Assembly: GCF_030285785.1 (NCBI RefSeq)
Contig: NZ_CP127247.1
Location: forward strand, 1,449,501 to 1,513,500
Reading direction: 5' to 3'
DNA from: Parasedimentitalea psychrophila
Lineage (GTDB): Bacteria; Pseudomonadota; Alphaproteobacteria; Rhodobacterales; Rhodobacteraceae
DNA length: 64,000 nt
Part shown: piece by piece, positions 1 to 64,000 of the stretch
Layout of the letters: each line of letters begins with the position of its first letter
Position numbering within the stretch: position 1 is the stretch's first letter
The notes under the pieces: model-generated
Seen by the model: the letters and a program-made list of their open reading frames with translations, nothing else
What the model was told of the DNA's origin: nothing
Database searches by the model: none
Translations under genes and position numbers: made by a program

Positions 1-3000
1 GATTGGCAAAGACATCGGCGCTAAAGCGGAAACTGTCCCCCGACCCCAGCGAGAAGCGCCGGGTTTGCGACACCACCGGATCATTGGCCCGCACCGGCAG
101 CCGCAACAGCTGCACCAGCTCTTGGCCGCTGGGGGTGGTCAGGGTCAGCTCAATTTCCGGATCGCCCACTTGCAACGCAGCAACCGCCAGCTCCAGCGTC
201 GCCTTGCCCTGATGGCTCAGCGTCACCGAGGCTGGCAGGTCCCCCAACTGTAGACCCGTCCCCAGCACCCGCGCTGTCAGCGCCATCTCGCCGCTTGGGC
301 CGTCTGCATGGACGATCTCCAACAGCACCCGGCTGCTGTCGCCGGGCGCCAGGAACCGCGGCGCCGAGGCAGTGACAACCACCGGATCACGCACCAGCAT
401 GTCCTGCTCGGCCTGCCCCACGGCACGCCCGGACCAGGCCACAACCATCAGCCGCACGGTGCCGTTAAAGGCTGGCAATTCAATCGGGACGTCTACCGTA
501 CCGTCAGCGTCAACCTGCAACGGCCCCGAGAACACCGACATCAGATCCTGGGTCGGTGGTGGCGATTGCATCCGCATGCCGGTGTCGGCGTCGCCGCCGG
601 ATCGCACCTGCCCGAGGGCTCCGTTCTGGCCGTCAATCAGGCGGCCATAGATATCGCGCAATTCCATGCCCAGACGGCGCTGGCCGTAATAATGCGCCGA
701 TGGGTCCGGGCTTTTGAAACCGGTAAGGTTAAGGATACCAAGATCCACCGCCGCCACACTCAGCCAGACCTCACCGCCGGCACTGGCACCGTCAACGCGG
801 ATTGTTGCGATCTCCCGGCCCCGAGGGCGCGCCACTTCGGGTACCTCCACGGTGACGGTCAGCTGCTGGCCGGGTTGTTCAATACTGACATGCGCCAACC
901 CAAGTGCGCGCGCCGGGGTCTGGTCAGTGGCACCGTCCATTGGCTTGATCACCATGGCGCTGACATAGGCACCACTGCCCCAGTCTTCGGTCACGGTCAA
1001 AGGAATGACCGAGGCGCCGGCAGGGACCTCGACCGCGTGGCGTTCAATCAGCTCATTTGACAGAACTGAGATCAGCGCGGTTCCCGCAGCGCGCGGCACG
1101 ATGCGCAGATTGGCGGTATCACCGGGCTGATAGGTCTCGCGGTCCAGTGACAGCTCCAGCCGGTCCGGTGTCGAGGCGGCATCCGCCGGGGCGTACCAAC
1201 CGGCGTAGAAATCCAACGCCGCCGAGACATGCCCGTCGCCATCCAGCCGCTCGATCACCAATTCATAACGACCCCAGTCTACCGGTTGCGACAGCACCAG
1301 CGGCTCGCCTGACAGCGAGGCCTCACCCGTCGCGATGCGGGTGCGGCGGGTGGTCGGTTCCCAGTTCCAGTCGCCGTATAGCTGATACCACTGATAATGG
1401 GTGCGCACCCGGTTCAGGGTCCATTTCACCTGCATCGGCATCGCCTGCAGATCAGGATTCAGAGCGATCACGCTGAACACCGCCTCGCTGCCCTCGCCTA
1501 CAACATCCTCGAACATCGGTTTGATGCCGATGACCGGCGCATCCGGGCGCACCGCAACCGTCAGCCGTCGCTCGACCGGGCGGGCCGATCCATCTGCCAG
1601 ACGGGTGGTGACGGTGGCGGTCATCGGCTTGCCGGTGGCGGCGCCAGTGGGGATGTCGATCCACATCGTGGCCAACCCTTGGGCATCGGTTGTATCGTTG
1701 CCGAAATAGCTGCGTTGGGTGGTGCTTTGCCCGTCGTAGCGGCCAAACTGATAGCCAGCCCAGCCATCGACAGTGGCAGCGGCGCGCAGACTGACATCGC
1801 CCTCGATCGTCAATCCGGCCCCCGGTGCGCCAAACAGGTAACGCGCCTCGATGGTCAGCGGTGCATTGTCACCGGGACGCAGGCCGCCGGTGGGTAGTTC
1901 TTGGGTATAGTCGATCCGTTCGGGCAGAAAATCCTCGACCAGTATCTGGCGGCTGGCAAGCGCCGGCGCCTTGGGGTCGCTTTTGATGTCCAGACGCCAC
2001 GACCCACGCGGCGCCGACAGTCCAACCGGCAGAGCAAAGACATGACCGCCCAATTGGCCACCGTCCGAGATATGGCGACTGTATTCCACCCCGTCCGGGC
2101 GCGACAGGATGGCAATCAACGGCAGGCCCTCGATCGCCTGCGCCTTGCTGTCCCGCGTCAGGGCGGTCACGTTGATAACCTCGCCAGCACGGTAAGCGCC
2201 GCGATCCGTGGCCAGGAAGACATCCACCGGCCCCGGCGACGGGCGCCCCTCGACACCGCGGTCCGAGAGGTCAAACCCCGGGTCCGTCAGCGACAGAAAT
2301 CCAAAATCCGTCTCGCCGCTCTGGGCCAGAATCATGGCCGGAGCAGAAGCCCCGCGACCGCGTGACAATCCCGGCGCAAACTTTGCATAACCGCTATCAT
2401 CCGTCATCGCCGTGCCCAGCACCGCATTGGCGCGTGACACCAGAGTGATCTCGACCCCGGATTTGGCGCTGGCATCAGACAACCCGTTGATCTGCACATG
2501 CAGCCCATCGGCGCCTGACATCGAACTGATCCCCAGATCCGACAGCACGAACCACTGCGTCGCCGCCGGATTGTCATAGGGATCTGCCCCCGGAATACGG
2601 GCGCTCAGGGCGTAGATACCGACCGGCTGACCGGCAATTGCCTCGGCCAGCGGCAGCCGGGTGGTCATGTCACGGTTCAGATCGCCTTGCACATCGGCGG
2701 ACCCGGTCCAGACCTCCTGGGCGATTTCCTCCGAGAAATACTCGTCCTGCCATTGCGACAGCGGACGGCCAAACAGGCCCTCTCGCAGCGCCCGCAGCAG
2801 GTTGCGGTCACTGACCCGCCGCAGTTGCAACTCAACTTTGGTCAGGTTGACGGTTTCAATCGGCAGCGCCGCCAGATCGGACTTGGGCAGCACATAAGAG
2901 CGACCGGGAAACCGCACCGAGGCGGACCGGTCCCGAACATAATGGGTCAGCTCGATATCGCGGTACAGCGCCTCGCCATTGGCGGCTGGCAATCCACGGC

Positions 3001-4018
3001 GCAGGGTCACGCGATAGCGCTGTCCATGTTCGGCGCCGTCGATACACAGCTGGCGCCCGCTGGGCTCTGCCACCATGCGGCTGTCCGGCAGTTTCAGGTA
3101 ATCGCCATAATCCACCCCGGATTTGACCAATTCCTCAGAGAACTCGATACAAATCCGCGGCGCGGCACTGTCGCTTTCGATGGTGCTGTCGTTGACCCGA
3201 AAGCCGTATTTGCCAATCGCATTGTCCAGCATTTCGGCGGTGGTTCGGCGGGGCTGTATGTCCTCGGCAAGGCGCAGGACCGGCAACATGTCACGACCAC
3301 GGCCCAGCGCTTCCAGCGCTTTGGCGGCCAGAACCAACGCAGTGGTTCGACTGCCGCGATGCTCACTGCGCAAATAGCTGTTCACCGCTGCGGACAGGGC
3401 GCGCTCTTGGTACTTACGTTTCTGCGCGCTGTTCCCTTGGGTGATGCGCAGTAAATAATCGGCGTAATCGGCCCAAAGGTCCGGCTGATCACTCAGCGAA
3501 ACTGCCGCCCCCATCCAGCGCATTGCTGCGGTTTTATTGCCCTCCTGGGCCCGCGCATGGGCGACTTCGATCAGCTGATCCAGCTCATAGCTGCCCGCCG
3601 GATGACGCAACCCGGTTTCGCGGGCGAGATCGCTGGCACGTGTCAAATCAACCGGTGTCAGAAACGACAACTCAGAGCTGCGGGTCTCTCCTATGGCGCG
3701 AATCGAGGCTGGTGTTTGGATCTTTTGGGCCGAAAAGGCCCCCACGTAAGGGCTTGATTTCCCGATCACACTCTTTGGAAAGCACGAGTTCGACCGGGAA
3801 TTGAAGGAAAATCCCACACAATTGTCCTGACTTGCGCACACCCGGACACAGCTTTGCAGGTCGGTATCAAAAATTGATTGTAAATCAGAGCCATAGAAGT
3901 CGACATCTTTGGTGGCGACAAAACGGAAGGGCGGTACCAAGGAGTCTGCCCAAACCGCTGAATTGACCGACAAACTCATGAAAATAAAAAATAAAAATCT
4001 AACGCACACAGCAATCAT
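1..4018 (-). CDS. Alpha-2-macroglobulin family protein with N-terminal PAN domain (partial, C-terminus outside window)
   Basis: The minus strand is open from ATG 4018 to the window edge, about 1,339 codons, with GGAGGG five bases before the start. Residues 1-24 form a signal peptide ending near VWA-DS. A small PAN/Apple-like module follows, with cysteines at 57, 61, 67 and 79. The remainder is the repeated beta-sandwich (MG) architecture of bacterial alpha-2-macroglobulins, with phrases such as TDRGAYRAGE and DGTVDVPIELPAFNGTVRLM. Family members are periplasmic protease traps, often of about 1,600-1,900 residues. The thioester region and C-terminal domain would lie left of the window, so whether the CxEQ thioester is present cannot be said. 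The gene diverges from the hybrid kinase. Family assignment is firm; the function in this organism is inference. Confidence 0.85.
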   Translation of the reverse strand, partial: MIAVCVRFLFFIFMSLSVNSAVWADSLVPPFRFVATKDVDFYGSDLQSIFDTDLQSCVRVCASQDNCVGFSFNSRSNSCFPKSVIGKSSPYVGAFSAQKIQTPASIRAIGETRSSELSFLTPVDLTRASDLARETGLRHPAGSYELDQLIEVAHARAQEGNKTAAMRWMGAAVSLSDQPDLWADYADYLLRITQGNSAQKRKYQERALSAAVNSYLRSEHRGSRTTALVLAAKALEALGRGRDMLPVLRLAEDIQPRRTTAEMLDNAIGKYGFRVNDSTIESDSAAPRICIEFSEELVKSGVDYGDYLKLPDSRMVAEPSGRQLCIDGAEHGQRYRVTLRRGLPAANGEALYRDIELTHYVRDRSASVRFPGRSYVLPKSDLAALPIETVNLTKVELQLRRVSDRNLLRALREGLFGRPLSQWQDEYFSEEIAQEVWTGSADVQGDLNRDMTTRLPLAEAIAGQPVGIYALSARIPGADPYDNPAATQWFVLSDLGISSMSGADGLHVQINGLSDASAKSGVEITLVSRANAVLGTAMTDDSGYAKFAPGLSRGRGASAPAMILAQSGETDFGFLSLTDPGFDLSDRGVEGRPSPGPVDVFLATDRGAYRAGEVINVTALTRDSKAQAIEGLPLIAILSRPDGVEYSRHISDGGQLGGHVFALPVGLSAPRGSWRLDIKSDPKAPALASRQILVEDFLPERIDYTQELPTGGLRPGDNAPLTIEARYLFGAPGAGLTIEGDVSLRAAATVDGWAGYQFGRYDGQSTTQRSYFGNDTTDAQGLATMWIDIPTGAATGKPMTATVTTRLADGSARPVERRLTVAVRPDAPVIGIKPMFEDVVGEGSEAVFSVIALNPDLQAMPMQVKWTLNRVRTHYQWYQLYGDWNWEPTTRRTRIATGEASLSGEPLVLSQPVDWGRYELVIERLDGDGHVSAALDFYAGWYAPADAASTPDRLELSLDRETYQPGDTANLRIVPRAAGTALISVLSNELIERHAVEVPAGASVIPLTVTEDWGSGAYVSAMVIKPMDGATDQTPARALGLAHVSIEQPGQQLTVTVEVPEVARPRGREIATIRVDGASAGGEVWLSVAAVDLGILNLTGFKSPDPSAHYYGQRRLGMELRDIYGRLIDGQNGALGQVRSGGDADTGMRMQSPPPTQDLMSVFSGPLQVDADGTVDVPIELPAFNGTVRLMVVAWSGRAVGQAEQDMLVRDPVVVTASAPRFLAPGDSSRVLLEIVHADGPSGEMALTARVLGTGLQLGDLPASVTLSHQGKATLELAVAALQVGDPEIELTLTTPSGQELVQLLRLPVRANDPVVSQTRRFSLGSGDSFRFSADVFAN

Positions 4019-4163
4019 GGCACCCTCCAAATTTATATCAGGCTGTCACGCGATTAACCACATGGCAAGGCCGACGACGTAGCTAAGCATAAATACCATT
4101 TCACGTTCTGAATTGATCTTGGGTGCTGACCCACCTGTATCGTCGCCGCTGGAGCCCATAGGG

Positions 4164-6443
4164 ATGCCCAAATCTGACAGACTAGCTCTCGAGCGGCGCG
4201 CCCGTTTGGCCGCTGAACGCCTGCTTGAGCTCAAGCAGGCGGAACTTTCAGCTGCCAATCGCAAATTGGGCCGTCATGCCTTGGCGCTGACCAAACAGAT
4301 TGGCGCAACACAGGCCGAGGTGGCAACCTTCAGGGACGAAGTTGCAACTGTTCGGGGCGAGAATGAAAAGGTCAAATCCGACCTGCATGTGGCCAACGAA
4401 AAGATCGAGGTGGCCGAACGCCGCTTGTGGCATTCGATCCAGACCATCCAGGATGGCTTTGCCTTCTTTGGCGCCGACAGCAAACTGATCGGGGCAAACA
4501 CCGCCTATCTCAATACATTCGAAGGCCTTGAAGAAGTCACGCCCGGCATTTCTTACATGCGCATTCTACAGATCCTGACGGACGAAGGTCTGGTCAACAC
4601 CGGACAGCACAATCCCGATGAATGGCGCCAGATGATGACGGCGCGCTGGGTGTCACCGACCCCGGAACCTGTGGTTATTCGACTGTGGAACGACAGTTAT
4701 CTCAAACTGATCGACCAACGTGGCCACGGTGGCGATGTCGTCAGCCTTGCGCTGGATATCACCTCATCGGTTCACTACGAGGAAGAACTGCGCACATCCC
4801 GAGAGCGGGCCGAGGCCGCCAACCGCGCCAAGTCTGCCTTTCTGGCCAATATGTCTCATGAAATCCGCACCCCGATGAATGGGGTGGTGGGCATGGCGGA
4901 ACTGCTGAATGACACCGACCTGAGTGATGAACAGCGGCTATACGCCGACACCATCAAAAACTCGGGTGAGGCGCTGCTGGTGATCATCAACGACGTGCTC
5001 GACTACTCCAAGATCGAAGCCGACAAACTGGTGCTGCACAGCGAAGATTTTGACATGGAACGCTGCATCCATGAGGTTGTGATGCTGTTGCAGCCTACCG
5101 CCCGCGACAAAGGGGTGGCGATGCTGGTGGATTATGACCTGTTCCTGCCAACGCGATTTATCGGCGATCCCGGCCGTATTCGGCAGGTCCTGACCAATCT
5201 GGTCGGCAATGCCGTAAAATTCACCAAGGCAGGCCATGTGGCGCTGCGTGTCACCGGCGTGCCGGGTGAAGATGGCGCCAATTGTGCCATCCATGTCGCC
5301 ATCGAAGATACCGGCATTGGAATTCCAGAGGACAAGATCCAGCATATTTTTGGCGAGTTCAATCAAGTCGAAGACGAGCGGAACCGCCAGTTTGAGGGCA
5401 CCGGTCTGGGGCTGGCGATCTCCAAGCGTCTGATCGAATTGATGGGCGGGTCAGTCTGGGTCGACAGCGAGCAAGGAAAAGGATCATGCTTTGGGTTCCG
5501 GGTGCCACTGCCAATGGCCGAAGGGGATCAGCCCTACACCGCGGAACTGCCCACCAACCTGCGACATGTGCTGATTGTCGATGACCTGCCGATGAACTGT
5601 TCTATCCTGCAGAAACAGATGCAAATGCTGGGCGCAGAGGTGACAACCGCAGCCTCGGGCAGCGAGGCTTTGCAGCTGATGGACGACACCATCGATCTGG
5701 TGATCAGCGATCACCACATGCCGGTTATGGATGGGGTGCAACTGGCCACCGCGCTGCGCCAAGGCGGCTGGCGGGAGGTGCCGTTCCTGCTGCTCAGCTC
5801 AAACTCGAACTTTGCGCGCGACACCACCACCCAAAACCTGATTCAAGGGGTTCTGCAGAAACCGGTGCTTCGGAATGACCTGTTCTCCAAACTGGCGGCA
5901 ATGGGCACGGTGGTTCCCGACAATAAGCCATTGGCCACTCCAGAGGTTGCGACCCCGGACACGCCCCCCCCCTCAACAGCGGAATCAGCGGCCAGCGAGA
6001 CCACTGAGCCAGCCCCCCAGGATCCGAGCCCAGACAGCAGCGCACCGCGTCTGATGCGCATTCTGGCCGCCGAGGACAACAAGACCAATCAACTGGTGTT
6101 CCGCAAGATGGTCAAAGACCTGAACATCGACATCCGCTTTGCCAACAACGGGATTGAGGCCGTGGAGGCCTATAACGACTTTTCTCCTGACCTGATTTTC
6201 ATGGATATTTCCATGCCAAAAATGGACGGCAAGCAGGCCACCAGTGAGATCCGCAATATCGAGGGAAATTCCGGTCGCCATGTCCCGATCGTCGCCTTGA
6301 CCGCCCATGCGATGAATGGGGATTCCGAAGGAATCTTAGCTGCAGGTCTGGACTACTATCTGACCAAACCGCTCCGCAAGGCAGTCATTCACCAGCAGAT
6401 CGAACGCCATGTCCCCGACGAAACCCAACCGATCCAGCCCTAG
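4164..6443 (+). CDS. Soluble hybrid sensor histidine kinase with two receiver domains
   Basis: This 759-residue protein has no membrane segment. Residues about 5-85 are a charged coiled coil, followed by a PAS-like sensor region, a HisKA domain with the H-box NMSHEIRTPMNG (His about 232), an HATPase domain with GTGLGLAIS, and two receiver domains. Receiver 1 has VISDHHMPVMDG (Asp about 516) and a KP lysine; receiver 2 has FMDISMPKMDG (Asp about 681) and LTKP. Both therefore look able to accept phosphate. A proline/serine/threonine-rich linker separates them. The reading frame stays open upstream to a TTG at 4113, but ATG 4164 with GGAG nine bases upstream is the better start. No Hpt protein or output regulator is adjacent, so the target and signal are unknown. 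Confidence 0.85.
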   Translation: MPKSDRLALERRARLAAERLLELKQAELSAANRKLGRHALALTKQIGATQAEVATFRDEVATVRGENEKVKSDLHVANEKIEVAERRLWHSIQTIQDGFAFFGADSKLIGANTAYLNTFEGLEEVTPGISYMRILQILTDEGLVNTGQHNPDEWRQMMTARWVSPTPEPVVIRLWNDSYLKLIDQRGHGGDVVSLALDITSSVHYEEELRTSRERAEAANRAKSAFLANMSHEIRTPMNGVVGMAELLNDTDLSDEQRLYADTIKNSGEALLVIINDVLDYSKIEADKLVLHSEDFDMERCIHEVVMLLQPTARDKGVAMLVDYDLFLPTRFIGDPGRIRQVLTNLVGNAVKFTKAGHVALRVTGVPGEDGANCAIHVAIEDTGIGIPEDKIQHIFGEFNQVEDERNRQFEGTGLGLAISKRLIELMGGSVWVDSEQGKGSCFGFRVPLPMAEGDQPYTAELPTNLRHVLIVDDLPMNCSILQKQMQMLGAEVTTAASGSEALQLMDDTIDLVISDHHMPVMDGVQLATALRQGGWREVPFLLLSSNSNFARDTTTQNLIQGVLQKPVLRNDLFSKLAAMGTVVPDNKPLATPEVATPDTPPPSTAESAASETTEPAPQDPSPDSSAPRLMRILAAEDNKTNQLVFRKMVKDLNIDIRFANNGIEAVEAYNDFSPDLIFMDISMPKMDGKQATSEIRNIEGNSGRHVPIVALTAHAMNGDSEGILAAGLDYYLTKPLRKAVIHQQIERHVPDETQPIQP

Positions 6444-6456
6444 TCAGGGCCCATCG

Positions 6457-7230
6457 TTACGGGCTGGCATAGGGTCGCAGAAAGACGGGTGCCTCTGCCG
6501 TCGACATCTCAGCCTGATAGGCATATCCGCCGATATCAAAATCCTGCAGCGCCTCGGGATCACGCAGGCGGTTCTGAATGATGAAACGCGCCATGGCACC
6601 CCGGGCACGCTTGGCAAAGAAACTCACCACCTTGGGGGCACCAGCTTTGTCTTCCATGAACACCGGTGTGATCACTTTCAGCGTCAGCGCCTTGGGGGCG
6701 ACGGCACCAAAATACTCTTTGCTGGCACAGTTCACCAAGACTTGCGCCGCCGTCACCTGCGCTTGGGCATTCAGCGACAGGCTCAGCTGATCGCGCCAAT
6801 ATTCATACAGGTTCTTGCCGCGACGCGTCTTCAACCGACTGCCCATTTCCAACCGGTAAGGCTGGATCGCGTCCAGTGGCCGCAAAACCCCGTAGAGCCC
6901 GGACAGGATGCGCAAATGATCCTGCGCCCAGGCCATTTCGTCACCGTCCAGCGTCGCCGCCTCAAGCCCGAGATAGGTATCCCCGGCAAAGGCCAGCGCC
7001 GCAGGCCGGGTGATGTCAGCGGCAGGGTCATCAGCAAAATCGCGGAACCGGTCCCGGTTAAGCCGGGCCAGATCGTCGCTCAGGCTCATCAGCTTTTTCA
7101 ACTCACCCAGCGTCAGATTTCGCGCGGTTCGAACCAGCCGAGACACATCCGCCTGAAACTCCGGCTGCGTCACTGCAACGGCGCGGTCTGCCCAATCCAG
7201 CCGCTTGGCCGGCGAGATAACAACAAGCAT
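6457..7230 (-). CDS. yaaA: Peroxide stress protein YaaA (DUF328/UPF0246)
   Basis: The 257-residue product begins MLVVISPAKRLDW, the usual N-terminus of YaaA, and carries the family phrases LYGVLRPLDAIQPYRLEMG and FFAKRARGAMARF. E. coli YaaA limits free iron and oxidative DNA damage during peroxide stress and binds DNA. ATG 7230 has AGGGAGA before it and is preferred to an in-frame ATG at 7257 that would add nine residues. It lies just downstream of recQ on the same strand (the longer start would be only three bases from the recQ stop), so the two are probably co-transcribed, which fits a shared DNA-protection role. Confidence 0.9.
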   Translation of the reverse strand: MLVVISPAKRLDWADRAVAVTQPEFQADVSRLVRTARNLTLGELKKLMSLSDDLARLNRDRFRDFADDPAADITRPAALAFAGDTYLGLEAATLDGDEMAWAQDHLRILSGLYGVLRPLDAIQPYRLEMGSRLKTRRGKNLYEYWRDQLSLSLNAQAQVTAAQVLVNCASKEYFGAVAPKALTLKVITPVFMEDKAGAPKVVSFFAKRARGAMARFIIQNRLRDPEALQDFDIGGYAYQAEMSTAEAPVFLRPYASP

Positions 7231-7260
7231 CCCGGTCTCCCTGTTCAAATTCGACATGCT

Positions 7261-9309
7261 TTAACCCTCAGTCCGTAGAATATTCAGAAATGCGGCGGCA
7301 AATCGTTCCGCCCGTTTGTCACCAAGCAAACGCACAAGTCCCGCTTCATCGCTTGACCGCATCTGAGCCACCTTTGCCAACAGGCTGGCAGAGCAACTGA
7401 GTGGTTTTTCGGTGCCACCCTCGCCGCGAGACAACTGGCTTTGCGCCTCTAACAGCGCATCATACACAGTGCCCGCCGACCGCCCGGCCAGTTTGCGCCG
7501 AACTGGGTGAACCTCCTCGGCGGCGCCATTGATGACCGCCAGAAACAGATCGCCATAGCGCTCCAGTTTCTTCGCCCCCACACCACCGATATGCGCCATC
7601 GCATCCAGATCGCAGGGACGGGTTTCCGCCATTTCGATCAGGGTCCGGTCGGGGAAAATCACATAAGCCGGCACTGACTGTGCCTCAGCCAGCGCCCGCC
7701 GCTTGGCCTTCAGTGCCGACAACAGCGGCGCGTCTTCCTCGGAGACCAGAGCTTTCACTGCAGGGCGGCGGCTGGCTGTTTTGATCGAATCCTTGCGCAG
7801 AGAGATCTGGGCCTCTCCCTTCAGCACCGGCAGCGCCGCCGCGGTCATCTGCAACGCACCGTGGCGTTCGGGGTTGGGGCGCACCAGGTCATGCCCCATC
7901 ATCTGCCGAAACACCGCCTGCCATTGACGTTTGCCATATTCGCGACCGCAGCCATAGACCGACAATTGATCATGTCGGCGCGCCCGGATTTTATCACTCT
8001 CAGTGCCGGTCAGAATATCGATCAAATGGCCCGCACCAAACCACTCTTCGGTGCGCAAAATAGCCGAGAGCGCCTTGCGCACTGCGGTGGTGCCGTCAAA
8101 CACCTCGGCCGGGGTGTCGCAGAGGTCGCAGTGCCCACAGGGTTCAGTTACCTCGCCAAAATAGCCCAGCAGGTTTTGGCGGCGACAGTGCAGCGCCTCG
8201 GCCAGCCCCAACAGCGAATTCAACCGCCCATGATCGGCGGCGCGGCGCTCAGGCGGCGCCAGCCCCTCGTCGATCTGGCTGCGACGCAGGCGAATATCAT
8301 CCGGGCCAAACAAGGTCATGGTCTCGGCCGGGGCGCCATCGCGCCCGGCCCGGCCGATTTCCTGATAATAGGACTCGATGCTTTTGGGCAGATCCGCATG
8401 GGCAACCCAGCGAATGTCAGGCTTGTCGATGCCCATGCCAAAGGCCACCGTGGCCACCACAATTAACCCGTCCTCGCGGGCAAAGCGGGTCTCGACGATG
8501 CGCCGGTCCTCGGCCTGCATGCCGCCGTGGTAGTGGCAGGCCACATGGCCCTCATCGCGCAACGCCTTTGCCAGCGCTTCGGTCTTGGCGCGGGTGCCGC
8601 AATAGACAATGCCCGATTGCCCCTTGCGGGCGGCGGCAAAGCCTAAGATCTGCCGCCGGGGACCGTCTTTGGTGGCAAATGCCAGATGGATATTCGGACG
8701 ATCAAACCCGCGCAAAAAGGATCGCGGCGGTTGGCCGTCGAACAGTTTCTGAACAATCTCGTCGCGGGTTTCGGCATCCGCCGTGGCGGTAAAGGCGGCC
8801 AGCGGCACGTCCAACGCCTGCCGCAGCTCACCGATGCGCAAATAATCAGGCCGGAAATCATGGCCCCACTGGCTGACGCAATGGGCCTCATCCACCGCAA
8901 TCATGCTGACCCCGATACGCCGCAACATACCCATCGCCGCGCCTGAGGCCAGCCGTTCAGGTGCCATATACAGCAGTTTCAACCGCCCGGCCTCCAGGGC
9001 CTCCCATACAGCGTCGGTCTCTTCCTGGGTATTGCCGGAGGTCAACGCCCCGGCGGCGACACCGGATTCTTGCAAGCCCCGCACCTGATCGCGCATCAGC
9101 GCAATCAGCGGCGATATCACCACCGTAACCCCTTCGCGGATCAGCGCCGGCAGTTGGAAACACAGGGATTTGCCGCCGCCTGTTGGCATGATGGCCAATA
9201 CGTTTTCACCCGCGGTCACGGCATCAACGATCTCTTCCTGACCGGGGCGGAAGGCGTCAAAGCCAAAGACATCGCGTAAGAGTGGGGAAGCGCCTGGCAG
9301 GGCTGTCAT
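7261..9309 (-). CDS. recQ: ATP-dependent DNA helicase RecQ
   Basis: A 682-residue superfamily 2 3'-5' helicase. Motif I is MPTGGGKS and motif II is VDEAHCVSQWGHDFR. The C-terminal helicase lobe ends with the QEIGRAGRDG motif. The RQC zinc site is visible as C-RRQNLLGYFGEVTEPCGHCDLC. A C-terminal HRDC domain (IGGVGAKKLERYGDLFL) precedes a further 110-residue tail, which makes it longer than the roughly 610-residue E. coli protein. RecQ acts in recombination repair and restart of stalled forks. No LexA-type site was seen upstream. Confidence 0.96.
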   Translation of the reverse strand: MTALPGASPLLRDVFGFDAFRPGQEEIVDAVTAGENVLAIMPTGGGKSLCFQLPALIREGVTVVISPLIALMRDQVRGLQESGVAAGALTSGNTQEETDAVWEALEAGRLKLLYMAPERLASGAAMGMLRRIGVSMIAVDEAHCVSQWGHDFRPDYLRIGELRQALDVPLAAFTATADAETRDEIVQKLFDGQPPRSFLRGFDRPNIHLAFATKDGPRRQILGFAAARKGQSGIVYCGTRAKTEALAKALRDEGHVACHYHGGMQAEDRRIVETRFAREDGLIVVATVAFGMGIDKPDIRWVAHADLPKSIESYYQEIGRAGRDGAPAETMTLFGPDDIRLRRSQIDEGLAPPERRAADHGRLNSLLGLAEALHCRRQNLLGYFGEVTEPCGHCDLCDTPAEVFDGTTAVRKALSAILRTEEWFGAGHLIDILTGTESDKIRARRHDQLSVYGCGREYGKRQWQAVFRQMMGHDLVRPNPERHGALQMTAAALPVLKGEAQISLRKDSIKTASRRPAVKALVSEEDAPLLSALKAKRRALAEAQSVPAYVIFPDRTLIEMAETRPCDLDAMAHIGGVGAKKLERYGDLFLAVINGAAEEVHPVRRKLAGRSAGTVYDALLEAQSQLSRGEGGTEKPLSCSASLLAKVAQMRSSDEAGLVRLLGDKRAERFAAAFLNILRTEG

Positions 9310-9452
9310 CGGCGGAAAGCCTCGCGTGGGGGAGTTGCTGCTCGTTTGATCGTTACAATCTCACATGCAGAATCGCACAGCAAGGGCCAGATGGCCCCTA
9401 CTTCTTCTTGTCCTTAAATACCTAACGCAGAACGCCAGTCAAAAGCGGCCAG

Positions 9453-9740
9453 TCAGTAGAAGGCAGAGATATTATTGGCCAAAATAATGCGCAGCGCATA
9501 GACCCCGATCAACACCACCAGCGGCGCCAGATCAATGCCCTGCATATTGGGCAAAATGCGGCGAATCGGGCCATACATCGGCTCGACGATACGGTTCAGG
9601 AAATACCAGATCTGGCCAACCAGTTGCTGATGCAGGTTGAGCACCTGAAAATTGATCAGCCAGCTCATGATCACATGAGCAATAATAAAGAACCAGACGA
9701 TGTCGAGGACAAGCATCAGGATTTGGAACAACGACAACAT
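9453..9740 (-). CDS. YggT family membrane protein
   Basis: A 95-residue protein with two hydrophobic segments flanking the family core RIVEPMYGPIRRILPNMQGIDLAPLVV. GAAGGA lies seven bases before ATG 9740. YggT proteins are small inner-membrane proteins of unclear biochemical role, linked in various bacteria to osmotic tolerance and to membrane or cell-division functions. It stands alone here, between recQ (same strand) and a divergent thioesterase gene. About 60 bases past its stop is a GGGGCC-ATCT-GGCCC hairpin that could end the transcript. Confidence 0.88.
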   Translation of the reverse strand: MLSLFQILMLVLDIVWFFIIAHVIMSWLINFQVLNLHQQLVGQIWYFLNRIVEPMYGPIRRILPNMQGIDLAPLVVLIGVYALRIILANNISAFY

Positions 9741-9869
9741 CTTATTTCCTTCTTTGGATCCGACCCAGAGGTAAGCAGCAACACCGCAAAGCGCAAGCCT
9801 TCCGCGAAGTTGTGGTTGACGTTGCTGCCAAAGAGGGCATGACAGGCGCAGATTACAAAGGCCTTACCC

Positions 9870-10418
9870 ATGTTCCCGATTGTCCGCCTGATCAAGGATA
9901 TGCTCCTTGCCCGCCGCATGCCGCCGTTGCAGCTAACCGAGACCCATGTGTCGCATCACATCTGCTGGCCCTGGGATCTGGATATCTGGCTGGAGCTGAA
10001 CAACGGCCGCGCCATGACGCTCTATGATCTGGGCCGCACAATGAACGCACAACGGGTTGGTCTGATTGCGGCCATCAGCAAACACCGTTGGGGCATGACC
10101 ATGGCGGGCAGCACTGTTCGTTTTCGCCGTCGCATTCGCGGCTTTGAACGGTTTGAGATGCGCAGTCGGGCGGTCACCTGGGACGACAAGTTCATCTATC
10201 TTGAACAGTCGATGTGGAAAAAGAATGGCGAATGCGCCAGCCACGTGATGTTCCGCTCTGCGGTGACCGGCAAAACCGGTATTATCCCCCCAGCGCAGGT
10301 TCTGGCGGAAATGGGTCACGCCAATGCAGTGCCGCCGCCAATGCCCGATTGGATCAAAGCCTGGTGTCAGGCCGATGCCACCCGCCCCTGGCCACCGATG
10401 CAGGATGGGCTTGCCTAA
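9870..10418 (+). CDS. Acyl-CoA thioesterase-like protein (THEM6-type hotdog fold)
   Basis: The 182-residue product begins MFPIVRLIKDMLLARRMPPL and then shows the THEM6-like hotdog pattern: HHICWPWDLDIWLELNNGRA, in which an aspartate and asparagine replace the active-site region of 4HBT enzymes, followed by FRRRIRGFERFEMRSRAVTWDDKFIYLEQ. Proteins of this family are annotated as thioesterase family proteins or 4-hydroxybenzoyl-CoA thioesterase-like; the natural substrate is unknown. It is divergent from yggT and 50 bases upstream of a transporter gene on the same strand, so it may share that transcript. Confidence 0.75.
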   Translation: MFPIVRLIKDMLLARRMPPLQLTETHVSHHICWPWDLDIWLELNNGRAMTLYDLGRTMNAQRVGLIAAISKHRWGMTMAGSTVRFRRRIRGFERFEMRSRAVTWDDKFIYLEQSMWKKNGECASHVMFRSAVTGKTGIIPPAQVLAEMGHANAVPPPMPDWIKAWCQADATRPWPPMQDGLA

Positions 10419-10468
10419 CTGCAATCACCGCTGTCATACCTGCGTAAAAAGGTATTTCAGGGATAGCT

Positions 10469-11833
10469 ATGCAGGAAATTTCAACGCGCAAGCGCATTTG
10501 GGGCTGGTATTTCTTTGACTGGGCCAGCCAACCCTACCACACCCTACTGGTCACTTTTATCTTTGGACCGTTCTTTGCCGCCGTGGCCGCCGACTTCTTT
10601 ATGGGTCAGGGGCTGGCAGACGAGGCCGCCAAGGCGCAGGCGCAGACCATCTGGTCGCTGTGTCTGACGGTGACCGGGTTGATCATTGGCTTTGGCGGGC
10701 CATTGCTGGGGGCCTTGGCCGATATCTCAGGGCGGCGCATGCCCTGGATCATTGTCTTTTCCGTGATGTATGTGATCGGCGCGGCTGGGCTGTGGTTCAT
10801 GGACCCAGAGGGGTCAAACCTGTGGTGGATGCTGATCAGTTTTGGCATTGGGTTTATCGGAGCTGAATTTGCGCTGATCTTTATCAATTCACAGCTGCCA
10901 TCGCTGTGCAACAAGGATGACGTCGGCAAGATCTCGGGCTCGGGTTTTGCCTTTGGCTATCTGGGCGGCGTGGTGGCGCTGTTCATTCTGCTGTTGTTGT
11001 TTGTGGAACAAAGCAACGGCAAGACCCTGATCGGGCTGGACCCGGCATTTGGCCTGGATGCAGCCAGCCGCGAAGGCACCCGCGCTGTTGGTCCCATCAC
11101 CGCCCTGTGGTTCGCGGTCTTCATGATCCCCTATTTCCTCTGGGTGCGGGACGGCAAAAGCACCGGCCAACCTGGCAGTTTTGGCGGCGCATTTCGACTG
11201 GTGGTGCAATCCCTGAAAAACCTGCGCAACCGGCTAAGCCTGGCCAGCTATCTCGGCTCGTCCATGCTGTACCGCGATGCGTTGAACGGGCTTTACGGGT
11301 TTGGTGGCGTCTATGCGCGTCTGGTGCTGGGCTGGGAGATCACCTCGATCGGGATCTTTGGCATTGTCGCGGCAATATCGTCAGCGCTGTTTTGCTGGTT
11401 CGGAGGCCACGCCGACCGCCGATTTGGCCCCAAACCGGTGATCATCGTCTCTATCTTGGTGCTGACACTGGTCTGCACCATCATTGTTGGCATGTCCCGC
11501 GATCAATTGTTCGGCGTGCCTCTGGCCCAGAGCTCAACCCTACCGGACATGATTTTCTTCTGCTGCGGCGTGTTGATCGGCGGCTTCGGCGGAATCCTGC
11601 AGGCCACCAGCCGCAGCCTGATGGTGCGCCATACCAACCCTGAACGCCCGACTGAGAGCTTTGGCCTGTACGGATTGTCGGGCCGCGCCACCGCGTTTCT
11701 GGCTCCGGCCCTCATAGGGGTTGCCACAAGTGTCACCGGCAGCGCACGCTTGGGCATATCGCCAGTGGTCGTCCTGTTTATTGTCGGGCTGATTCTGCTG
11801 ATATGGGTCCGCGCCGAGGGAGACCAGGATTGA
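10469..11833 (+). CDS. MFS transporter, UMF1/Atg22-like family
   Basis: A 454-residue polytopic membrane protein with about 12 hydrophobic segments. The N-terminus (KRIWGWYFFDWASQPYHT) is typical of the UMF1 branch of the major facilitator superfamily, related to the yeast vacuolar effluxer Atg22. The segment ADISGRRMPWIIVFS is the usual loop 2-3 motif, and a second motif GGHADRRFGPKPVI lies between the halves. Substrates of bacterial members are mostly unknown; amino-acid or peptide export is only a guess from the eukaryotic homolog. Its TGA stop overlaps the TTG start of mepA, so the downstream genes are likely translated in coupling. Confidence 0.85.
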   Translation: MQEISTRKRIWGWYFFDWASQPYHTLLVTFIFGPFFAAVAADFFMGQGLADEAAKAQAQTIWSLCLTVTGLIIGFGGPLLGALADISGRRMPWIIVFSVMYVIGAAGLWFMDPEGSNLWWMLISFGIGFIGAEFALIFINSQLPSLCNKDDVGKISGSGFAFGYLGGVVALFILLLLFVEQSNGKTLIGLDPAFGLDAASREGTRAVGPITALWFAVFMIPYFLWVRDGKSTGQPGSFGGAFRLVVQSLKNLRNRLSLASYLGSSMLYRDALNGLYGFGGVYARLVLGWEITSIGIFGIVAAISSALFCWFGGHADRRFGPKPVIIVSILVLTLVCTIIVGMSRDQLFGVPLAQSSTLPDMIFFCCGVLIGGFGGILQATSRSLMVRHTNPERPTESFGLYGLSGRATAFLAPALIGVATSVTGSARLGISPVVVLFIVGLILLIWVRAEGDQD

Positions 11834-12699
11834 AACAGCTACTTGCCAGTTTGTTCGTAGTTTTTTACCTTACCAGTATGGCAAGCGGTGAGACCGCGGC
11901 CAAGCAGCTGTTCGGGGCAAAACCCAACGGTTCACAACAACAGCCCGCACCCATTGGCTCTTATGCCAAGGGCTGTGTGGCAGGTGCTGTGCAACTGCCC
12001 GAGACCGGCGCCACATGGCAGGCGATGCGGCTGTCGCGCAATCGCAACTGGGGCCACCCCGAGACTATTGATTTCATTGAAAAGCTCAGCCGGTTCGCGG
12101 CCAGACAACGGGGCTGGGACGGGCTGTATATCGGTGACATCAGCCAGCCTCGTGGTGGGCCGATGCTCTCGGGTCACCGCAGTCACCAGATCGGCCTTGA
12201 TGTCGATATCTGGATGCTGCCACCGGACCAGCTTGACCTGAACAGCCGCCAGCGCGAAGACCTGTCGTCCATTTCAATGCGCCGGGCCAACGGTGCCTTC
12301 GTCAACAACAGCTGGACGCCACAGCATCACGCCCTGTTGCGCGCCGCAGCCAAAGATAAACGGGTCGCCAGGATTTTTGTATTCCCCGGCGCCAAGGTCC
12401 AGATGTGCAAGGATGAGACCGGTGACCGTCGCTGGTTGCGCAAAATTCGCCCCTGGTGGGGACACCACTATCATTTTCACGTGCGCCTGAAATGCCCCAA
12501 GGGCGCCCGAGGCTGCACCAATCAGGCAGCGCCGCCCAAGGGCGACGGATGTGGGGCTGCCCAGACATGGGTTGATGACATCCTGAACCCGCCGCCGCCA
12601 AAACCGGTTGACCCCAACGCGCCAAAACCTAAACCTCGTCGCGATTACACTTTGTCGGATCTGCCAAAACAATGCGCCTCGGTACTGCAGTCAAACTAA
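11830..12699 (+). CDS. mepA: Penicillin-insensitive murein endopeptidase MepA
   Basis: A 289-residue periplasmic LAS-type zinc peptidase that cuts the D-Ala-meso-DAP cross-links of peptidoglycan. Zinc-ligand motifs HRSHQIGLDVDIW and WWGHHYHFHVRL are intact. The best start is TTG 11830, which overlaps the transporter stop (TTGA), has GGGAGA just upstream, and gives a clean signal peptide (KQLLASLFVVFYLTSMASG). An in-frame ATG at 11803 would add nine charged residues and spoil that signal. The C-terminus is proline/lysine rich (NPPPPKPVDPNAPKPKP), followed by a short cysteine-containing end. The last 28 bases overlap the next gene. Confidence 0.92.
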   Translation: MKQLLASLFVVFYLTSMASGETAAKQLFGAKPNGSQQQPAPIGSYAKGCVAGAVQLPETGATWQAMRLSRNRNWGHPETIDFIEKLSRFAARQRGWDGLYIGDISQPRGGPMLSGHRSHQIGLDVDIWMLPPDQLDLNSRQREDLSSISMRRANGAFVNNSWTPQHHALLRAAAKDKRVARIFVFPGAKVQMCKDETGDRRWLRKIRPWWGHHYHFHVRLKCPKGARGCTNQAAPPKGDGCGAAQTWVDDILNPPPPKPVDPNAPKPKPRRDYTLSDLPKQCASVLQSN

Positions 12700-13580
12700 C
12701 GCTAAGCCTGATAGTTGCCGCAAGCCTCGGGATTGCGGCCCAGGCTGCCAACCGCAATGATGCGGCCAACAGGGCGACATATCTGGGCAGCTACACCTGG
12801 CGCATCAGCGCAGACTGGTTCGGCGGTCTCTCGGCGCTGTCGCTCAGCGCCGATGGCAGTTCGATGACCATTCTCAGCGATCGCGCCACCCTCGCCACGG
12901 CGCAAATCAACCGTGACAAGGGCCAGATATCAGGTATCGAAATTCAATCAGTGCATCAACTGCGTGCGTCATCCGGCGGCGCTCTGAGAGGTCGGACCCG
13001 CGACAGTGAAGGGCTGGCCATTGCCCCGAGTGGAACCATCTATATCTCTTTCGAGGGCATCTCGCGGGTGGTGCGCCATCACAAGGCAAGCAGTCGCGGC
13101 GAGGTGTTACCACGGCCCAAAGAATTCCGATCCCTGCCCATTAACAAGGCGCTAGAGGCGCTGGCCAGTGATGCGCGCGGGCATCTCTACACCCTGCCGG
13201 AACACGCTCTGAACAGCGATGGCCAAATTCCGGTCTGGCACTGGGACGGGCGCAGCTGGTCGACGCCGTTCACCCTGCCACCCAGGGGAGATTTCTTTCC
13301 GGTCAGCGCCGATATTGGCCCCGACGGTCGCTTTTACCTCCTGGAACGCGATTATGGGTTGTTTGGCTTTCGCAGCCGTCTGCGGCGCTGGGATTTCACC
13401 AAAAATGGCCCTGTCAACGAGCAGATTCTGCTGCAAACCTCCCCTGGCAGCCATGACAATCTCGAAGGGCTGTCGGTCTGGCGCGACCCCACCGGGCGTC
13501 TGCGTGCCACGATGATCTCCGACGACAACTTCTTGATATTGCAGCGCACCGAATTGGTGGAATACGCACTCCCCGACTAG
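12672..13580 (+). CDS. Secreted esterase-like activity of phytase family protein (PF13449-type)
   Basis: The 302-residue product has a signal peptide (residues 1-25, ending AAQAAN) and a beta-propeller-like sequence with GGLSALSLSADGSSMTILSDR near the start and HDNLEGLSVWRDPTGRLRATMISDDNF near the end, both hallmarks of the phytase-like esterase domain. Characterised activities in this family are few, so substrate is unknown. Its start lies inside the end of mepA, which places it in one operon with the MFS transporter and the murein endopeptidase. An envelope role, perhaps in processing a cell-wall or phosphate ester, is inference from this context. Confidence 0.8.
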   Translation: MRLGTAVKLTLSLIVAASLGIAAQAANRNDAANRATYLGSYTWRISADWFGGLSALSLSADGSSMTILSDRATLATAQINRDKGQISGIEIQSVHQLRASSGGALRGRTRDSEGLAIAPSGTIYISFEGISRVVRHHKASSRGEVLPRPKEFRSLPINKALEALASDARGHLYTLPEHALNSDGQIPVWHWDGRSWSTPFTLPPRGDFFPVSADIGPDGRFYLLERDYGLFGFRSRLRRWDFTKNGPVNEQILLQTSPGSHDNLEGLSVWRDPTGRLRATMISDDNFLILQRTELVEYALPD

Positions 13581-13736
13581 CCCGGATCACCGCAGGCTTG
13601 GGCCCGGCGATTGGGCACCCAAGCACCGTCCCAGAGCACAACACTTGCCAAATCAAGACGTCTCGACTAGGTCCGAGAACTGCCTGCAAAAATCACCCAT
13701 CAAGTTGCCGCTACCTTGTAAAAACGGACTCAGAAA

Positions 13737-14360
13737 ATGACGCGCATCCATCTTCCCGGCATTGTTGCCATGGCCATAATCGTTGTGGCCTCCAATATCT
13801 TAGTGCAATTCCTGTTCGGCCAATGGCTGACCTGGGGCGCCTTCACCTATCCCCTCGCCTTCCTGGTCACCGATGTGATGAATCGCGTCTATGGCGAAGG
13901 GCCAGCCCGCAAAGTGGTGCTTGTCGGCTTTGTTGTTGGCGTCCTTTGTTCGCTGATCGGCACCCAGATCATCGGGGAATTTGGCCCGCTGGTAACCCTG
14001 CGTATCGCCATTGGCTCTGGCCTCGCCTTTCTCATCGCGCAGATGCTGGACATCTCGATCTTCTCGGCCCTGCGCAAAGGCGCCTGGTGGCGGGCGCCGC
14101 TGGCGTCAACGCTGGTTGGGTCACTGATTGATACCGCCATCTTTTTCACAATCGCCTTTTCAGCGGCGCTGATCTGGCTTGAACCAGGCAATGATATCTC
14201 TTGGGCAGGCGAAATGCTGCCCCTGCTCGGCTTTGGCCCAATGGCGCCGCTCTGGGTGTCGCTGGCCTGTGCAGACTGGATCGTCAAGCTGTCGCTGGCG
14301 CTGATCGCTTTGGTGCCTTTCCGCATCATCGTGGGGAAGCTTACCTCGAACACCACATGA
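13737..14360 (+). CDS. yhhQ: Queuosine precursor transporter (VUT family, YhhQ-like)
   Basis: A 207-residue integral membrane protein with about six hydrophobic segments. The motif FTYPLAFLVTDVMNRVYGEG is diagnostic of the VUT/YhhQ family, as is a later ASTLVGSLIDTAIFFTIAF. E. coli YhhQ imports the queuosine precursors preQ0 and preQ1, used for modifying the wobble base of some tRNAs. It is monocistronic here, 156 bases after the phytase-like gene, and I could not fit a preQ1 riboswitch to the upstream region. The SD is weak. Confidence 0.88.
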   Translation: MTRIHLPGIVAMAIIVVASNILVQFLFGQWLTWGAFTYPLAFLVTDVMNRVYGEGPARKVVLVGFVVGVLCSLIGTQIIGEFGPLVTLRIAIGSGLAFLIAQMLDISIFSALRKGAWWRAPLASTLVGSLIDTAIFFTIAFSAALIWLEPGNDISWAGEMLPLLGFGPMAPLWVSLACADWIVKLSLALIALVPFRIIVGKLTSNTT

Positions 14361-14429
14361 TTTTGTTTTGACATCTCCATTTTCTATGCCACGCTGATCC
14401 CATGCGTAACAAATGAGAGGAGGTACTCT

Positions 14430-14486
14430 ATGTCTATTGAGAACTTGGAGTTTGGTGTCGGAACAGTTCAGGAGACTCAGCGCTGA
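14430..14486 (+). CDS. Candidate 18-codon ORF (possible leader peptide or small protein)
   Basis: The ORF reads MSIENLEFGVGTVQETQR and stops at TGA 14484. Its Shine-Dalgarno, GAGGAGGT at 14417-14424, is nearly perfect and six bases from the ATG, among the strongest in the window. A TTGACA at 14368-14373 could serve as a -35 element; no clear -10 is visible. A terminator hairpin follows about 70 bases after the stop, and arfB begins another 100 bases on. The ACCTCC at 14538-14543 can pair with the GGAGGT of the ribosome binding site. The peptide matches nothing I recognise. It may be a leader peptide, a small protein, or part of a small RNA. Confidence 0.4.
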   Translation: MSIENLEFGVGTVQETQR

Positions 14487-14553
14487 GGCAAACCTTGGCA
14501 CTAGCAGAAACTGAATTGGGGACCGCCTAACCGGCACACCTCCGAAACTCAAG

Positions 14554-14590
14554 AAGGGCTGCCCGTTACGTGTTCGGTCAGCCCTTTTGA
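14554..14590 (+). terminator. Intrinsic terminator between the 18-codon ORF and arfB
   Basis: AAGGGCTG at 14554-14561 pairs exactly with CAGCCCTT at 14579-14586, and the right arm runs into TTTT. The hairpin lies after the 18-codon ORF and before arfB, so it either ends a separate short transcript or acts as an attenuator for arfB. Confidence 0.75.
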
Positions 14591-14692
14591 TATTTTGAAC
14601 CAATTGTTGAACCGATTAATGTGACCCCTTTGGACAGATCAGCTACAACGCCGACCTAACACTCCGGCTCAACAGACCATAGGACAATCCCC

Positions 14693-15112
14693 ATGCTGCG
14701 CATCACCGACACTATCGCGTTGCAAGACTGGGAATTGAGCGAACATTTTGTCCGCGCCTCGGGGCCCGGCGGCCAGAACGTCAACAAGGTCTCTACCGCT
14801 GTGGAACTTAGGTTTGAGGCCGATCGCAGCCCAGCGCTTACCGGGCCCGTAAAGAACAGGCTCAGGCGGTTGGCCGGACGTCGCTGGACCAAAGAAGGCG
14901 CGATTGTCATGTATTGCGATGAAACCCGTTCGCAGCAGCGCAACCGGGATCTGATACGTGAAAGACTTGCCGATCTGATTCGCAAGGCGTTGGTCGCCCC
15001 CAAGCGCCGCATCGCCACCAAACCAACCCGTGGCTCGGTCCAGCGCCGCATCACCGCCAAGAAACAGCGCAGCGTATTGAAAACGACGCGGGGTAAAATC
15101 GGCGATGACTGA
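14693..15112 (+). CDS. arfB: Peptidyl-tRNA hydrolase ArfB (ribosome rescue factor, YaeJ)
   Basis: The 139-residue product contains the catalytic GGQ motif in RASGPGGQNVNKVSTAVELRF and the long basic C-terminal tail (KPTRGSVQRRITAKKQRS) that in E. coli ArfB sits in the empty mRNA channel of stalled ribosomes. It releases nascent chains from non-stop complexes as a backup to tmRNA. Length matches the family. Its upstream region holds a short strongly initiated ORF and an intrinsic terminator, an unusual arrangement for a rescue factor. The SDR gene begins 62 bases downstream. Confidence 0.95.
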   Translation: MLRITDTIALQDWELSEHFVRASGPGGQNVNKVSTAVELRFEADRSPALTGPVKNRLRRLAGRRWTKEGAIVMYCDETRSQQRNRDLIRERLADLIRKALVAPKRRIATKPTRGSVQRRITAKKQRSVLKTTRGKIGDD

Positions 15113-15174
15113 TCCGGCGATTGCACCCGCGCGGCGCGCTGCTACTTTGCCGCCCAGTCAATTTGGAGAATGTC

Positions 15175-15921
15175 ATGCGCCTCAACGGAAAAACCGCCAT
15201 CGTCACCGGAGGCGCCTCAGGGTTTGGCGCCGGCATCGTGCAAAAATTCCTGGCCGAGGGCGCCCGTGTGATGATTGCCGACATCAATGGCGACGCGGCC
15301 ACTGATATGGCCGAAAAACTCGGTGCCGACTGTGTGGCGCAAACGGTGGATGTCGCCGATGCCGCCTCGGTCAATGCCATGGCGCAGGCGGCAATCGCCG
15401 CTTTTGGCCACGTTGACATTCTAATCAACAACGCCGGCATCACCCACCTGCCAACCCCTTTGGACGAGGTCAGCGAAGACGATTTTGACCGTGTTTTCAA
15501 TGTGAACATGAAATCAGTCTACCTCACCGCCCGCGCTCTGGTTCCGCATATGAAATCGCGCCAGTCCGGCGCCATCCTCAACGTCGCCTCAACGGCTGGG
15601 GTCAGCCCGCGGCCCAATCTAAACTGGTACAATGCCTCCAAGGGCTGGATGATCACCGCCACCAAGGCGATGGCGGTTGAACTGGCGCCACAGGGCATTC
15701 GCGTCAACGCCATCAATCCTGTGGCCGGTGAAACCCCACTGCTGAAATCCTTCATGGGCGAAGACACCCCTGAAAAACGCGCCCAGTTTATCGCCTCCAT
15801 CCCAATCGGTCGCTTTTCCACCCCCGAGGACATGGGCAATGCTGCCTGCTACCTGTGCTCGGACGAGGCCAGCATGGTGACCGGTGTGGCGATGGAAGTG
15901 GACGGAGGTCGCTGCATATGA
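15175..15921 (+). CDS. SDR family oxidoreductase
   Basis: A 248-residue classical short-chain dehydrogenase/reductase. The cofactor motif TGGASGFGAG, the NNAG motif, the serine of NVASTAG and the YNASKG active site are all intact, and an aspartate after the second strand (MIADIN) favours NAD(H) over NADP(H). ATG 15175 with GGAG six bases upstream is preferred to the upstream in-frame TTG. It ends in an ATGA overlap with a small cupin protein, so the two are one transcriptional unit. The substrate cannot be told from sequence; glucose/ribitol-dehydrogenase-type annotations are common for such proteins. Confidence 0.88.
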   Translation: MRLNGKTAIVTGGASGFGAGIVQKFLAEGARVMIADINGDAATDMAEKLGADCVAQTVDVADAASVNAMAQAAIAAFGHVDILINNAGITHLPTPLDEVSEDDFDRVFNVNMKSVYLTARALVPHMKSRQSGAILNVASTAGVSPRPNLNWYNASKGWMITATKAMAVELAPQGIRVNAINPVAGETPLLKSFMGEDTPEKRAQFIASIPIGRFSTPEDMGNAACYLCSDEASMVTGVAMEVDGGRCI

Positions 15922-16271
15922 GCCGCGTAAACCTGGCCGAAAAACTGGCGCTGTTTTCAACCCACTGGAATCCCAAGGTTGTCGCCGATTACAATGACAA
16001 CGACATCATGGTGGTCAAGTTTCAGGGCGAATTCCCCTATCACTTGCACGAAACCACCGATGATTTCTTCCTCGTTCTCGAAGGTGAGATGGTGATGGAC
16101 ATCAAAGATGGCGACTCGGAAGTGGTCCGCGCGGGCGAACTCTATATCGTCCCCAAGGGCATAATGCACCGGCCTCGCGCCGAGGTAGAATGCAAGGTTC
16201 TTCTGATTGAACCAAAAGGTGAGCCCAATTCCGGAAACCCTGCAACTGCCGCGCCAAAACCAAGGATCTAA
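15918..16271 (+). CDS. Cupin domain-containing protein
   Basis: The 117-residue single cupin has motif 1 as PYHLHETTDDFFLVLEGE, supplying the two histidines and the glutamate of a metal site, and motif 2 around GELYIVPKGIMHRPRAE with a further histidine. ATG 15918 overlaps the stop of the SDR gene. Small cupins of this type are often isomerases, dioxygenases or binding proteins, and no specific role can be assigned. Pairing with the SDR suggests action on the same substrate. Confidence 0.8.
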   Translation: MSRVNLAEKLALFSTHWNPKVVADYNDNDIMVVKFQGEFPYHLHETTDDFFLVLEGEMVMDIKDGDSEVVRAGELYIVPKGIMHRPRAEVECKVLLIEPKGEPNSGNPATAAPKPRI

Positions 16272-16274
16272 CGC

Positions 16275-16350
16275 CTTTCTTCTTGTCCAAAATACCTCCG
16301 CCGGAGGCAGCGCGCGAAAGCGCGCCCCCCTTCCCTTTTTCACAGGACCC
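16275..16350. repeat. Intergenic palindromic element, copy 1
   Basis: A pyrimidine-rich tract and CCAAAATAC lead into CCTCC-GCC-GGAGG, then a second hairpin GCGCGC-GAAA-GCGCGC and a C/T-rich run. Related versions occur at about 41,168 and 49,085, all between genes. It could terminate the SDR-cupin transcript. I have seen similar sequences as common intergenic features in Rhodobacteraceae, but their role is not known to me. Confidence 0.6.
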
Positions 16351-16354
16351 TGCA

Positions 16355-17383
16355 ATGAAACCCGGCCCCAAGAACCTGATCACCGATGTCCCCGGCCTGA
16401 AAGTCGGCAATGCACAGGACGATGTTCTGAAATCCGGCACCACGGTGCTGACCGCGGATCACCCGTTTACAGCCTCAGTGCATGTGATGGGCGGCGCTCC
16501 GGGCACCCGTGAAACTGATCTGCTGGCACCGGACAAATCAGTGGCCCGGGTGGATGCGCTCACCCTGTCCGGCGGCTCATCTTATGGGTTGGATGCCTGT
16601 AGCGGCGTGGTTGACGCGCTGCGGGCCGCAGGGCGGGGCTTCAAACTGGGGCCGGCGGTAATACCGCTGGTCCCGGGTGCAATCCTGTTTGACCTGCTGA
16701 ACGGCGGTGCCAAAGACTGGCAAGACAACCCATATCACGCGTTGGGCCGGGCGGCCTTTGACGCCGCCGCCGAGGATTTTGCCCTCGGCACTGCGGGGGC
16801 AGGCACCGGTGCCCTGACCGCCATGGTCAAGGGCGGCCTGGGCTCAGCCTCCTTTGTGCTGGACAACGGCATCACGGTTGGGGCGCTGGTCGCCTCCAAT
16901 CCAATTGGCGCGGTGACCACGCCGGGTGATCGGCATTTCTGGGCCGCGCCGTTTGAGATCGACGGTGAATTTGGCGGCTTGGGGCCGGACCCCGCCGCCG
17001 GACTGGGCCGCAGTCTCGACAGTCGCAAGATGGACTCCATGCTGGCGCAAGCGGCGGGGCTGCCGCTGCCGCAGGATCGCGGCAATACAACAATCGCCAT
17101 TGTCGCCACCGATGCAACCCTCACCAAGGCCCAGTGTCAGCGGCTGGCCATTGCGGCGCATGACGGCATTGGCCGCGCCACGGTGCCGGCCCACTCACCA
17201 GGCGATGGCGATTTGGTATTTGCCCTCAGCACCGAATCCCGGGAACTGCACACCACCGAATCCGATCTGTCGCTGATCGGCCATGCCGCATCATTGTGCC
17301 TGAGCCGGGCAATCGCCCGCGCCGCATATTGCGCAAATCCCATGCCTGGCGACCTGCTGCCCTGCTGGAAAAGCCCCGATTAG
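16355..17383 (+). CDS. P1 family peptidase (DmpA/S58-like Ntn hydrolase)
   Basis: A 342-residue protein of the self-processing DmpA family. It has ITDVPGLKVGNAQD at the N-terminus, LTLSGGSSYGLDAC, GTAGAGTGA and KGGLGSASFVL; the last holds the serine before which these proteins are usually cleaved to create the nucleophile. ATG 16355 (MKPGPKNLITDV) gives the normal family N-terminus; the open frame upstream runs into the palindromic repeat. Known members are aminopeptidases or amidases with differing preferences (D-Ala, beta-peptides), so the substrate is open. It follows the SDR-cupin pair. Confidence 0.88.
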   Translation: MKPGPKNLITDVPGLKVGNAQDDVLKSGTTVLTADHPFTASVHVMGGAPGTRETDLLAPDKSVARVDALTLSGGSSYGLDACSGVVDALRAAGRGFKLGPAVIPLVPGAILFDLLNGGAKDWQDNPYHALGRAAFDAAAEDFALGTAGAGTGALTAMVKGGLGSASFVLDNGITVGALVASNPIGAVTTPGDRHFWAAPFEIDGEFGGLGPDPAAGLGRSLDSRKMDSMLAQAAGLPLPQDRGNTTIAIVATDATLTKAQCQRLAIAAHDGIGRATVPAHSPGDGDLVFALSTESRELHTTESDLSLIGHAASLCLSRAIARAAYCANPMPGDLLPCWKSPD

Positions 17384-17403
17384 CAAGATCCCGCGCGTTT
17401 TTA

Positions 17404-17417
17404 CTGATATACATCAA
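17404..17417 (+). promoter_or_regulatory. Candidate FNR/FnrL binding site
   Basis: CTGATATACATCAA matches the FNR consensus TTGAT-N4-ATCAA at nine of ten positions. It sits about 24 bases upstream of the candidate -35 of the cytochrome c550 gene, which would place its centre near -60 of the predicted start, a class I activator position. Confidence 0.45.
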
Positions 17418-17434
17418 ACTCGCGACTGCTTCAG

Positions 17435-17463
17435 TTGACTATTCTGCCGCGAAGGCAAGTAAT
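17435..17463 (+). promoter_or_regulatory. Candidate sigma-70 promoter of the cytochrome c gene
   Basis: TTGACT and AGTAAT are separated by 17 bases and lie about 30 bases before the start codon of the cytochrome gene. The -10 hexamer is weak but acceptable for an alphaproteobacterium. Confidence 0.4.
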
Positions 17464-17493
17464 GCCTTTAGCCAATTGAACCGGAGCAAACCT

Positions 17494-17955
17494 ATGAAAC
17501 TACTCGCCGCAGCTGCATTTGTCAGCCTACTCGCCGCGCCAGCCTTTGCTGAGGGTGATATCGCCAAGGGCAAAAAGTCCTTTAACAAATGCAAAGCATG
17601 CCACAGCGTCGTCTCGGGCGAAGGCGAAGCCATCATCAAAGGCGGCAAAACCGGCCCCAACCTCTGGGGTCTTCCAGGCCGTGTTGCCGGCACCTATGAA
17701 GGCTTCAAATACGGCAAGGATCTAGTCGCTGCAGGCGAAGGCGGTCTTGCTTGGGACGAAGAGGCATTCATTGGCTTTGTCACTAACCCAAAAGAATTCA
17801 TGCGGGCCGAAACCGGCAACGCCAAGGCCAAGTCGAAAATGTCCTTCAAGCTGAAAAAGGGCGGCGAAGACATCTTTGCCTTCCTCGCAAGTGTCAGCCC
17901 GGCTCCGGTCGCCGAGGAAGCTGAAGAAACGACCGAAGAGCCCGCCAGCAACTGA
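17494..17955 (+). CDS. cycA: Cytochrome c550 (cytochrome c2 family)
   Basis: The 153-residue precursor has a signal peptide (MKLLAAAAFVSLLAAPAFA) and a class I c-type cytochrome fold: haem attachment CKACH, KGGKTGPNLWG, GFKYG, and the methionine ligand in KSKMSFKL. The acidic tail AEEAEETTEEPASN closely resembles the tail of Paracoccus denitrificans cytochrome c550, which carries electrons in the periplasm between the bc1 complex and terminal oxidases or reductases. GGAG lies upstream of ATG 17494. The upstream FNR-like site suggests oxygen-responsive expression (inference). Confidence 0.9.
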   Translation: MKLLAAAAFVSLLAAPAFAEGDIAKGKKSFNKCKACHSVVSGEGEAIIKGGKTGPNLWGLPGRVAGTYEGFKYGKDLVAAGEGGLAWDEEAFIGFVTNPKEFMRAETGNAKAKSKMSFKLKKGGEDIFAFLASVSPAPVAEEAEETTEEPASN

Positions 17956-17978
17956 TCCGGCAGTCTTTTGAAAAACCT

Positions 17979-18009
17979 GAAAGGGCGCGGTCACCCGCCG
18001 CGGCCTTTC
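17979..18009 (+). terminator. Probable terminator after cytochrome c550
   Basis: GAAAGGGCGCGG pairs with CCGCGGCCTTTC with a single mismatch and a seven-base loop; TTTTT follows a little further on. It lies just after the cytochrome stop and before idi. Confidence 0.6.
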
Positions 18010-18103
18010 GCTCCATTGCTTTTTGAGCCGCCAGATACTAGCGATTAACCTGGATATGGTCTGATCCGGACAAATCCTGAATTATAACAATCGCGGACCT
18101 GGA

Positions 18104-18646
18104 ATGAACACTTTGATCCCAGCCTGGGTGGATGGCACCCTGACCCCGACCGACAAGCTGCTCGCCCATGAAAAGGGCCTGAAACACAAGGCGGTTTCAG
18201 TGTTTGTTGTCAAAGGTCTTGATATCCTGCTGCAGCGCCGGGCCCTGGGCAAATATCACACGCCGGGCCTCTGGGCCAACACCTGCTGCACCCATCCAAT
18301 GTGGGGTGAACAACCCTCGGCCTGTGCGGTGCGACGGATGGAGCAGGAACTGGGAATCACCGGTCTGTACCCAGAATTCCGCCACCACCTGGAATATCGC
18401 GCTGACGTCGGTAACAATTTGATCGAGCACGAAGTCGTTGACGTCTTTCTCGCCCATGTGCACCGGCCCCTAAAAATGGTGGTGAACCCGGATGAGGTGA
18501 TGGATACCCGCTGGGTTGATTACCACGATTTGCTGGCCGAAGTCGCCCGCTACCCTGAGCGCTTCACCCCCTGGCTAAAGATCTACCTGCAAAACCATGC
18601 CGATGTCATTTTTGGCCCGGATTTGATTATCGCCTCCAAGTCCTGA
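18104..18646 (+). CDS. idi: Isopentenyl-diphosphate delta-isomerase, type I
   Basis: A 180-residue Nudix-fold isomerase interconverting IPP and DMAPP. The catalytic cysteine is in ANTCCTHPMWGE, the Nudix-like segment ACAVRRMEQELGI follows, and the catalytic glutamate is in LIEHEVVDVF. The enzyme is dispensable in organisms using the MEP pathway, which makes both isomers, and is patchy in Rhodobacterales, where it tends to go with carotenoid or bacteriochlorophyll synthesis. No such genes are nearby. TATAAC at about 18,082 may be its -10 element; the SD is weak. Confidence 0.94.
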   Translation: MNTLIPAWVDGTLTPTDKLLAHEKGLKHKAVSVFVVKGLDILLQRRALGKYHTPGLWANTCCTHPMWGEQPSACAVRRMEQELGITGLYPEFRHHLEYRADVGNNLIEHEVVDVFLAHVHRPLKMVVNPDEVMDTRWVDYHDLLAEVARYPERFTPWLKIYLQNHADVIFGPDLIIASKS

Positions 18647-18727
18647 ACGCAGCGACACTCAGGCCGCTGCCTTGCCCGTAACACCCTATTGTGTTTTCTC
18701 TGCAATCAACGACTTGGAGGACTTTCA

Positions 18728-19981
18728 TTGACCATTCTCATCGCTGGCGGCGGCATCGCCGGGCTGACGCTCGGGCTGACACTACACCAGATTGGCGTGC
18801 CGTTTCATATCTTTGAGGCCGCGGCCGAAATCAAACCGATGGGCGTCGGCATCAATCTGCAGCCCAACGCCGTGCGCGAACTTTTGGATCTGGATCTGGC
18901 CAAAGAGCTAGAGGCCATTGGCGTCAAAACGCGGCAATACGGGTTTTATTCCAAGCTGGGCAAGACCATCTGGGAAGAACCGCGCGGCACTTGGGCTGGC
19001 TATGCCTGGCCGCAGTATTCGGTCCACCGCGGCGCCTTGCAGATGATGCTGTACCGCGTATTGCTTGAGCGTGCAGGCGCTGAGTGTATCACCACCGGCG
19101 CCCGCGCAGATGGTTTTGAGAACACCGCTAACGGTGCCGTCCTGTTGCTGGCCGATGGCCGTCGCATCAAAGGCGATCTGATTGTGGCCGCCGATGGCAT
19201 CCATTCCGCCCTGCGCGCCCAGATCGCACCGGATGAGGGCGCACCAATCTGGAATGGCCGAATTCTGTGGCGTGCAACCACCCGGGCCAAGGCCTTTTTG
19301 GGCGGCGCCGCCATGGTGATGATCGGCCATGATGATGTCCGTCTGGTTGCCTATCCGATCTCAAACCCGGATGAAAACGGCATCGCCACCCTCAACTGGA
19401 TCGCCGAGAAAAGCTTCGACCGATCCGCGCCGTGGAAAAAGGAAGACTGGAACCGGGCCGCCGATATCAATGACTTCCTGGCCGATTTCAGCAGCTGGCA
19501 GTTTGACTGGATCGACGTTCCAGCCCTGATCAAGGGGGCCGAAGTGGTCTATGAATACCCGATGGTCGACCGGGATCCGCTGGATCAATGGACCTATGGC
19601 AATGTCACCCTGATGGGCGATGCCGCCCATCCAACCTATCCGGTCGGCTCCAACGGTGCGGGTCAGGCGATCATTGATGCGCGGGTGATCGGTGCCCGCA
19701 TCCTCCAGCACGGCGTCACCGCAGCGGCCCTGCAGGCCTTTGAGGATGAGGTGCGCCCCATTGCCACCGGTGTGGCGCACGCCAACCGCTCGGGCAACGG
19801 CCCTGATGGGGTATTGCAACAGGTCGAAGACCTCTGTGGCGGCGATTTCGACGATATCAACAGCGTCATCCCCGTCGCCGAACTGGCGGCGCATGCCGAG
19901 AAATACAAGGCTCTGGCGGGGTTTTCGGTCAAAGATCTGAACGCCAAACCAAGCATCATCGCGGCGAGTGCCCGGGTCTGA
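18728..19981 (+). CDS. FAD-dependent monooxygenase (salicylate hydroxylase-like)
   Basis: A 417-residue group A flavoprotein monooxygenase. The N-terminal Rossmann motif is ILIAGGGIAGLTLGL, the DG motif is AADGIHSALR, and the second FAD motif is GDAAHPTYPVGSNGAGQAI. The start is judged to be TTG 18728, seven bases after GGAGG and fitting the family N-terminus; an ATG at 18689 would add 13 unrelated residues. Close relatives hydroxylate aromatic acids, but no aromatic-ring pathway genes are adjacent, so the substrate is unassigned. It is 81 bases after idi on the same strand. Confidence 0.87.
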   Translation: MTILIAGGGIAGLTLGLTLHQIGVPFHIFEAAAEIKPMGVGINLQPNAVRELLDLDLAKELEAIGVKTRQYGFYSKLGKTIWEEPRGTWAGYAWPQYSVHRGALQMMLYRVLLERAGAECITTGARADGFENTANGAVLLLADGRRIKGDLIVAADGIHSALRAQIAPDEGAPIWNGRILWRATTRAKAFLGGAAMVMIGHDDVRLVAYPISNPDENGIATLNWIAEKSFDRSAPWKKEDWNRAADINDFLADFSSWQFDWIDVPALIKGAEVVYEYPMVDRDPLDQWTYGNVTLMGDAAHPTYPVGSNGAGQAIIDARVIGARILQHGVTAAALQAFEDEVRPIATGVAHANRSGNGPDGVLQQVEDLCGGDFDDINSVIPVAELAAHAEKYKALAGFSVKDLNAKPSIIAASARV

Positions 19982-20030
19982 ATGGATCGCAACCGCGCCG
20001 CGCGTCAGCGCGGCGCCAGGCCCAAACCAG

Positions 20031-20065
20031 TCCTGGATATTCCGGCGCAGCCGGATATCCAGGAC
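20031..20065. terminator. Strong hairpin between convergent genes
   Basis: TCCTGGATATTCCGGC and GCCGGATATCCAGGA form a 15-pair stem with one bulged base around a GCA loop. It lies between the ends of the monooxygenase gene and glpK and probably ends transcription from both sides, although no T-tract follows. Confidence 0.6.
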
Positions 20066-20084
20066 GGTGCGGGAGCCCCCCGTT

Positions 20085-21569
20085 TCAGATCCCGATCACC
20101 GCCTGCACAGCCCGTTTCCAGCGGGCATAGGCCACTTCACGGCTCGCCGCTGCCAGTTGCGGGGTAAACTGACGGTCCAGCGCCCAGGTCTTGGCAAATC
20201 CGTCCTGATCGGGATAGATCCCGGCCCGCATCCCGGCCAGCCAGGCCGCGCCCAGCGCGGTGGTTTCCTGCATCACCGGCCGGTCAACAGCCGCGCCCAG
20301 CAGGTCTGACAGGCTCTGCATGGTCCAGTCACTGGCACTCATGCCTCCGTCCACCCGCAGGGTGACATCTGTATCACCGCCCCAGTCCGCCCGCATTGCC
20401 TCCCACAGATCGCGGGTCTGATAGCCCACACTCTGCAACGCCGCGCGCGCCAGTTCGGCAGGGCCAGAATTGCGGGTCAGACCAAATACGGCGCCGCGGC
20501 TGTCCGGCTCCCAGTAGGGCGCGCCAAGACCGGTAAAGGCGGGCACCAGCAGCACATCCTGTCCGGGATCGGCCTTTGGTGCCAGTTCACCCGTCTGGGC
20601 CGCGTTTTCGATCATACCCATGCCATCGCGCAGCCACTGCACCGCCGCACCGGCAATAAAAATCGAGCCTTCCAGCGCATAGGTGGGCCTGCCCTCCAGT
20701 TGATAAGCGATGGTGGTCAGCATCCGGTTTTTTGAGGCTACAGGTGTATCGCCGGTGTTCAACAGCGCAAAACAGCCGGTGCCATAGGTCGATTTCATCA
20801 TGCCGGGTTGAAAACAGGCCTGACCGATGGTGGCCGCCTGCTGGTCGCCAGCCACCCCCAGAATCGGGATTTCGCCGCCCAGAAATTCCGCCTGTGTCAC
20901 CCCAAAATCAGCGGCGCTGTCCTTGACCTCGGGCAGCATCGCCATCGGCACATTCAGCAATCCGCAAATCTCGGCGCTCCATTCCCCCTGACGGATATCA
21001 TACATCAGGGTGCGCGCCGCATTGGTGGCATCGGTCACATGCGAGGCCCCACCCGTCAGCCGCCAGATCAGAAAGCTGTCGACCGTGCCAAACAGCAGAT
21101 CGCCCTTGACCGCCTGCTCCCGACTGCCCGGCACCCGGTCCAGTATCCAGCTCAGCTTGGTTCCCGAAAAATAAGGATCCAGCAACAGCCCGGTCTGCTG
21201 GCTGATCATCGGCTCGTGGCCCGCGCCGCGCAAAGTCTCGCAGATTGAGGTGGTGCGCCGGTCCTGCCAGACAATCGCATTGTGGATCGCCTTGCCTGTG
21301 TTGCGGTCCCAGACCACTGTGGTTTCGCGCTGGTTGGTAATGCCGATAGCGGCGATATCAGCCGCCGTGATATCCAGCTCCGCCATCACCCTGCGGCAGG
21401 TCTCAATGGTGCTGTTCCACAGATCCTCGGGATCGTGCTCAACCCAGCCGGCCTGCGGAAAATGCTGGGGGAATTCTTGCTGAGCGCGGCCCGCAACCTG
21501 CATCTGACCGTCGAACAGGATCGCCCGTGTCGAAGTGGTGCCTTGATCGATTGCCAAAATATAGCTCAT
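20085..21569 (-). CDS. glpK: Glycerol kinase
   Basis: The 494-residue product starts [20 protein letters not shown], the ATP-binding phosphate-1 motif of FGGY kinases, and contains [30 protein letters not shown] and [13 protein letters not shown]. It phosphorylates glycerol to glycerol 3-phosphate. No glpF, glpD or glpR is adjacent. It follows panC by 67 bases in the same direction and has its own good SD (AAGGGGCGG); whether it shares the pan transcript is uncertain. Confidence 0.96.
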
Positions 21570-21636
21570 GTCCGCCCCTTGAATTCAGTCTCGAGGCAGA
21601 CACTAGCCGCAAAATTGCTATCGCGACCAGCCCTTA

Positions 21637-22494
21637 CTAAGTCGTTAGTACATCAACCGCGATATTGTCGATCAACCGAATGCCATCCATCCAGCTCGCC
21701 ACCAGCAGGCGCGCCGGACGGGTTGGATACTGCAGCAGTTGCAAATGCTCTTCGCAGCGCAGATCAAAATACTCGGTATCCTTGAACCCTGCTTTGTTCA
21801 GTTGGTCGCGCGCCTCCGCCGCCAGCGGCGCAAAACCCTCTCCCCCCGCCAGCCGGGCTGCGACTTGCTGCATGATCGGGTATAGCTTTGCGGCGCGCTC
21901 CAGCCCCTCGGGCGAGAGCCGCTGATTGCGCGAGGACATCGCCAGACCGGAAGCCTCGCGCACGGTTGGGCAGCCAATCACCTCAATCGGGATATCCAGA
22001 TCCCGCGCCATGCGCTTGACCACCATCAACTGTTGAAAATCCTTCTGCCCGAAAAAGGCCTGATGCGCCCCGGTTTGCAAAAACAGCTTGGCCACCACGG
22101 TGGCGACACCGTCAAAATGCCCCGGACGAAACTCGCCCTCCAATACGTCAGACACACCCGAGACGGAGACATTGGAAGAAAATCCTTCGGGGTAAATCTG
22201 ATCGCCACCCGGCACATAGATCACATCCACATCAAGCCCCGACAGTTTTTCGGCGTCCCTGTGCTCGGTGCGGGGATAATTGGCCAGATCAGCGGCGTTG
22301 TTGAACTGGCGCGGATTGACAAAGATGGTGACGATCACCCGGTCGCAGGCTGCACAGGCAGCTTCGACCAGCGACAGGTGACCGGCGTGCAGCGCGCCCA
22401 TGGTTGGCACCACGGCCACCCGTTCACCCGCCCGAATCCAGCCTGCATGTCTGGCGCGCAGATCGCTAAGGCGGCGCAGAATCGGGGCTGTCAT
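21637..22494 (-). CDS. panC: Pantothenate synthetase (pantoate--beta-alanine ligase)
   Basis: A 285-residue enzyme that joins pantoate and beta-alanine using ATP. The HxGH-type motif is [13 protein letters not shown], with [12 protein letters not shown] and the KMSKS-like [10 protein letters not shown] also present. Its ATG overlaps the panB stop in an ATGA arrangement, so PanB and PanC are made together. The aspartate decarboxylase gene panD is not in the window, as is common in alphaproteobacteria. Confidence 0.96.
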
Positions 22495-23330
22495 GTCTTG
22501 GCACTCTTGTTGGGGGATTGATCTGCAAACACATGCTCAGCCGCAGGGAAGGCCCGCGTGCGCACCTCAGCCGCATAGGTGGCAATCGCCGCCTCGGCCT
22601 CAGCGCCCAGATCGGCATAGCGTTTGACGAATTTGGCTTTGAAGGCGGTAAAGAAGCCAAGCATATCATCAACAACCAGAATTTGCCCATCACAACCAGC
22701 TGAGGCACCAATCCCGATTGTCGGGATCACCACCTCTGCGGTAATCTGATCCGCTAGGCTCTGCGGCACCTTTTCCAGCACCACCGAGAACGCCCCGGCA
22801 TCAGCCACCGCGCGGGCGTCGGCCATCACCGTGGCGGCCTGTTTATCCCTGCCCTGCACCTTATAGCCGCCCAGAGTGTTGACCGACTGCGGTGTCAGGC
22901 CGATATGGGCCATCACCGGAATACCACGCGCCACCAGAAAGCGGATGGTGTCAGCCATCTCCACGCCGCCCTCCAGCTTGACCGCGCCAGCCCCGGTCTC
23001 CGCCATCAACCGGGCAGCATTGCGGAAGGCCTGTTGCGGGCCCTCCTCATACGACCCAAACGGCATGTCGATCACCATCATCGCAAGCTGCAGCCCGCGG
23101 GCCACCGCCTGACCATGCAGGATCATCATCTCCATCGTCACCCCCAGGGTCGAGGGCAGCCCATGCAGCACCATTCCGACGCTGTCACCGACCAGCACAA
23201 AGTCGCAATGAGCATCCATCAACCGCGCCATTGGCGTGGTATAGGCGGTCAGACTTACGATGGGTGTTTTGCCCTTGCGGGCGCGAATATCTTCGGCACT
23301 GGGGGCCGTCTTTCTGGCAGTGGCGCTCAT
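22491..23330 (-). CDS. panB: 3-methyl-2-oxobutanoate hydroxymethyltransferase
   Basis: The 279-residue product makes ketopantoate from 2-oxoisovalerate and methylene-tetrahydrofolate, the first step of pantothenate synthesis. Metal-site and substrate motifs are present: [37 protein letters not shown] and [12 protein letters not shown] 23330 (MSATARKT) is chosen; an in-frame ATG at 23363 would add 11 residues without family support. It leads the panBC operon and is divergent from the ABC transporter gene, the two sharing a 164-base promoter region. Confidence 0.96.
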
Positions 23331-23494
23331 GTTGGACCTGCTGGCTGTTCGTGTTGCGCACAACTAACAATTTACGCCGCGTGCTTCCAGTGCGCGAAAT
23401 GTCCACATGGCCTTGATTACGTAACGCAAAGCGGGAACACTCCGCTCAAAGCGCCACACTCACAGGCGCAGACAACCAGACGGGGAGATTGATT

Positions 23495-24973
23495 ATGTCA
23501 ATAAAATCACTAATTCTTGCGGCAAGTTCGGCACTGGCGCTGACCGCCGGCGCGGCGGTAGCCAAAGATTCGATCATTGTCGCGATGCAGCTGGAGCCAC
23601 CACATCTGGACCCAACAAGTGCTGCGGCCGGGGCCATCGATTCGGTTCTGTATTCCAACGTATTTGAGGGCCTGACCCGGTTCATGGGCGATGGCTCTGT
23701 GGTTCCCGGTCTGGCCGCTAGCTGGGATATCTCCGGCGACGGCTTGACCTATACCTTTAACCTGCAGGCTGGTGTGACCTTTCACGATGGCACCACTCTG
23801 GATGCCGGCGACGTGAAATTCAGCCTTGATCGGGCCCGCGCCGAGGACAGCACCAACGCGCAGAAAGCCCTGTTTGCCGACATCGCCGATGTCACTGTGG
23901 TTGACGCGCAGACCGTCAAGGTGACGCTGGCAGAGCCGAACGGCAGCTTCTTGTTCAACCTGGCCTGGGGTGACGCAGTGATTGTCGCCCCCGAGAGCAT
24001 CGACAATATCAAGACCAACCCCATCGGCACCGGCGCTTTCAAATTCGCCAACTGGATGCAGGGCGACCGGATCGATCTGCAGAAAAACGCCGATTACTGG
24101 GGCACCCCTGCGGTGCTGAACAGCGTCACGTTCAAGTTCATCAGCGACCCCACCGCCGCGTTTTCCTCTGTGATGGCCGAAGATGTGGACGCCTTTATTG
24201 GCTTCCCGGCACCGGAAAACATCCCGCAGTTCGAAGCGGACCCACGGTTCCAGGTTCTCGTTGGCTCGACCGAGGGTGAGACCATCCTGTCAACCAACAA
24301 CAAGCAAGCGCCATTTGACAATGTGCTGGTGCGTCAGGCTGTGGCCCATGCCATTGATCGTCAGTCCATCATCGACGGTGCGATGTTCGGCTATGGCACG
24401 CCGATCGGCAGCCATTTTGCGCCGCACAACCCGGCCTATGTCGATCTAACCGGCAATTCCGCCTATGACCCGGAAAAAGCCAAGGCGCTGCTGGCCGAGG
24501 CCGGCCTGGCTGATGGCTTTGCAACCACTCTGCACCTGCCGCCGCCCTCCTATGCCCGTCGCGGAGGCGAGATCGTCGCCGCGCAGCTGGCGCAGGTTGG
24601 CATCAAGGCTGAGATCATCAACGTGGAATGGGCCCAGTGGCTGGAAACCGTATTCCGGGGCAAGACTTTTGGTCTGACCATCATCAGCCACACCGAGCCG
24701 ATGGATATTGGTATCTATGCCCGTCCTGAGTATTATTTTCAGTATGACAACAAGGGCTTCCAAGAGCTGATGAGCGACCTGAACGCCACCACCGATCCCG
24801 ACAAGCGGATCGCGCTGATGCAACAGGCGCAGACCATTATCTCTGAGGATTACGTCAACGGCTATCTGTTTCAGCTGGCACAGCTGAGCGTGGCCAAGGC
24901 TGGGGTTCAGGGTCTGTGGAGCAATGCGCCAACGCAGGCCACCGATCTGACCGCTGTCAGCTGGGCCGACTAG
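23495..24973 (+). CDS. ABC transporter substrate-binding protein, peptide/opine/nickel family (SBP_bac_5)
   Basis: A 492-residue periplasmic binding protein with signal peptide ending AGAAVAKD. Family landmarks are LEPPHLDPT, the VPGLAASWDISGDGLTYTF block, VTFHDGTTLDAGDVKFSL and NNKQAPFDNVLVRQAVAHA. GGGGAG precedes ATG 23495 by seven bases. It heads a transporter operon, separated from the permease genes by an intrinsic terminator, which would allow more binding protein than permease to be made. The ligand is unknown; small peptides, opines or other nitrogen compounds are possible. Confidence 0.92.
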   Translation: MSIKSLILAASSALALTAGAAVAKDSIIVAMQLEPPHLDPTSAAAGAIDSVLYSNVFEGLTRFMGDGSVVPGLAASWDISGDGLTYTFNLQAGVTFHDGTTLDAGDVKFSLDRARAEDSTNAQKALFADIADVTVVDAQTVKVTLAEPNGSFLFNLAWGDAVIVAPESIDNIKTNPIGTGAFKFANWMQGDRIDLQKNADYWGTPAVLNSVTFKFISDPTAAFSSVMAEDVDAFIGFPAPENIPQFEADPRFQVLVGSTEGETILSTNNKQAPFDNVLVRQAVAHAIDRQSIIDGAMFGYGTPIGSHFAPHNPAYVDLTGNSAYDPEKAKALLAEAGLADGFATTLHLPPPSYARRGGEIVAAQLAQVGIKAEIINVEWAQWLETVFRGKTFGLTIISHTEPMDIGIYARPEYYFQYDNKGFQELMSDLNATTDPDKRIALMQQAQTIISEDYVNGYLFQLAQLSVAKAGVQGLWSNAPTQATDLTAVSWAD

Positions 24974-24990
24974 ACCCATCACATCACGTC

Positions 24991-25016
24991 AAAGGCCCCG
25001 GCAACGGGGCCTTTTT
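24991..25016 (+). terminator. Intrinsic terminator after the binding-protein gene
   Basis: AAAGGCCCCG-GCAA-CGGGGCCTTTTT is a perfect ten-pair stem with a T-tract. It lies within the transporter gene set, after the binding protein and 204 bases before the first permease, so partial read-through or a second promoter must serve the later genes. Confidence 0.88.
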
Positions 25017-25220
25017 CAATTCAGGCCCCCGCCAGTGACGGTTGGCCAAACAACAACCCGGATCTGATTGCACCCGCTGCAGGGCCTTTATCCGCATTGG
25101 CGCGCAACCCGCACATTTTTCTGCTATACCATTGGCAACAGACGATTTTCCATCTGTGATCTCACGTTTCTTTTACGATCCCTCTGGACCTTCTCAAAGC
25201 GCCCTTCTAACGTGCCGCCA

Positions 25221-26168
25221 ATGATAAGATATTCACTCAAACGCCTGCTCTCCCTGATCCTCAGCCTGGCCGTCGCCTCGCTGGTGATCTTCTTTGTCAT
25301 CGAAATCGCACCGGGAGACCCGGCCTCGTTCATGCTGGGGATCAATGCGCAGCCCGACACGGTGGCAGCGCTGCGCAGTGAGCTGGGGTTGGATCAGTCC
25401 AAATTTGCCCGCTACGCCGATTGGGTCGGCGGCATGGTGCAGGGTGACTTTGGCACCTCATACACCTATCGCACACCGGTGGCCGGGATGATTTCCGACC
25501 GCTTGTGGGTGTCGCTGCCGCTGGCGCTATACGCGCTTATACTGTCAACGCTGATCGCCTTTCCGGCCGGCATCTATGCCGCTGCCCGTCGCGGCAAAAC
25601 CGGCGATATGGCCGTGATGGGCGCAACGCAACTAGGCGTCGCGGTGCCGAACTTCTGGTTTGCCATGATGCTGGTGCTGATCTTTGCCATCAACCTGCGC
25701 TGGTTCAATGCGGGTGGCTTTGCCGGTTGGGACAACGGACTACTGGCCGGGCTGCATTCGCTGACCCTGCCGGCGATTTCACTGGCGCTGCCACAGGCCG
25801 CCATTCTGGCTCGGGTGATGCGCTCGGCGCTGCTGGATATTCTGGGCGAGGACTTTATGCGCACCGCCCGCGCCAAGGGGCTAAGCCGCCGTCAGGCCTT
25901 GTGGCGGCACGGGTTGCGCAACGCGCTGATCCCGGTGCTGACCATCATCGGGCTACAATTTTCATTCCTGCTGGCAGGCGCGATCATCATCGAGCAGGTG
26001 TTCTATCTGCCGGGGCTGGGGCGGCTGGTGTTTCAGGCGATTTCGGCCCGCGATCTGATCGTGGTTGAATCGGTGGTGATGCTGCTGGTCTTTGCGGTGA
26101 TTACGGTGAATTTTCTGGTGGACCTGGCCTATGCGGCCGTTGACCCAAGGCTCAGGAACCGGACATGA
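25221..26168 (+). CDS. ABC transporter permease (DppB-like)
   Basis: A 315-residue integral membrane protein of the peptide-type BPD_transp_1 family, with about six transmembrane segments. The N-terminus MIRYSLKRLLSLILSLAVASLVIFFV and the EAA-loop equivalent FMRTARAKGLSRRQALWRHGLRNAL are typical of DppB/OppB. ATG 25221 is chosen because it gives the usual N-terminus; an upstream in-frame start would add 51 unrelated residues. The second permease gene follows after 43 bases. Confidence 0.92.
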   Translation: MIRYSLKRLLSLILSLAVASLVIFFVIEIAPGDPASFMLGINAQPDTVAALRSELGLDQSKFARYADWVGGMVQGDFGTSYTYRTPVAGMISDRLWVSLPLALYALILSTLIAFPAGIYAAARRGKTGDMAVMGATQLGVAVPNFWFAMMLVLIFAINLRWFNAGGFAGWDNGLLAGLHSLTLPAISLALPQAAILARVMRSALLDILGEDFMRTARAKGLSRRQALWRHGLRNALIPVLTIIGLQFSFLLAGAIIIEQVFYLPGLGRLVFQAISARDLIVVESVVMLLVFAVITVNFLVDLAYAAVDPRLRNRT

Positions 26169-26211
26169 GATTTGCTACCCTTTGCGCCCATTCATCAGTG
26201 AGTAACCATCC

Positions 26212-27027
26212 ATGACCCGCAATCTGATTATAGGCACGGCGTTGTCGTCGCTGGTGTTGCTGGCGGCGCTGGTGTCCTTCGTCTGGACACCGTTTGACCA
26301 CGCCGCGATGAATATCCCCGCCAAGCTGCAAACGCCGAATCTCAGCCACTGGCTGGGCACCGACCATTTTGGCCGCGACATCTTTTCAATGGTAATGGTC
26401 GGGGCGCGCACCTCGATTGCGGTGGCGCTGGTGGCCGTGGGCATCGGCATGAGCATCGGCATTCCCCTCGGCCTGACAGCCGCCGCCCGCAGCGGCAGCG
26501 GGCTGGACGAGCTGATAATGCGCGGCAATGATCTGGTGTTTGCCTTCCCCTCGCTGGTGATCGCCATCCTGATCACCGCCATCTTTGGCGCCGGCGCGGT
26601 CAACGCGATCATCGCCATCGGCATTTTCAACATTCCGGTCTTTGCCCGCATCACCCGCGGCGCATCGCTGTCGCTGTGGCAGCGCGAGTTCATCCTTGCC
26701 GCCCGGGTTTCCGGCAAGGGCCTGGCGCGGATTTCGGCTGAGCACATCCTGCCCAATATCGCCAACCTGCTGATCGTGCAGGGCACCATCCAGTTCAGCC
26801 TGGGCATTCTGGCCGAGGCGGGCCTGTCTTATGTCGGCCTTGGCGCCCAGCCCCCCACCCCCAGCTGGGGCCGGATGCTGGCGGATGCCCAGACCATGGT
26901 CAGCTTTGCCCCTCATCTGGCGCTGATCCCCGGCAGTGCAATCATCGTCACCGTGCTGGGCCTGAACCTGATGGGTGACGGCTTGCGCGACTGGCTGGAC
27001 CCCAAGCTGCGGGTGGTCCGGACATGA
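26212..27027 (+). CDS. ABC transporter permease (DppC-like)
   Basis: The 271-residue partner permease has the DppC signature HWLGTDHFGRDIFSMVMVGAR near the N-terminus, the coupling-helix region FILAARVSGKGLARISAEHIL, and GLGAQPPTPSWGRMLADAQ near the end. It has about six transmembrane segments and should form the channel with the preceding DppB-like protein. Its stop overlaps the start of the ATPase gene (ATGA). Confidence 0.92.
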   Translation: MTRNLIIGTALSSLVLLAALVSFVWTPFDHAAMNIPAKLQTPNLSHWLGTDHFGRDIFSMVMVGARTSIAVALVAVGIGMSIGIPLGLTAAARSGSGLDELIMRGNDLVFAFPSLVIAILITAIFGAGAVNAIIAIGIFNIPVFARITRGASLSLWQREFILAARVSGKGLARISAEHILPNIANLLIVQGTIQFSLGILAEAGLSYVGLGAQPPTPSWGRMLADAQTMVSFAPHLALIPGSAIIVTVLGLNLMGDGLRDWLDPKLRVVRT

Positions 27028-28622
27028 GCTTGCTGGACATTCAAAACCTGTCGATGACAATCGCAGACATTCCGATTCTACAGCACGTATCGCTGTCGGT
27101 CGCTCCGGGTGAAATCGTCGCGGTCACTGGCGAAAGCGGCTCGGGCAAGTCGATGACGGCCCTTGCGGTGATGCAATTGCTGCCCGAGGTGGCCCAGGCC
27201 AGCGGCACCATCTCACTGGGCGGCAACAATCTGCTAGAGCAGAGCGAGGCCCAGATGTGCGGCCTGCGCGGCGCGTCAATTGGCATGGTGTTCCAAGAGC
27301 CGATGACCGCGCTGAACCCGGTACAGACCATCGGTGATCAGGTGATGGAAACCATCCTGATTCACAAGGCAATGCCCAAAGCCGAGGCCCGCCAGCATGC
27401 GATCGACGTGCTAGAACGTGTGGGCCTGCCCGCCGACCGCTTCCCGCTGAGCCGCTTTCCACACGAGTTGTCAGGCGGTCAGCGCCAGCGGGTGGTCATC
27501 GCCATGGCCATCGCCCTGCGCCCCAAACTGCTGATCGCAGACGAGCCGACAACAGCGCTGGATGTCACCACGCAGGCGCAGATTCTGGCACTGCTGAAAG
27601 ATCTGGTGCAGGACTATGGCATGGGGCTGCTGATGATCACCCATGATCTGGCAGTGGTGGCGGATCTGGCCGACAAAATTGTCGTGATGCGGCGGGGCAA
27701 GATCATCGAGTCCGGGCCGACTCAGGAGCTGCTGAGCAATATGCAGCAGCCCTATACCCGTATGCTGTTTGCCGCATCGAACCATCAGGTGACCCTGCCG
27801 CCAACCCCCACCTCCAAGCCCTTGTTGCAGGTCAAGGATGCGGTGCGCGACTACGCGCTGCCCCGGAGCTCGCTGTTTGCAGCGCCCGGCAGCTACCGCG
27901 CAGTCAACAAAGTCAGCTTTACCCTGAACCAAGGCGAGCGGCTGGGGCTGGTGGGTGAATCCGGTTGCGGGAAATCGACCCTGACACGGGCCATTTTGGG
28001 GCTGGAGCCGCTGCAGAGCGGCGAAATCCAGCTGGCTGGGCAGCCCGTCACCCCCAATCAGGGGGCCGAGCTGCGGCGCAAAATGCAGGTGGTGTTTCAG
28101 GATCCCTTTGGCAGCTTCAACCCGCGTCACCGGGTCGACCGGCTGATCACCGAACCATTCTATCTATTGAACGATCCCCCCACCGGCAGCGCCCGCCAGC
28201 AGCTGATCGCTGAAACGCTGATCGCGGTTGGATTGTCCGCCGCTGACGGGCGCAAATACATCCACCAGTTCTCTGGCGGCCAACGTCAGCGCATTGCCAT
28301 CGCCCGCGCCCTGATCACCCGGCCGGAACTGATCCTGTTCGACGAGGCGGTCTCGGCGCTGGATGTATCCGTTCGCGCGCAGATCCTCGATCTGCTGGTA
28401 GAGCTCTGCGAGGCCTATTCGCTGACCTATCTGTTCATCAGCCACGATTTGAACGTGGTGCGCACCATCACCGACAAGGTTCTGGTGATGAAGGCTGGCG
28501 AGATCGTTGAACAGGGCCCGACGGAAGCGGTATTTTCCGACCCACAGCACCCCTACACCCGGACGCTGTTGGCGGCGGCACCAAAACTGCCCGACCTCGA
28601 CGCGATGACAGTTGTCGCATGA
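27024..28622 (+). CDS. ABC transporter ATP-binding protein, two fused ATPase domains (DppD-DppF type)
   Basis: A 532-residue protein joining the two ATPases of a peptide-type transporter. Domain 1 has Walker A GESGSGKS, signature LSGGQRQRV and Walker [13 protein letters not shown]; domain 2 has [17 protein letters not shown] and [12 protein letters not shown]. Both domains end with the oligopeptide-transporter C-terminal extension pattern QPYTR / HPYTRTLL. It overlaps by four bases both the permease before it and the GNAT gene after it, so translation is coupled through the unit. Confidence 0.93.
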
Positions 28623-29092
28623 GCCTGACACTGAGCCTTATCCTGCCACGGGAACGGGCCTTTCTGGCGGCGGCACTGGCGCCCTATTTCGGCGAGGTCG
28701 CCCCCAAGGCGGGCGTCAATCCGGACGAGCGCGCAGACCAGTTTCTGCACCGCAAGGATGTCACCGCCTTCTGGATCAACAAGAACGCCGCCCGTATCGG
28801 CTTTGCCATTGTGCTGAACTTGCCGGATGACCGTCGCGAACTGTCAGAGTTTGCGATTTTCTCAAAACACCGGCGCCTGGGCTATGGCTACGAGGCGGCG
28901 CAAATCCTGCTACAGGAATTCCCCGGCCGCTGGCGCATGGGCCTGTCCGCCCACTCAAAGCAGGCCGCCGCATTCTGGGGCACCTGTCTTAGCGGTATGC
29001 CCGGCGTGCGCGAACTGCGCGAAGGCGCCCCATATACTGAACACCAGATAAAAAGCTACACTTTCGACATAGCAGGACCTCATGATGACTGA
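28619..29092 (+). CDS. GNAT family N-acetyltransferase
   Basis: A 157-residue protein showing the acetyl-CoA fold: strand 4 with LSEFAIFSKHRRLGYGYEAA, including the RRxGxG pyrophosphate loop, and the C-terminal HSKQAAAFWG. The start overlaps the ATPase stop (ATGA) and the end overlaps the aldehyde dehydrogenase start by 11 bases. The tight packing with an importer and an aldehyde dehydrogenase suggests it acetylates the imported compound or a product of it. That is inference, and the substrate is unknown. Confidence 0.8.
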   Translation: MSLTLSLILPRERAFLAAALAPYFGEVAPKAGVNPDERADQFLHRKDVTAFWINKNAARIGFAIVLNLPDDRRELSEFAIFSKHRRLGYGYEAAQILLQEFPGRWRMGLSAHSKQAAAFWGTCLSGMPGVRELREGAPYTEHQIKSYTFDIAGPHDD

Positions 29093-30542
29093 CGTGCAAT
29101 CCCTTTGGTTTGACCCCACCACCTGCCTGATTGGCGGCCAGTGGAGCGCCGCTGCCAGTGGCGAAACCCTGACGCTGGTGAACCCATCCGACGGCAGCGA
29201 TATCTGCCAGATCGCGCGGGGCGGCAAAGCCGACATCGACGCCGCAGTGCAGGCCGCCGACGCCGCGCTGAATGGCGACTGGGGCCGTATGACGGCGCTG
29301 GAACGTGGCCGCATCCTGACCCGCATCGGTCAGTTGGTGCTGGAGCGCGTCGACGAGTTGGCCGCGCTAGAGGCGATGGATGTGGGCAAACCGCTGACCC
29401 AGGCCCGCGCCGATGCAGTGGCGCTGGCCCGCTACATGGAATTCTACGGCGGTGCGGCGGACAAGGTGCATGGCGAGACCATCCCCTATCTGGATGGCTA
29501 TACCGTCTACACATTGCGCGAACCACATGGCGTGACCGGCCATATCGTGCCGTGGAATTACCCGATGCAGATCATCGGTCGATCGGTTGGCGCAGCGCTG
29601 GCGATGGGCAATGCGACGGTGTTGAAACCGGCAGAAGAGGCCTGCCTGACAGCCCTGGCCTTTGCCCATATCGCACAGGAAGCCGGGTTGCCCGCCGGCG
29701 CGCTGAATGTTGTTCCGGGACTGGGCGTTGAGGCCGGCGCCGCGCTGTCTTCGCACCCGGGTATCCAGCACATTTCCTTCACCGGATCGGTAGCCACCGG
29801 CGCGCTGGTTCAGCAGGCCGCAGGCAAAAACGTGATTCCTGTCACCCTAGAGCTGGGCGGGAAATCTCCGCAGCTGGTGTTTGACGATGCCGATCTGGAT
29901 GCGGCTTTGCCATTTCTGGTCAATGCCGGCATTCAGAACGCAGGCCAGACCTGTTCGGCCTCCTCGCGCATTCTGGTGCAGCGTGGCGTCTACGACGAAA
30001 TCGTGGCGCGGATGAGCACAGCTTACGGCGAGCTAACCGTTGGCGCCGCCTCCGAGGATCTTCGCCTGGGGCCGCTGATCTCGACCCGGCAAAAGGATAT
30101 TGTCGAAGGGTTTATGGCAAAAGGCGCCGATTTGACCATGGCTGCGCAGGGCAGGATCGTCGATGGCACCCCCGCAGCCGGTGCCTATGTTCGCCCGACC
30201 CTGTTTGCCGATGTCCCCGCCGATCACCCGCTGGCACAGCAAGAGATCTTTGGTCCCATTCAGGTGATCATTCCCTTCGATACCGAAGAAGAGGCGCTGG
30301 AGATTGCGAACTCCACCGAATTCGGCCTGGTCGCCAGCGTCTGGAGCCGTGACGGTGCGCGGCAGATGCGGCTGGCCAAAAAGCTGCGCGCCGGCCAGGT
30401 GTTTCTCAACAACTACGGCGCTGGCGGCGGGGCTGAGCTACCCTTTGGCGGCGTCGGAAAATCCGGTCATGGCCGCGAAAAAGGCTTTGAGGCGCTGTAT
30501 GGGTTTTCACAGCTGAAAACCGTTGCAGCACACCACGGATAG
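29082..30542 (+). CDS. NAD(P)-dependent aldehyde dehydrogenase
   Basis: The 486-residue product is a canonical ALDH superfamily enzyme. It has VPWNYPMQI, the catalytic glutamate in TLELGGKSPQ, the catalytic cysteine in NAGQTCSA, EIFGPIQVIIPF, and the end motif LPFGGVGKSGHGREKG. The overall look is nearest to betaine-aldehyde or aminoaldehyde dehydrogenases. ATG 29082 or the adjacent 29085 may be used. As the last gene of the ABC transporter unit it probably oxidises an aldehyde formed from the imported substrate. Confidence 0.92.
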   Translation: MMTDVQSLWFDPTTCLIGGQWSAAASGETLTLVNPSDGSDICQIARGGKADIDAAVQAADAALNGDWGRMTALERGRILTRIGQLVLERVDELAALEAMDVGKPLTQARADAVALARYMEFYGGAADKVHGETIPYLDGYTVYTLREPHGVTGHIVPWNYPMQIIGRSVGAALAMGNATVLKPAEEACLTALAFAHIAQEAGLPAGALNVVPGLGVEAGAALSSHPGIQHISFTGSVATGALVQQAAGKNVIPVTLELGGKSPQLVFDDADLDAALPFLVNAGIQNAGQTCSASSRILVQRGVYDEIVARMSTAYGELTVGAASEDLRLGPLISTRQKDIVEGFMAKGADLTMAAQGRIVDGTPAAGAYVRPTLFADVPADHPLAQQEIFGPIQVIIPFDTEEEALEIANSTEFGLVASVWSRDGARQMRLAKKLRAGQVFLNNYGAGGGAELPFGGVGKSGHGREKGFEALYGFSQLKTVAAHHG

Positions 30543-30553
30543 GTCATCAAAAT

Positions 30554-30595
30554 TGCCGCATTGTTTCGCGCGCGAAACAATTTACGGCAGTTTTG
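30554..30595 (+). terminator. Palindromic terminator between aldehyde dehydrogenase and pncB
   Basis: ATTGTTTCGCG and CGCGAAACAAT form a perfect 22-base palindrome at 30560-30581, extended by TGCCG/CGGCA arms, with TTTT after the right arm. It lies between convergent genes, 12 bases after the ALDH stop. Confidence 0.7.
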
Positions 30596-30622
30596 CGGCG
30601 TAAAAGACCTCGGAGCGGGTGG

Positions 30623-31924
30623 TTATACGATCACCCGCATCCGCTTTTGCTTACCGACGCCAAACACCCGTTTGTAGCGCTCGATTTCATCCCTAGGGCC
30701 CATTGCTTTTTCGGGGTTGTCCGACAGTTTCACGGTTGGGCGGCCATTGGCAGAAACGGCTTTGCACACCAGCGAGAACGGCGCCAAACCCTGATCCGGC
30801 ACCAGCCCGCGAAAATCATTGGTCAGCAAGGTGCCCCAGCCAAAGGACACATTGACCCGACCCGAGAATTTCGCATGCATTTCGGCGATTTTCTCGACAT
30901 CCAGACCATCCGAAAAGATCACCCGTTTCTGGCTAAGGTCCTCGCCGCGCTCTTGCCACCAGTTGATGGCGATCTCGGCGGCAGTGGCCGGATCACCGCT
31001 GTCGATCCGAATGCCGGTCCATTGGTTCAGCCAGTCCGGTGCGTTGTCGAGGAACCCCTTGGTGCCATAGGTATCTGGCAAAATGATGCGCAGATTGCCC
31101 TCGTGTTCGTCGCTCCAGTCCTGCAGCACGTCATAGGGGGCCTGCGCCAGCGCCGCATCATCCTCGGCCAAGGCCGAATAGACCATCGGCAGCTCATGGG
31201 CATTGGTGCCAATCGCCTCCAGCTCGCGACGCATGGCAATTTTGCAGTTCGAGGTGCCGGTGAATTTGCCTCCCAAGCCCTCGCTCATCGCCTGAACGCA
31301 CCAGTCCTGCCACAGAAACGAATGACGGCGGCGGGTGCCAAAATCGGCAATGCTCAACCCGTCAATCTGGCGTAACCGCTCGATCTTTTCCCAAACCTTG
31401 GTCATGGCGCGGGCATAGAGAACCTGCAGTTCGAACCGGTCCAGCCTATTCAGAACGGCACGGCTGCGCAGTTCCATCAGCACCGCCAAGGCCGGGATTT
31501 CCCACAGCATCACCTCGGGCCAGCTGCCCTCAAACGTCAACTCGTACTGATCACCGCGGCGTTCCAAGTGATACGGAGGCAGCCGCAGACCTTCGAACCA
31601 TTCCATGAAATCCGGCCGGAACATCTGCCGTTTGCCGTAGAATGTATTGCCGCGCAGCCAGGTGCTTTCACCACGCGACAGTGTCAGTGTTCGGATATGG
31701 TCCAGTTGCTCGCGCAGCTCACCCTCGTCGATCAGATCGGCCAGCGGCACCTTGATTGAACGATTGATCAGCGAAAACGCCACCTGAGTATCCGGCTTAT
31801 TGCGGAACACCGACTGGCACATCAGCAATTTATAGAAATCAGTGTCGATCAACGATCGTATGATCGGATCAATCTTCCACTTATGATTATAGACCCGGGT
31901 TGCGATATCCACCGGCGACCTCAT
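30623..31924 (-). CDS. pncB: Nicotinate phosphoribosyltransferase
   Basis: The 433-residue enzyme converts nicotinate and PRPP to nicotinate mononucleotide in NAD salvage. SLIDTDFYKLLMCQ near the N-terminus, DFGTRRRHSF, FTGTSNCKIA and IRIDSGDP are family landmarks. The frame is open back to 32035, but that would overlap the upstream kinase gene; ATG 31924 (MRSPVDIATRVYNHKWKIDP) gives the normal N-terminus and a 49-base gap from the kinase stop. Together with pncA it forms the two-step nicotinamide to nicotinate to NaMN route. Confidence 0.95.
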   Translation of the reverse strand: MRSPVDIATRVYNHKWKIDPIIRSLIDTDFYKLLMCQSVFRNKPDTQVAFSLINRSIKVPLADLIDEGELREQLDHIRTLTLSRGESTWLRGNTFYGKRQMFRPDFMEWFEGLRLPPYHLERRGDQYELTFEGSWPEVMLWEIPALAVLMELRSRAVLNRLDRFELQVLYARAMTKVWEKIERLRQIDGLSIADFGTRRRHSFLWQDWCVQAMSEGLGGKFTGTSNCKIAMRRELEAIGTNAHELPMVYSALAEDDAALAQAPYDVLQDWSDEHEGNLRIILPDTYGTKGFLDNAPDWLNQWTGIRIDSGDPATAAEIAINWWQERGEDLSQKRVIFSDGLDVEKIAEMHAKFSGRVNVSFGWGTLLTNDFRGLVPDQGLAPFSLVCKAVSANGRPTVKLSDNPEKAMGPRDEIERYKRVFGVGKQKRMRVIV

Positions 31925-31973
31925 TCGTTGGTTCACTGACTGATAAGGCAGCGCGACGGCAGGAGCAAGAAAA

Positions 31974-34223
31974 TCAGCAGCTTGAAGGGATCTTGAGTGC
32001 TGCGCCATATCGTTGCAGGACCGCCAGTAGGTCATTGCGGTTCAAGGGCTTACTCAGGAAGTCGTCCATCCCCGCCTGCAGGCAGGCGTCGCGATCACTG
32101 TCAAAGGCATTTGCAGTCAGCGCAACGATCACCGGCTGGGTGCCACCGCCGTTGCGGATGACGTGGGTGGCCTCTAGGCCGTTCATCACCGGCATCGACA
32201 TATCCATGAACACTAGGTCCGGCCTGGTCTGCTGAACCATTTCCACCGCCTCGCTACCGTCTTGCGCAAACGCCAGCTCGACGGGAACATCGCGCAGGAA
32301 TTTGCGCATCACCAGCTGGTTTACCTTGTTGTCCTCGGCCACAAGAACCCGCATCCCAGACGGGACAGATGGCGCGGCAGAGGCCACAATCTCGGTGTTC
32401 AGCCCGGCATCAGACGAAGGCTTTGCAGCGGCCAGTTCCAACGTCACCGTCAGGCAGGTCCCCGCCCCAACCTCTGAGATGACAGCAATATCGCCCCCCA
32501 TGGCTTTGGTCAGTTTGCGTGAAATCGCAAGCCCAAGACCGGTGCCACCATACCTGCGGGTTGTGGCGGCATCGGCCTGTGAAAAATGCTCAAAAATATG
32601 ATCTAGCTTATTCTCCGGGATACCGATGCCGGTGTCTTTGACAGAAAAGCTGAGCTCCAATGCATCCCCCTGCGGCTGGATATCCAGCGCCACCCTGACC
32701 TCTCCGGTGTCGGTGAATTTGATGGCGTTGCCAACAAGGTTCAGCAGAATCTGACGAATTCTGCGGTCATCTCCGTGAATGGTCTTGGGGATATCCTTTG
32801 GAGCATCAAGAACCAGCACCACCCCCTTTTCCTGCGCTTGCGGTTGCAACAGACAAAGCGTTTCCTGAAAACTTTCGTGGATGTCAAAGTCAACGCGCGA
32901 AAATACCACCTTGTTGGCATCCAGTTTTGACAAATCCAACACATCATTGATCAGCGCCAGAAGGGTCTTGGCAGAGCTTAAGATCGTACTGGTATAGAGC
33001 TGCTGGTCTAGATCCAGCGAGGTGCCTTCCAACATTTGCGCCATGCCGATGACACCATTCATTGGAGTGCGGATTTCATGGCTCATGGTGGCAAGGAAGT
33101 CAGCTTTGCTCCGCTCTCCTTCCACCGCCGCAATCCGTGCCTGCTCCATCTCATGTGCATGTAGACGGGCCGCAGTCACGTCACGTTCAACCGCGACAAT
33201 GGTTTCCACTTCACCGTTGTAGCCCCGCACCGGAACCTGATTGGTCTCAATCCAGATCAATGAACCGTCCTTACAGCAGCTTTGGACCTCAACCTGAAAC
33301 GGCAGCCCCTTTGCCCGGTTTTCCATCAATATTCTGACCGCCTCTTGGTCTACATCTTCATTCACCAAAAGTTCAGTGGGGGTATGCCCAACCGCCTCGG
33401 AAAACGTATAGCCAGTGATCCGGGTAAAGGAGTCGTTCACCCAGGAAATCTTGCCCTCCCGATCGATCAGGAACACACTGTCGCTGGCGTGTTCCGCCAC
33501 CAGGGCCAGACGTATTGCCTGCTCTTGTTGTTCCTGTAACAGAGCGTTGGATACTTCCAATTGCTGGCGATGCTCAAACTGAGATTTCATATGCACGCGG
33601 GTGCGGTGAAAGTTTCCAACCATAAATCTTTGAAGCCAAATCATCATCGTATAGAGCATGGCCAGCCCGGCCAGGTTTATATGCATATGGGTATCGGGTT
33701 CAAAGCCGCCCAACACTTCTCCTGCCAAAACGGCGAGGGGCGTCAGGCCATAAACCGTTAAGCGGACGCCCCCAGCGATGCGGTTATAAGGCAGCACCAA
33801 TCCGCCGTTGATCGTCGCACAAATCAGCAACCCCAGCGCAAAAAGTGGCTCGGCACTGTCGTGCTGTGCATGCCACGAAATCCACACACAGGTTGCTGCG
33901 GTCAGGGCCTGTATCGCCGCAGTAACCCCACTGAACAATGACAGCTGTTGATACGAGTGGCCGCGCTCCAAAAGGCGTGGAATGAACCGCAAATAAACGC
34001 AGTCGGCAAAGTCACCTAAGACCGCGAGGATCAGTGCAATCAGCGCCATACGCGGTGAAATCAGAAACCAAAGAACGATACCGGTTGCAACGGCAAAAAT
34101 CTGACGACTTGCAAAGTGCCGAATGCGGCCTCTTGCGTAGCGCAAAAGTAGATTTGTCGGGTTGTAGATCCGATGATAGTCGGTCGACGCGCCCAGGGAT
34201 GCACCTCGCAGTTCAGTCATCAT
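31974..34223 (-). CDS. Membrane-bound PAS hybrid sensor histidine kinase
   Basis: A 749-residue protein. The N-terminal about 200 residues hold roughly six hydrophobic segments. A short coiled coil, a PAS domain (HASDSVFLIDREGKISWVND to the PAC region), HisKA with ATMSHEIRTPMNGVIGM (His about 382), HATPase (GGTGLGLAIS) and a C-terminal receiver with FMDMSMPVMNG (Asp about 674) and LSKP follow. ATG 34223 with AGGT upstream is preferred to an ATG ten codons earlier. It lies between pncA (63-base gap) and pncB (49-base gap) on the same strand, so it is probably co-expressed with NAD salvage. The signal and output partner are unknown. Confidence 0.88.
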   Translation of the reverse strand: MMTELRGASLGASTDYHRIYNPTNLLLRYARGRIRHFASRQIFAVATGIVLWFLISPRMALIALILAVLGDFADCVYLRFIPRLLERGHSYQQLSLFSGVTAAIQALTAATCVWISWHAQHDSAEPLFALGLLICATINGGLVLPYNRIAGGVRLTVYGLTPLAVLAGEVLGGFEPDTHMHINLAGLAMLYTMMIWLQRFMVGNFHRTRVHMKSQFEHRQQLEVSNALLQEQQEQAIRLALVAEHASDSVFLIDREGKISWVNDSFTRITGYTFSEAVGHTPTELLVNEDVDQEAVRILMENRAKGLPFQVEVQSCCKDGSLIWIETNQVPVRGYNGEVETIVAVERDVTAARLHAHEMEQARIAAVEGERSKADFLATMSHEIRTPMNGVIGMAQMLEGTSLDLDQQLYTSTILSSAKTLLALINDVLDLSKLDANKVVFSRVDFDIHESFQETLCLLQPQAQEKGVVLVLDAPKDIPKTIHGDDRRIRQILLNLVGNAIKFTDTGEVRVALDIQPQGDALELSFSVKDTGIGIPENKLDHIFEHFSQADAATTRRYGGTGLGLAISRKLTKAMGGDIAVISEVGAGTCLTVTLELAAAKPSSDAGLNTEIVASAAPSVPSGMRVLVAEDNKVNQLVMRKFLRDVPVELAFAQDGSEAVEMVQQTRPDLVFMDMSMPVMNGLEATHVIRNGGGTQPVIVALTANAFDSDRDACLQAGMDDFLSKPLNRNDLLAVLQRYGAALKIPSSC

Positions 34224-34286
34224 ATTTACCTGTGCGTTATTGCCACTTCGCAACGTATTTAGAGCTACGGTATTAATATTTCACAC

Positions 34287-34886
34287 TCACATCTGACCGA
34301 GCGTCACCCCGGCATTTTTCATGCTCTCCAATGCGGTGTTCAGCGACCCGTCCATGTCGATGGCGCGACAGGCCGCCAGTTCGACCCGAACCTTGAAGCC
34401 AAGGCGCACAGCGTCAAGCGCAGAAAAGGCGACGCAGAAATCTGTGGCCAGACCAACAATGGTCAACTCCTTGATACCACGCTCGTTCAGGTAGCCCTGC
34501 AATCCGGTCGGGGTTGTCTGATCGTTTTCAAAAAAGGCTGAGTAGCTGTCGATATGAGGGCGATAGCCTTTTCGGATGATCAGGTCCGCATGGGTCGCCA
34601 GATCCGCATGAAACGCGGCGCCTTCAGTGCCCTGCACACAATGGTCCGGCCACAAAACCTGCGGTCCATAGGCCATTGCTGTGGTGTCAAACGGGGCCTT
34701 TCCATCCTGCGACGAGGCAAATGACGAATGTCCCTTAGGGTGCCAGTCCTGCGTCAGAACCACCGCATCAAAATCCGCCATCATGGCATTGATCGCCGGT
34801 AGGATTTCATCACCACCTGGAACGGCCAGCGCGCCGCCGGGGCAAAAGTCATTCTGTACATCGATGATGATAAGCGCATTGGTCAT
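34287..34886 (-). CDS. pncA: Nicotinamidase (bifunctional nicotinamidase/pyrazinamidase)
   Basis: The 199-residue enzyme deamidates nicotinamide to nicotinate. The catalytic triad is visible: Asp in IDVQNDFCPGGAL, Lys in IRKGYRP, and Cys in GLATDFCVAFSA. The metal-site segment TQDWHPKGHSSF is also present. GGGAG precedes ATG 34886; the longer open frame to 34952 lacks family support. It is the first gene of an apparent pncA, kinase, pncB unit. Confidence 0.95.
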   Translation of the reverse strand: MTNALIIIDVQNDFCPGGALAVPGGDEILPAINAMMADFDAVVLTQDWHPKGHSSFASSQDGKAPFDTTAMAYGPQVLWPDHCVQGTEGAAFHADLATHADLIIRKGYRPHIDSYSAFFENDQTTPTGLQGYLNERGIKELTIVGLATDFCVAFSALDAVRLGFKVRVELAACRAIDMDGSLNTALESMKNAGVTLGQM

Positions 34887-35262
34887 ATTGATCTCCCGTT
34901 CTGGTCCGTCTGGCCTAGGCAATGACGGGTCGCAGGTCAATGTGGGCGCCAAACTGACTTGTCAGCGGCTCGCGTAAGGTGATTATCGGTGACAGTTTTC
35001 CAATCATCTGATTGATGAAGCCTGTTGCTGCCCTACAGGTCCAGATCACTGTTGGCTTTTGCCTGGCCCCAAGACCCCATCCCCATAGCCTCGGATCGCG
35101 TTTGTTGGGGTCCGTAAAGACTGGTGGCATAGGTCAACGTCATGCGGCAATTAATTTATGGTACAGTCGTTCAATAAATAGTACATCCACTCAAAAAGCC
35201 CCTGATAGCCAACCCTATCAGGACGCGCGGATATCCGCACATGCCAATTGGGAGGGAACTAA
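34887..35262. promoter_or_regulatory. Divergent intergenic region with two palindromes ahead of the BCCT-like gene
   Basis: No convincing gene lies in these 376 bases. Close to the transporter gene are CCTGATAG-N6-CTATCAGG (35201-35222) and the perfect palindrome GCGGATATCCGC (35227-35238), the latter about 14 bases before the SD GGGAGG. AT-rich stretches around 35,145-35,185, with GTACA repeated at 35,162 and 35,181, are likely promoter sequence. Whether the palindromes act as operators or RNA hairpins cannot be decided by eye. Confidence 0.5.
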
Positions 35263-36483
35263 ATGGCGACTATACTATCTCTTACAATCTCATTCGGGAT
35301 TGTAATGGCACTGGCGCTGGTGGCGTTTTGCGTCATCAAATGGTGGAATTTGCGGGTGGTCGGCGTCACCCCGGTGCCGCTGTTCACCTTCATTGCCATT
35401 TTGTTCACGTCCGGGCTTGATGTTGGGCTCATCATGTTCCCGCTGGGCGAGTTCCCAACCTATGCGGACAGCGCCAATGCAGCGGACTACGGCTTTACCA
35501 ACCCGCTTTCGATTGAGTTCGGGTTCTGGGGCTTTCTGATCTGGAGCTTCTACTTCCTGACCAGTTTCTATTTTTGTGTCATTGAACCCCGGGTCAAGTT
35601 TTTTGAAATCCCGTTCGTAAAGGTTTTGAACAACATCGTCATCGTTGCCACCTGCGCCTTCACGGCCAGTCTGTTTTTGATCTATCTGCCGTACTACATG
35701 CCCGAAGTCCGTGACGGCGAGACAGTGATCACCACATTCTATGTGATCGTATTCTGCGTTATCCTGGCGGCCGCATATTCCAGTACCGACATTAAATTTG
35801 TCAAAGTTCTAAGCGTCGGATCGACGTTTCTGTTTCTTGGCTTGATTGCCTTCATGTGGATTTACGCCGGCATGAGCTTTGGCGATATGGCCTTGAACCT
35901 TAGCGATCTGGCATCTGGGTACTTTGGAAACATCCATAAATTCGCGTCTCCGATCAACGATTACCACGAGTTTTACCTGTTCTGGTGGTTCGCCTGGTCG
36001 ATCATGATTGGTCAGTTCACGGCGCGGTTTGTCGGCGGTTTGCGGGTTCAGTATCTATTGCTGGCGCTGCTGGTGATCCCATCCATCCCATTGGCGATCT
36101 GGTTCTCGGTGCTGTATTTCTACTTTGCCAACGGCATCGACACCACCGGTGTTCTGAACATCGCCATGGTCATTGTTGGGGTGACTTTTGTCATCAACTC
36201 GCTGGACAGCCTGATCCGCCTTTACTCCGATAACTTTTCGCTGACCACCGATCGGTTTGGCAAAGCGACTTATGTCGCTGGCAACGTCGCTGTTCTGTTC
36301 GGCCTGACGCTGGCCTTTCAAAGCCAATGGCTGCAGATCCAGTGGATTGGTGCCATTGTTGTCGGCATCTATGTGGTCTGCGTCGCCTATATCTTGCTGA
36401 TGAAGCGGGCCGAGGTTGCTGCCATCAAAGGATCACCAGAGGAAAATGAGCTCGATTTCAAAAAGATCGAATCTGTCCACTGA
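35263..36483 (+). CDS. BCCT-like transporter (short, divergent)
   Basis: A 406-residue polytopic membrane protein with about 11-12 hydrophobic segments. The segment YLFWWFAWSIMIGQFTARF resembles the tryptophan-rich box of betaine/choline/carnitine transporters, and TSGLDVGLIMFPLGEF and GFWGFLIWSFYF fit the N-terminal half of that family. It is roughly 100 residues shorter than typical BCCT proteins. Osmolyte or quaternary-amine uptake is the family expectation, but the divergence leaves the substrate open. SD GGGAGG is strong, and two palindromes lie just upstream. It converges on gyrB. Confidence 0.62.
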   Translation: MATILSLTISFGIVMALALVAFCVIKWWNLRVVGVTPVPLFTFIAILFTSGLDVGLIMFPLGEFPTYADSANAADYGFTNPLSIEFGFWGFLIWSFYFLTSFYFCVIEPRVKFFEIPFVKVLNNIVIVATCAFTASLFLIYLPYYMPEVRDGETVITTFYVIVFCVILAAAYSSTDIKFVKVLSVGSTFLFLGLIAFMWIYAGMSFGDMALNLSDLASGYFGNIHKFASPINDYHEFYLFWWFAWSIMIGQFTARFVGGLRVQYLLLALLVIPSIPLAIWFSVLYFYFANGIDTTGVLNIAMVIVGVTFVINSLDSLIRLYSDNFSLTTDRFGKATYVAGNVAVLFGLTLAFQSQWLQIQWIGAIVVGIYVVCVAYILLMKRAEVAAIKGSPEENELDFKKIESVH

Positions 36484-36671
36484 TCCCAACGTGCCTGCTC
36501 CCGCTATTGTCAGCGGCGGGGGCAGCCATCCATATCTCGATCACAGCAGACCATAGCGGCGGTCACGGCGCATATCGCGGGGTCGCTGGCCCCTACGCTG
36601 GCTAGCCAACATATGAGGTCCAAACACCGGCCCCCGCTGCTGCGCCCGTAAATACCCCCTATCAAAACGCA

Positions 36672-36697
36672 TTTCGCACCCGAAAACGGGTGCGAAA
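36672..36697. terminator. Bidirectional hairpin between BCCT-like gene and gyrB
   Basis: TTTCGCACCCG-AAAA-CGGGTGCGAAA is a perfect 11-pair stem followed by GATTTT on the plus strand and TGCGTTTT on the minus strand. It lies 65 bases past the gyrB stop and should end both convergent transcripts. The remaining 36484-36671 holds no recognisable gene; a weaker C/G-rich hairpin lies at about 36,494-36,526, right after the transporter stop. Confidence 0.75.
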
Positions 36698-36761
36698 GAT
36701 TTTGGAGCAATTGCGTCGATCTATGGTCGATGCGCAAAACGATGCGCACCCCTGCGCAGGT

Positions 36762-39251
<2,490 letters not shown>

Positions 39252-39441
39252 TTATGGACAGGATCAGGCTGCTTTTACCGCCAGCGCCCTGGCCTGTTTC
39301 AGCCGCCGCAGACCCGGCGAGGATTCCGCCCTCTGAGGCCGGAGAGGAATTCGAAAAACGGTCTGGCTTGAGGACACCGGAGCAATATTTACCGCCCCAG
39401 GCGCGGGCACCCCGCGTGATCGCCGCACTGCGCCTCGCAGG

Positions 39442-40062
39442 CTAAAACAGCGGGATCGCCAGACCGACACAGATCAGCAAGCCTGCCGAAATCAGATTGA
39501 TTCGCCGCAGAGTCCCAGGCGAGGTGATGAAGCGGCGCAAATGGTGGATCGATGCCGCCAGCGCCAGATTTCCCAACAGTGGCACCAGGAACGACAGGGC
39601 AACAATGGCAGCCACATCACCCCGGGTAAGCTGTGACAGATCAAAAAATCCCGGCAGTAGCCCCATGTAGAACAGGATCGCCTTGGGATTGCCCAGGATC
39701 ACCGCGACCCCAGCCAAAAACCCCGCCCAGGTGCCGGGTCGGGTCAGGGTTTTGTTTTCCTGCACTCCGTCTGCCGCATGACGGATCAGCAGAACTCCCA
39801 TGGCAACGAACATCAGGCAGGCGGTCCAGCGCATCACCACCATCAGACCCGACACCTCGGAGGCCAGCCAGGACATGCCGGCAACCGCCACCAGCGGCCA
39901 CAGAATATCGCCGCAGGCCACCCCCACCGCCAGTGGCCAGGCCGCGTTAAACCCGCCCGACAGGGACCGTGCCACCAATGCCATCCAGACCGGCCCCGGC
40001 GTCAGGAACAAGACGAACAACGCCCCACCATAAAGCAGCAGATCCCAAACCGAGATACTCAC
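39442..40062 (-). CDS. LysE/RhtB family translocator
   Basis: A 206-residue membrane protein with about six hydrophobic segments. The N-terminal FVLFLTPGPVWMALVARSLSGG and the later VAVILGNPKAILFYMGLLPGFFD are the LysE/RhtB signatures for amino-acid exporters. Its start overlaps the recF stop by four bases (ATGA), so it is tied to recF translation and sits between recF and gyrB. The exported amino acid is unknown. The placement is probably chance operon insertion rather than a replication role. Confidence 0.9.
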   Translation of the reverse strand: MSISVWDLLLYGGALFVLFLTPGPVWMALVARSLSGGFNAAWPLAVGVACGDILWPLVAVAGMSWLASEVSGLMVVMRWTACLMFVAMGVLLIRHAADGVQENKTLTRPGTWAGFLAGVAVILGNPKAILFYMGLLPGFFDLSQLTRGDVAAIVALSFLVPLLGNLALAASIHHLRRFITSPGTLRRINLISAGLLICVGLAIPLF

Positions 40063-41156
40063 GCCTGGTGAACCTGCGACAGGCCGTCGGCCTCGGTCAC
40101 CTGCAGCATCTGCGCCCGACCGCGCAAGACATCAAACAGCTCTGGCCCGGTTCCAGTCATCCAGGCCTGCGCTTTCAGACCACATATCTCATCATACAGC
40201 GCCGCACATCGGTCCGCATCCAGATGCGCCGCAACCTCGTCCAGCAACAACATCGGCGGTGCCCCTTCCCGCTGCGCCAGAGATCGCGCATTGGCCAGGA
40301 TCAGCGAAACCAGCAGTGCCTTTTGCTCGCCGGTCGAGCAGTCCTTCGCGGGTATGCCCTTGGCGGCAAAGGTGCCGATCAGATCACTGCGATGCGGCCC
40401 GACCAGCGTGCGCCCCGCCGCCAGATCCCGAAACCGGCTCTCGGCCAGCGCCTCCCGCAGATCCTCTTCACTGCCGGGCATACTGCCCTCGCTCTGGATC
40501 AGCTCCAACTCGGCGGTCGGAAACGCCGTCTCGGCCTCGGCCTGCGCCCGGTGCAGATGCTCCAGCGCCCGCACCCGCGCCTGATGCAGCCGATTGCCAG
40601 CCTCGGCCATCTGCGCCTCAAGCACCCGGTACCAGGCCGGATCCCGCACCTGTTCCTTCAACAGCCGATTGCGCTCGCGCATGAATTTCTCATAACTCAG
40701 CGAGGCCTCGGCATGGGATGGATCAAAACTCAGAACAATGCGGTCCAGAAACCGCCGCCGCCCCTCAGCCGCCTCGATCCACAAACGATCCATCGCCGGG
40801 ATCAGCCAAACCACCCGGCAGATCTTGCCCAAGGCAATCTGGCTGGCAGTCTTGCCATCAATCCGAACCTGCCGCGCCGCGCCAGCCTCGGACCAGGTGT
40901 CAATCTCAAAAATCTGATTGGGAGCCTGCAACTGCCCGCTCAACTTCCACCCCAGCGCCGCGCTGCGCAGCGCCATATCCGCCGCACCTGCCCGGCGCAA
41001 ACCGCGCCCCGGAGAAAACAACGACACTGCCTCCAGAATATTGGTCTTGCCAGCGCCATTGGCGCCATGAATGGCCACCGGGCGCCCATCCAGCGCCAGC
41101 TCCGACCGCTTGTGCGAGCGGAAATGAGACAGGGTCAGGGCGGTCAGAGCCAACAT
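40059..41156 (-). CDS. recF: DNA replication and repair protein RecF
   Basis: A 365-residue SMC-like ATPase that helps load RecA at gaps. The start is MLALTALTLSHFRSHKRSEL, Walker A is GANGAGKTNILEAV, the signature region is STGEQKALLVSLILANA, and Walker B is MLLLDEVAAHLD. It follows dnaN by 60 bases, a gap filled by a palindromic repeat, and its stop overlaps the start of the LysE-type gene. Confidence 0.96.
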   Translation of the reverse strand: MLALTALTLSHFRSHKRSELALDGRPVAIHGANGAGKTNILEAVSLFSPGRGLRRAGAADMALRSAALGWKLSGQLQAPNQIFEIDTWSEAGAARQVRIDGKTASQIALGKICRVVWLIPAMDRLWIEAAEGRRRFLDRIVLSFDPSHAEASLSYEKFMRERNRLLKEQVRDPAWYRVLEAQMAEAGNRLHQARVRALEHLHRAQAEAETAFPTAELELIQSEGSMPGSEEDLREALAESRFRDLAAGRTLVGPHRSDLIGTFAAKGIPAKDCSTGEQKALLVSLILANARSLAQREGAPPMLLLDEVAAHLDADRCAALYDEICGLKAQAWMTGTGPELFDVLRGRAQMLQVTEADGLSQVHQA

Positions 41157-41167
41157 CGCCCGGCCTC

Positions 41168-41215
41168 ATTTCTTTTTGCTAAAAATACTCCCGCCGGAGG
41201 CATCGCCGTCAGGCG
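41168..41215. repeat. Intergenic palindromic element, copy 2
   Basis: A T-rich stretch and AAAAATAC lead into CTCC-CGCC-GGAG, followed by a second hairpin ATCGCC-GTCA-GGCGAT. The layout matches the element at 16,275. It fills the dnaN-recF gap and ends one to two bases from the dnaN stop codon, so it could modulate read-through from dnaN into recF. Confidence 0.6.
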
Positions 41216-41216
41216 A

Positions 41217-42335
41217 TCAAACCCGCATCGGCATCACAACATAGACTGCGCTCTGGTCATTGCCTTCGCGCATCAGGGTCGGATCCCCCGAGGAGTTGAA
41301 CATGAATACCGCGTTCTCGCGATCCACCTGATTGGCAATCTCCAGCAAGTATTTGGCATTGAAACCAATCTCCAGCCGTTCATCGCTATAGGCCACAGCC
41401 AGCTCTTCTTCGGCCGCACCGCTGTCTGGCGCATTGACCGACAAAATCAGCCGGTCTTCGTCCAGTTGCAGCTTCACCGCCCGCGAACGCTCGGAGGACA
41501 CGGTCGCCACCCGGTCCACCGCCTGGGCAAATTCCTTGGCGTCCACTTCCAGACGACGGGTGTTGCCCTGTGGAATAACCCGGGTGTAATCGGGGAAGGT
41601 CCCATCGATCACTTTTGAGGTCAGCGTGATATCAGGCGTCGCAAAGCGCACTTTGGTCTCGCTTACCGACACCGCGATCTCCATCTCGTCATCATCCAGC
41701 AGCTTACGCAACTCGCCGACGGTTTTACGAGGAACAATGACGCCAGGCATATCCATCGCGCCGGCCGGCAGATCCGCATCGATGCGGGCCAGACGGTGAC
41801 CATCGGTGGCCACACAGCGCAATGCCTTGCCATCCGCCCCATCCGCCGTGTGCATGTACACACCGTTCAGATAGTAACGGGTCTCCTCGGTCGAGATCGC
41901 AAACTTGGATTTATCAAACAACCGACGCAGCATGCCGGCAGGCGCGGTGAAATTGGACTGATATTCAGATGACGCCATCACCGGGAAATCCTCACGCGGC
42001 AGCGTCGCCAATGAGAAATTGGACCGTCCGGCCTCAACCGTCAACCGTCCGGTGGCCGCGTCAGCTGTCAGGGAAACCAAGGCCCCATCGGGCAGTTTGC
42101 GGACAATTTCATGCAGGGTGGTGGCTGACACTGTGGTGGCACCAGCGCGTTCTACCTGAGCAACCGCTTTGTCGACCACTTCGATATCCAGATCGGTGGC
42201 GCGGAATTGCACATGCTCCCCTTCGGCCTCGATCAAAACATTGGCGAGAATCGGGATGGTGTTGCGGCGCTCCACAACTGACTGGGCCTGTGACACTGCC
42301 TTCAGCAGGGCACCACGTTCGATACTGATCTTCAT
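41217..42335 (-). CDS. dnaN: DNA polymerase III subunit beta (sliding clamp)
   Basis: A 372-residue clamp subunit starting MKISIERGALLKAVSQAQSVVERRNTIPIL and ending SAVYVVMPMRV, both standard. Three repeated clamp domains can be followed through ATDLDIEVV, RYYLNGVYMH and the C-terminal GDPTLMREG. It confers processivity on the replicase and is the docking site for many repair proteins. It lies downstream of dnaA, but a strong terminator between them implies its own promoter in the 200-base gap. Confidence 0.98.
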   Translation of the reverse strand: MKISIERGALLKAVSQAQSVVERRNTIPILANVLIEAEGEHVQFRATDLDIEVVDKAVAQVERAGATTVSATTLHEIVRKLPDGALVSLTADAATGRLTVEAGRSNFSLATLPREDFPVMASSEYQSNFTAPAGMLRRLFDKSKFAISTEETRYYLNGVYMHTADGADGKALRCVATDGHRLARIDADLPAGAMDMPGVIVPRKTVGELRKLLDDDEMEIAVSVSETKVRFATPDITLTSKVIDGTFPDYTRVIPQGNTRRLEVDAKEFAQAVDRVATVSSERSRAVKLQLDEDRLILSVNAPDSGAAEEELAVAYSDERLEIGFNAKYLLEIANQVDRENAVFMFNSSGDPTLMREGNDQSAVYVVMPMRV

Positions 42336-42492
42336 TCCCTCAATCCTCTTCGAATGGCCGGGAAGGGCAAACTAACGTTTTACCCAACCGGCACAAGGCT
42401 TTTCATGGATTTGTTCAGTGGAATGGCCACCCCGTCAAGGGGGCACACCATCGATGTCACCTCATTGCCGGGCAATCGTTGCCTTACCGCAC

Positions 42493-42524
42493 GAAAAAAC
42501 GGCCCCGGATCTCTCCGGGGCCGT
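42493..42524 (-). terminator. Intrinsic terminator after dnaA
   Basis: Reading the minus strand, ACGGCCCCGG-AGAGAT-CCGGGGCCGT is a perfect ten-pair stem followed by T6. It lies 15 bases past the dnaA stop and separates dnaA transcription from dnaN. Confidence 0.9.
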
Positions 42525-42538
42525 CAAATCAAAGGATT

Positions 42539-43951
42539 TTATGCTTCCAGCGCGCGGCGCAGCATTTCGACGTCTTCAGCAATCTGACCATCCGTTTGCT
42601 TCAACTCCTCGATGCGCTTGACGCCGTGCATCACCGTGGTGTGATCCCGGCCGCCAAAACGGCGACCAATTTCCGGCAGCGACCGACTGGTCAGCTGCTT
42701 GGACAGATACATCGCCACCTGACGCGGACGGGCAAAGGAGCGCAGCCGCTTGGGGCCAATGATGTCAGACATGCGGATATTGTAGTAGTCGGAGACTTTG
42801 CGCTGGATCTCTTCAACGGTGATTTTTCGCTCCGAGGCGCGCAGCACGTCGGCCAGGCAATCCTGGGTCAGATCCATGTCAATCTCGCGCCCAACCAGCG
42901 AGGCAAAGGCGAACAGACGGGTCAAAGCGCCCTCCAGCACCCGCACATTGGTGGAAATGCGATGGGCCAGGAACTCCAGCACCCCATCGGCAATCTGAAG
43001 ACCCGGATAAGAGGTGCCGTATTGCGTTACCTTGGTCTGCAGAATGCCAAGACGCAGCTCATAGTCGGTGGGATGAAGATCGACCACCAGACCACATTGC
43101 AGCCGCGACTTCACCCGGTCTTCCAGATCTTTGATCTCACCCGGGGCGCGGTCGGCTGAAATAATGATCTGCTTGTTCTGATCCACCAGCGCGTTGAAGG
43201 TGTGAAAGAACTCTTCCTGTGTCGATCCCTTGCCAGCGATAAACTGAACGTCATCCACCATCAGCACGTCAACTGACCGGAACAGGTGTTTGAAATCCAT
43301 CATGCGACGTTCGCGCAGGGCCTGCACAAAGCGGTACATGAATTGTTCTGCCGACAGATACAGCACATTGAGGTCGGGCTTGCGGGCGATCAGCTCCCAG
43401 GCGATGGCATGCATCAGGTGGGTCTTACCAAGACCAACACCCCCATAGAGCACCAGCGGATTGAAGGTGACGGGACCACCCTCGGCAACCCGGCGCGCGG
43501 CGGCGTGGGCCAACTCGTTGGGCTTGCCAACGACAAAGCTGTCGAATGTGAAACGCGGATCAAGCGGCGCGGCCTGCAGTGTTTCCATTTTGGCCAGAGT
43601 CGCGCTGGCAGCACGCGGAGCAGAATTCTCCAGCTCGACGTTCCGATCGGCCAATTCCAGATAAGGCTCTTCGGCACGCTCAGGGGCGCGGGCCGGACGG
43701 ACCGGCGAATTGGCAGCAACTTTGAATGACAAACGCTGCACCGGTTCACCGGACAGGCTGAATTCATGCAGAATCAAATCTGCAAAGTTTTGGCTAACGT
43801 AATTTCCCATGAAATTGGTTGGTACGTGGAATATAGCCACTCCGCCTTCCAATACATCAAACTCAAGTGGCTCAATCCACGTGGTATAATTGTTTTGGCC
43901 AATTGTCTTGAGCAACCGTTGTCTCAGTTGGCTCCATTTATCTTCTGTCAT
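42539..43951 (-). CDS. dnaA: Chromosomal replication initiator protein DnaA
   Basis: The 470-residue initiator has domain I (WSQLRQRLLKTIGQNNYTTW), a linker, the AAA+ domain with Walker A YGGVGLGKTHLMHAI and Walker B VDVLMVDDVQF, and domain IV with FGGRDHTTVMHGVKRI, which binds DnaA boxes. ATG 43951 (MTEDKWSQL) follows GAGG at six bases and is preferred to an ATG four codons upstream. It is the first gene of the minus-strand dnaA, dnaN, recF, gyrB series; upstream is a 568-base region shared with the end of rpsT. Confidence 0.98.
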   Translation of the reverse strand: MTEDKWSQLRQRLLKTIGQNNYTTWIEPLEFDVLEGGVAIFHVPTNFMGNYVSQNFADLILHEFSLSGEPVQRLSFKVAANSPVRPARAPERAEEPYLELADRNVELENSAPRAASATLAKMETLQAAPLDPRFTFDSFVVGKPNELAHAAARRVAEGGPVTFNPLVLYGGVGLGKTHLMHAIAWELIARKPDLNVLYLSAEQFMYRFVQALRERRMMDFKHLFRSVDVLMVDDVQFIAGKGSTQEEFFHTFNALVDQNKQIIISADRAPGEIKDLEDRVKSRLQCGLVVDLHPTDYELRLGILQTKVTQYGTSYPGLQIADGVLEFLAHRISTNVRVLEGALTRLFAFASLVGREIDMDLTQDCLADVLRASERKITVEEIQRKVSDYYNIRMSDIIGPKRLRSFARPRQVAMYLSKQLTSRSLPEIGRRFGGRDHTTVMHGVKRIEELKQTDGQIAEDVEMLRRALEA

Positions 43952-44379
43952 TCCGCGCCTCATACATCCCGAATTAATGGCTTTACCAGCCCAGCACTCG
44001 CCCTACAGTCTCAGCAAACGCCAATAAAACATAACTATCCCAGGCACAGGCCAGCATTAAACTGATCTACACCGTTCCCTACGGGACAGTTTCTTTGACA
44101 TTCGCAAAGCAAAAACACCCATGTTTCCACATGGATTTAGTCAATTTTACGCACTTACAATGCGACAAGGCTGCCACCCGGAATCACCCGAGGCAGTTGC
44201 ATTCAATCTGCGCTCAATAAATTAGAGTACGCATCCGAATTTTTAAGTCACGAAAGATTTCCTGATGCCCATCAGGAAAGTCGCGAGCAGCCTAGTCCCC
44301 CCAGCGAATGAATCGCTGTACTATTGGTAGCAACATAGCGCACCGGCCATCAATGAAACTCTGATGTTGACTCGGAGAT

Positions 44380-44388
44380 TGTGGATAA
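44380..44388 (-). promoter_or_regulatory. Perfect DnaA box
   Basis: TGTGGATAA on the plus strand is the complement of the consensus TTATCCACA. It lies about 430 bases upstream of dnaA and is the only perfect match I found between rpsT and dnaA. Confidence 0.7.
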
Positions 44389-44430
44389 AGAATCTCTCTG
44401 GCCCTTTGGACAGCTCAAAGAGCGTGACAA

Positions 44431-44463
44431 AAAAGCAAAGGCGCTGCAAATTGCAGCGCCTTT
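44431..44463 (-). terminator. Intrinsic terminator of rpsT
   Basis: On the minus strand AAAGGCGCTGC-AATTT-GCAGCGCCTTT is a perfect 11-pair stem, followed by GCTTTTTT. It lies 56 bases after the rpsT stop. Confidence 0.88.
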
Positions 44464-44519
44464 GACGTATAGTCATACTTGGTCCAGGAACCAAAACTCA
44501 GGGAATCACCCCTAGGGAA

Positions 44520-44783
44520 TCAACCCAGCGATTTAACGCGGGCTGCTAGGCGCGAGACTTTACGCGATGCAGTGTTCTTGTGGTAAACGCCCTTGGTGAC
44601 GCCGCGCATCAGTTCAGGCTGAGCCGCGCGCAGAGCTGCAGCGGCCACTTCCTTGTCGCCTGATTCGATGGCTTCTTCGACAGTACGCAGGAAGGTGCGG
44701 ATGCGCGAACGACGGGCTTTGTTGACAGTAAAACGCTTCTCGTTCTGACGGGCGCGCTTTTTTGCTTGTGGTGTATTTGCCAT
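44520..44783 (-). CDS. rpsT: 30S ribosomal protein S20
   Basis: The 87-residue basic protein begins [17 protein letters not shown] and ends [11 protein letters not shown], as in other S20 proteins, which bind 16S rRNA early in assembly. ATG 44783 follows AAGG at eight bases; the open frame upstream is not part of the protein. It has its own terminator downstream and a 220-base upstream region that should contain its promoter. Confidence 0.97.
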
Positions 44784-44951
44784 GGTATTGGACCTTACTC
44801 TCGGGTTTGTATCTCTGACGCGCAATGCCAGCCAACCCGGATTGATCCACCGGTGTGAGTCTAGCCTAAGCGGGCTGCACGCGCATATATCCGGGCTGAC
44901 TTACGCAAAACGCGGCTCTTTGGCAAGCCCGAGTCTTGCGCGGTCTCTCAA

Positions 44952-44981
44952 AAACGAAAAAACAGGCCACATGGGCCTGCT
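44952..44981 (-). terminator. Intrinsic terminator of the enoyl-CoA hydratase gene
   Basis: On the minus strand CAGGCC-CATGT-GGCCTG is followed by T6. It lies about 25 bases after the hydratase stop and separates it from rpsT. Confidence 0.85.
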
Positions 44982-45004
44982 CCTGACGTTTACATGATCC
45001 GGGC

Positions 45005-45781
45005 TTACTTGTCGCGGAACTGCGCTTCGCGTTTTTCCAGGAAGGCCGCCATGCCCTCTTTTTGATCTTCGGTGGCAAACATTGAATGGAACACCCGGCG
45101 CTCAAACAGAATGCCTTCGCTCAGGGTCAGTTCATAGCTGCGGTTCACCGCCTCTTTGGCGGCGGCGGCTGTCAGCAATGACTTCTCGGCAATTTTCTGC
45201 GCCGCGGCCATTGCCTCTTCGATCAGTTTCTTGGCGGGAACAACCCGCGACACCAAACCGGCGCGCTCGGCTTCTTCGGCCCCCATGAAACGACCCGTCA
45301 GGTTCATATCCATGGATTTCGACTTGCCAACAAAGCGGGTCAGACGCTGGCTGCCGCCCATGCCGGCAATGACGCCCAGGTTAATCTCGGGCTGGCCGAA
45401 TTTGGCAGTATCCGCCGCAATGATGAAATCGCACATCATCGCTATTTCGCAACCACCGCCCAAAGCATAGCCGCTGACTGCAGCAATGATCGGCTTGCGG
45501 ATGGCAGAAATCCGATCGTTGACGTCGGCAAACAGATTGCCAGTGAACACGTCAACAAAACTCATCTCTGCCATTTCTTTGATGTCGGCGCCCGCGGCAA
45601 AGGCTTTCTCGGATCCGGTGATCACGATGCAGCGCACCTTATCATTGGCTTCCGCCTCTTCCACGGCGGCACACAATTCCTGCAGCAATACGGAGTTGAG
45701 CGCGTTCAACGCGTCAGGCCGGTTCAGCTTGATAAGGGAAACGTGGTCCTGCACTTCGGCGATGATCGTCTCAAAGGCCAT
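45005..45781 (-). CDS. Enoyl-CoA hydratase
   Basis: A 258-residue crotonase-fold enzyme. [11 protein letters not shown] and [15 protein letters not shown] form the CoA-binding and oxyanion-hole segments, with the catalytic glutamates in GGCEIAMM and [15 protein letters not shown]. Its close similarity in pattern to short-chain enoyl-CoA hydratase (EC 4.2.1.17) suggests hydration of crotonyl-CoA-like intermediates in fatty-acid or amino-acid breakdown. It lies between mutM and rpsT on the same strand and has its own terminator. Confidence 0.92.
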
Positions 45782-45844
45782 ATTTGTGAACTTTCATTAT
45801 TCCGTTACGAACGATTCATTACCACGCAGACCGTCTCATTCAAG

Positions 45845-46696
45845 CTATCTTTGGCACTTGCCACAATAGAAGGTTGAACGCCCGGACTGGGTGATTCGAC
45901 CTATTGTACCGCCACAACCTTCACGTTTGCAGGGTTCACCCTCGCGCCCATAGACATCAAAGCTATGCTGAAAATATCCAAGAGTTCCATCGGCTTGCCG
46001 GAAATCCTTTAGCGAGGATCCGCCGGCGTCAATGGCATCGGACAGCACCTGCCGGACAACCGGAACCAAAGCGGCCACCCGCCCGGCGGAAATCTGCCCA
46101 GCTTTGCGACGTGGCGATATCTTGGCGCGAAACAATGCCTCGCAGACATAAATATTGCCCAGGCCGGCGATGATTCCCTGATCCAGAAGCGCCGATTTCA
46201 CCGGCGTATTGCGCCCCGCAAAAGCCTGGATAAGATAGTCTTCGTGAAAATCATTGCCCAGTGGCTCCGGCCCCAGCACCGACAACAGCTTGTGCTGATC
46301 TGCTGTTGCCGTCTCCAGCAGATCCATCGCGCCAAACCGGCGCGGGTCATTAAAGGTGATGCGGGCGCCGTTATCCATGTCAAACACCACATGATCATGT
46401 TTCTGCGCCGCCGGATGGTCATGCACAAACTGCCCCAACGGGTCCCCCGATACCGTCATCCGCCCCGACATGCCCAGATGAACCAGCAGTGTTTCACCAC
46501 GATCCAGGTCCACCAGCAGATATTTCGACCGCCGTCGCAAGGCCAGAACCCGCGCACCCGTCAGTCGCTCCGCCATACGCTCCGGGAACGGCCAGCGCAG
46601 GTCAGGCCGGTTGACCTGTGCATGGCTGATCACCGCGCCCTCCATTGCAGGGCTTAATCCACGGCGTACCGTCTCAACTTCGGGTAATTCCGGCAT
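45845..46696 (-). CDS. mutM: Formamidopyrimidine-DNA glycosylase (Fpg/MutM)
   Basis: The 283-residue base-excision enzyme removes 8-oxoguanine and ring-opened purines and nicks the site. The catalytic N-terminus [13 protein letters not shown] is intact after Met removal. A lysine lies in [11 protein letters not shown], the helix-two-turn-helix is present, and the C-terminal zinc finger reads CKREGCGG...YCGKC. ATG 46696, with GGGAG upstream, is required because proline 2 is the catalytic residue; the open frame further upstream is not used. It is divergent from ubiE. Confidence 0.97.
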
Positions 46697-46781
46697 CACT
46701 TTGCTCCCAAACCAAACGGCCGCATTGTACCTCCCTGCCAGCGCCTTATAACAGGGGCGAAATTTAGAAAACGGCTCCCCA

Positions 46782-47534
46782 ATGGCAGACACATCCGAGA
46801 CCACCACCCATTTCGGTTTTGAAACCGTCCCCGAGGCTGAAAAGGCTGGTCGCGTACAAGGCGTCTTCAACTCGGTGGCGTCAAAATACGACATCATGAA
46901 CGATGTGATGAGCCTTGGAATTCACCGGGTCTGGAAAGATGCGATGATGGATTGGCTGGCGCCCCGCCCCGGCCAGCGCCTACTGGATGTCGCTGGCGGC
47001 ACTGGCGATATCTCGTACCGGTTCCTGAAACGCGCAGGCCGCGGCCATGCCACCGTTCTCGACATCACCACCCCCATGCTGGAGGCGGGACGCACCCGCG
47101 CCGAGGCCGATCAGATGGCCGACAGTCTGGACTGGGTCACCGGCGACGCCATGGCGCTGCCGTTCAAGGACAGCTCCTTTGACGTCTATACCATCTCGTT
47201 TGGCATTCGGAACGTCACCCGCCCGCAAGAGGCCCTGAACGAGGCTTACCGGGTGTTGAAACCGGGCGGCCGCCTGATGGTGCTGGAATTCAGCCAATTG
47301 CCCAACGCGGCGATGCAAAAGGCCTATGATCTGTATTCCTTCAACGTGATACCGCGCATGGGAAAACTGATCGCCAATGACTACGACAGCTACCAGTATC
47401 TGGTCGAATCGATCCGCAACTTCCCCGATCAGGAGACGTTTCTGGGCATGCTCCGCAAAGCTGGCTTCGAGCACGCCAAGTATCGCAACTTAAGTCTCGG
47501 CATTGCCGCCCTGCACTCTGGCTGGAAAATCTAA
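46782..47534 (+). CDS. ubiE: Ubiquinone/menaquinone biosynthesis C-methyltransferase UbiE
   Basis: A 250-residue SAM-dependent methyltransferase acting on the ring carbon of the quinone precursor. SAM motif I is [25 protein letters not shown] and [16 protein letters not shown] are UbiE signatures. The N-terminal [25 protein letters not shown] is standard. UbiB starts three bases after the UbiE stop, so the two quinone-synthesis genes form an operon, divergent from mutM. This gene order is common in alphaproteobacteria. Confidence 0.97.
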
Positions 47535-47537
47535 ACC

Positions 47538-49067
47538 ATGCGTGGCCCCCACAACATCATCCGCCTGATCCGCACCGGCGCCACCCTGGAACGCACCGGC
47601 GCCATGCGCGTGGTGCTCGACGCCTTTGACGCGCCAAAACCCCTGCGCATCCTGGCGCATACTTTGGGCTGGCCATTCAAATGGCTGGGCCACAAGGGTG
47701 ACCCCGACATGCCGCCCCTCACCCGGGCGCTGACCGCACTGGGGCCCGCCTATATCAAGTTCGGCCAGATGCTGTCGACCCGACCTGATGTGGTGGGCGA
47801 GGATCTGGCGCTACAATTGCGGGTGCTGCAGGACAAGCTGCCAGCGTTTTCCAAAGCGGAAGCAATAGCCGAGATCGAACGCGAGCTGGGCCTGCCGGTG
47901 GACCAGATGTTCTCGGAATTCAGCGACCCCATCGCCGCCGCCTCGATCGCCCAGGTTCACCGGGCACGGCTGGCTGATTGCGGCAAGGAAGTGGCCGTCA
48001 AAGTGCTGCGTCCGGGGATCGAGCGCGCCTTTAACAAAGATGTAGACGCCTTCTACTTTGCCGCCCGCATCGTCGATCTGTTTGCCCCCAGCGCCCGGCG
48101 GCTGCGGCCACTGGAAGTGATTGAACACTTTGACGGTGTGGTCCAGGCTGAACTTGACCTGCGCCTGGAAAGCGCCTCGGCGTCGGAATTTGCCGCCAAT
48201 ACCAGTCAGGACAAAGGCTTTCAGCTTCCCACCATCCAATGGGCTTACTCAGCCCGCCGGGTGATGACGCTGGATTGGGCAGACGGAGTCGATCTCGGCG
48301 ACAATGCGGCCCTGGACGCTGCGGGCCATGATCGCCGGGCGCTGGGAGAACGGGTGCTCAGCCTGTTCCTGCGCCATGCCCTGCGCGACGGCTTCTTCCA
48401 CGCCGACATGCACCAGGGCAATCTCAAGGTCGCCGCCAATGGTGATATCATCGCCTATGATTTTGGCATTATGGGCCATATCGACGAATACACCCGCCGG
48501 GTTTATGCCGAAATCCTGTTTGGCTTCATCAATCGCGACTACAAACGCGTCGCCGAGGTCCATTTTGAGGCCGGCTATGTGCCCGCCAACCGCGATGTCG
48601 ACGAATTTGCCCGCGCCCTGCGCGCCGTGGGCGAACCGATTTTTGGCATGGATGCCAGCCATATTTCGATGGGCCGTTTGCTGAACTACCTGTTCGAAGT
48701 GACCCAGCGCTTTGGCATGGAAACCCGCACCGAACTGATCCTGCTGCAACGCACTATGGTCGTCGTCGAAGGCGTCGCCCGCTCGCTGGATCCCCATATC
48801 AACATCTGGGAAACCGCCTATCCGGTGGTGGGTGACTATATCAAGAAATCCATCGGCCCGCGCGCGGTGATCAAGGATCTGCTGTCCACAGCTCAGGTCA
48901 TGGCCCGCTTTGGCCCACGCCTGCCCGCACTGGTCGAATCGGCCCTGATTGCCCAATCCGCCGCGCCAGAGGACCACAAGCGTTTGACCACGTCCTGGCT
49001 CACACCGGCCTTAACCGGAGCCGTCGTCGGTGCTGGCCTGTTCGCCGTGCTCAGCCAGATCCTGTAA
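47538..49067 (+). CDS. ubiB: Ubiquinone biosynthesis protein UbiB (ADCK-type atypical kinase)
   Basis: The 509-residue product has the KxGQ motif (AYIKFGQMLSTRPD), the modified glycine loop AAASIAQVHRA, a kinase-like catalytic segment GFFHADMHQGNL and DFGIMGHID, and a C-terminal membrane helix LTPALTGAVVGAGLFAVL. UbiB-type ATPases support ubiquinone synthesis at the membrane, probably by mobilising lipid precursors. It is translated immediately after ubiE. Confidence 0.96.
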   Translation: MRGPHNIIRLIRTGATLERTGAMRVVLDAFDAPKPLRILAHTLGWPFKWLGHKGDPDMPPLTRALTALGPAYIKFGQMLSTRPDVVGEDLALQLRVLQDKLPAFSKAEAIAEIERELGLPVDQMFSEFSDPIAAASIAQVHRARLADCGKEVAVKVLRPGIERAFNKDVDAFYFAARIVDLFAPSARRLRPLEVIEHFDGVVQAELDLRLESASASEFAANTSQDKGFQLPTIQWAYSARRVMTLDWADGVDLGDNAALDAAGHDRRALGERVLSLFLRHALRDGFFHADMHQGNLKVAANGDIIAYDFGIMGHIDEYTRRVYAEILFGFINRDYKRVAEVHFEAGYVPANRDVDEFARALRAVGEPIFGMDASHISMGRLLNYLFEVTQRFGMETRTELILLQRTMVVVEGVARSLDPHINIWETAYPVVGDYIKKSIGPRAVIKDLLSTAQVMARFGPRLPALVESALIAQSAAPEDHKRLTTSWLTPALTGAVVGAGLFAVLSQIL

Positions 49068-49084
49068 TATCCCCCGCAGGCTTC

Positions 49085-49160
49085 ATCTGGCCAAAAATAT
49101 CCTCGGGGGTGAATTGGCCTGTGGCCAAGAGGGGGCAGACAGCCCCCTCCCCGCTCTCAG
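49085..49160. repeat. Intergenic palindromic element, degenerate copy 3
   Basis: CCAAAAATATCCTCGGGGG resembles the core of the elements at 16,275 and 41,168, followed by TTGGCC-TGT-GGCCAA and AGGGGGC-AGACA-GCCCCCT hairpins. It lies between the convergent ubiB and thiolase genes and may serve as a terminator for both. Confidence 0.5.
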
Positions 49161-49161
49161 A

Positions 49162-50337
49162 TCACAGCAATTCAATCGCCAGTGCAATACCCTGTCCGCC
49201 GCCGATGCACATGGTGATCAAGCCTTTTGAGCCCCCAATGCGCTCCAGCTCATACAGCGTCTTCAGGGTGATGATGGCGCCGGTGGCCCCAACCGGATGG
49301 CCCAGAGCAATGGCACCGCCGTTGGGGTTCACCCTGGCCGGATCCAGTCCCAGCTCTTTGTTCACCGCCAGCGCCTGCGCCGCAAAGGCCTCGTTGCTTT
49401 CGATCACGTCGAAATCGCCAGCTGAGAGACCGGTTTTCTGCAACAGGGCCTGAACGGCGGGAACCGGACCGATGCCCATCACCTCGGGGCGCACACCAGC
49501 ATGGGCATAGCCCAGAATACGCGCCTTGGGCTTCAAACCAGCAGCCGCGGCGGCACTGGCAGTCGACAGCACCATCGCGGCGGCGCCGTCGTTGATGCCA
49601 CTGGCATTGCCCGCCGTGACGCGGCCGTCTTTCTTGAACACTGTCCGCAACCCGGACAGTTTCTCCAGCGTGCTGGCGGTGGGGTGTTCATCCACCTCAA
49701 ACGGCACCAGGGCGCGCTTGACCTTGACCTCAACCGGGGTGATCTGGCTGTGGAAATACCCCGCCTCAATCGCCGCTGCCGCACGGGACTGGCTGAGCAT
49801 TGCAAACTCATCCATCTGGGCGCGGGTGATGTCATGCTCATCCGCAACGTTTTCCGCCGTCACCCCCATGTGGCCAGTGCCAAACGGGCAATTCAGCGCC
49901 CCCAGCATCATGTCCAGCGACATCACATCGCCCATCTTGGCGCCCCAGCGCTGCTGCTGCATGATGAACGGGCTGCGCGACATATTCTCGGCGCCACCCG
50001 CCAAAGCGAATTCCGCATCGCCCAGCATCAGGGATTGGACCGCCGAGACAATGGCCTGCGCACCAGATCCACACAGCCGGTTGACGTTCATCGCCGGGAC
50101 ACTGTCGGGCACCCCCGCCTGCATCGCGGCCACCCGGCTCAGATACATATCGCGCGGCTCGGTATTGATCACATGGCCAAACACCACAGTGCCGATTTGC
50201 TCAGGCGCCACGCCTGAGCGCTCCATTGCGGCCTTGGACACTGTGGCAGCCAGATCAATCGGCGCTGTATTGGCCAATGCGCCGCCAAAGGTGCCGATTG
50301 CGGTCCGTGCGCCGTCCAGAATGACGATATCAGTCAT
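49162..50337 (-). CDS. Acetyl-CoA C-acetyltransferase (thiolase)
   Basis: A 391-residue thiolase. The nucleophilic cysteine is in NVNRLCGSGAQA, the histidine in GGAIALGHPVGATGA, and the second cysteine in MCIGGGQG. AGGAGAG precedes ATG 50337 (MTDIVILDGARTAIGTFGG); the open upstream frame is discarded. The sequence type fits acetoacetyl-CoA thiolase, used in fatty-acid/PHB or amino-acid metabolism, but a 3-oxoadipyl-CoA or longer-chain specificity is possible. It is divergent from an XRE-cupin regulator, which is the likely controller. Confidence 0.93.
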   Translation of the reverse strand: MTDIVILDGARTAIGTFGGALANTAPIDLAATVSKAAMERSGVAPEQIGTVVFGHVINTEPRDMYLSRVAAMQAGVPDSVPAMNVNRLCGSGAQAIVSAVQSLMLGDAEFALAGGAENMSRSPFIMQQQRWGAKMGDVMSLDMMLGALNCPFGTGHMGVTAENVADEHDITRAQMDEFAMLSQSRAAAAIEAGYFHSQITPVEVKVKRALVPFEVDEHPTASTLEKLSGLRTVFKKDGRVTAGNASGINDGAAAMVLSTASAAAAAGLKPKARILGYAHAGVRPEVMGIGPVPAVQALLQKTGLSAGDFDVIESNEAFAAQALAVNKELGLDPARVNPNGGAIALGHPVGATGAIITLKTLYELERIGGSKGLITMCIGGGQGIALAIELL

Positions 50338-50398
50338 GGTCTCTCTCCTCATGAAATCTGTTACCTGTATTATGCAACCGCAGCATCGCCCTGTCTGC

Positions 50399-50410
50399 CG
50401 GGACGTCCCG
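50399..50410. promoter_or_regulatory. Perfect 12-base palindrome between thiolase and XRE regulator
   Basis: CGGGACGTCCCG lies in the 111-base divergent region, 39 bases before the regulator start. It may be an operator for the adjacent XRE-cupin protein; the GC-rich sequence makes chance occurrence plausible. Confidence 0.3.
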
Positions 50411-50448
50411 TCATTGACAAATTCGACCACGGGGCGCAGGACTCCGTT

Positions 50449-51015
50449 ATGACGGAAAACACAGATGATATCCTGACACTGCTGCCCTCGCGCCTGAAAC
50501 AGACGCGCCGCGACCAGGGCTTAAGCCTGGAGGCGGTGGCCAACCTGTCGGGCGTGTCCCGCTCCATGGTCAGCCAGATAGAGCGCGGCGAAAGCTCGCC
50601 CACCATTGCCACCCTGTGGAACCTGACCCGTGCGCTGCAGGTGGATTTTGCCGGCTTGCTGGACGCCAAGGATGCACAGGACAGGATCGAGGTGCTGCGC
50701 GCCGTCGACGTGCCCAAAATCGAGAACATCGGCCAGGGCTGCCGCATCCTGATCCTGTCGCCACCAGAAGAGGCCGGCGGTCACGAGGTCTATGACATAA
50801 GTTTCGACAAAGGCGGCGCGCTGAAGAGCCAACCCCACACCCGCGGCGCGGTTGAACATCTGACGGTGCTGGAGGGTGAAATCACTGTGATTTCCGGCCA
50901 TGCCCGCAACCAGCTACAGACCGGTGATACCGCCCGCTACGCGGCGGATGTGGCTCATTCGATCACCGCACCGACCGGCGCGGCGCGGGTGTTTTTGATT
51001 GTAAAGAATGCCTGA
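50449..51015 (+). CDS. XRE family transcriptional regulator with C-terminal cupin domain
   Basis: The 188-residue protein has an N-terminal helix-turn-helix (LKQTRRDQGLSLEAVANLSG, then VSRSMVSQIERGESSPTIAT) and a cupin sensor domain with HTRGAVEHLTVLEGEITVIS. Such proteins are one-component regulators that sense a small metabolite through the cupin. Its divergent orientation to the thiolase gene suggests it controls that gene and itself. AGGA lies upstream of ATG 50449. Confidence 0.9.
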   Translation: MTENTDDILTLLPSRLKQTRRDQGLSLEAVANLSGVSRSMVSQIERGESSPTIATLWNLTRALQVDFAGLLDAKDAQDRIEVLRAVDVPKIENIGQGCRILILSPPEEAGGHEVYDISFDKGGALKSQPHTRGAVEHLTVLEGEITVISGHARNQLQTGDTARYAADVAHSITAPTGAARVFLIVKNA

Positions 51016-51048
51016 GGGCCGTTTGGACTGCGCCCAACCTGACGACCG

Positions 51049-51546
51049 TTAGGTGATCAACCGTTGCGCCACACAAAGCGCGGCAAGAGACGGCAGGGTC
51101 AGAAGATCCTTGGTGCGCTGCACGCGATCCTCGGTGTAATAACCCGTTTCATGCAGAATGTTCACCGTTGCGGCCAGTGTTCCACCAATCACGATGGGCA
51201 GGTTGATCACCGACTGACAGCCCAGCGTATTGATCAACTCATAGTCGGGGAAAACCTGCGCAATATCCTCGATGGTATTGGCAACAAAACATTCGTGCTG
51301 GTCATGCACGATGGAAAACCAGCTGTTGCGGGTGATTGGTTTGGTGCCCGAGGTCGGGTAATTTTCCGGGTCACTGGTATAAGTGCGCTGTGCCAGCTCT
51401 GTCGCCATATCAACCGTCATCACCGTAAACAGCTTGGCCCCGACCAGCTCTTTGGTCAGCTCACTCAGCGCATCATAGGCTTGTTGGGCTGTTTTTGCGG
51501 ATGAAAGGGCCAGTTCAAACCGGGCCTGTGCAGTGTTATTGGTCAT
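51049..51546 (-). CDS. GAF domain-containing protein
   Basis: The 165-residue product is a single GAF-type sensor domain: LFTVMTVDMATELAQRTYTS, then PITRNSWFSIVHDQHECF, INTLGCQSVINLPIVIGG and TLAATVNILH. No DNA-binding, kinase or cyclase domain is attached. ATG 51546 follows AGGGA. It is divergent from kbl-tdh across a 178-base region with repeated operator-like blocks. A role in sensing a metabolite of the threonine/glycine pathway is a guess from position only. Confidence 0.78.
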   Translation of the reverse strand: MTNNTAQARFELALSSAKTAQQAYDALSELTKELVGAKLFTVMTVDMATELAQRTYTSDPENYPTSGTKPITRNSWFSIVHDQHECFVANTIEDIAQVFPDYELINTLGCQSVINLPIVIGGTLAATVNILHETGYYTEDRVQRTKDLLTLPSLAALCVAQRLIT

Positions 51547-51609
51547 ACAATATTTCCCTGAAAAGTAGGGCGACCTTTGCCGCAACGCGACCGCTGATCA
51601 AGCGGCATC

Positions 51610-51710
51610 TCCGTTAGTACCAATATTCCAGTTTCACGGATTTTTTTCCACAATACTGAAATCCCCTATTTGGGAATCAAATCCGTTATGCTAGATAATA
51701 TTCCACGGAT
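51610..51710. promoter_or_regulatory. Duplicated operator-like block upstream of kbl-tdh
   Basis: Two copies contain the same three words in order: TCCGTTA, AATATTCCA and CACGGAT (first copy 51610-51641, second 51682-51710, where the last two words overlap). TCCGT and ACGGA are inverted relative to each other, giving four half-sites. The second copy ends directly before the kbl SD (AAGGAG). The AT-rich setting fits a regulator site in the GAF/kbl divergent promoter. Confidence 0.5.
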
Positions 51711-51724
51711 AAGGAGTTCACCGC

Positions 51725-52912
51725 ATGACCACCGCTTTTCTGACCGACATCTCGAACACGCTGGCGCAGATCGAAGCCGAGGGGCTGACCAAGCGCGAGC
51801 GAATGATCACCTCGCCTCAGGGCGGTGAGATCATGGTGGGCGAGCACAAGGTGATCAACCTGTGCGCCAACAACTATCTGGGGTTGGCGGATCATCCTGA
51901 TCTGATCTCCGCCGCTAAAAACGTGATGGATGACAAGGGCTTTGGCATGGCCTCGGTCCGGTTCATCTGTGGCACTCAGGATATCCACCGCGCGTTGGAG
52001 CAACGGCTGGCCAAGTTTCTGGGCAAGGATGATTCGATCCTGTTTGCCGCCTGTTTCGACGCCAATGGCGGGCTGTTTGAACCTCTGCTCGGACCCGAGG
52101 ACGCCATTATCTCGGACAGTTTGAACCATGCCTCGATCATCGATGGCATCCGCCTGTGCAAGGCCAAGCGTTATCGTTACCTGAACAGCGATATGAAGGA
52201 TCTTGAGGCCTGGCTGAAACAGGCGCGCGAGGACGGGGCGCGCCATATCATGATTGCCACCGACGGCGTGTTCTCGATGGATGGCTATCTGGCCAAACTG
52301 CCGGAAATCCGCGCACTGGCGGATAAATACGACGCGGTGCTGATGGTGGACGACTGCCACGCCACCGGGTTCATGGGCCCCAACGGTGCAGGAACGCCGG
52401 ATCACTTTGGCATTGATGTGGACATCGTCACCGGAACACTGGGCAAAGCATTGGGAGGGGCCATCGGCGGTTATATCGCCGGGCCGCAGCCAGTGATCGA
52501 CCTGCTGCGGCAGCGGGCGCGGCCCTATTTGTTCTCTAATTCGCTGCCGCCCTCTATTGTTGCTGCCGGGCTGGAAGCCATCCGGCTGGTCGAACGGGGC
52601 GCAGATCTGCGCGCACAACTGTTTGAGAACACCAAATTCTGGCGCGCCGGCCTGGACGCGCTAGGTTTTGACCTGCTGCCGGGCGAACATCCAATTGTGC
52701 CGGTGATGCTGGGTGAGGCGCAGCTGGCGCAGGATATGGCGTCGCGGCTGTTCGACGAAGGCGTCTATGTCTCGGGGTTCTTCTTTCCGGTGGTGCCGCG
52801 TGGCAAGGCCCGCATCCGGACCCAGATGAATGCGGCGCTGACCCGGGATGAGCTGCAACACGCGCTGGCCGCCTTTGGCAAGGTGGGCAAAGATCTGGGG
52901 ATCCTCAAATGA
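51725..52912 (+). CDS. kbl: Glycine C-acetyltransferase (2-amino-3-ketobutyrate CoA ligase)
   Basis: A 395-residue PLP enzyme that cleaves 2-amino-3-oxobutyrate with CoA to glycine and acetyl-CoA. The N-terminus, [15 protein letters not shown], the substrate region [12 protein letters not shown], and the PLP lysine in [15 protein letters not shown] are all conserved. AAGGAG precedes the ATG. It overlaps tdh by four bases, forming the standard two-gene threonine degradation operon. Confidence 0.97.
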
Positions 52913-53952
52913 GCAAGCCAAACACCATGAAGGCGCTGGAAAAATCCCACCCCAAGGAAGGCCTGTGGATGACCCGCGCGCCGGTGCCGGACATCGGCCC
53001 GGATGATGTGCTGATCAAGATCAACAAAACCGGCATCTGCGGCACCGATGTGCATATCTGGAACTGGGACGCCTGGGCGGCAAAGACGGTGCCGGTGCCG
53101 CTGATCACCGGTCACGAATTCGCCGGCACGATTGTCGAGCTGGGCCGCAACGTGACCGACCTGAAGATTGGCCAGCGCTGCAGTGGCGAGGGCCACCTGA
53201 TCGGCCACCAATCGCGCCAGTCCCGGGCCGGCAAGTTCCATCTTGATCCCGAGACCCGCGGGATCGGCGTCAATGAACAGGGGGCCTTTGCACAATATCT
53301 GCGGCTGCCGGCGTTCAATGTGGTGCCACTGCCCGACGCGATTTCAGACGATATCGGCGCCATCCTCGACCCGCTTGGCAACGCAGTTCACACCGCGCTC
53401 AGCTTTGATCTGGTGGGCGAGGACGTGCTGATCACCGGCGCCGGCCCCATCGGTATCATGGCCGCTGCGGTGGCGCGGCACGTCGGCGCACGGCATGTGG
53501 CGATTACCGATGTGAACCCGGACCGGCTGGCGCTGGCGGAAAAGGTCGCCAATGTGCGTCCGGTGAATGTCGCCAAGGAAGATCTGAACGATGTGATTGC
53601 AGAACTGGGCATGTCGCAGGGGTTTGACGTCGGGCTGGAGATGTCCGGCAATCAGGCGGCGCTGGACCAGATGATCGAGGCGCTGGTGATGGGCGGTCAC
53701 ATTGCAATGCTGGGTATCCCGCCGGGTAAATCACCGGTGGACTGGAGCCGCATCGTGTTCAAGGCGATCACCATCAAAGGCGTCTACGGGCGGGAAATTT
53801 TTGAGACCTGGTACAAGATGATCGCAATGCTGCAAAACGGGTTGGACGTCAGCGGTGTCATCACCCACCGGTTTGGCGTCGATGACTTTGAGCAGGGCTT
53901 TGCTGCGATGAAGTCCGGGCAAAGTGGCAAAGTTGTCCTTGATTGGACATAA
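52909..53952 (+). CDS. tdh: L-threonine 3-dehydrogenase (lacking structural zinc cysteines)
   Basis: A 347-residue zinc-type alcohol dehydrogenase family enzyme that oxidises threonine to 2-amino-3-oxobutyrate, which Kbl then cleaves. Catalytic zinc ligands are present (Cys44 in [10 protein letters not shown]; His69 and Glu70 in GHEFAG), as is the Rossmann motif [13 protein letters not shown]. The lobe that in E. coli Tdh holds a structural zinc with four cysteines reads [20 protein letters not shown] here (residues 96-115) and has none of them. The fold must be stabilised otherwise. The rest of the protein aligns by eye along its whole length. Confidence 0.95.
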
Positions 53953-54148
53953 TCATCGGGCCGCTGAATTAACGTAGAATTGGTCGCTCACCACAGTTAA
54001 AATCATGGCTGGGGGCCAACACTACCTTTTGAATTGGCAAAAGATCCTAAAAAATCACATATAAAAAATGGCCCTCCAGCCACGAGACTTCGATAACACG
54101 AAAAAGTCAAAAATGCATAAATATGTGAAAAATCCGTGCGTTATTCGC

Positions 54149-54880
54149 TCATTCAGGCAAAAGAGCAACACGTCCCGTTTCGCTGAGAACCCAGACATCC
54201 TGACCTTCGAACACCGCAGCCGTCAACGGGCGACCGTATCCTGCGCCTGAATCCAAATTGACCCGGTTTCCATGATGCTCAGGCTGAGGCACCTGCGTAT
54301 GACCATGCACCACCAGCCAGGGATGCGGATCAGGGTAGCTCAGGAACTCCTCGCGGATCCAGATCTTGTCCTCGATGTCCTGATCTTTGAGCGCCACACC
54401 GGGACGAATCCCGGCGTGAATAAACAGCAAGTCACCCTCTTGATGATGACTTGGCAGCGCCGCCATAAAATCAATGTGGCTTTGCGGCACCGCCGCCTGC
54501 GCACGCTCATGGACACTATAGGTGCGGTCGCCCTCGACAACGTCAACCCCGTAGGACGCCAGCGTTTCCACCCCGCCAATACGCGCATGCAGCCAGTGGA
54601 AACCAACCAGTAGCTGCGAATCGGTGCGCGGGTAATCCTCCAGGAACATCGCGAACATCCGGTCATGGTTGCCCATCAGGGTGACCCAATTGCGGCCCTC
54701 GGCTTGTCCCCGCTGCAACAGATCAATCACACCGCGGCTGTCCGGGCCACGGTCGGTGTAATCACCGAGAAAAACGATGCGGGCATCAGGGCCACCATCC
54801 GCCTCGATACGCCCCAGTGCCGCCTCCAGCATCTCGAGCTGACCGTGAATATCGCCGATGGCGTAAATGGGAGAGGTCAT
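54149..54880 (-). CDS. Metallophosphoesterase, PPP-type serine/threonine phosphatase family
   Basis: The 243-residue product has the full PPP motif set: GDIHGQ, GDYTDRGPDS, GNHD, and later histidines in FIHAGIRPG and VVHGHTQVP. Bacterial members are small phosphoprotein phosphatases or ApaH-like nucleotide hydrolases; sequence alone does not separate these. It stands alone, 306 bases before the end of serA on the same strand, with 196 bases of AT-richer sequence, without recognisable genes, separating it from tdh. Confidence 0.88.
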   Translation of the reverse strand: MTSPIYAIGDIHGQLEMLEAALGRIEADGGPDARIVFLGDYTDRGPDSRGVIDLLQRGQAEGRNWVTLMGNHDRMFAMFLEDYPRTDSQLLVGFHWLHARIGGVETLASYGVDVVEGDRTYSVHERAQAAVPQSHIDFMAALPSHHQEGDLLFIHAGIRPGVALKDQDIEDKIWIREEFLSYPDPHPWLVVHGHTQVPQPEHHGNRVNLDSGAGYGRPLTAAVFEGQDVWVLSETGRVALLPE

Positions 54881-55186
54881 AGGTGGTCCTGTTGCTGTTT
54901 CATCTATGCCGGGGTGTTAGGCCCGTTTATCGTTGATCTCGCAGGTGACGGTCACATTGCGGCTTTGGAACAACAGCGCGTCGAGCCTGCCGGAAGTCGG
55001 ACAATCGGTTTTTGCTAAGTGTCGCCCAACATCTGGGGGACCATGTCTCTCACCTATTGCTCAACCAATGCGATTTGCCATTATCGCATAGCAACAGGAC
55101 ATCGAGGGAACTGCAAGAGTGAGTCCCGTAAAAAGGGAACCGCCACGGCGGCGATTCCCTCATATTGTTAGTGAAATGGCCTATGC
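54881..55186. other. Intergenic region between serA and the phosphatase gene
   Basis: No convincing coding region is present. It contains the serA terminator at 55131-55160 and presumably the phosphatase promoter near its lower end. Short open frames through it lack a ribosome binding site and any recognisable similarity. Confidence 0.5.
55131..55160 (-). terminator. Intrinsic terminator of serA
   Basis: On the minus strand GGGAA...GGCGG / CCGCC...TTCCC form one imperfect stem, followed by T5. It lies 27 bases after the serA stop. Confidence 0.78.
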
Positions 55187-56782
55187 TTAGCTGACATCAA
55201 ACTCCAGCGGTTTGATCTGGGTAAAGTAACCCGTCTCGGCCAGTTTGGCACGAGCATCGGCAGGCACTTGGTTATCCACATACAGCAGGGCGATCGCTTC
55301 GCCGCCTGCAGCGGTACGGCCCAGCGTGAAGTTGGCAATATTGACGCCGCTTTCCCCCATAGTCTGGCCCAGAGTACCAATAATGCCGGGGACATCTTCG
55401 TTGGTGGTATACAGCATATGGGCGCCGACCTCGGCGTCGATGTTGATGCCTTTGATCTGGATGAACCGCGGCTTGCCATCGCTGAACACGGTGCCCGCAA
55501 CCGAGCGTTCACGCTTGTCGGTCACCACGGTCACCTTGATGTAGCCATCAAACGAACCGGATTTGTCCTGATTGGTGGTGGAAATCTGGATGCCGCGCTC
55601 TTTCGCGACAACCGGAGCCGAAACCATGTTCACGTCCGGGTTGGCGCGTTTCATGATACCGGCCACAACCGAACAGTTCAGCGCCGCCAGGTTCATTTCC
55701 GAGGCAACACCGTCATACAGGATGTTGATCGCCTTGATCGGCTCATCGGTCATCTGCCCGGTAAAGCTGCCCAAGTGGTCGGCCAATTTGATCCAGGGGC
55801 CCATGATCTTGGCTTCTTCGGCCGTCACCGAGGGCATGTTGAGCGCATTTTCTACGGCACCGGTCAGCAGATAATTCGACATCTGTTCAGCCACTTGCAG
55901 GGCAACGTTTTCCTGTGCTTCCGAGGTGGCAGCACCCAGGTGCGGGGTGCAGACCACGTTGGGCAGGTTGAACAGCGCGTTTTCCTTGGCGGGCTCGTTC
56001 ACGAACACGTCAAAAGCCGCACCTGCGATATGGCCGGATTTCAACAGATCAGCCAGCGCCTCTTCGTCCACCAGACCACCACGGGCACAGTTGATGATGC
56101 GGACACCCTTTTTGGTCTTGGCCAGGTTTTCGCGCGACAGAATATTGCGGGTCTGGTCGGTCAGTGGCACATGCAGGGTGATAAAATCGGCGCGTGCCAG
56201 CAGCGCATCCAGTTCAACCTTTTCAACGCCCATCTTGTCGGCTTTCTCTTCGCCCAAGTAGGGGTCATAGGCGACAACCTTCATTTTCAGACCATGCGCA
56301 CGGTCGCAAACGATGCCACCAATGTTGCCGGCGCCGATGACGCCCAGCACCTTGTTGGTCAGCTCGGTGCCCATGAACTTGGATTTTTCCCACTTGCCTG
56401 CATGGGTCGAGGTGCTGGCCTCGGGGATCTGGCGGGCGACGGCGAACATCATGGCGATGGCGTGCTCGGCGGTGGTGATCATATTGCCGAACGGTGTGTT
56501 CATCACGATCACACCTTTTTTCGAGGCGGCTTCCTTGTCGATGTTATCAGTGCCGATACCGGCGCGGGCGATAACTTTGAGCTTGGTGGCGGCCTCAAGG
56601 ATGGTTGGTGTCACTTTGGTCGCCGAGCGGATCGCCAGACCATCGTATTGACCGATCACTGCGGCCAGCCTGTCTTTGTCCTTGCCCAGGTCAGGCATGA
56701 AGTCGACGTCGATGCCGCGATCGCGAAAGATCTGCACGGCGGTCTCAGAGAGTTTGTCGGATACGAGTACTTTGGGAGCCAT
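55187..56782 (-). CDS. serA: D-3-phosphoglycerate dehydrogenase
   Basis: The 531-residue enzyme oxidises 3-phosphoglycerate, the first step of serine synthesis. The NAD site is VLGVIGAGNIGGIVCDRA, the catalytic arginine and glutamate lie in IINCARGGLVDEEAL and FVNEPAKENALF, and the histidine in VVCTPHLGAATSEAQ. An intervening domain and a C-terminal ACT domain (MGESGVNIANFTLGR) make it the long type, usually subject to serine feedback. AAGGACC precedes ATG 56782. It follows serC by 77 bases, forming a serCA unit with a terminator at its end. Confidence 0.97.
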   Translation of the reverse strand: MAPKVLVSDKLSETAVQIFRDRGIDVDFMPDLGKDKDRLAAVIGQYDGLAIRSATKVTPTILEAATKLKVIARAGIGTDNIDKEAASKKGVIVMNTPFGNMITTAEHAIAMMFAVARQIPEASTSTHAGKWEKSKFMGTELTNKVLGVIGAGNIGGIVCDRAHGLKMKVVAYDPYLGEEKADKMGVEKVELDALLARADFITLHVPLTDQTRNILSRENLAKTKKGVRIINCARGGLVDEEALADLLKSGHIAGAAFDVFVNEPAKENALFNLPNVVCTPHLGAATSEAQENVALQVAEQMSNYLLTGAVENALNMPSVTAEEAKIMGPWIKLADHLGSFTGQMTDEPIKAINILYDGVASEMNLAALNCSVVAGIMKRANPDVNMVSAPVVAKERGIQISTTNQDKSGSFDGYIKVTVVTDKRERSVAGTVFSDGKPRFIQIKGINIDAEVGAHMLYTTNEDVPGIIGTLGQTMGESGVNIANFTLGRTAAGGEAIALLYVDNQVPADARAKLAETGYFTQIKPLEFDVS

Positions 56783-56859
56783 GGTTTTGGTCCTTTTGAA
56801 TTCTTTGGAGCGAGGAGTGGTGCGTGGAACCACGCACCCTACACTGACATGAGGGGGGC

Positions 56860-58008
56860 TTAGGCCGCCTGAGCGGCGATTTCGGCGTCAAATGCCCAGG
56901 CCAGCCAAGGCAGCATGGCCTGAATGTCCGAGGTCTCAACCGTACCGCCACACCAGATCCGCAGACCGGCAGGCGCATCGCGGTAAGCACCGATGTCCAG
57001 CGCGATATTCTCCGCTTCCAGACGTTTGGCCACCGCCTTGGCAAAGGCAGCACCGTCCTGGATGCGGCTATCGGTGAACCTCAGGCAGACCGAGGTGTTT
57101 GAACGGGTCGCGTCATCCTCGGCCAGATTGGCAATCCAGCTGTTGGCGTCACAGAAATCAAACACCGCCTGGGCGTTGGCGTCGGCACGGGCGATCATCC
57201 CCTGCAGACCACCAACCGATTGCGCCCAGTCCAGCGCAAACAGGTAGTCTTCGACCGCCAGCATCGAGGGCGTGTTGATGGTGGCACCGGTAAAGATGCC
57301 CTCGATCAGCTTACCGCCTTTGGTCAGGCGGAATATCTTGGGCAGCGGCCAGGCCGGGGTGTAGCTTTCCAGACGGGCAACAGCGCGGGGGGAAAGAACG
57401 ATAATGCCGTGCGCCGCTTCGCCGCCCAGAACTTTTTGCCAGCTGAAAGTGGTCACATCCAGCTTGTCCCAGGGCAGATCCATCGCAAAGACGGCCGAGG
57501 TCGCATCACAGATGGTCAGGCCCGCGCGGTCGGTGGCGATCCAGTCACCATTGGGCACCCGCACACCCGAGGTGGTGCCGTTCCAGGTGAACACAACGTC
57601 ATTGGCAAAATCAACCGAGGCCAGATCAACGATCTGACCATAGTCAGCGATCTTCGCTTGGGCGTCGATCTTCAGCTGCTTGACCACATCGGTGACCCAG
57701 CCGGCGCCAAAGCTTTCCCAGGCCAGCATTTCAACTTTGCGCTCACCCAGCAGCGACCACAGAGCCATTTCAACAGCCCCGGTGTCCGAGGCAGGGACGA
57801 TACCGATGCGGTAATCAGCTGGGATGCCCAGAACCTCGCGGGTGCCTTCGATGGCCTGCTTCAGCTTGGCCTTGCCGACAGCTGCGCGGTGACTGCGACC
57901 CAGGGGGGCGTCGGCCAGCTTGGACAGTTCGAATGTGGGGGGTTTGGCACAGGGGCCCGAGGAAAAACGCGGATTGGCCGGCCGCGTGGCCGGTTGCTGA
58001 GTAGCCAT
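56860..58008 (-). CDS. serC: Phosphoserine aminotransferase (alphaproteobacterial long type)
   Basis: The 382-residue PLP enzyme has the N-terminus [30 protein letters not shown], the substrate-site [16 protein letters not shown], and the PLP lysine in [16 protein letters not shown]. It makes phosphoserine from 3-phosphohydroxypyruvate. ATG 58008 ([10 protein letters not shown]) follows AAGGATAG and fits the family. A second in-frame ATG at 58107 also follows AAGGATAG and would add 33 residues, which is described as a leader. serA follows on the same transcript. Confidence 0.96.
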
Positions 58009-58107
58009 TGATGCTATCCTTACAGATAAGTGCCCTTCGTTGGGGAAGGGTGTCCCACCGCCAGAGCTAGGGTGCTGCGGCGCGGCGCGCAACAGGAAAA
58101 GCGACAT
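58009..58107 (-). promoter_or_regulatory. serC leader with in-frame upstream start and hairpin
   Basis: The leader contains the stem CCCTTC-CCCAAC-GAAGGG (58033-58050) just ahead of the serC SD. An in-frame ATG at 58107 is preceded by its own AAGGATAG, the same word as the serC ribosome binding site. A 'serC' leader RNA motif has been described upstream of serC in alphaproteobacteria; this could be an example, but I cannot align it here. Confidence 0.4.
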
Positions 58108-58297
58108 ATTACGGCTATCCTTCGATGAATTGCGACGCAAAGGGACTACGATCGGAAACACGCAGCATGCGACAGTCCTCTCCTTTTCAACGCAGATCAC
58201 AGATTTCGGGGCTGTCACATACAGCCGGGATTGGTGGGGTGCCATTTTGAATTTTTCATGCAACTCTACCTTAGATTTAATCTACTGGAGGGATTAC

Positions 58298-59590
58298 ATG
58301 TTACGTATTTCTTTGGCCCTATTGTGGGCCTTTACCTGGGCAAGTACGGCTCAGGCCTTTTGCGGCTTTTATGTCGCCAAGGCAGATGGCTCGCTTTATA
58401 ATCAATCGTCGAAAGTTGTTTTTGTACGCGATGGCAACCGGTCGGTGATCACTATGTCATCCGACTATCGCGGGGTTGCCAAAGATTTCGCCATCATCAT
58501 CCCCACCCCCAAGGTTCTGAAACGCGAACAGGTCGGTATGGTCGCACCAGAGACCATCACGCATCTGGACAGCTACACTGCGCCACGGCTGGTGGAATAA
58601 AACGATTATGACCCCTGCACGGGCGGCAATATCGAGTATTCGGTCGAACCCGTTGTCATCGAGGAAGCCGCTGGCGGTTTGTTTCGTCCCAGACAGGAAC
58701 CGATCTATCGTCGCGCTGATGCCTTGGGCATCAAGATCAAAGGCAAGTTTGCGGTTGGCACCTATGACATCCTGATTCTTGCAGCAGGGCAATCAGACGG
58801 GCTGTCCGAATTCTTGACCGGCGAGGGCTACAAGCTACCCGACGGAGCTGAGGCCGTGCTGGGCGGATACATCAAGGCTGGCATGAAATTCTTTGTCGCC
58901 AGGGTGAACCTGGAGCGCCACAAAGCCAGCGAAGTGAAGGAACTACCGCCTCTGCAAATCAGCTTTCGCGCGCGCAAGTTCATGCTGCCCATTCAACTGG
59001 GAAAACTGAACAGCAGCGGCGCGCAGGATGCTCTGTTCTTTATGCTGACCCGCAAGGGGCGGGTAGAAACAGCGAATTACCCGGTCAATATGCTGCCCAG
59101 CAATTTTGACATCCCGTCGTTTGTCGAAAAGGATTTTGGCGGTTTTTACAAAGCCCTATTCGCCAAGACTGCACCGAACTGGGGTGGTATTGTGACGGAA
59201 TATGCCTGGGACATGCAGTGGTGCGACCCCTGCGCCGCCGACCCTCTTAGCCGCGCTGAGCTGGAAGAGCTGGGCGTCCACTGGCTGAAGAATGGTGATA
59301 ACCCGGCCAAGGACGTCTATGTCACCCGGCTGCACGCCCGATACACCAAAGGGCAGATGCAAAAGGACATCGCGTTCCGCGTCACCAACAACCGAGAGAA
59401 TTTTCAGGGGCGCTACGTGATGAACCACCCTTTCGTCGGCGATGTCAGCTGTGACGCTGGTGAAAAATATGTCGAAAGGCTGCGATTGCGCCTGCGCAAA
59501 GAGGCGGTCCAGCTGTCCGATGTTACAGGCTGGCCCGCGCGCGATGTTGAACGAAAGGTCCGCGCCACAGTACCAAAGGGTTATTGGTAA
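58298..59590 (+). pseudogene. DUF2330 family secreted protein interrupted by one in-frame stop codon
   Basis: ATG 58298 with GGAGGG upstream opens a frame with signal peptide MLRISLALLWAFTWASTAQA and the DUF2330 start FCGFYVAKADGSLYNQSSKV. After exactly 100 codons TAA at 58598-58600 stops it, in SYTAPRLVE-stop-NDYDPCTGG. The same frame then continues without interruption for 329 codons to TAG-free TAA at 59590, with the rest of the domain. Relatives have an aromatic residue here, so a single change from TAC or TAT to TAA explains it. Everything else looks intact, which suggests a very recent inactivation or a sequencing error. The family's function is unknown. Confidence 0.85.
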
Positions 59591-59694
59591 TAGCACCAGT
59601 TTTCTGGCAACCAGAGACTGCACGCAATGGCATTGCAAACAGCCACTGCCGCGTGGTCTGTGTGGGTAAGGGATTTGCAAGCGGGTGTTTTGGG

Positions 59695-60735
59695 ATGAGC
59701 AGACTGGCAATGGTGACCTACTCGGTTGCGCTGATGCTGATGATGGGCTGGCTACTGATAGTGGGTCAGTCGATTCTCCTGCCTGTTCTGGTGGGGATCA
59801 TCGCGGTCTACATCCTGACCACGGCTGCCGAGGCACTGGTGCGGGTGCCGGTGCTGGGCGCGCTGCCACGCCGCTGGCGTCGGTTTCTGGTCCTGCTGGC
59901 CTTTGCCGCTGCTGTCCTGGTGCTGGCCGCCTTTATCACCTCAAACGCCGCAGCAATTTCTGCTGCAATCCCGGGATATGCTGAAAACTTTGACGTGTTG
60001 CAGGCAAAGTTTGTGACCCTGATCGGAGTACACGAGTTGCCCAGCTGGGCCAATCTGGGCGAACGAGTGCTGGATCTTATTGATGCCACAACCCTGATGC
60101 CAACGGCGATCGCCACCATCAGCAACGGTGGCACCGTGATCGTTGCGGCGGCCTTGTACGCAGTGTTCATCCTGGCCGAGCTGGACAACCTGCCAAACAA
60201 GACACGCCGCGCGATGGGCGACCACAAGCAGGCCGCGCACACATTGGAGATGGCGCGCCAGATCAACGAAAAGATCGGTGGCTATCTGGCAGCCAAGACA
60301 CTGGTCAATGTGATCCTAGCCTTTGTATCTTATGCGATCCTGCTGTTGCTCGGCATCGAACAGGCGGCCTTTTGGGCCATCCTGATCGGGTTGCTGAACT
60401 ACATTCCCTATATCGGGTCGATCATTGCGGTGATGTTTCCAGTGACCATGAGCCTGGTTCAGTTCGCCTCGTTCTCACACGCCGCCATAGCGCTGGTGAC
60501 ACTGATGATCCCGCAGATTGCGGTGGGCTATTACATCGAGCCGAAATTCCTTGGCCGGTCGGTCAACCTCAGCCCATTTACGGTATTGTTGTCACTGGCA
60601 ATCTGGACCGCGCTATGGGGGTTGATGGGGGCGATATTGGCAATTCCACTGACTGCAATGGTGATGATCATCCTCGCCGAGATCCCCAATACCCGCTTTA
60701 TCGCCGTGATGATGTCTGAAACGGGCGATCTGTAA
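59695..60735 (+). CDS. AI-2E family transporter (PerM-like permease)
   Basis: A 346-residue membrane protein with two N-terminal hydrophobic segments, an extracytoplasmic or cytoplasmic middle region, and a C-terminal block of helices containing LLNYIPYIGSIIAVMFPV and YIEPKFLGRSVNLSPFTVL, the AI-2E/UPF0118 signatures. Despite the name, most members are not shown to export autoinducer-2; some are sodium/proton antiporters. ATG 59695 is the likely start; an earlier in-frame start at 59584 has no family support. It lies between the DUF2330 remnant and serB. Confidence 0.9.
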   Translation: MSRLAMVTYSVALMLMMGWLLIVGQSILLPVLVGIIAVYILTTAAEALVRVPVLGALPRRWRRFLVLLAFAAAVLVLAAFITSNAAAISAAIPGYAENFDVLQAKFVTLIGVHELPSWANLGERVLDLIDATTLMPTAIATISNGGTVIVAAALYAVFILAELDNLPNKTRRAMGDHKQAAHTLEMARQINEKIGGYLAAKTLVNVILAFVSYAILLLLGIEQAAFWAILIGLLNYIPYIGSIIAVMFPVTMSLVQFASFSHAAIALVTLMIPQIAVGYYIEPKFLGRSVNLSPFTVLLSLAIWTALWGLMGAILAIPLTAMVMIILAEIPNTRFIAVMMSETGDL

Positions 60736-60816
60736 CAGCGCGCTTGGGGCTAGCCCACACCGGCTGGCGTGGCTATTAGGGGCGTAATCGCGCCCACGTC
60801 CATTTGGAGCCAACAG

Positions 60817-61692
60817 ATGTTTACTGTCACCCTTCTTTGTAGTCCCGCCGACCCATCACTGGACCCGGCGCTGGTTGATTCGCTGCGCAATGCCTGGGGC
60901 GGCAATGATGCCACCTGGCTTGCCCCGGACGAGGCGGCCGAGTTTGCAGTGGACATCCGACCCGACAATCAATGGGACGTTTGGGCCGACTTGCAGGGCA
61001 TGGGCGTGGATCTGGTAATCCAACAGACCAAGGGGCGGCGCAAAAAGATGCTGCTGGCTGATATGGACAGCACCATGATCCAGCAAGAATGCATTGACGA
61101 GCTGGCCGAAGAGGCCGGTGTGGGTGCCCGCGTCAAGGACATCACTGCCCGCGCCATGAACGGCGAGCTGGATTTTGACGGCGCGCTGACCGAACGGGTT
61201 GGCCTGCTGAAGGGCCTGCCCGAAAGCGTCATTGCCAAGGTTCTCGACGAGCGCATCACCCTGATGCCCGGCGGTGCTGCCCTGTTGGCGACAATGAAGG
61301 CAGACGGCGCCTATGCGGCGCTGGTGTCGGGAGGTTTCACCGCCTTCACCACCAAGGTTGCGGCCGAACTTGGCTTTGACGAAAACCGGGCCAATATGCT
61401 GCATGTGGCCGACGGCAAACTGACGGGTGAGGCGGGACGGCCCATACTGGGACGCCAGGCCAAGGTCGAGGCGCTGGAACAGATCACCGCCAAGCTGGGC
61501 ATCACCGAGGCGGATGTGATGGCGGTTGGCGACGGGGCCAATGATCTGGGCATGTTAAAACGCGCAGGGGCCGGGGTTGCGCTGCACGCCAAGCCCTCGG
61601 TTGCAGCCGAATGTGACATTCGCATCAATCATGGTGACCTGACCGCCCTGCTGTTTGTGCAGGGCTACAGCCGCGACGAATTCAAAGGGTAA
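60817..61692 (+). CDS. serB: Phosphoserine phosphatase
   Basis: The 291-residue HAD-superfamily enzyme releases serine from phosphoserine, the last step of serine synthesis. HAD motif I is LLADMDSTMIQQECIDE, motif II is in ALVSGGFTAFT, and motif III/IV is VMAVGDGANDLGMLK. An N-terminal ACT-like region (residues 1-70) precedes the catalytic domain, as in E. coli SerB. GGAG lies upstream of ATG 60817. It is about 2.8 kb from serC, on the opposite strand, so the whole serine pathway is in this neighbourhood although not in one operon. Confidence 0.96.
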   Translation: MFTVTLLCSPADPSLDPALVDSLRNAWGGNDATWLAPDEAAEFAVDIRPDNQWDVWADLQGMGVDLVIQQTKGRRKKMLLADMDSTMIQQECIDELAEEAGVGARVKDITARAMNGELDFDGALTERVGLLKGLPESVIAKVLDERITLMPGGAALLATMKADGAYAALVSGGFTAFTTKVAAELGFDENRANMLHVADGKLTGEAGRPILGRQAKVEALEQITAKLGITEADVMAVGDGANDLGMLKRAGAGVALHAKPSVAAECDIRINHGDLTALLFVQGYSRDEFKG

Positions 61693-61695
61693 TCT

Positions 61696-62454
61696 ATGCT
61701 GGAAGTGGGTTTTGAGACCCTGCTGCTGTTACTGGCGGCGGGGTTTGTTGCGGGGTTCATGGATGCCGTTGCCGGTGGTGGAGGCCTGATCACGGTGCCG
61801 ATACTGATGTTGGCGGGGGCCAATCCGCTGACGGCACTGGCCACCAATAAGATCCAGGGTCTGTTCGGCGCGGGGACCGCGACACTGACCTATGCGCGTG
61901 GCGGTCATGTCAATCTGCGCCAACAAGGCGGCTCGGCACTGATTGCCTTTGCCGCCTCCATCGCCGGGGCGTTGCTGGTTTCGATGCTGCCCACCGGTTG
62001 GATCCGAATGATCTTGCCGGTACTGCTGATTGGCATCGCGGTGTTTTTTGCCACCAAAAAGGGGCTGGGGGACACCGACCGGCATCGGCGAATGACCCCG
62101 GTTCTGTTTGCCGCGACCATGGTGCCCCTGTGCGGCGCCTATGACGGGCTGCTGGGGCCGGGTGCGGGCAGTTTCTACATGATCGCCTTTATCACGATGG
62201 CGGGCTACGGCGTTCTAAAGGCCACTGCCCACACCAAGCTGCTGAACTTTGCCTCAAATGCCGGCGCGTTGCTGGCCTTTGCCTTTGTGGCAACGCCGTG
62301 GTGGATCACCGGGCTGGCGATGGGAGTGGCGCAAATTGCCGGTGCCTATGCAGGCGCGCAAATGGCCCAGAAACAGGGGGCGCGATTGATCAAGCCGCTG
62401 CTGGTGGTCACCTCGGTGTCGCTGGCGCTGAAACTGCTGTGGGACATGATCTGA
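61696..62454 (+). CDS. Sulfite exporter TauE/SafE family protein (TSUP)
   Basis: The 252-residue product has about seven to eight hydrophobic segments. The motif AGFMDAVAGGGGLITVPIL and its counterpart GAYDGLLGPGAGSFYMIAF are the duplicated TSUP signatures. Members export sulfite, sulfoacetate or related organosulfur anions, although many have unknown substrates. It begins three bases after the serB stop and is probably co-transcribed with it. The link between serine synthesis and a TSUP exporter is not explained by any known pathway. Confidence 0.9.
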   Translation: MLEVGFETLLLLLAAGFVAGFMDAVAGGGGLITVPILMLAGANPLTALATNKIQGLFGAGTATLTYARGGHVNLRQQGGSALIAFAASIAGALLVSMLPTGWIRMILPVLLIGIAVFFATKKGLGDTDRHRRMTPVLFAATMVPLCGAYDGLLGPGAGSFYMIAFITMAGYGVLKATAHTKLLNFASNAGALLAFAFVATPWWITGLAMGVAQIAGAYAGAQMAQKQGARLIKPLLVVTSVSLALKLLWDMI

Positions 62455-62490
62455 GCCGTTCGGGCGACCACCCCCCCCTCCTCGAAACAC

Positions 62491-62533
62491 TTAACACTTG
62501 CCTTAATTAACACATAAGTTAATAATGATATCA
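62491..62533 (+). promoter_or_regulatory. Promoter with tandem 16-bp operator repeat; apparently leaderless arsR start
   Basis: Two abutting 16-base units, TTAACACTTGCCTTAA (62491-62506) and TTAACACATAAGTTAA (62507-62522), share TTAACAC-N5-TTAA; the second is also a TTAAC-N6-GTTAA palindrome. TTGCCT (62498-62503) and AATAAT (62521-62526), 17 bases apart, form a promoter whose predicted start is the A of the arsR ATG. No SD is present. A bound ArsR dimer would cover the promoter. Confidence 0.55.
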
Positions 62534-62853
62534 TGACACCGCTTCTAAAATCATTTTCCGCACTGGCTGACGAGGTCCGCATGTCGATTGTGAACCAGTT
62601 GATGGACCACGGCGAATTACCGGCGGGGGATCTGGTGCGCGGCTCGGGGCTCACCGCGCCGGCCATTTCGCGACATTTAAAGGTCCTGCGCGAGGCCGGT
62701 TTGATAGAGCAGCGCGCCGTGGGCACCCGGCGGCTGTATTCCGCCCGCCCCGAAGGGCTGCAGTTGATCGCCACCTGGACCAAATCAAAGCGCGAATTTT
62801 GGGACACCAGCCTGCACCGGCTGGAGACCGCGCTGATGGAGGACGATATATGA
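62533..62853 (+). CDS. ArsR family transcriptional regulator
   Basis: A 106-residue winged-helix protein: LKSFSALADEVRMSIVNQLM, the recognition helix LTAPAISRHLKVLREAGLIEQ, and the wing GTRRLYSARPEGL. The metal-binding CxC pattern of ArsR/SmtB sensors is absent, so it is likely to be one of the many non-metal members. It overlaps the next gene by four bases (ATGA). ArsR proteins paired with SRPBCC proteins are widespread and usually repress their own operon. Confidence 0.93.
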   Translation: MTPLLKSFSALADEVRMSIVNQLMDHGELPAGDLVRGSGLTAPAISRHLKVLREAGLIEQRAVGTRRLYSARPEGLQLIATWTKSKREFWDTSLHRLETALMEDDI

Positions 62854-63278
62854 CCGACCTACGGCTGGAACGCGATTTCTCAGTTAGCCCCGAACGGTTG
62901 TTCCACTGGCTGACGACGCCGGAAAAATTGCTAAAATGGTGGGGCCCCGAGGGCATGCATGTGCCCGAACATGATCTTGACCTCAGCCGCACCGGGCCGT
63001 GGTTTTCGATCATGCGCAATGATGAGGGTCAGCAATTCAAAGTCTCGGGCCATGTCACCCATGTGGACGCGCCAAAATCGGTTGGCTTTACTTGGGGCTG
63101 GCATGACGACGATGACCAACGCGGCACCGAAAGCCATGTGACCTTTACCGTGGTTGCCAGCACTTCGGGCGCGCGCCTTCTTGTCGATCACCGCGCGTTG
63201 GACGACAGCGCGCAAAGCGCCCGGCACGAGGCAGGCTGGACATCCTCGCTGCGCAAACTCGCGGCAAATATCACCTAA
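62850..63278 (+). CDS. SRPBCC family protein (AHSA1-like)
   Basis: The 142-residue START-like domain protein begins LRLERDFSVSPERLFHWLTT and contains PEKLLKWWGPEGMHVPEHD and a C-terminal helix region ARHEAGWTSSLRKLAANI, typical of activator-of-Hsp90 (AHSA1)-like ligand-binding proteins. Translation is coupled to arsR. The ligand and role are unknown; such pairs have been tied to detoxification and stress functions, but direct evidence is scarce. Confidence 0.88.
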   Translation: MTDLRLERDFSVSPERLFHWLTTPEKLLKWWGPEGMHVPEHDLDLSRTGPWFSIMRNDEGQQFKVSGHVTHVDAPKSVGFTWGWHDDDDQRGTESHVTFTVVASTSGARLLVDHRALDDSAQSARHEAGWTSSLRKLAANIT

Positions 63279-63326
63279 TCACCCCGGCACTTTAACCCGT
63301 TTCATTTTTACACAAGGATACTCGCA

Positions 63327-63641
63327 ATGGCCCAGTTCATTTTCGCCTATCATGGTGGCAAGAAACCCGACACTCCCGAAGACGGCGCCAAGGTCATGCA
63401 GGCCTGGAAAGACTGGATGGGATCGATGGGAGACGCCCTGATCGTGCCAGGCGCACCGGTTGGCATGTCAAAAACCGTCAGTGCCAGTGGTATTGCGGAC
63501 GATGGCGGCGCCAACCCGCTGGCTGGTTATTCGGTGGTCGAGGCCGCCAGTATCGATGCCGCCAGCGAAATGGCCAAAGGCTGCCCTATGGTCGTCGATG
63601 GCGATGGTTCGGTTGAAGTGGCCGAAATTCTGGAAATGTAG
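63327..63641 (+). CDS. YciI-like protein
   Basis: The 104-residue protein starts MAQFIFAYHGGKKPDTPED and contains GSMGDALIVPGAPVG and GYSVVEAASIDAASEMAKGCP, the layout of YCII-related (DGPF-type) small proteins, which form a ferredoxin-like dimer. The family's activity is largely undefined. It lies 49 bases after the SRPBCC gene and is likely in the same unit. A perfect hairpin follows its stop. Confidence 0.82.
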   Translation: MAQFIFAYHGGKKPDTPEDGAKVMQAWKDWMGSMGDALIVPGAPVGMSKTVSASGIADDGGANPLAGYSVVEAASIDAASEMAKGCPMVVDGDGSVEVAEILEM

Positions 63642-63646
63642 TATCT

Positions 63647-63668
63647 TGCCCGGCCTATTGGCCGGGCA
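63647..63668. terminator. Bidirectional hairpin between the YciI-like and asparaginase genes
   Basis: TGCCCGGCC-TATT-GGCCGGGCA is a perfect nine-pair stem between two convergent genes. It has no T-tract on either side, so it may rely on Rho or simply stabilise the mRNA ends. Confidence 0.55.
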
Positions 63669-63678
63669 GTACAGACAC

Positions 63679-64000
63679 TCAGAACAGCAATTCAGCGGCT
63701 GGCCGAACCACACCGCAGTTGATATCGCGACGGTTCAGTAGCGGTGCATTCATGTACTTCACCGTCTCGGGATGATTGGCATCCAGAACGCCCAGTGACA
63801 CCAGAATGGCGGCAATCGCGCATTCACTAGCGCGGGTCGCACCATCTGCGATTTTCAGGGCGATACCCATGCGTTTCTCTGGGATGATGGCGATATAGAA
63901 CCCTTCAGCCCCAGTCTTGATCGCAACCTTACCGCCCATGGCACGCATCAGGTTGGTACAAGCCTTACCCTCGCCGGCCACCAGATCAGGGTGCTGCGTC
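63679..64000 (-). CDS. Asparaginase (L-asparaginase II family), C-terminal part
   Basis: The minus strand is open from the window edge to TGA at 63679, about 106 codons. VAGEGKACTNLMRA, GKVAIKTGAEGFYIAIIPEK, GIALKIADGATRASECA and the C-terminal NRRDINCGVVRP are typical of the PF06089 asparaginase family found in rhizobia and roseobacters. The N-terminal two thirds lie beyond the window. These enzymes hydrolyse asparagine to aspartate and ammonia. Confidence 0.82.
   Translation of the reverse strand, partial: TQHPDLVAGEGKACTNLMRAMGGKVAIKTGAEGFYIAIIPEKRMGIALKIADGATRASECAIAAILVSLGVLDANHPETVKYMNAPLLNRRDINCGVVRPAAELLF

Follow-up and report, generated by a model that had tools for sequence, protein, structure and literature searches.

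Architecture of the locus

Between a Vut_1/YhhQ-type transporter gene and the ribosome-rescue gene arfB of Parasedimentitalea psychrophila, the window (the whole stretch of DNA that was analysed, 64,000 nucleotides (nt) in length) contains a block conserved in relatives, which we interpret as a small-RNA gene with the following parts and neighbours.

13737..14360, + strand: Vut_1/YhhQ-type transporter gene, the upstream neighbour
14368..14395, + strand: putative promoter, read from the sequence, with TTGACA (14368–14373) and an extended −10-like TGC-CACGCT (14387–14395)
14408..14592, + strand: whole small RNA, ~185 nt
14415..14424, + strand: Shine–Dalgarno (SD) sequence GAGAGGAGGT, a diverged form of GAAAGGAGGTGATCC, predicted to anneal to the 16S tail of this genome
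14419..14424, + strand: GGAGGT core of the SD
14426..14450, + strand: helix 1, the start-codon hairpin, CTCTA (14426–14430)/TGGAG (14446–14450)
14430..14486, + strand: 18-codon open reading frame (ORF) with its stop codon, from ATG at 14430 to TGA at 14484–14486, peptide MSIENLEFGVGTVQETQR
14464..14518, + strand: helix 2, the internal helix, CAGTTCAG (14464–14471)/CTGAATTG (14511–14518)
14485..14496, + strand: helix 3, a hairpin GAGG-CAAA-CCTT over the stop codon, with a G-CARN-C loop in relatives
14538..14543, + strand: ACCTCC, the internal anti-SD and partner of 14419–14424
14554..14588, + strand: helix 4, the intrinsic terminator AAGGGCTG...CAGCCCTTTT
14693..15112, + strand: arfB (Pfam RF-1 domain), the downstream neighbour, probably outside the RNA gene

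The GGAGGT and the ACCTCC lie where the original prediction placed them, and the 18-codon ORF and the intrinsic terminator that it described ahead of arfB are present. The hairpin arms of this terminator, AAGGGCTG and CAGCCCTT, are followed by TTTT ending at 14588; it escaped a simple scan for terminators, which takes only loops of 3–8 nt. The 5′ end of the RNA was placed from a conserved AACAA, and its 3′ end was set at the U-run. A promoter scan at the locus itself found no consensus promoter; among 72 unique Rhodobacterales elements, 14 carry TTG-N18-21-TGNCANNNT 5′ of the SD (shuffled mean 0.12, maximum 1), so that this strict motif accounts for a minority of the elements only.

Complementarity to the 16S rRNA tail

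The duplex between the SD of this locus and the 16S tail of the same genome has an energy of −18.4 kcal/mol and ranks second (tied) of 55 in a comparison with 54 proxy genes, for each of which the best start was allowed, in agreement with its earlier description as one of the best in the window. The four 16S loci read in this genome all end in CTGGATCACCTCCTTTCT, and GGATCACCTCCTTTC was found in six copies. In most relatives, the SD is GAAAGGAGGTGATCC, which is complementary to 15–17 nt of the 16S rRNA 3′ tail, the single-stranded part beyond helix 45, and this complementarity ends at the mature 3′ end. Together with the AG that frequently follows, GAAAGGAGGTGATCC forms a 17-nt match of −32.2 kcal/mol, and the Roseobacter-type variant GAAAGGAGGTGCTCTAG retains −25.2 kcal/mol through wobble pairs. 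The spacing between the SD and the start codon is fixed, and ATG, GTG and TTG are interchangeable as the start. A variable-spacing pattern found exactly one such hyper-SD start site in 37 of 40 genomes, and this site was always the present element; the 40 were chosen as mostly element-bearing (plus the present genome, G000), and the information lies in the absence of further sites. The other three genomes (G000, G205 and G023) are all Rhodobacteraceae with diverged SDs.

These features raise the possibility of a docking or parking RNA, in which free 30S subunits or initiation complexes would be retained through the near-complete match to the 16S tail, so that the RNA buffers or signals how many ribosomes are available; the sole task of the short ORF would be to let ribosomes start and stop cleanly. 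We regard this as improbable but as the main rival of the translation-gated RNA that we rank first. It would account for 15–17 nt of complementarity ending at the mature 3′ end, for the sole such start site found per genome and for a peptide that appears irrelevant; extended SDs also slow ribosome escape. However, a pure trap would need no fixed ORF length, yet 65 of the 71 unique Rhodobacterales ORFs share a length of 18 codons. Moreover, the interior of the RNA is structured, and the SD of the present genome has itself diverged.

An open reading frame with a drifting peptide

The SD-based scans select for the SD and a Met/Val-Ser start, both of which are thus met by construction, whereas the openness of the frame is not. 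After removal of elements that scored below 12 for the SD or had short ends, 243 homologues remained, which we thinned to 150. None of these 150 has an in-frame stop in codons 6–14, compared with 39 and 17 having stops in the other two frames and a mean of 43 (minimum 29) in shuffles; since related sequences are not independent, these counts and the stop-position counts below make the evidence look stronger than it is. The ORF is 14–35 codons long in 143 of 147 unique non-Rhodobacterales cases, and the 65 Rhodobacterales ORFs of 18 codons end in TAG (30), TGA (25) or TAA (10). At the stop position, TGG occurs in 0 of 71 elements (one of them cut by a contig end), as compared with 11.5 expected if the two bases are taken as varying independently; because this test is circular on the 18-codon subset, it was repeated on all 71. 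The 30 family loci that we fetched all have the start codon in the same place and an open ORF (18 codons in 26, and 17, 19, 22 and 23 codons in the rest), and the five close relatives within the genus all have 18-codon ORFs. Separately, a hyper-SD precedes ORFs of 57–59 codons, resembling small exported proteins, at three loci (L187, L219 and L238).

The peptide behaves differently from the frame. The pN/pS ratio is 0.93 in frame versus 0.85 and 0.74 out of frame in Rhodobacterales, and 1.31 versus 0.89 and 0.64 in Sphingomonadales. Among the five genus relatives, nearly every change in the ORF alters the peptide, the peptides of different orders are wholly unlike, and the conserved codons fall on RNA motifs. 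Thus, by these comparisons of sequences, the reading frame is under selection and the peptide is not under purifying selection. As the frame is kept open while the peptide is unconserved, what counts appears to be that the ORF is translated and not what it encodes; the simplest reading is that the passage of a ribosome matters and the peptide does not.

The original prediction had proposed to examine the conservation of the ORF, including synonymous versus non-synonymous change, across Rhodobacterales. The frame and the place of the stop are indeed selected, whereas the substitution pattern, with pN/pS not lower in frame, speaks against purifying selection on the peptide. The same results bear on two further explanations. 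A functional microprotein, with the 14–35-residue peptide as the product, would fit a selected frame, start and stop behind a very strong SD, but the finding in two clades that amino-acid changes are no rarer in frame than out of frame, the peptide-altering changes within the genus, the wholly different peptides between orders and the coincidence of conserved codons with RNA motifs make it unlikely. A plain non-coding small RNA, in which the SD-like segment pairs with other RNAs and the ORF is incidental, would be in keeping with the filing of the family as a small RNA in Rfam and with the conserved RNA structure described below, yet 0 of 150 premature stops against about 43 expected, the fixed SD–start spacing and the interchangeable ATG, GTG and TTG starts render it very improbable. 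The proposal of an independent small protein or small RNA, put forward earlier as an equal alternative to arfB control, therefore divides: the small-RNA half is favoured and the small-protein half is weakened. As to a dual-function small RNA, in which peptide and RNA would both be functional, the peptide again shows no purifying selection.

Conserved RNA structure

The predicted fold of the transcript of this locus is better than that of shuffled sequences (z = −2.95, with 1 of 200 shuffles as good), and the GGAGGT at 14419–14424 pairs in it with the ACCTCC at 14538–14543. This pairing, which had been suggested as a means by which translation could affect downstream folding, is conserved across Rhodobacterales: all six pairs are kept in 68 of 71 unique elements (shuffled mean 12.3, maximum 21), a signal of conservation with wobble and not of covariation, because the SD side is not free to vary.

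Four helices were evaluated in an alignment of 33 Rhodobacteraceae sequences, comprising the window and 32 of 36 loci (L009, L011 and L038, whose stretches were truncated to 109–113 nt, and the full-length L023 were left out). Paired cells amount to 91.5% versus 86.2% in shuffles, and 12 of 25 pairs show changes on both sides, with 53 such cells versus 13.7 in shuffles; none of 500 shuffles reaches any of these measures, and sliding the partners destroys the signal. Helix 1, at the start codon, is paired in 84.7% of cells and has no two-sided change. Two-sided changes occur in 4 of 8 pairs of the internal helix 2, in 3 of 4 pairs of helix 3 over the stop codon and in 5 of 8 pairs of the terminator helix 4, which is paired in 98.5% of cells. 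In 67 of the 72 Rhodobacterales elements, the stop codon is followed by the GCA motif of the G-CARN-C hairpin that overlaps it, and a similar motif was seen by eye in several other orders. The conservation of the SD, ORF, pairing and terminator across Rhodobacteraceae genera exceeds chance.

In the predicted folds of other clades (for example, L066, L093, L106 and L155), the SD partner differs or is missing. The SD is thus not predicted to be sequestered in every clade, and gating by the anti-SD may be lineage-specific. A universal closing stem between codons 2–6 and the terminator was considered and rejected as weak overall (mean 5.00 versus 4.41 in shuffles); across all clades, the shuffle P value of the closing stem before the terminator is at most 0.05 in 14% of 228 elements, and such a stem is seen in some clades, as CATTGTC/GACAATG and CATGGTT/GACCATG. 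The segment GCAGCCCTT may form a candidate antiterminator pairing with a terminator arm.

Genomic neighbourhood and arfB

The proximity to arfB had led the original prediction to propose that this rescue factor is controlled by the state of ribosomes on a leader ORF, which would set terminator read-through into arfB. Within the family, the transporter gene is present at all 30 loci and arfB at 27, and, of the 69 unique Rhodobacterales loci whose flanks are long enough, 57 carry a co-oriented arfB no more than 900 nt away, consistent with such a leader. Its best remaining support comes from seven loci (L007, L020, L021, L024, L030, L109 and L172) at which arfB starts 11–14 nt after the U-run; this gap leaves no room for a separate promoter, and arfB may depend there on read-through. 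However, the gap extends elsewhere to about 146 nt (the automatic gap call being wrong in at least L004), and 12 of 72 unique Rhodobacterales-type loci lack arfB within 900 nt despite sufficient flanking sequence (in 3 of the 12, it lies about 1.1 kb away), yet keep the RNA, the ORF and the terminator.

Outside Rhodobacterales, arfB was absent beside the element at the loci examined. The neighbours there include genes for an Na/H exchanger, a cyclopropane synthetase, RNase R (RNB), an aminotransferase, SMC, a gamma-glutamyltranspeptidase and a sulfotransferase; of 20 neighbour proteins compared with Pfam, 8 matched no family and could be spurious ORFs. In Bosea and Methylobacterium (L112, L118 and L153), the gene downstream of the RNA encodes an RNB-domain (RNase R-like) protein, an assignment made by a Pfam test on L112 and by similar sequence for L118 and L153. 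As the RNA is class-wide and its neighbours elsewhere are other genes, control of arfB is not supported as its main role, and the comparison of loci indicates that the element is not primarily an arfB leader. We consider the leader explanation unlikely for the family as a whole, with a local read-through link to arfB possible in some genera. Related genomes nevertheless conserve both the ORF and the terminator, whose absence there would have spoken against the earlier proposal.

Distribution and relationship to CC2171

A pattern of the SD and start, with up to two mismatches, matched 52 of 86 alphaproteobacterial genomes versus 4 of 213 genomes of other Pseudomonadota; a reversed-pattern control gave 3 matches over the whole set, with which those four are on a par. 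The pattern was found in 69 of 289 genomes of a broader sample of the class, rich in small genomes, and a scan of named genomes gave at least 120 matches, with almost only Alphaproteobacteria titles among the matches listed. One of the matches listed (L125) lies in a metagenome-assembled genome titled Gemmatimonadota and may reflect chance, contamination or transfer. Of 198 family genomes searched at the DNA level, 44 gave matches below E = 0.001, the present genome included, one of which (G108) spans the terminator only; relaxing the limit to E = 1 brings in 129 of 198 genomes, mostly by chance. Within the genus, six of eight genomes matched, the present one included, and two did not.

The Rfam model RF01867 (CC2171) gave weak matches of 26–46 bits in seven of eight family loci scanned. 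It gave none at the present locus, either directly or in a window scan at the gathering threshold, and the copy in this genome is too diverged to be reported by the model. At E up to 0.001, 101 of 121 genomes of the order have matches (the present genome has none), and those listed nearly all cover model positions 1–159; the gathering cut-off of 75 bits is reached by none of the 121 Rhodobacterales genomes. Across the class, 38 of 190 genomes have matches. Those of other orders share CAACAA-GAAAGGAGGTGATCC-N-RTG-TC, the ORF and the terminator, and the above-cut-off matches L062–L068 carry GAAAGGAGGTG[AG]TCCAGTG and an ORF of 22–26 codons. On this alignment evidence, the element is the Rhodobacteraceae form, and a distant member, of the class-wide CC2171 small-RNA family, and the small RNA is ancient and spread across Alphaproteobacteria, the present locus being one copy. 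CC2171 itself is said to be a Caulobacter small RNA reported by Landt et al. in 2008. The window's only Rfam match above cut-off is a serC leader (RF00517) at 58009–58060 on the − strand, with 72.7 bits.

A proposed translation-gated small RNA

We propose, with a probability of about one half, that the element is a stand-alone, translation-gated small RNA; we infer the gating step, a target in trans and the expression of the element. The RNA gene would have its own transcript and its own terminator. On this RNA, 30S subunits would compete with the internal anti-SD and the start-codon hairpin, and ribosomes engaging and translating the mini-ORF would open the structure and expose the 3′ half, which contains CACCTCC and the conserved CCTAACCGG. 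The exposed 3′ half could then pair with other RNAs or alter the stability of the RNA; if no ribosome engages, the RNA would close. The peptide would be a by-product. A more elaborate version, which we hold only tentatively and think rather doubtful, is a class-wide regulatory RNA read by the 16S tail: the longest SD of the genome would dock free 30S subunits, a built-in mimic of the tail would compete with them, and one ribosome passing through the mini-ORF, itself without meaning, would be the input, the RNA reporting or buffering ribosome availability throughout the cell.

If the translation-gated reading is correct, what is catalogued as no more than a Caulobacter small RNA would be a conserved, translated RNA across the class, and no other start site in the genomes scanned matches the 16S tail over a greater length. 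The way in which cells sense free ribosomes would become directly accessible, and nature would supply a test of how an SD of 15–17 nt acts in vivo; the case would also illustrate that small-RNA families and small-ORF catalogues can hide one object from opposite sides.

Comparison with known systems

The element resembles RF01867 CC2171 in its full-length alignment over positions 1–159 and in its layout of SD, start, ORF and terminator, and differs in the Rhodobacterales scores below the 75-bit gathering cut-off. In the openly accessible literature covered, CC2171 is nowhere described as being translated or complementary to the 16S tail; the accessible parts of PMC4117421, PMC10117765, PMC12559287, PMC8307010, PMC11701678, PMC5596092 and PMC5082802 do not describe it as translated. 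In the portions available, Schrader 2014 reports that most Caulobacter non-coding RNA regions are untranslated and that two earlier non-coding RNAs are translated, and PMC5596092 lists a CC2171 homologue in Mesorhizobium.

6S RNA (RF00013), which is likewise a structured stand-alone RNA, was considered and rejected, as its model has no match in the element. The only 6S match in the genome is a weak one elsewhere (L061, C1:2965525–2965682, 32.4 bits versus a cut-off of 46.4), and the RF00013 model seems to under-detect this lineage. StsR of Rhodobacter and the BjsR small RNAs of Bradyrhizobium were considered as possible counterparts on the basis of their available descriptions. According to the available part of PMC10117765, SEP1 of Sinorhizobium meliloti has 23 amino acids, the highest translation efficiency and a pI of 4.18; compared by description only, this pI has no obvious fit to the 23-residue homologues of the mini-ORF. 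The accessible text of the same source describes a further parallel, the dual-function leader rnTrpL/peTrpL of Sinorhizobium, which is also a small RNA with a very short translated ORF and a terminator at its end. However, rnTrpL is leaderless and serves as the trpE attenuator, whereas the element described here has a leadered hyper-SD, no fixed downstream gene and an unconserved peptide.
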